From Chloroflexota bacterium (GTDB lineage: Bacteria; Chloroflexota; Anaerolineae; Caldilineales; Caldilineaceae), in contig QEUW01000360.1 of the NCBI GenBank assembly GCA_003577005.1, positions 1 through 7,723 on the forward strand: a DNA stretch of 7,723 bases, read 5' to 3'. This document shows, in pieces, positions 1-7,723 of this stretch (positions are counted from its first letter, which is position 1; each line of letters opens with the position of its first letter). The notes under the pieces are model-generated. The model saw nothing but the letters and a program-made list of their open reading frames with translations, searched no databases and had not been told where the DNA came from. The translations under genes and the position numbers were made by a program.

Positions 1-234
1 ACAGCAGAACCACCGAGATTGGCTTACCCTCATCAAGCCAGACATGCGCTACCCCTGAAATGCCTCTCGCAAGCCTCTGTTTTTCCTGCTTTGTCCTTCA
101 CTATAGGCGATGGCTACCGGGAGAGGGAACGCATCAAGAAGTTAAAACGGCGCTGGGTCACACGGTGGCAGAAGATGGACACACTACAGCGGCAAGCAGT
201 TTTGGCAGCAATTCAGGAGGCAAATACCTCATGA
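1..234 (+). CDS. Possible 3' end of an unrecognised gene (partial at window start)
   Basis: The frame is open from base 1 to a TGA at 232-234, so if it is a gene its start probably lies to the left. Within the window the only upstream start is a TTG at 19, which has no convincing ribosome binding site. The last ~40 residues are rich in Arg and Lys (YRERERIKKLKRR) and end in a helical-looking tail (LQRQAVLAAIQEA). The first 100 bases are more AT-rich and less coding-like than the rest of the window. The main argument for a real gene is the ATGA overlap at 231-234 with the next frame, which is typical of translational coupling. I do not recognise the family. It could equally be non-coding sequence upstream of the gene at 231. 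Confidence 0.35.
   Translation, partial: TAEPPRLAYPHQARHALPLKCLSQASVFPALSFTIGDGYRERERIKKLKRRWVTRWQKMDTLQRQAVLAAIQEANTS
215..220 (+). promoter_or_regulatory. Ribosome binding site fixing the start at 231
   Basis: AGGAGG lies 10 bases upstream of the ATG at 231. It selects this start over the in-frame upstream ATG at 60, whose extra 57 residues look like out-of-frame translation. Confidence 0.65.
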
Positions 235-497
235 ACACGCAGATTGGCGCGCTGATCGCCAGCATCAAACGCCAACTCGCCACCCTCTACTTACACGATC
301 TCACTGAGTGGACGCGCGGCGACGATGCGCGCTTTGCCCGCATGGTCGACGGGCGAGGCAAAAGCACCGGCAGCCCCGAACAATGGATGGCCAACCTGCA
401 TTCCATCTGCTCCAACGAGCATATATTGACCTTCTACCCTGACCTACCCGGCGAAGTCGGCGCTGCCCTCGCCTCTCTCCGTCTGGACGACCTGTGA
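231..497 (+). CDS. Small hypothetical protein, 88 residues
   Basis: The protein starts MNTQIGALIASIKRQL and ends LRLDDL. It is soluble, mixed in charge, and has no signal peptide, membrane segment or catalytic motif that I can identify. It begins with an amphipathic helix (about residues 4-22), followed by a polar stretch with GDDARF and a C-terminal segment FYPDLPGEVGAALASL. The start is supported by AGGAGG at 215-220 and by the ATGA overlap with the frame to the left. A frame beginning at 60 would only add unlikely sequence. The association with a possible upstream partner and with toxin-antitoxin genes downstream suggests an accessory gene, but no function can be assigned. Confidence 0.6.
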   Translation: MNTQIGALIASIKRQLATLYLHDLTEWTRGDDARFARMVDGRGKSTGSPEQWMANLHSICSNEHILTFYPDLPGEVGAALASLRLDDL

Positions 498-526
498 GCG
501 TGACGAGGTTTCGTATATTTCGGATA

Positions 527-555
527 TTGCGTTTATTTCTGTCCTATGCTACAGT
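527..555 (+). promoter_or_regulatory. Candidate promoter for the first toxin-antitoxin module
   Basis: TTGCGT at 527-532 is followed after 17 bases by TACAGT at 550-555. The -10 element is preceded by TGC, giving an extended -10 arrangement. The predicted transcript would start near 562 and carry a ~158-base leader containing the heptanucleotide repeats before the ATG at 720. This is a match to consensus only. Confidence 0.4.
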
Positions 556-566
556 GAACCATCCAA

Positions 567-692
567 ATGGTGAATGGTGAATTGCTAAGAGGCTTCGCCG
601 CTGACCTTGTGGTTGCTTCTGCCCAACCGGCTGGTTTACGAAGATACTCCCATTCACAATTCACAACGCTCAGTTCACAATTCACCATTCTC
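567..692. repeat. Heptanucleotide tandem repeats in inverted arrangement
   Basis: On the right arm (651-692) six adjacent 7-base units can be read, close to the consensus [A/C]ATTCAC, with one divergent unit in the middle. On the left arm (570-583) two units occur in the opposite orientation (GTGAATG, GTGAATT). The arms therefore contain a perfect 13-base inverted repeat: GAATGGTGAATTG at 572-584 and its complement at 678-690, about 93 bases apart. Such short tandem heptamers are known between genes of filamentous bacteria, especially cyanobacteria. Here they lie between a candidate promoter and an antitoxin gene. Confidence 0.7.
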
Positions 693-706
693 TACGGCAT
701 GGCACC

Positions 707-712
707 GAGGAG
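707..712 (+). promoter_or_regulatory. Ribosome binding site fixing the start at 720
   Basis: GAGGAG lies 7 bases before the ATG at 720. It argues against the in-frame ATG at 567, whose 51 extra codons are only translated repeat DNA. Confidence 0.7.
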
Positions 713-719
713 AAGACCG

Positions 720-1184
720 ATGAACACCCTATCTCTCGAACACGAAACCCTACTCGCCCCCAGCGAGACTGAAGCGGCACTGGCCAAGGAGACCAGCCAC
801 CGCCTGGCCTCCCTGCTGGGCGACCGCCGCGAGGTGTACATCCAGCTTGTCGAGGACGACCACCCCACCGAAACGCTGGCGATCCCGGCCTCCGCCCTGC
901 GCCTGCTCGCCCAGATCCTGGCGGAGATGGCGCAGGGTAACGCCGTCACCGTGACGCCCATCCACGCCGAACTGAGCACACAGCAGGCGGCGGACCTCCT
1001 CAACGTCTCCCGCCCCTTTCTGGTTCAGTTGCTCGAAAAGGGCGAGATCCCGTTTCACAAGGTCGGCGCCCACCGCCGCATCCGCTTCAAGGACCTGCTG
1101 GCCTACAAACAGGAGCGCTATGCCCGGCGACAACAGGCGCTCGCTGAGCTGGCCGCCTACGACCAGGAGCTGGGTCTCGAATAG
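720..1184 (+). CDS. Excisionase-type HTH antitoxin, partner of a PIN toxin
   Basis: The protein has 154 residues. The C-terminal part, about residues 85-130 (STQQAADLLNVSRPFLVQLL, then GEIPFHKVGAHRRIRFKDL), matches the excisionase/MerR-like helix-turn-helix domain, in which a recognition helix is followed by a wing holding the conserved HRR/RIRF residues. The N-terminal 80 residues include a hydrophobic helical segment (ASALRLLAQILAEMA) that may serve for dimerisation. In the known family these antitoxins sit directly upstream of a PIN-domain ribonuclease, neutralise it and repress the shared promoter. Here the partner begins 3 bases after the stop but is truncated, so this antitoxin is probably an orphan. 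GAGGAG at 707-712 fixes the start. Confidence 0.8.
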   Translation: MNTLSLEHETLLAPSETEAALAKETSHRLASLLGDRREVYIQLVEDDHPTETLAIPASALRLLAQILAEMAQGNAVTVTPIHAELSTQQAADLLNVSRPFLVQLLEKGEIPFHKVGAHRRIRFKDLLAYKQERYARRQQALAELAAYDQELGLE

Positions 1185-1187
1185 CTC

Positions 1188-1256
1188 ATGGAGCCGCTCA
1201 CCGCCTTTCTCGACGCCAATGTTCTCTACCGGGCAGCACTCAGAAACCTGTTTGGT
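1188..1256 (+). pseudogene. Remnant of a PIN-domain toxin (N-terminus only)
   Basis: The first ~22 codons read MEPLTAFLDANVLYRAALRN. This matches the start of PIN-domain ribonucleases paired with excisionase-type antitoxins: the FLDANVLY strand carries the first catalytic Asp, and the usual continuation is LR(D/N)LLLRLA. After about position 1250 the match stops. The remaining PIN fold of ~120 residues, with the other catalytic acids, is missing. The frame instead runs through what looks like a promoter region and into the UPF0175 gene. A formal 135-residue fusion frame (1188-1595) exists but is unlikely to be a functional protein. The most economical explanation is a deletion or recombination joining two toxin-antitoxin operons. 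The end point is approximate. Confidence 0.65.
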
Positions 1257-1259
1257 AGA

Positions 1260-1290
1260 GGTGACAATCACTCTTACCGTGACTATTACC
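1260..1290. repeat. Imperfect inverted repeat, possible operator
   Basis: GGTGACAATCAC (1260-1271) and GTGACTATTACC (1279-1290) form an inverted repeat. Of 12 pairs, 10 are possible if one G-T pair is allowed, and the loop is 7 bases. It sits roughly 30-60 bases upstream of the predicted transcription start of the UPF0175 antitoxin. That is a plausible place for autoregulatory binding, but the role is inferred. Confidence 0.35.
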
Positions 1291-1304
1291 TGTCGCCAAT
1301 GGTA

Positions 1305-1313
1305 TGGTACAAT
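1305..1313 (+). promoter_or_regulatory. Extended -10 promoter, probably giving a leaderless mRNA
   Basis: TGG followed by TACAAT (1308-1313) is an extended -10 element. Only a weak -35 match (ATTACC, 1285-1290) lies at 17-base spacing. The usual start, about 7 bases after the -10, falls on the A of the ATG at 1320. No Shine-Dalgarno sequence precedes that ATG, which is consistent with leaderless translation. Confidence 0.45.
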
Positions 1314-1319
1314 CAGCTT

Positions 1320-1595
1320 ATGACAAATACCGTTCAACTCACCCTGGAATTACCACGTGATCTCTTTGCGGCCTTGCGCCAGGAACCAGAAGAGTTCTTG
1401 CGTGAGATGCGCCTAGCCGCGGCGGTCAAGTGGTACGAGACGAGACAGGTTTCCCAGGCCAAAGCCGCCGAAATCGCCGGGCTCTCACGCGCCGAATTTC
1501 TGGCCGCGCTGGGCCGCTTTGGGGTGACACCCTTTCAGCTCTCCGTCGATGAGCTGATCCAGGAAGCCGGCGTCGCCGAGACCACCCATGCCTGA
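1320..1595 (+). CDS. UPF0175 family antitoxin
   Basis: The protein has 91 residues. It begins with a beta-strand-like segment (TVQLTLELPRDLF) and continues with helical sequence LREMRLAAAVKWYETRQVSQAK, AAEIAGLSRAEFLAALGRFG and VTPFQLSVDELIQE. This is the pattern of the UPF0175 family: a short N-terminal strand, then an HTH-like region with KAAEIAGLSRxEF, ending in the dimerising L.VDEL motif. Family members are the antitoxin partners of DUF3368 PIN toxins, and the next gene is one, overlapping by 8 bases (ATGCCTGA). The frame is open upstream to 1188, but those codons belong to the toxin remnant and promoter. The ATG at 1320 is chosen because homology-like sequence starts there and an extended -10 precedes it directly. 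Confidence 0.85.
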   Translation: MTNTVQLTLELPRDLFAALRQEPEEFLREMRLAAAVKWYETRQVSQAKAAEIAGLSRAEFLAALGRFGVTPFQLSVDELIQEAGVAETTHA

Positions 1596-2076
1596 ACGGT
1601 GGGTGGTCAACGCCTCACCCTTGATCGTCCTCGCCAAGATCCAGCAACAGGCCCTGTTGGCGCAACTGGCGGACAGCCTGGCCGTGCCGCAAGCTGTCGT
1701 GGATGAGATAGACGCCGGCCCACCGGATGACCCTGCCCGTCTCTTCCTCAGCACGGGGCCGCTGCCGGTGGTGACCGTCGCCCCGGACCCAACCGTCCTC
1801 GCCTGGGACCTGGGGGCGGGCGAAACCGCCGTGCTCAGCTACGCCCTCCACAACCCGGGTTGGAAGGCTGTGGTCGATGATGGCATGGCCCGCCGCTGCG
1901 CCCGCACGCTGGACATTCCGCTGCTGGGCACTCTGGCTGTGATCCTACGCGCCCGCCAGGCCGGGCTGATCCCTGCCGCGGCCCCGCTGCTCAAGGCGCT
2001 CCAGGCGGCGGGCCTTCGTCTCGATGACCGACTCATCCGCACGGCGCTCGCCCAAACCGTGGGCGAAACCTGGTAA
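1588..2076 (+). CDS. DUF3368-type PIN-domain toxin (predicted ribonuclease)
   Basis: The protein has 162 residues. VVNASPLIVLAKI at residues 6-18 is the first strand of the DUF3368 PIN fold, where Asn commonly replaces the first Asp. VPQAVVDEI (33-41) supplies an acidic residue, LGAGETAVLSYAL (75-87) holds the conserved Glu79, and AVVDDGMARRCARTL (94-108) holds Asp97/98. The segment IPLLGTLAVILRARQAGLI (110-128) is the typical family ending (hxGThGhhhxA). It should act as a Mg-dependent RNase held inactive by the UPF0175 protein. The ATG overlaps the antitoxin stop by 8 bases, implying coupled translation, with antitoxin first as is usual. All acidic positions appear intact, so the module is probably active. 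Confidence 0.88.
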   Translation: MPERWVVNASPLIVLAKIQQQALLAQLADSLAVPQAVVDEIDAGPPDDPARLFLSTGPLPVVTVAPDPTVLAWDLGAGETAVLSYALHNPGWKAVVDDGMARRCARTLDIPLLGTLAVILRARQAGLIPAAAPLLKALQAAGLRLDDRLIRTALAQTVGETW

Positions 2077-2090
2077 CACACAGCACTTCT

Positions 2091-2113
2091 GGGAGCGCCG
2101 GCATCCTGCCGGC
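2091..2113. repeat. REP-like palindromic element
   Basis: A GGGAGC head (2091-2096) is followed by GCCGGCA (2097-2103), a TCC loop, and TGCCGGC (2107-2113). The 7-bp stem is perfect. This head-plus-hairpin form resembles REP elements mobilised by REP-associated tyrosine transposases. It begins 14 bases after the PIN toxin stop and could protect or terminate the upstream transcript, although no T-run follows. Confidence 0.5.
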
Positions 2114-2230
2114 ACTCACGCACACGGCCATCGCCAACTTATTTGCCCACACCTGACGTAGGTCATCGCCTCCGGCGTGACATCCATCTTGTACGTTTGT
2201 GATTACCCTGGCCTTCACTCAAAAACACGA

Positions 2231-2259
2231 TTGACAAATCCACCGCCACAAGACATAAT
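2231..2259 (+). promoter_or_regulatory. Sigma70-type promoter for the membrane/STAND operon
   Basis: TTGACA (2231-2236) is separated by exactly 17 bases from CATAAT (2254-2259). This is the best consensus promoter in the window. The predicted start is near 2266, leaving a ~50-base leader before the ATG at 2317. The region between 2077 and 2230 otherwise holds only the REP-like hairpin and a short TGAC/GTCA inverted repeat at 2154-2165. Confidence 0.7.
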
Positions 2260-2316
2260 ACCCGCACACAACCTGAACCCCCTGTCCTGTCACAACGATT
2301 GAACACGGAGTCCCCC

Positions 2317-2619
2317 ATGGAACCCAATACCGCCATCCTGATCGCCCTCCTCGTACTGGCCCTTGTGGCGATCACCGCCCTCATCCTCTTTCGCCAACGC
2401 GCCAGCGCTGAGATCGACACACCCCTCGGCAAGGTGCGCGTGCAAGGCGACAACACCACCGCCCCGGCCCCACCGCCCGGCGCCGCCACCACCGAACAGG
2501 CGCAGGCCGGTGGCAACATCAGCGCCGCGGCCAAAACCGGAGGCGACGCCACCGTGCGCGACGCCAAAGTCAAGGGCGACATCTCCGCCACGGTCGAGAA
2601 CCCCGCCCCAAAAGCCTAG
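2317..2619 (+). CDS. Small membrane-anchored protein; likely N-terminal part of a frameshift fusion
   Basis: The protein has 100 residues. Residues 5-25 (TAILIALLVLALVAITALILF) are one strong transmembrane helix, followed at once by a basic RQR, so the rest is probably cytoplasmic. A Pro/Ala-rich linker (TTAPAPPPGAATTE) leads into a glycine-rich periodic segment, GGNISAAAKTGGDATVRDAKVKGDISATVEN. The ATG at 2317 has GGAG 6 bases upstream; a TTG at 2299 would add six residues and is less likely. The last codons, CCC GCC CCA AAA GCC TAG, contain a -1 slippery heptamer, and a hairpin covers the stop. A -1 shift would join this segment to the STAND NTPase downstream. Unshifted, it ends as a short membrane protein. 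I know no named family for it. Confidence 0.72.
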   Translation: MEPNTAILIALLVLALVAITALILFRQRASAEIDTPLGKVRVQGDNTTAPAPPPGAATTEQAQAGGNISAAAKTGGDATVRDAKVKGDISATVENPAPKA

Positions 2620-2638
2620 CCCCCGCTCAACTGGGGGC
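2607..2638 (+). promoter_or_regulatory. Candidate programmed -1 frameshift site (slippery heptamer and hairpin)
   Basis: CCCAAAA at 2607-2613 is read in the zero frame as C CCA AAA, the X XXY YYZ form of a -1 slippery site. A 5-base spacer follows. GCCCCC (2619-2624) then pairs perfectly with GGGGGC (2633-2638) across an 8-base loop. The zero-frame TAG is at 2617-2619. After slipping, reading resumes at AGC (2613) and stays open to 4304. Use in vivo is inferred. Confidence 0.6.
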
Positions 2639-2774
2639 GTCCACCATCACCAACACAACGGCGCAAACCAATATCGCCGTCACCGGCTACGTAGGCGAAG
2701 GCGCGCAGGCCGTCGCCATCGGCGCCCACATCGCCCAGGTCAACCACATCTATCAGCACACCCGCCCCCAACCG

Positions 2775-4304
2775 GTGGACGAGGCCACCCTGCGCGCCGC
2801 CCTCGCCCAACTCGACGCCCTGCCCATCGATACGCTCCCGCCAGTGTCGCCCCTGCCGCCCGGCTCACGGCTGGACCTGAGCCCCAACCCACTCTTCGTC
2901 GGTCGTGAATCCGAGTTGCGCACCCTCGCCCGCACGCTCAAAGGGGGCGAAACCATCGCCATCGGCCAGGTACAGACCGCCGCCGCCACCGGCTGGGGCG
3001 GCATCGGCAAAACCCAACTGGCCGCCGAGTTTGCCCACCGCTATGGCTGCTACTTCGCCGGCGTCTTCTGGCTCAGCTTTGCCGACCCCGCCAGCATACA
3101 CGCCGAGATCGCCACCTGTGGCGGACCCGGCCACCTCGACCTGCGCCCCGACTACGGCGCCCTCAAACTGGAGGACCAACTGCGCCTCGTGCTCGCCGCC
3201 TGGCAGGACGACCTGCCCCGCCTGCTCATCTTCGACAACTGCGAAGACCCGGCCCTGCTCACCGCCTACCGCCCCCGCACCGGCCACTGCCGCATCCTCC
3301 TCACCAGCCGCCACGCCACCTGGGAACGCACCCTCAACGTCACCCTCCTGCCCCTCGAAACCCTCCCCAGAGCCGAAAGCATCCGTCTGCTCCTGAAATT
3401 TTTGGATGGACACCAATCCACGACCAATTCTCCCAACGAGTCCCCCCTCTCCAACCTGGAGAGGGGGACAGGGGTTGAGGTTCTCGACGCTATCTCATCC
3501 GAACTCGGCGACCTCCCCCTCGCCCTCCACCTGGCCGGCAGCTATCTCGACCGCTACCGCCACACCGTCACGCCCGAGGCCTACCTCGCCCAGTTGCGCA
3601 GCCCGCAGATCCTGCAACACCGCTCGCTCCAAATGGGCGGCCATTCGCCCACCGGCCACGAACAGAACGTGGCTCGCACCTTTGCCCTCTCCTACGACCG
3701 GCTGGATGTCAAGGATCCTACCGACGCGCTCGCCCTGCGCCTGCTTGCCCGCTCCGCCCACTTTGCCCCTAACCTGCCCATCCCGCGCTCTCTCCTGCTC
3801 GCCAGTGCGGACCGGGCCGAGGACGACACCGCTGCCGCCGATGCGCTGACGAGGCTGGCCGGGCTGGGGCTGATTGAGGTGGAAGTTGACGGCGCGGTGC
3901 GTCTGCACCGGCTCATCGTCCTCTTTGTACAAGGGGTAGCAACCGATACTGAGGCGCAAGACGATGTGGAGGGGGCGGTAATCAGCGCTGCCTACAAGCT
4001 CAACACGGCAGGGTATCCGGCTGCCCTTCTGGCCTGGCAGGTCCATCTGCGTTATGTCACCGACCAGGCGCTCACCCGGCAGGATGAACGCAGTGCGACG
4101 TTAAGCAGCAATCTTGGCTACCACCTTAAGGCTGCCGGCGACCTGGCGGGGGCCAGACCCTACTACGAGCAGGCGCTGGCCATCCTCACAGCGCGACTCG
4201 GACCCGACCACCCCAACACGCAGACCGTGCGCAACAACCTCACCGCACTCCTGGCCGACCTGCAAGAACAGCAACCACCGGATGATCCGCCCGAAAAACT
4301 GTAA
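2775..4304 (+). CDS. NB-ARC/TPR STAND NTPase, probably translated as a fusion from 2317
   Basis: This is a signal-transduction ATPase of the STAND/NB-ARC class. Numbered from the GTG at 2775 (509 residues): FVGRESELRTL at 41-51 marks the domain start. GWGGIGKT at 73-80 is the P-loop, LLIFDN at 150-155 Walker B, and LLTSR at 175-179 the sensor. GDLPLAL at 245-251 is the GLPL-type motif and RLHRL at 376-380 the MHD-like site. Residues ~443-497 form one full TPR and part of another, a short array for this class. Residues 211-236 are an insert caused by a palindromic repeat in the gene. The GTG at 2775 has no ribosome binding site. The same frame is open from 2412 and strongly coding from about 2640 with no start codon, so the real N-terminus probably comes from the gene at 2317 by -1 frameshift (662 residues in total). 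STAND proteins often sense phage and trigger abortive responses; that role here is inferred. Confidence 0.85.
   Translation: MDEATLRAALAQLDALPIDTLPPVSPLPPGSRLDLSPNPLFVGRESELRTLARTLKGGETIAIGQVQTAAATGWGGIGKTQLAAEFAHRYGCYFAGVFWLSFADPASIHAEIATCGGPGHLDLRPDYGALKLEDQLRLVLAAWQDDLPRLLIFDNCEDPALLTAYRPRTGHCRILLTSRHATWERTLNVTLLPLETLPRAESIRLLLKFLDGHQSTTNSPNESPLSNLERGTGVEVLDAISSELGDLPLALHLAGSYLDRYRHTVTPEAYLAQLRSPQILQHRSLQMGGHSPTGHEQNVARTFALSYDRLDVKDPTDALALRLLARSAHFAPNLPIPRSLLLASADRAEDDTAAADALTRLAGLGLIEVEVDGAVRLHRLIVLFVQGVATDTEAQDDVEGAVISAAYKLNTAGYPAALLAWQVHLRYVTDQALTRQDERSATLSSNLGYHLKAAGDLAGARPYYEQALAILTARLGPDHPNTQTVRNNLTALLADLQEQQPPDDPPEKL
3443..3479. repeat. Palindromic repeat inserted inside the STAND gene
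   Basis: CCCCCTCTCCA (3443-3453) and TGGAGAGGGGG (3457-3467) form a perfect 11-bp stem with a 3-base loop, followed by the tail ACAGGGGTTGAG. A sibling with the same plan, including the GGGGTTGA tail, lies at 7464-7499. Intergenic repeats of this kind are common in Chloroflexota and cyanobacteria. Here it is in frame and encodes SPLSNLERGTGVE, interrupting the stretch between the NB-ARC sensor and GLPL motifs without breaking the frame. Confidence 0.7.
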
Positions 4305-4337
4305 GCAAGTTGTCAGTTTCCTGACCTTCTACATCTG

Positions 4338-4346
4338 TGCTATACT
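4338..4346 (+). promoter_or_regulatory. Extended -10 promoter ahead of hsdR
   Basis: TGC followed by TATACT (4341-4346) matches an extended -10 element. No good -35 lies at 16-18 bases; TTGTCA at 4310-4315 is 25 bases away, which is too far. Transcription would start near 4353, soon after the STAND stop codon. Confidence 0.45.
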
Positions 4347-4352
4347 ATTCCC

Positions 4353-4508
4353 AACAAAAATCGCCGGACAGGGGATGGCACACCCCTCCGGCGCAGTACC
4401 CACTGCTGAACACCCAGCAGCAGGTTGTGGCTCCCAGTTTACCACACCATCTGCCAGTTGCACACTCTCAGCCGTGGGCATTGCCCTTGTTGAGGGTGTT
4501 TTTCTTTT
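4353..4508 (+). ncRNA. Candidate structured leader or small RNA upstream of hsdR
   Basis: Between the extended -10 at 4341 and the T-run ending at 4508, three hairpins can be drawn. CGCCGG (4362-4367) pairs with CCGGCG (4388-4393), continuing as AGGGG with CCCCT around a two-base bulge, for 11 pairs in all. CTGCTG (4403-4408) pairs with CAGCAG (4415-4420). A terminator-like stem lies at 4462-4499. The region is non-coding: the frame open from 4337 gives implausible protein. I do not recognise a known riboswitch, 4.5S, 6S or tmRNA pattern. It may be an attenuated hsdR leader or an independent small RNA, or a chance cluster of repeat hairpins. Confidence 0.35.
4462..4508 (+). terminator. Intrinsic terminator-like hairpin 17 bases before the hsdR start
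   Basis: ACACTCTCA (4462-4470) pairs with TGAGGGTGT (4491-4499), nine pairs with one G-U. Its loop contains a second stem, GGGC (4476-4479) with GCCC (4483-4486). TTTTTCTTTT follows at 4499-4508. ACACTC at 4509-4514 could pair instead with GGGTGT (4494-4499), which would destroy the first stem. It may terminate the STAND transcript or attenuate hsdR. Confidence 0.5.
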
Positions 4509-4525
4509 ACACTCAAGCGATTACC

Positions 4526-7366
4526 ATGCCCAATCTCACCGAGGCGCAGACCCGCCGCCAGCTGATCGACCAGGCGCTCGCCCGCGCCGGCTGGGACCCC
4601 ACCAACCGCACGCTCGTGGGGCAAGAGATCCCCGTCGACGGCGCCGACCCCCAGGCCTGGCAGACGCTGCAGAGCCAACTGCGCAAACTGGCGCAACAAG
4701 GCGTCCCCTATCACACCAACCTGCCCGCCGGCATCAGCGACTACGTCCTCTATGCCGACAATGGCGAGATCCTGGCCGTGGTCGAGGCCAAACGCACCAG
4801 CGTGGACCCGCGCATCGCCCAGGCGCAGACCGAGTTCTACGTCAGCCACATCGAGCGACGCCAGAGCTTTCGCCCCTTCGCCTTTATGACCAACGGCTAC
4901 GATATCTATTTCTGGGAGGTCGGCTACGCCAACAAACGCCTCGTCTCCGGCTTCTTTACGCCCCAAGACCTGCGCAACCTGCTCCACATCCGCCGCCACG
5001 GCACGCCGCTGACCCAGGCGCCCATCGACCCGCAGATCGTCGACCGCGACTACCAGATCGAAGCCATTCGCCGCGTCAGCGAGGCCTTTGCCGGGGGCAA
5101 ACGCAAGGCGCTCCTGGTCATGGCCACCGGCACGGGCAAGACCCGCACCGTCATGGCGCTCATCGACCTCTTTCTGCGCACGCAACAGGCGCAGCGCATT
5201 CTCTTTGTGGCCGACCGCGACGCGCTGGTGCGCCAGGCCATCGGCGAAGGCTTTCAGGCCTTTCTGCCCAACGAACCCTGCACCCGCATCGTCACCCACG
5301 CCGTCCACACCAGCACCATCCAGCGGCTCTATGCTGTCACCTTGCAGACGCTCAGCAACTGCTTTGAACACTTCTCGCCCGCTTTTTTTGACCTCATCAT
5401 CTTTGACGAGGTCCACCGCTCGATCTTCAACAAGTGGAACGAAGTGCTGCGCTATTTCGATGCCCGCCTGGTGGGGCTGACCGCTACCTCGGCCGAGTTC
5501 ATCGACCGCAACACCTTTCTCGAATTCGACTGCACCGACGGCACGCCCACCTTCCTCTACACCTATGCCCAAGCCATCCAGGACGAATACCTGGTGGACT
5601 ACAATCTCTACCTGGCCAAGACGCGCTTCCAGCGCCGGGGCATCCGCGGGGTGGACCTCTCCGAGGAAGAGCGCAACATCCTCATCGAGCAGGGCATCGA
5701 CCCCGACGACCTCGATTACAGCGGCACCCACCTGGAAACCCGGGTCAGCAACAAAGACACCCTGCGCCAGCAGTGGGAAGAGATCCTGGAGGTCTGCTAC
5801 AAAGACCGCTCCGGCCAGCTCCCCGGCAAGACCATCGTCTTCGCCATGACCCAGGAGCACGCCCTGCGTCTGCTCGAAACCTTCGAGGAGATGTACCCGC
5901 AATTTCCCGGCCTGGCGCAGATGATCACCCACACTTCCGACTACAAGGGCCAGGCCATCGAAAAGTTCAAAAAAGAGGATCTGCCCCGTATTGCCATTTC
6001 GGTGGACATGCTCGACACCGGCATCAACGTGCCCGAGGTGGTCAACCTCGTCTTTATGAAACCGGTGCAGTCACGCATCAAGCTCGAACAGATGATCGGC
6101 CGCGGCACCCGCCACGAGTCTACCTGCAAGCACTTCGAATGGCTGCCCAATGGCGAGAAGAAGGACTTTCTCATCATCGACTTCTGGGAAAACGATTTCA
6201 ACCAGCCGGCCGATAAGGCCGTGGCCCAGAGTCTGCCCGTCCTGGTCACGCTCTTCAACACCCGGCTCGACCAGCTTGCCGAGTACCTGCACAACCAACA
6301 GCACGCCGCGCCCAGAGGGCACCCGCAAAGTGTCGTCGCCAAGCTGCGCGGCCAACTGGCGCTCATCCCGGTCGATTCCTTCTCCGTGCGCCGCATCTAT
6401 CCCGAAATCCAGCACGTTTGGGAAGAGAGCTTCTGGCTCTACCTCACCCAGGACAAGCTCGATTTTCTCCGGCTCAAGGTGGGGCCGCTGTTGCGCTACG
6501 CCCCGCCCACCGACGTCGAGGCCGCTACCTTCACCAGCAAGGTCGAGCGTCTCAAGCTGCAGATCCTCACCGGTCGCGCCACCACGAGCACGGTGCAGTC
6601 CATTGCCGAGGATGTCAGCCGGCTGCCCACTTTTGTCTTTGACGACCCGCACCTGGCCCAGGTGGCCCAACGCTGTCTCAGCCCGGCGCTGGCCACGGCC
6701 ACCCCCGCCCAGTTGGACGAGGTCGGCGAGCGGCTGGCCCCGCACATGAAGAATCGCCGCGCTACTCCCAACAGTTTTCTGGTTCTCGACCTGCCCGATT
6801 TTGTCGAAACGCGCGGCTATATTATCCTGACCCGGCGCAACGAAAAGGTCTATGTGGACGACTACCGCCGCCGCGTCGAGGAGCGCATCCTCGACCTGGT
6901 CGCCGGCCATCCCACCATCGTCGCCATCGAGCGCGGTGAAGCCGTCAGCGACGGGCAGCTCATCGACCTGGAGCGCACCCTACGCCGCCAGTTGACCCGC
7001 GACGATCTCGAACTCTCGGAACTCAACATCCGCAAAGCCTATGCCGTCAAAGTCGATAGCTTTCTGGCCTTCCTGCGCCACCTCTTTGCCCTCGACGGTC
7101 TGCCCGACTACCAGGAGATCGTCGAGCGCCAGTTTACGACCTTTCTCGCCGCCCACCCCTACACGGCAGACCAGGTGCGTTTTATCCGCGCCGTCAAAAG
7201 CGTGCTCCTGCGCCAACGCCGCCTCCACAGCGCCGACCTCTACGAACCACCCTTCACCCGCTTTGGCCAGGACGCCGTCGACCGCCTCTTCCAACCCAAC
7301 CAGGTGCAAGAGATGCTCATCTTCGCCAACCAACTCGCCATCGAGCAAACCACAGGCGGCTTGTAA
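4526..7366 (+). CDS. hsdR: Type I restriction-modification system R subunit (EcoEI-like)
   Basis: The protein has 946 residues, counted from the ATG at 4526. Residues ~8-160 are the nuclease domain. Asp72 (GISDY), Glu87 and Lys89 (VVEAKR) give the PD-(D/E)xK site, preceded by VGQEIPVDG. The SF2 translocase motor follows: Walker A ATGTGKT at 200-206, DEVH at 294-297, GLTAT at 317-321, and motif VI QMIGRGTR at 522-529. The C-terminal ~170 residues, with RQFTTFLAAHPYTADQVRFI and FTRFGQDAVDRLF, match the EcoEI R C-terminal domain that docks on the methylase core. With HsdM and HsdS the subunit translocates DNA and cleaves far from unmethylated sites. Key residues appear intact. The frame is open upstream to 4337, but those 63 codons cover hairpins and a terminator; homology-like sequence starts at 4526. 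No Shine-Dalgarno sequence is evident. hsdM follows 219 bases downstream. Confidence 0.95.
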   Translation: MPNLTEAQTRRQLIDQALARAGWDPTNRTLVGQEIPVDGADPQAWQTLQSQLRKLAQQGVPYHTNLPAGISDYVLYADNGEILAVVEAKRTSVDPRIAQAQTEFYVSHIERRQSFRPFAFMTNGYDIYFWEVGYANKRLVSGFFTPQDLRNLLHIRRHGTPLTQAPIDPQIVDRDYQIEAIRRVSEAFAGGKRKALLVMATGTGKTRTVMALIDLFLRTQQAQRILFVADRDALVRQAIGEGFQAFLPNEPCTRIVTHAVHTSTIQRLYAVTLQTLSNCFEHFSPAFFDLIIFDEVHRSIFNKWNEVLRYFDARLVGLTATSAEFIDRNTFLEFDCTDGTPTFLYTYAQAIQDEYLVDYNLYLAKTRFQRRGIRGVDLSEEERNILIEQGIDPDDLDYSGTHLETRVSNKDTLRQQWEEILEVCYKDRSGQLPGKTIVFAMTQEHALRLLETFEEMYPQFPGLAQMITHTSDYKGQAIEKFKKEDLPRIAISVDMLDTGINVPEVVNLVFMKPVQSRIKLEQMIGRGTRHESTCKHFEWLPNGEKKDFLIIDFWENDFNQPADKAVAQSLPVLVTLFNTRLDQLAEYLHNQQHAAPRGHPQSVVAKLRGQLALIPVDSFSVRRIYPEIQHVWEESFWLYLTQDKLDFLRLKVGPLLRYAPPTDVEAATFTSKVERLKLQILTGRATTSTVQSIAEDVSRLPTFVFDDPHLAQVAQRCLSPALATATPAQLDEVGERLAPHMKNRRATPNSFLVLDLPDFVETRGYIILTRRNEKVYVDDYRRRVEERILDLVAGHPTIVAIERGEAVSDGQLIDLERTLRRQLTRDDLELSELNIRKAYAVKVDSFLAFLRHLFALDGLPDYQEIVERQFTTFLAAHPYTADQVRFIRAVKSVLLRQRRLHSADLYEPPFTRFGQDAVDRLFQPNQVQEMLIFANQLAIEQTTGGL

Positions 7367-7412
7367 CCCGGTGTTTTACCCATCCCTAGCCGCGCCCGAA
7401 AGGCCCCCGCCC

Positions 7413-7434
7413 TCTGGGCCCAGATTGGGAGAGA
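7413..7434. repeat. Short perfect palindrome in the hsdR-hsdM gap
   Basis: TCTGGGCCCAGA (7413-7424) is a perfect 12-base palindrome, closely followed by GGGAGAG. With the upstream CCCTCT it may be an eroded copy of the palindromic repeat family seen at 3443 and 7464. Confidence 0.35.
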
Positions 7435-7463
7435 ACGGTCACGGGACAGACAAAAATTCGGTT

Positions 7464-7499
7464 CCTCCCCCAAGCTGGGGGAGGTTAGGAGGGGGTTGA
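7464..7499. repeat. Intergenic palindromic repeat, sibling of the one in the STAND gene
   Basis: CCTCCCCCA (7464-7472) pairs with TGGGGGAGG (7476-7484) across a 3-base AGC loop. The tail TTAGGAGGGGGTTGA follows. Stem, three-base loop and GGGGTTGA tail are shared with the element at 3443-3479. Confidence 0.65.
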
Positions 7500-7553
7500 A
7501 TGACTCCGATCCGCATTCTAACTTGAGTATGACGACCACCCACCTTATTGGCG

Positions 7554-7581
7554 TACTGATTACTGAATACTAATCACTGAC
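7554..7581 (+). repeat. Heptanucleotide tandem repeat directly upstream of hsdM
   Basis: Four contiguous 7-base units are present: TACTGAT, TACTGAA, then TACTAAT, CACTGAC. The array ends 4 bases before the hsdM ATG, in the place where a ribosome binding site would be expected. No Shine-Dalgarno sequence is present. Confidence 0.65.
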
Positions 7582-7585
7582 AACC

Positions 7586-7723
7586 ATGCTCACCGATCCC
7601 AAACTCAAATCACAAGTCGACCAACTCTGGGACAAACTCTGGTCCGGCGGTCTCACCAACCCCCTCCACGCCATCGAGCAACGCTCCTTCCTGCGCTTTC
7701 TCAAACGGCTCGACGACCAGGAG
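7586..7723 (+). CDS. hsdM: Type I restriction-modification system M subunit, N-terminal part (cut by window end)
   Basis: The first 46 codons read MLTDPKLKSQVDQLWDKLWS, then TNPLHAIEQ and FLRFLKRLDD. This is the start of the HsdM N-terminal helical domain: short family members open with xQxDxLWxxLWxGGhxNPL and a following hxFLhFhKRLDD. The rest, including the SAM-binding and NPPF catalytic motifs of the N6-adenine methylase, lies outside the window. HsdM methylates the recognition site and forms the complex core with HsdS. It sits downstream of hsdR on the same strand, separated by repeats, so it may have its own promoter. The ATG at 7586 immediately follows the heptamer array. Confidence 0.88.
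   Translation, partial: MLTDPKLKSQVDQLWDKLWSGGLTNPLHAIEQRSFLRFLKRLDDQE

Follow-up and report, generated by a model that had tools for sequence, protein, structure and literature searches.

How is the STAND-type NTPase of this locus translated, when the first ATG, GTG or TTG in its reading frame is GTG 2775 and another open reading frame (ORF) runs into it from upstream? The window, the whole 7,723-nt stretch that was analysed (contig QEUW01000360.1 of a Chloroflexota bacterium, family Caldilineaceae), holds these features at the junction:

2317..2619, + strand: zero-frame ORF, a 100-aa membrane anchor by its translation and its relatives
2607..2613, + strand: slippery heptamer C CCA AAA in the zero frame (CCC AAA A in the -1 reading)
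2617..2619, + strand: zero-frame stop codon TAG, 3 nt after the heptamer
2619..2638, + strand: GC hairpin, probable stimulator, of 7 bp (six G-C, one G-U) with a 6-nt loop and a 5-nt spacer
2607..4304, + strand: -1 frame from the slip site, encoding a 565-aa STAND-type NTPase with TPR
2646..2774, + strand: N-terminal stretch, aligned with the beginnings of many NTPase homologues, without ATG, GTG or TTG in frame
2991..3014, + strand: P-loop GWGGIGKT, read by eye in the translation
4095..4268, + strand: TPR_12 match, residues 497-554 of 565

An earlier note on this DNA had described the zero-frame heptamer with a stop codon 3 bases past it, a GC stem behind a 5-base spacer, and a -1 frame open from 2412 to 4304 without ATG, GTG or TTG before GTG 2775, and had given the length of a fusion product as 662 residues. 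The heptamer and the TAG were found as described, translation confirmed the open frame and its missing start codons, and a fusion at the heptamer comes to the first 97 anchor residues plus 565. RNAfold paired 2619-2625 with 2632-2638, and the hairpin has an energy of -12.8 kcal/mol.

Sequence comparison makes it very likely that the two ORFs are a single gene decoded by programmed -1 ribosomal frameshifting, and that this decoding is conserved. Aided by the GC hairpin that begins 5 nt downstream, the tRNAs on CCA and AAA would move back onto CCC and AAA. A share of the ribosomes would stop one codon further on and release the 100-aa anchor, and the others would continue to give the 662-aa anchor-NTPase fusion. 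The anchor has a hydrophobic helix at about residues 6-25, followed by a basic RQR and by Gly-rich repeats, and its reading frame ends in GCC CCA AAA GCC TAG; a Pfam search gave no match above cut-off. Under the positive-inside rule, basic residues after a helix stay cytoplasmic, and the NTPase would then lie in the cytoplasm. The free anchor and the tethered NTPase would then share the membrane, with the shift rate setting their ratio.

The -1 product matched TPR_12 (E 8.4e-9; 35.9 bits vs. a cut-off of 30.1), and its NB-ARC match of 19.2 bits was below the cut-off of 23.5. The sole match among solved structures was the kinesin light chain TPR. The protein database holds 1905 homologues at E ≤ 0.001; the window NTPase is 45-62% identical to the best 120 of them, resembling other STAND NTPases with TPR, and the lengths are similar (P0034, 527 aa; P0108, 537 aa). 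Those N-termini of the homologues that were inspected come from their own frame; the window protein would take its N-terminus, together with a membrane helix, from a different one.

Taken within the window alone the signal is weak, since a CCCAAAA is expected about once per window (1.04 in the shuffled window) and since the NTPase relatives start near ATC 2646. The folded 84-nt stretch has a z of -2.87, and of 272 other positions sampled from the two frames, 6% were followed by an equally strong hairpin. Rfam gave no match within the window at E ≤ 0.1. The signal exceeds chance only because it is conserved in relatives.

The homologues' starts bring in the alternative of two coupled genes, in which ribosomes stop at 2619 and restart at the non-standard ATC 2646 with GGGGG (2633-2637, 8 nt upstream of ATC) as binding site. 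Many of the best 120 homologues have their own Met about 80 residues before FVGR, matching ATC 2646, and an ATG-started NTPase adjoins or overlaps the anchor stop in the distant relatives L046 and L048. L030 also has an ATG overlapping the anchor stop. Coupling explains neither why the heptamer is conserved nor why conservation of the -1 coding frame sets in at the heptamer, and we consider it unlikely. A separate gene with an odd start near ATC 2646 had at first been favoured; it was demoted by the heptamer and -1 frame found in L018, L027-L033 and L035.

Relatives were sought through the anchor. Its nearest database proteins are four (P0123-P0126; 84-97% identity, 100-104 aa), which end in PKA, PKA, PKV and PKADPPA. 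Searches around the genome with L017 turned up the anchor in 1 of 46 family members, in 10 of 396 genomes of the class with the first alignment as query, and in 13 of 396 with the second (the earlier ten and three more). A draw of 400 genomes from the phylum gave three, all at previously known loci, and narrower searches around the anchor matches (1/5, 3/12, 2/20 and 4/25 genomes) added none. The total is 14 genomes besides the window. No relatives were found in viral contigs or plasmids, or in the genome that holds L017, a contig which stops within the NTPase gene.

A zero-frame C CCA AAA near the anchor stop is present in 9 of the 14 other genomes, making ten loci with the window. These nine anchors are 30-38% identical to that of the window, and they are not all independent, because G237, G247 and G307 belong to one family and G060 and G165 to one order. 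The stop follows the heptamer by 3 nt in the window, L027, L028, L030 and L032, by 15 nt in L029, L031, L033 and L035, and by 18 nt in L018. The frame that is open behind the heptamer is the -1 frame in all ten loci. It has no ATG, GTG or TTG within 20 codons of the heptamer in seven of them; the other three have an ATG at codon 3 (L030), a TTG at codon 8 (L018) and an ATG at codon 16 (L033). Upstream, the -1 frame is closed within 0-3 codons of the heptamer in 5/10 loci.

The heptamer is absent in 5 of the 14 relatives, and given these the frameshift could have arisen from a coupled gene pair. In L046 and L048 the ATG of the NTPase lies 5 nt behind the anchor stop or overlaps it. Close relatives with a proper start and no slippery site had been named beforehand as a refutation; such an arrangement occurs in these two of 14, both distant, and the signal is kept in nine. 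In L034 the anchor is frame-broken and in L036 its tail has diverged, both without slip signal. The fifth, L047 (L060), encodes a distant anchor fused in frame to the effector-associated domain EAD7 in a protein of 183 aa (53.6 bits vs. a cut-off of 32). It is the one in-frame fusion found. The earlier note had also named, as possible support, relatives that encode the anchor and the NTPase as a single frame, and here the result was negative: region 1-140 of the fusion matched none of 2989 database candidates at E ≤ 0.01. L030 (= L051) combines the slip site with an ATG overlapping the anchor stop, and so could use either route.

A pseudogene or sequencing error, with one base missing or added around 2607 in what would be a single fused gene, is extremely unlikely. 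A frame-broken anchor (L034) and an interrupted -1 frame (L018) do exist among the relatives, but the same arrangement recurs in nine other genomes, which we take as already refuting this reading; the anchor end is common to four database proteins, and the 2989 candidates contained no single-frame fusion.

Across the ten loci, CCA makes up 48 of 392 proline codons and AAA 124 of 223 lysine codons. At the slip site itself, all ten loci use these two codons. The CCA share of proline codons is below 10% in seven loci and reaches 28, 32 and 47% in L049, L052 and L050. The synonymous-site sums of log10 P, with pseudocounts, were -9.6 for CCA and -3.0 for AAA, values that overstate the effect because the ten loci were picked out of 15 for carrying the heptamer.

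We compared pN/pS between frames in two pairs of loci, leaving out the first three codons of the -1 reading. For L051 vs. L057 the ratio was 0.37 in the -1 frame over 53 codons (0.88 and 2.49 in the other frames), and for L054 vs. L055 it was 0.48 over 36 codons (1.50 and 1.06). In both pairs tested, purifying selection acts on the -1 reading beginning at the slip site. L057 carries ATA at the ATG of L051 and the peptide is still conserved, a point that coupled translation of two genes does not account for.

The pattern CCCAAAAGCNTRRNCCCC, built from the loci with the stop at +3, was run on the 396 class genomes and gave five matches. Four are the known loci, recovered by design; in the fifth, TGG replaces the stop and the match is antisense to a 256-codon open frame. 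None of the matches listed belonged to the reversed pattern.

With a start allowed from +5 to +10, the best stem begins at +5 to +8 in all ten loci. Against the background of the same loci, Fisher p was 1.4e-8 for the stem score and 6e-5 for the folding energy; L018 (both measures) and L032 (energy) were at background level. The expectation that relatives conserve both heptamer and hairpin was borne out for the heptamer, with less support for the hairpin. When the rule for hairpins in PMC4066793 is applied at sizes of at most 40 nt, 7 of 10 loci including the window qualify, at a background of 2-46%, and L049, L051 and L056 do not. MAFFT placed no gaps, leaving the 3' stem arms out of register, and the arms hardly vary; we therefore claim no covariation.

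PMC4066793, in the portion covered here, counts C_CC.A_AA.A among 18 motifs whose shift rate in E. coli exceeds 0.10% when no stimulator is present, ranks V_VV.A_AA.R with the most efficient shift motifs, and puts the start of stimulatory structures 5-8 nt downstream. The genes it treats, such as dnaX, IS3-type transposases and phage genes, likewise have an X_XXZ_ZZN heptamer near a stop and a GC hairpin a few nt downstream, and as in IS3 the fusion predicted here is the longer product. By number, most bacterial -1 frameshift genes in that portion are from insertion elements and phages. The window gene differs from these in that it is not a mobile-element, phage or polymerase gene and that one anchor precedes several unrelated C-terminal parts; no transposase domain was found by Pfam in the window -1 product or the anchors. 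Transcriptional slippage at CCCAAAA, in which mRNAs of altered length join the frames, would result in the same fusion protein. The run here has only four A, vs. the A runs above 7 or T runs above 8 named in the part of PMC3711429 covered, and the heptamer follows the tandem X_XXZ_ZZN scheme of signals that act on the ribosome (PMC4066793, same portion), which makes slippage by the polymerase very unlikely.

The reading frames behind the slip site encode different proteins:

Window: -1 product of 565 aa, TPR
L049 (G171): 993 aa, HATPase_c_4 + NB-ARC + TPR
L051 (G165): 569 aa, NB-ARC + TPR
L053 (G194): 760 aa, NB-ARC just above cut-off + TPR
L052 (G362): 915 aa, NACHT + FGE-sulfatase
L054 (G307): 923 aa, NACHT + FGE-sulfatase
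L055 (G247): 841 aa, FGE-sulfatase
L050 (G237): 227 aa, no Pfam match; hydrophobic stretch by eye (transmembrane protein)
L056 (G039; = L018): ended by an in-frame TGA at 116 aa; P-loop by eye, all Pfam matches below cut-offs
L057 (G060): contig ends after 62 codons; no match

Because the -1 products differ between loci, the anchor and the slip site are the constant part. The frameshift interpretation of the earlier note, made for one gene, is in this respect supported and widened. The -1 products of L052, L054 and L055 end in FGE-sulfatase, which a NACHT above cut-off precedes in two. At L056:1340 (L018) the -1 frame is broken by TGA after 116 codons and is open again behind it, through decay, error or other causes. 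PADLOC gave no matches for the window NTPase, the anchor, L050, L054 or L055; it matched L049 to TPR and weakly to short-Argonaute-partner models, L051 and L053 to TPR and two other weak names, and L052 to one weak match.

A two-gene membrane conflict system with EACC1 is similar in having a constant small 5' protein with one TM segment and a variable 3' partner that includes STAND NTPases (PMC7159879, portion covered). A caspase or cyclase domain is the usual beginning of its 3' protein, and the system was described there for actinobacteria and proteobacteria; the main text uses the word 'frameshift' 0 times. At E ≤ 1e-5, Pfam matched no caspase or cyclase start in the ten -1 products. Pfam contains an EACC1 model, which gave no match at E ≤ 1 to any of the 13 anchors compared. 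Among the open-access titles and abstracts listed, none dealt with frameshifting in bacterial STAND or NACHT genes. There was no NTPase, NB-ARC or TPR in the covered part of the PMC3711429 main text, no NTPase or 'chloroflex' in the first 300,000 of 475,107 characters of PMC5009743, no NTPase, 'chloroflex' or NACHT in the covered part of PMC10885494, and no 'frameshift' in that of PMC8195603.

These comparisons are best explained by conserved programmed -1 frameshifting, through which one unchanging membrane anchor would tether a varying set of partners, STAND-type proteins and others. The conserved signal sits in NLR-like (STAND/NACHT) genes, where it would join one anchor to several unrelated C-terminal parts. 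Membrane tethering, a set product ratio and an immune role are what we infer, and a plausible use, in this defence-type neighbourhood, is as a STAND sensor or effector bound to the membrane. More tentatively, the cassette of anchor, C CCA AAA, stop and GC hairpin might be a reusable membrane adaptor for interchangeable NLR-like or other proteins at a ratio fixed by frameshifting; surplus anchor might act as partner or brake, and disturbed translation, e.g., in phage infection, might shift the ratio and trip the system. If the frameshift reading is true, gene callers that begin at the first ATG, GTG or TTG overlook the true N-terminus of such proteins and their membrane tether, and one can test directly how tethered and free forms are balanced in a bacterial NLR-like system.

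The surroundings in the window are as follows:

720-1184: HTH_17 protein, upstream, toxin-antitoxin-like
1320-1595: UPF0175, upstream, toxin-antitoxin-like
1588-2076: DUF3368, upstream, toxin-antitoxin-like
4526-7366: type I restriction HsdR-like gene (HSDR_N, ResIII, EcoEI_R_C), directly downstream
7586-7723: start of an HsdM gene, downstream, after the HsdR-like gene

Together, HsdR, the HsdM start, UPF0175, DUF3368 and HTH_17 form a defence-type neighbourhood, which is context for an immune role and not proof of it. An ORF starting at 1188, between the HTH_17 and UPF0175/DUF3368 genes, resembles by eye a cut-off PIN-type gene. The spacer between NTPase and HsdR (4362-4510) has hairpin-like repeats by eye, without Rfam match. 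L017, from the MAG Caldilineaceae bacterium CHL12, is identical at 229 of 230 nt (L017 1-230) to window 4217-4446. Past the NTPase gene it carries a different helicase-like ORF in place of the HsdR of the window, which looks like island turnover behind the cassette.
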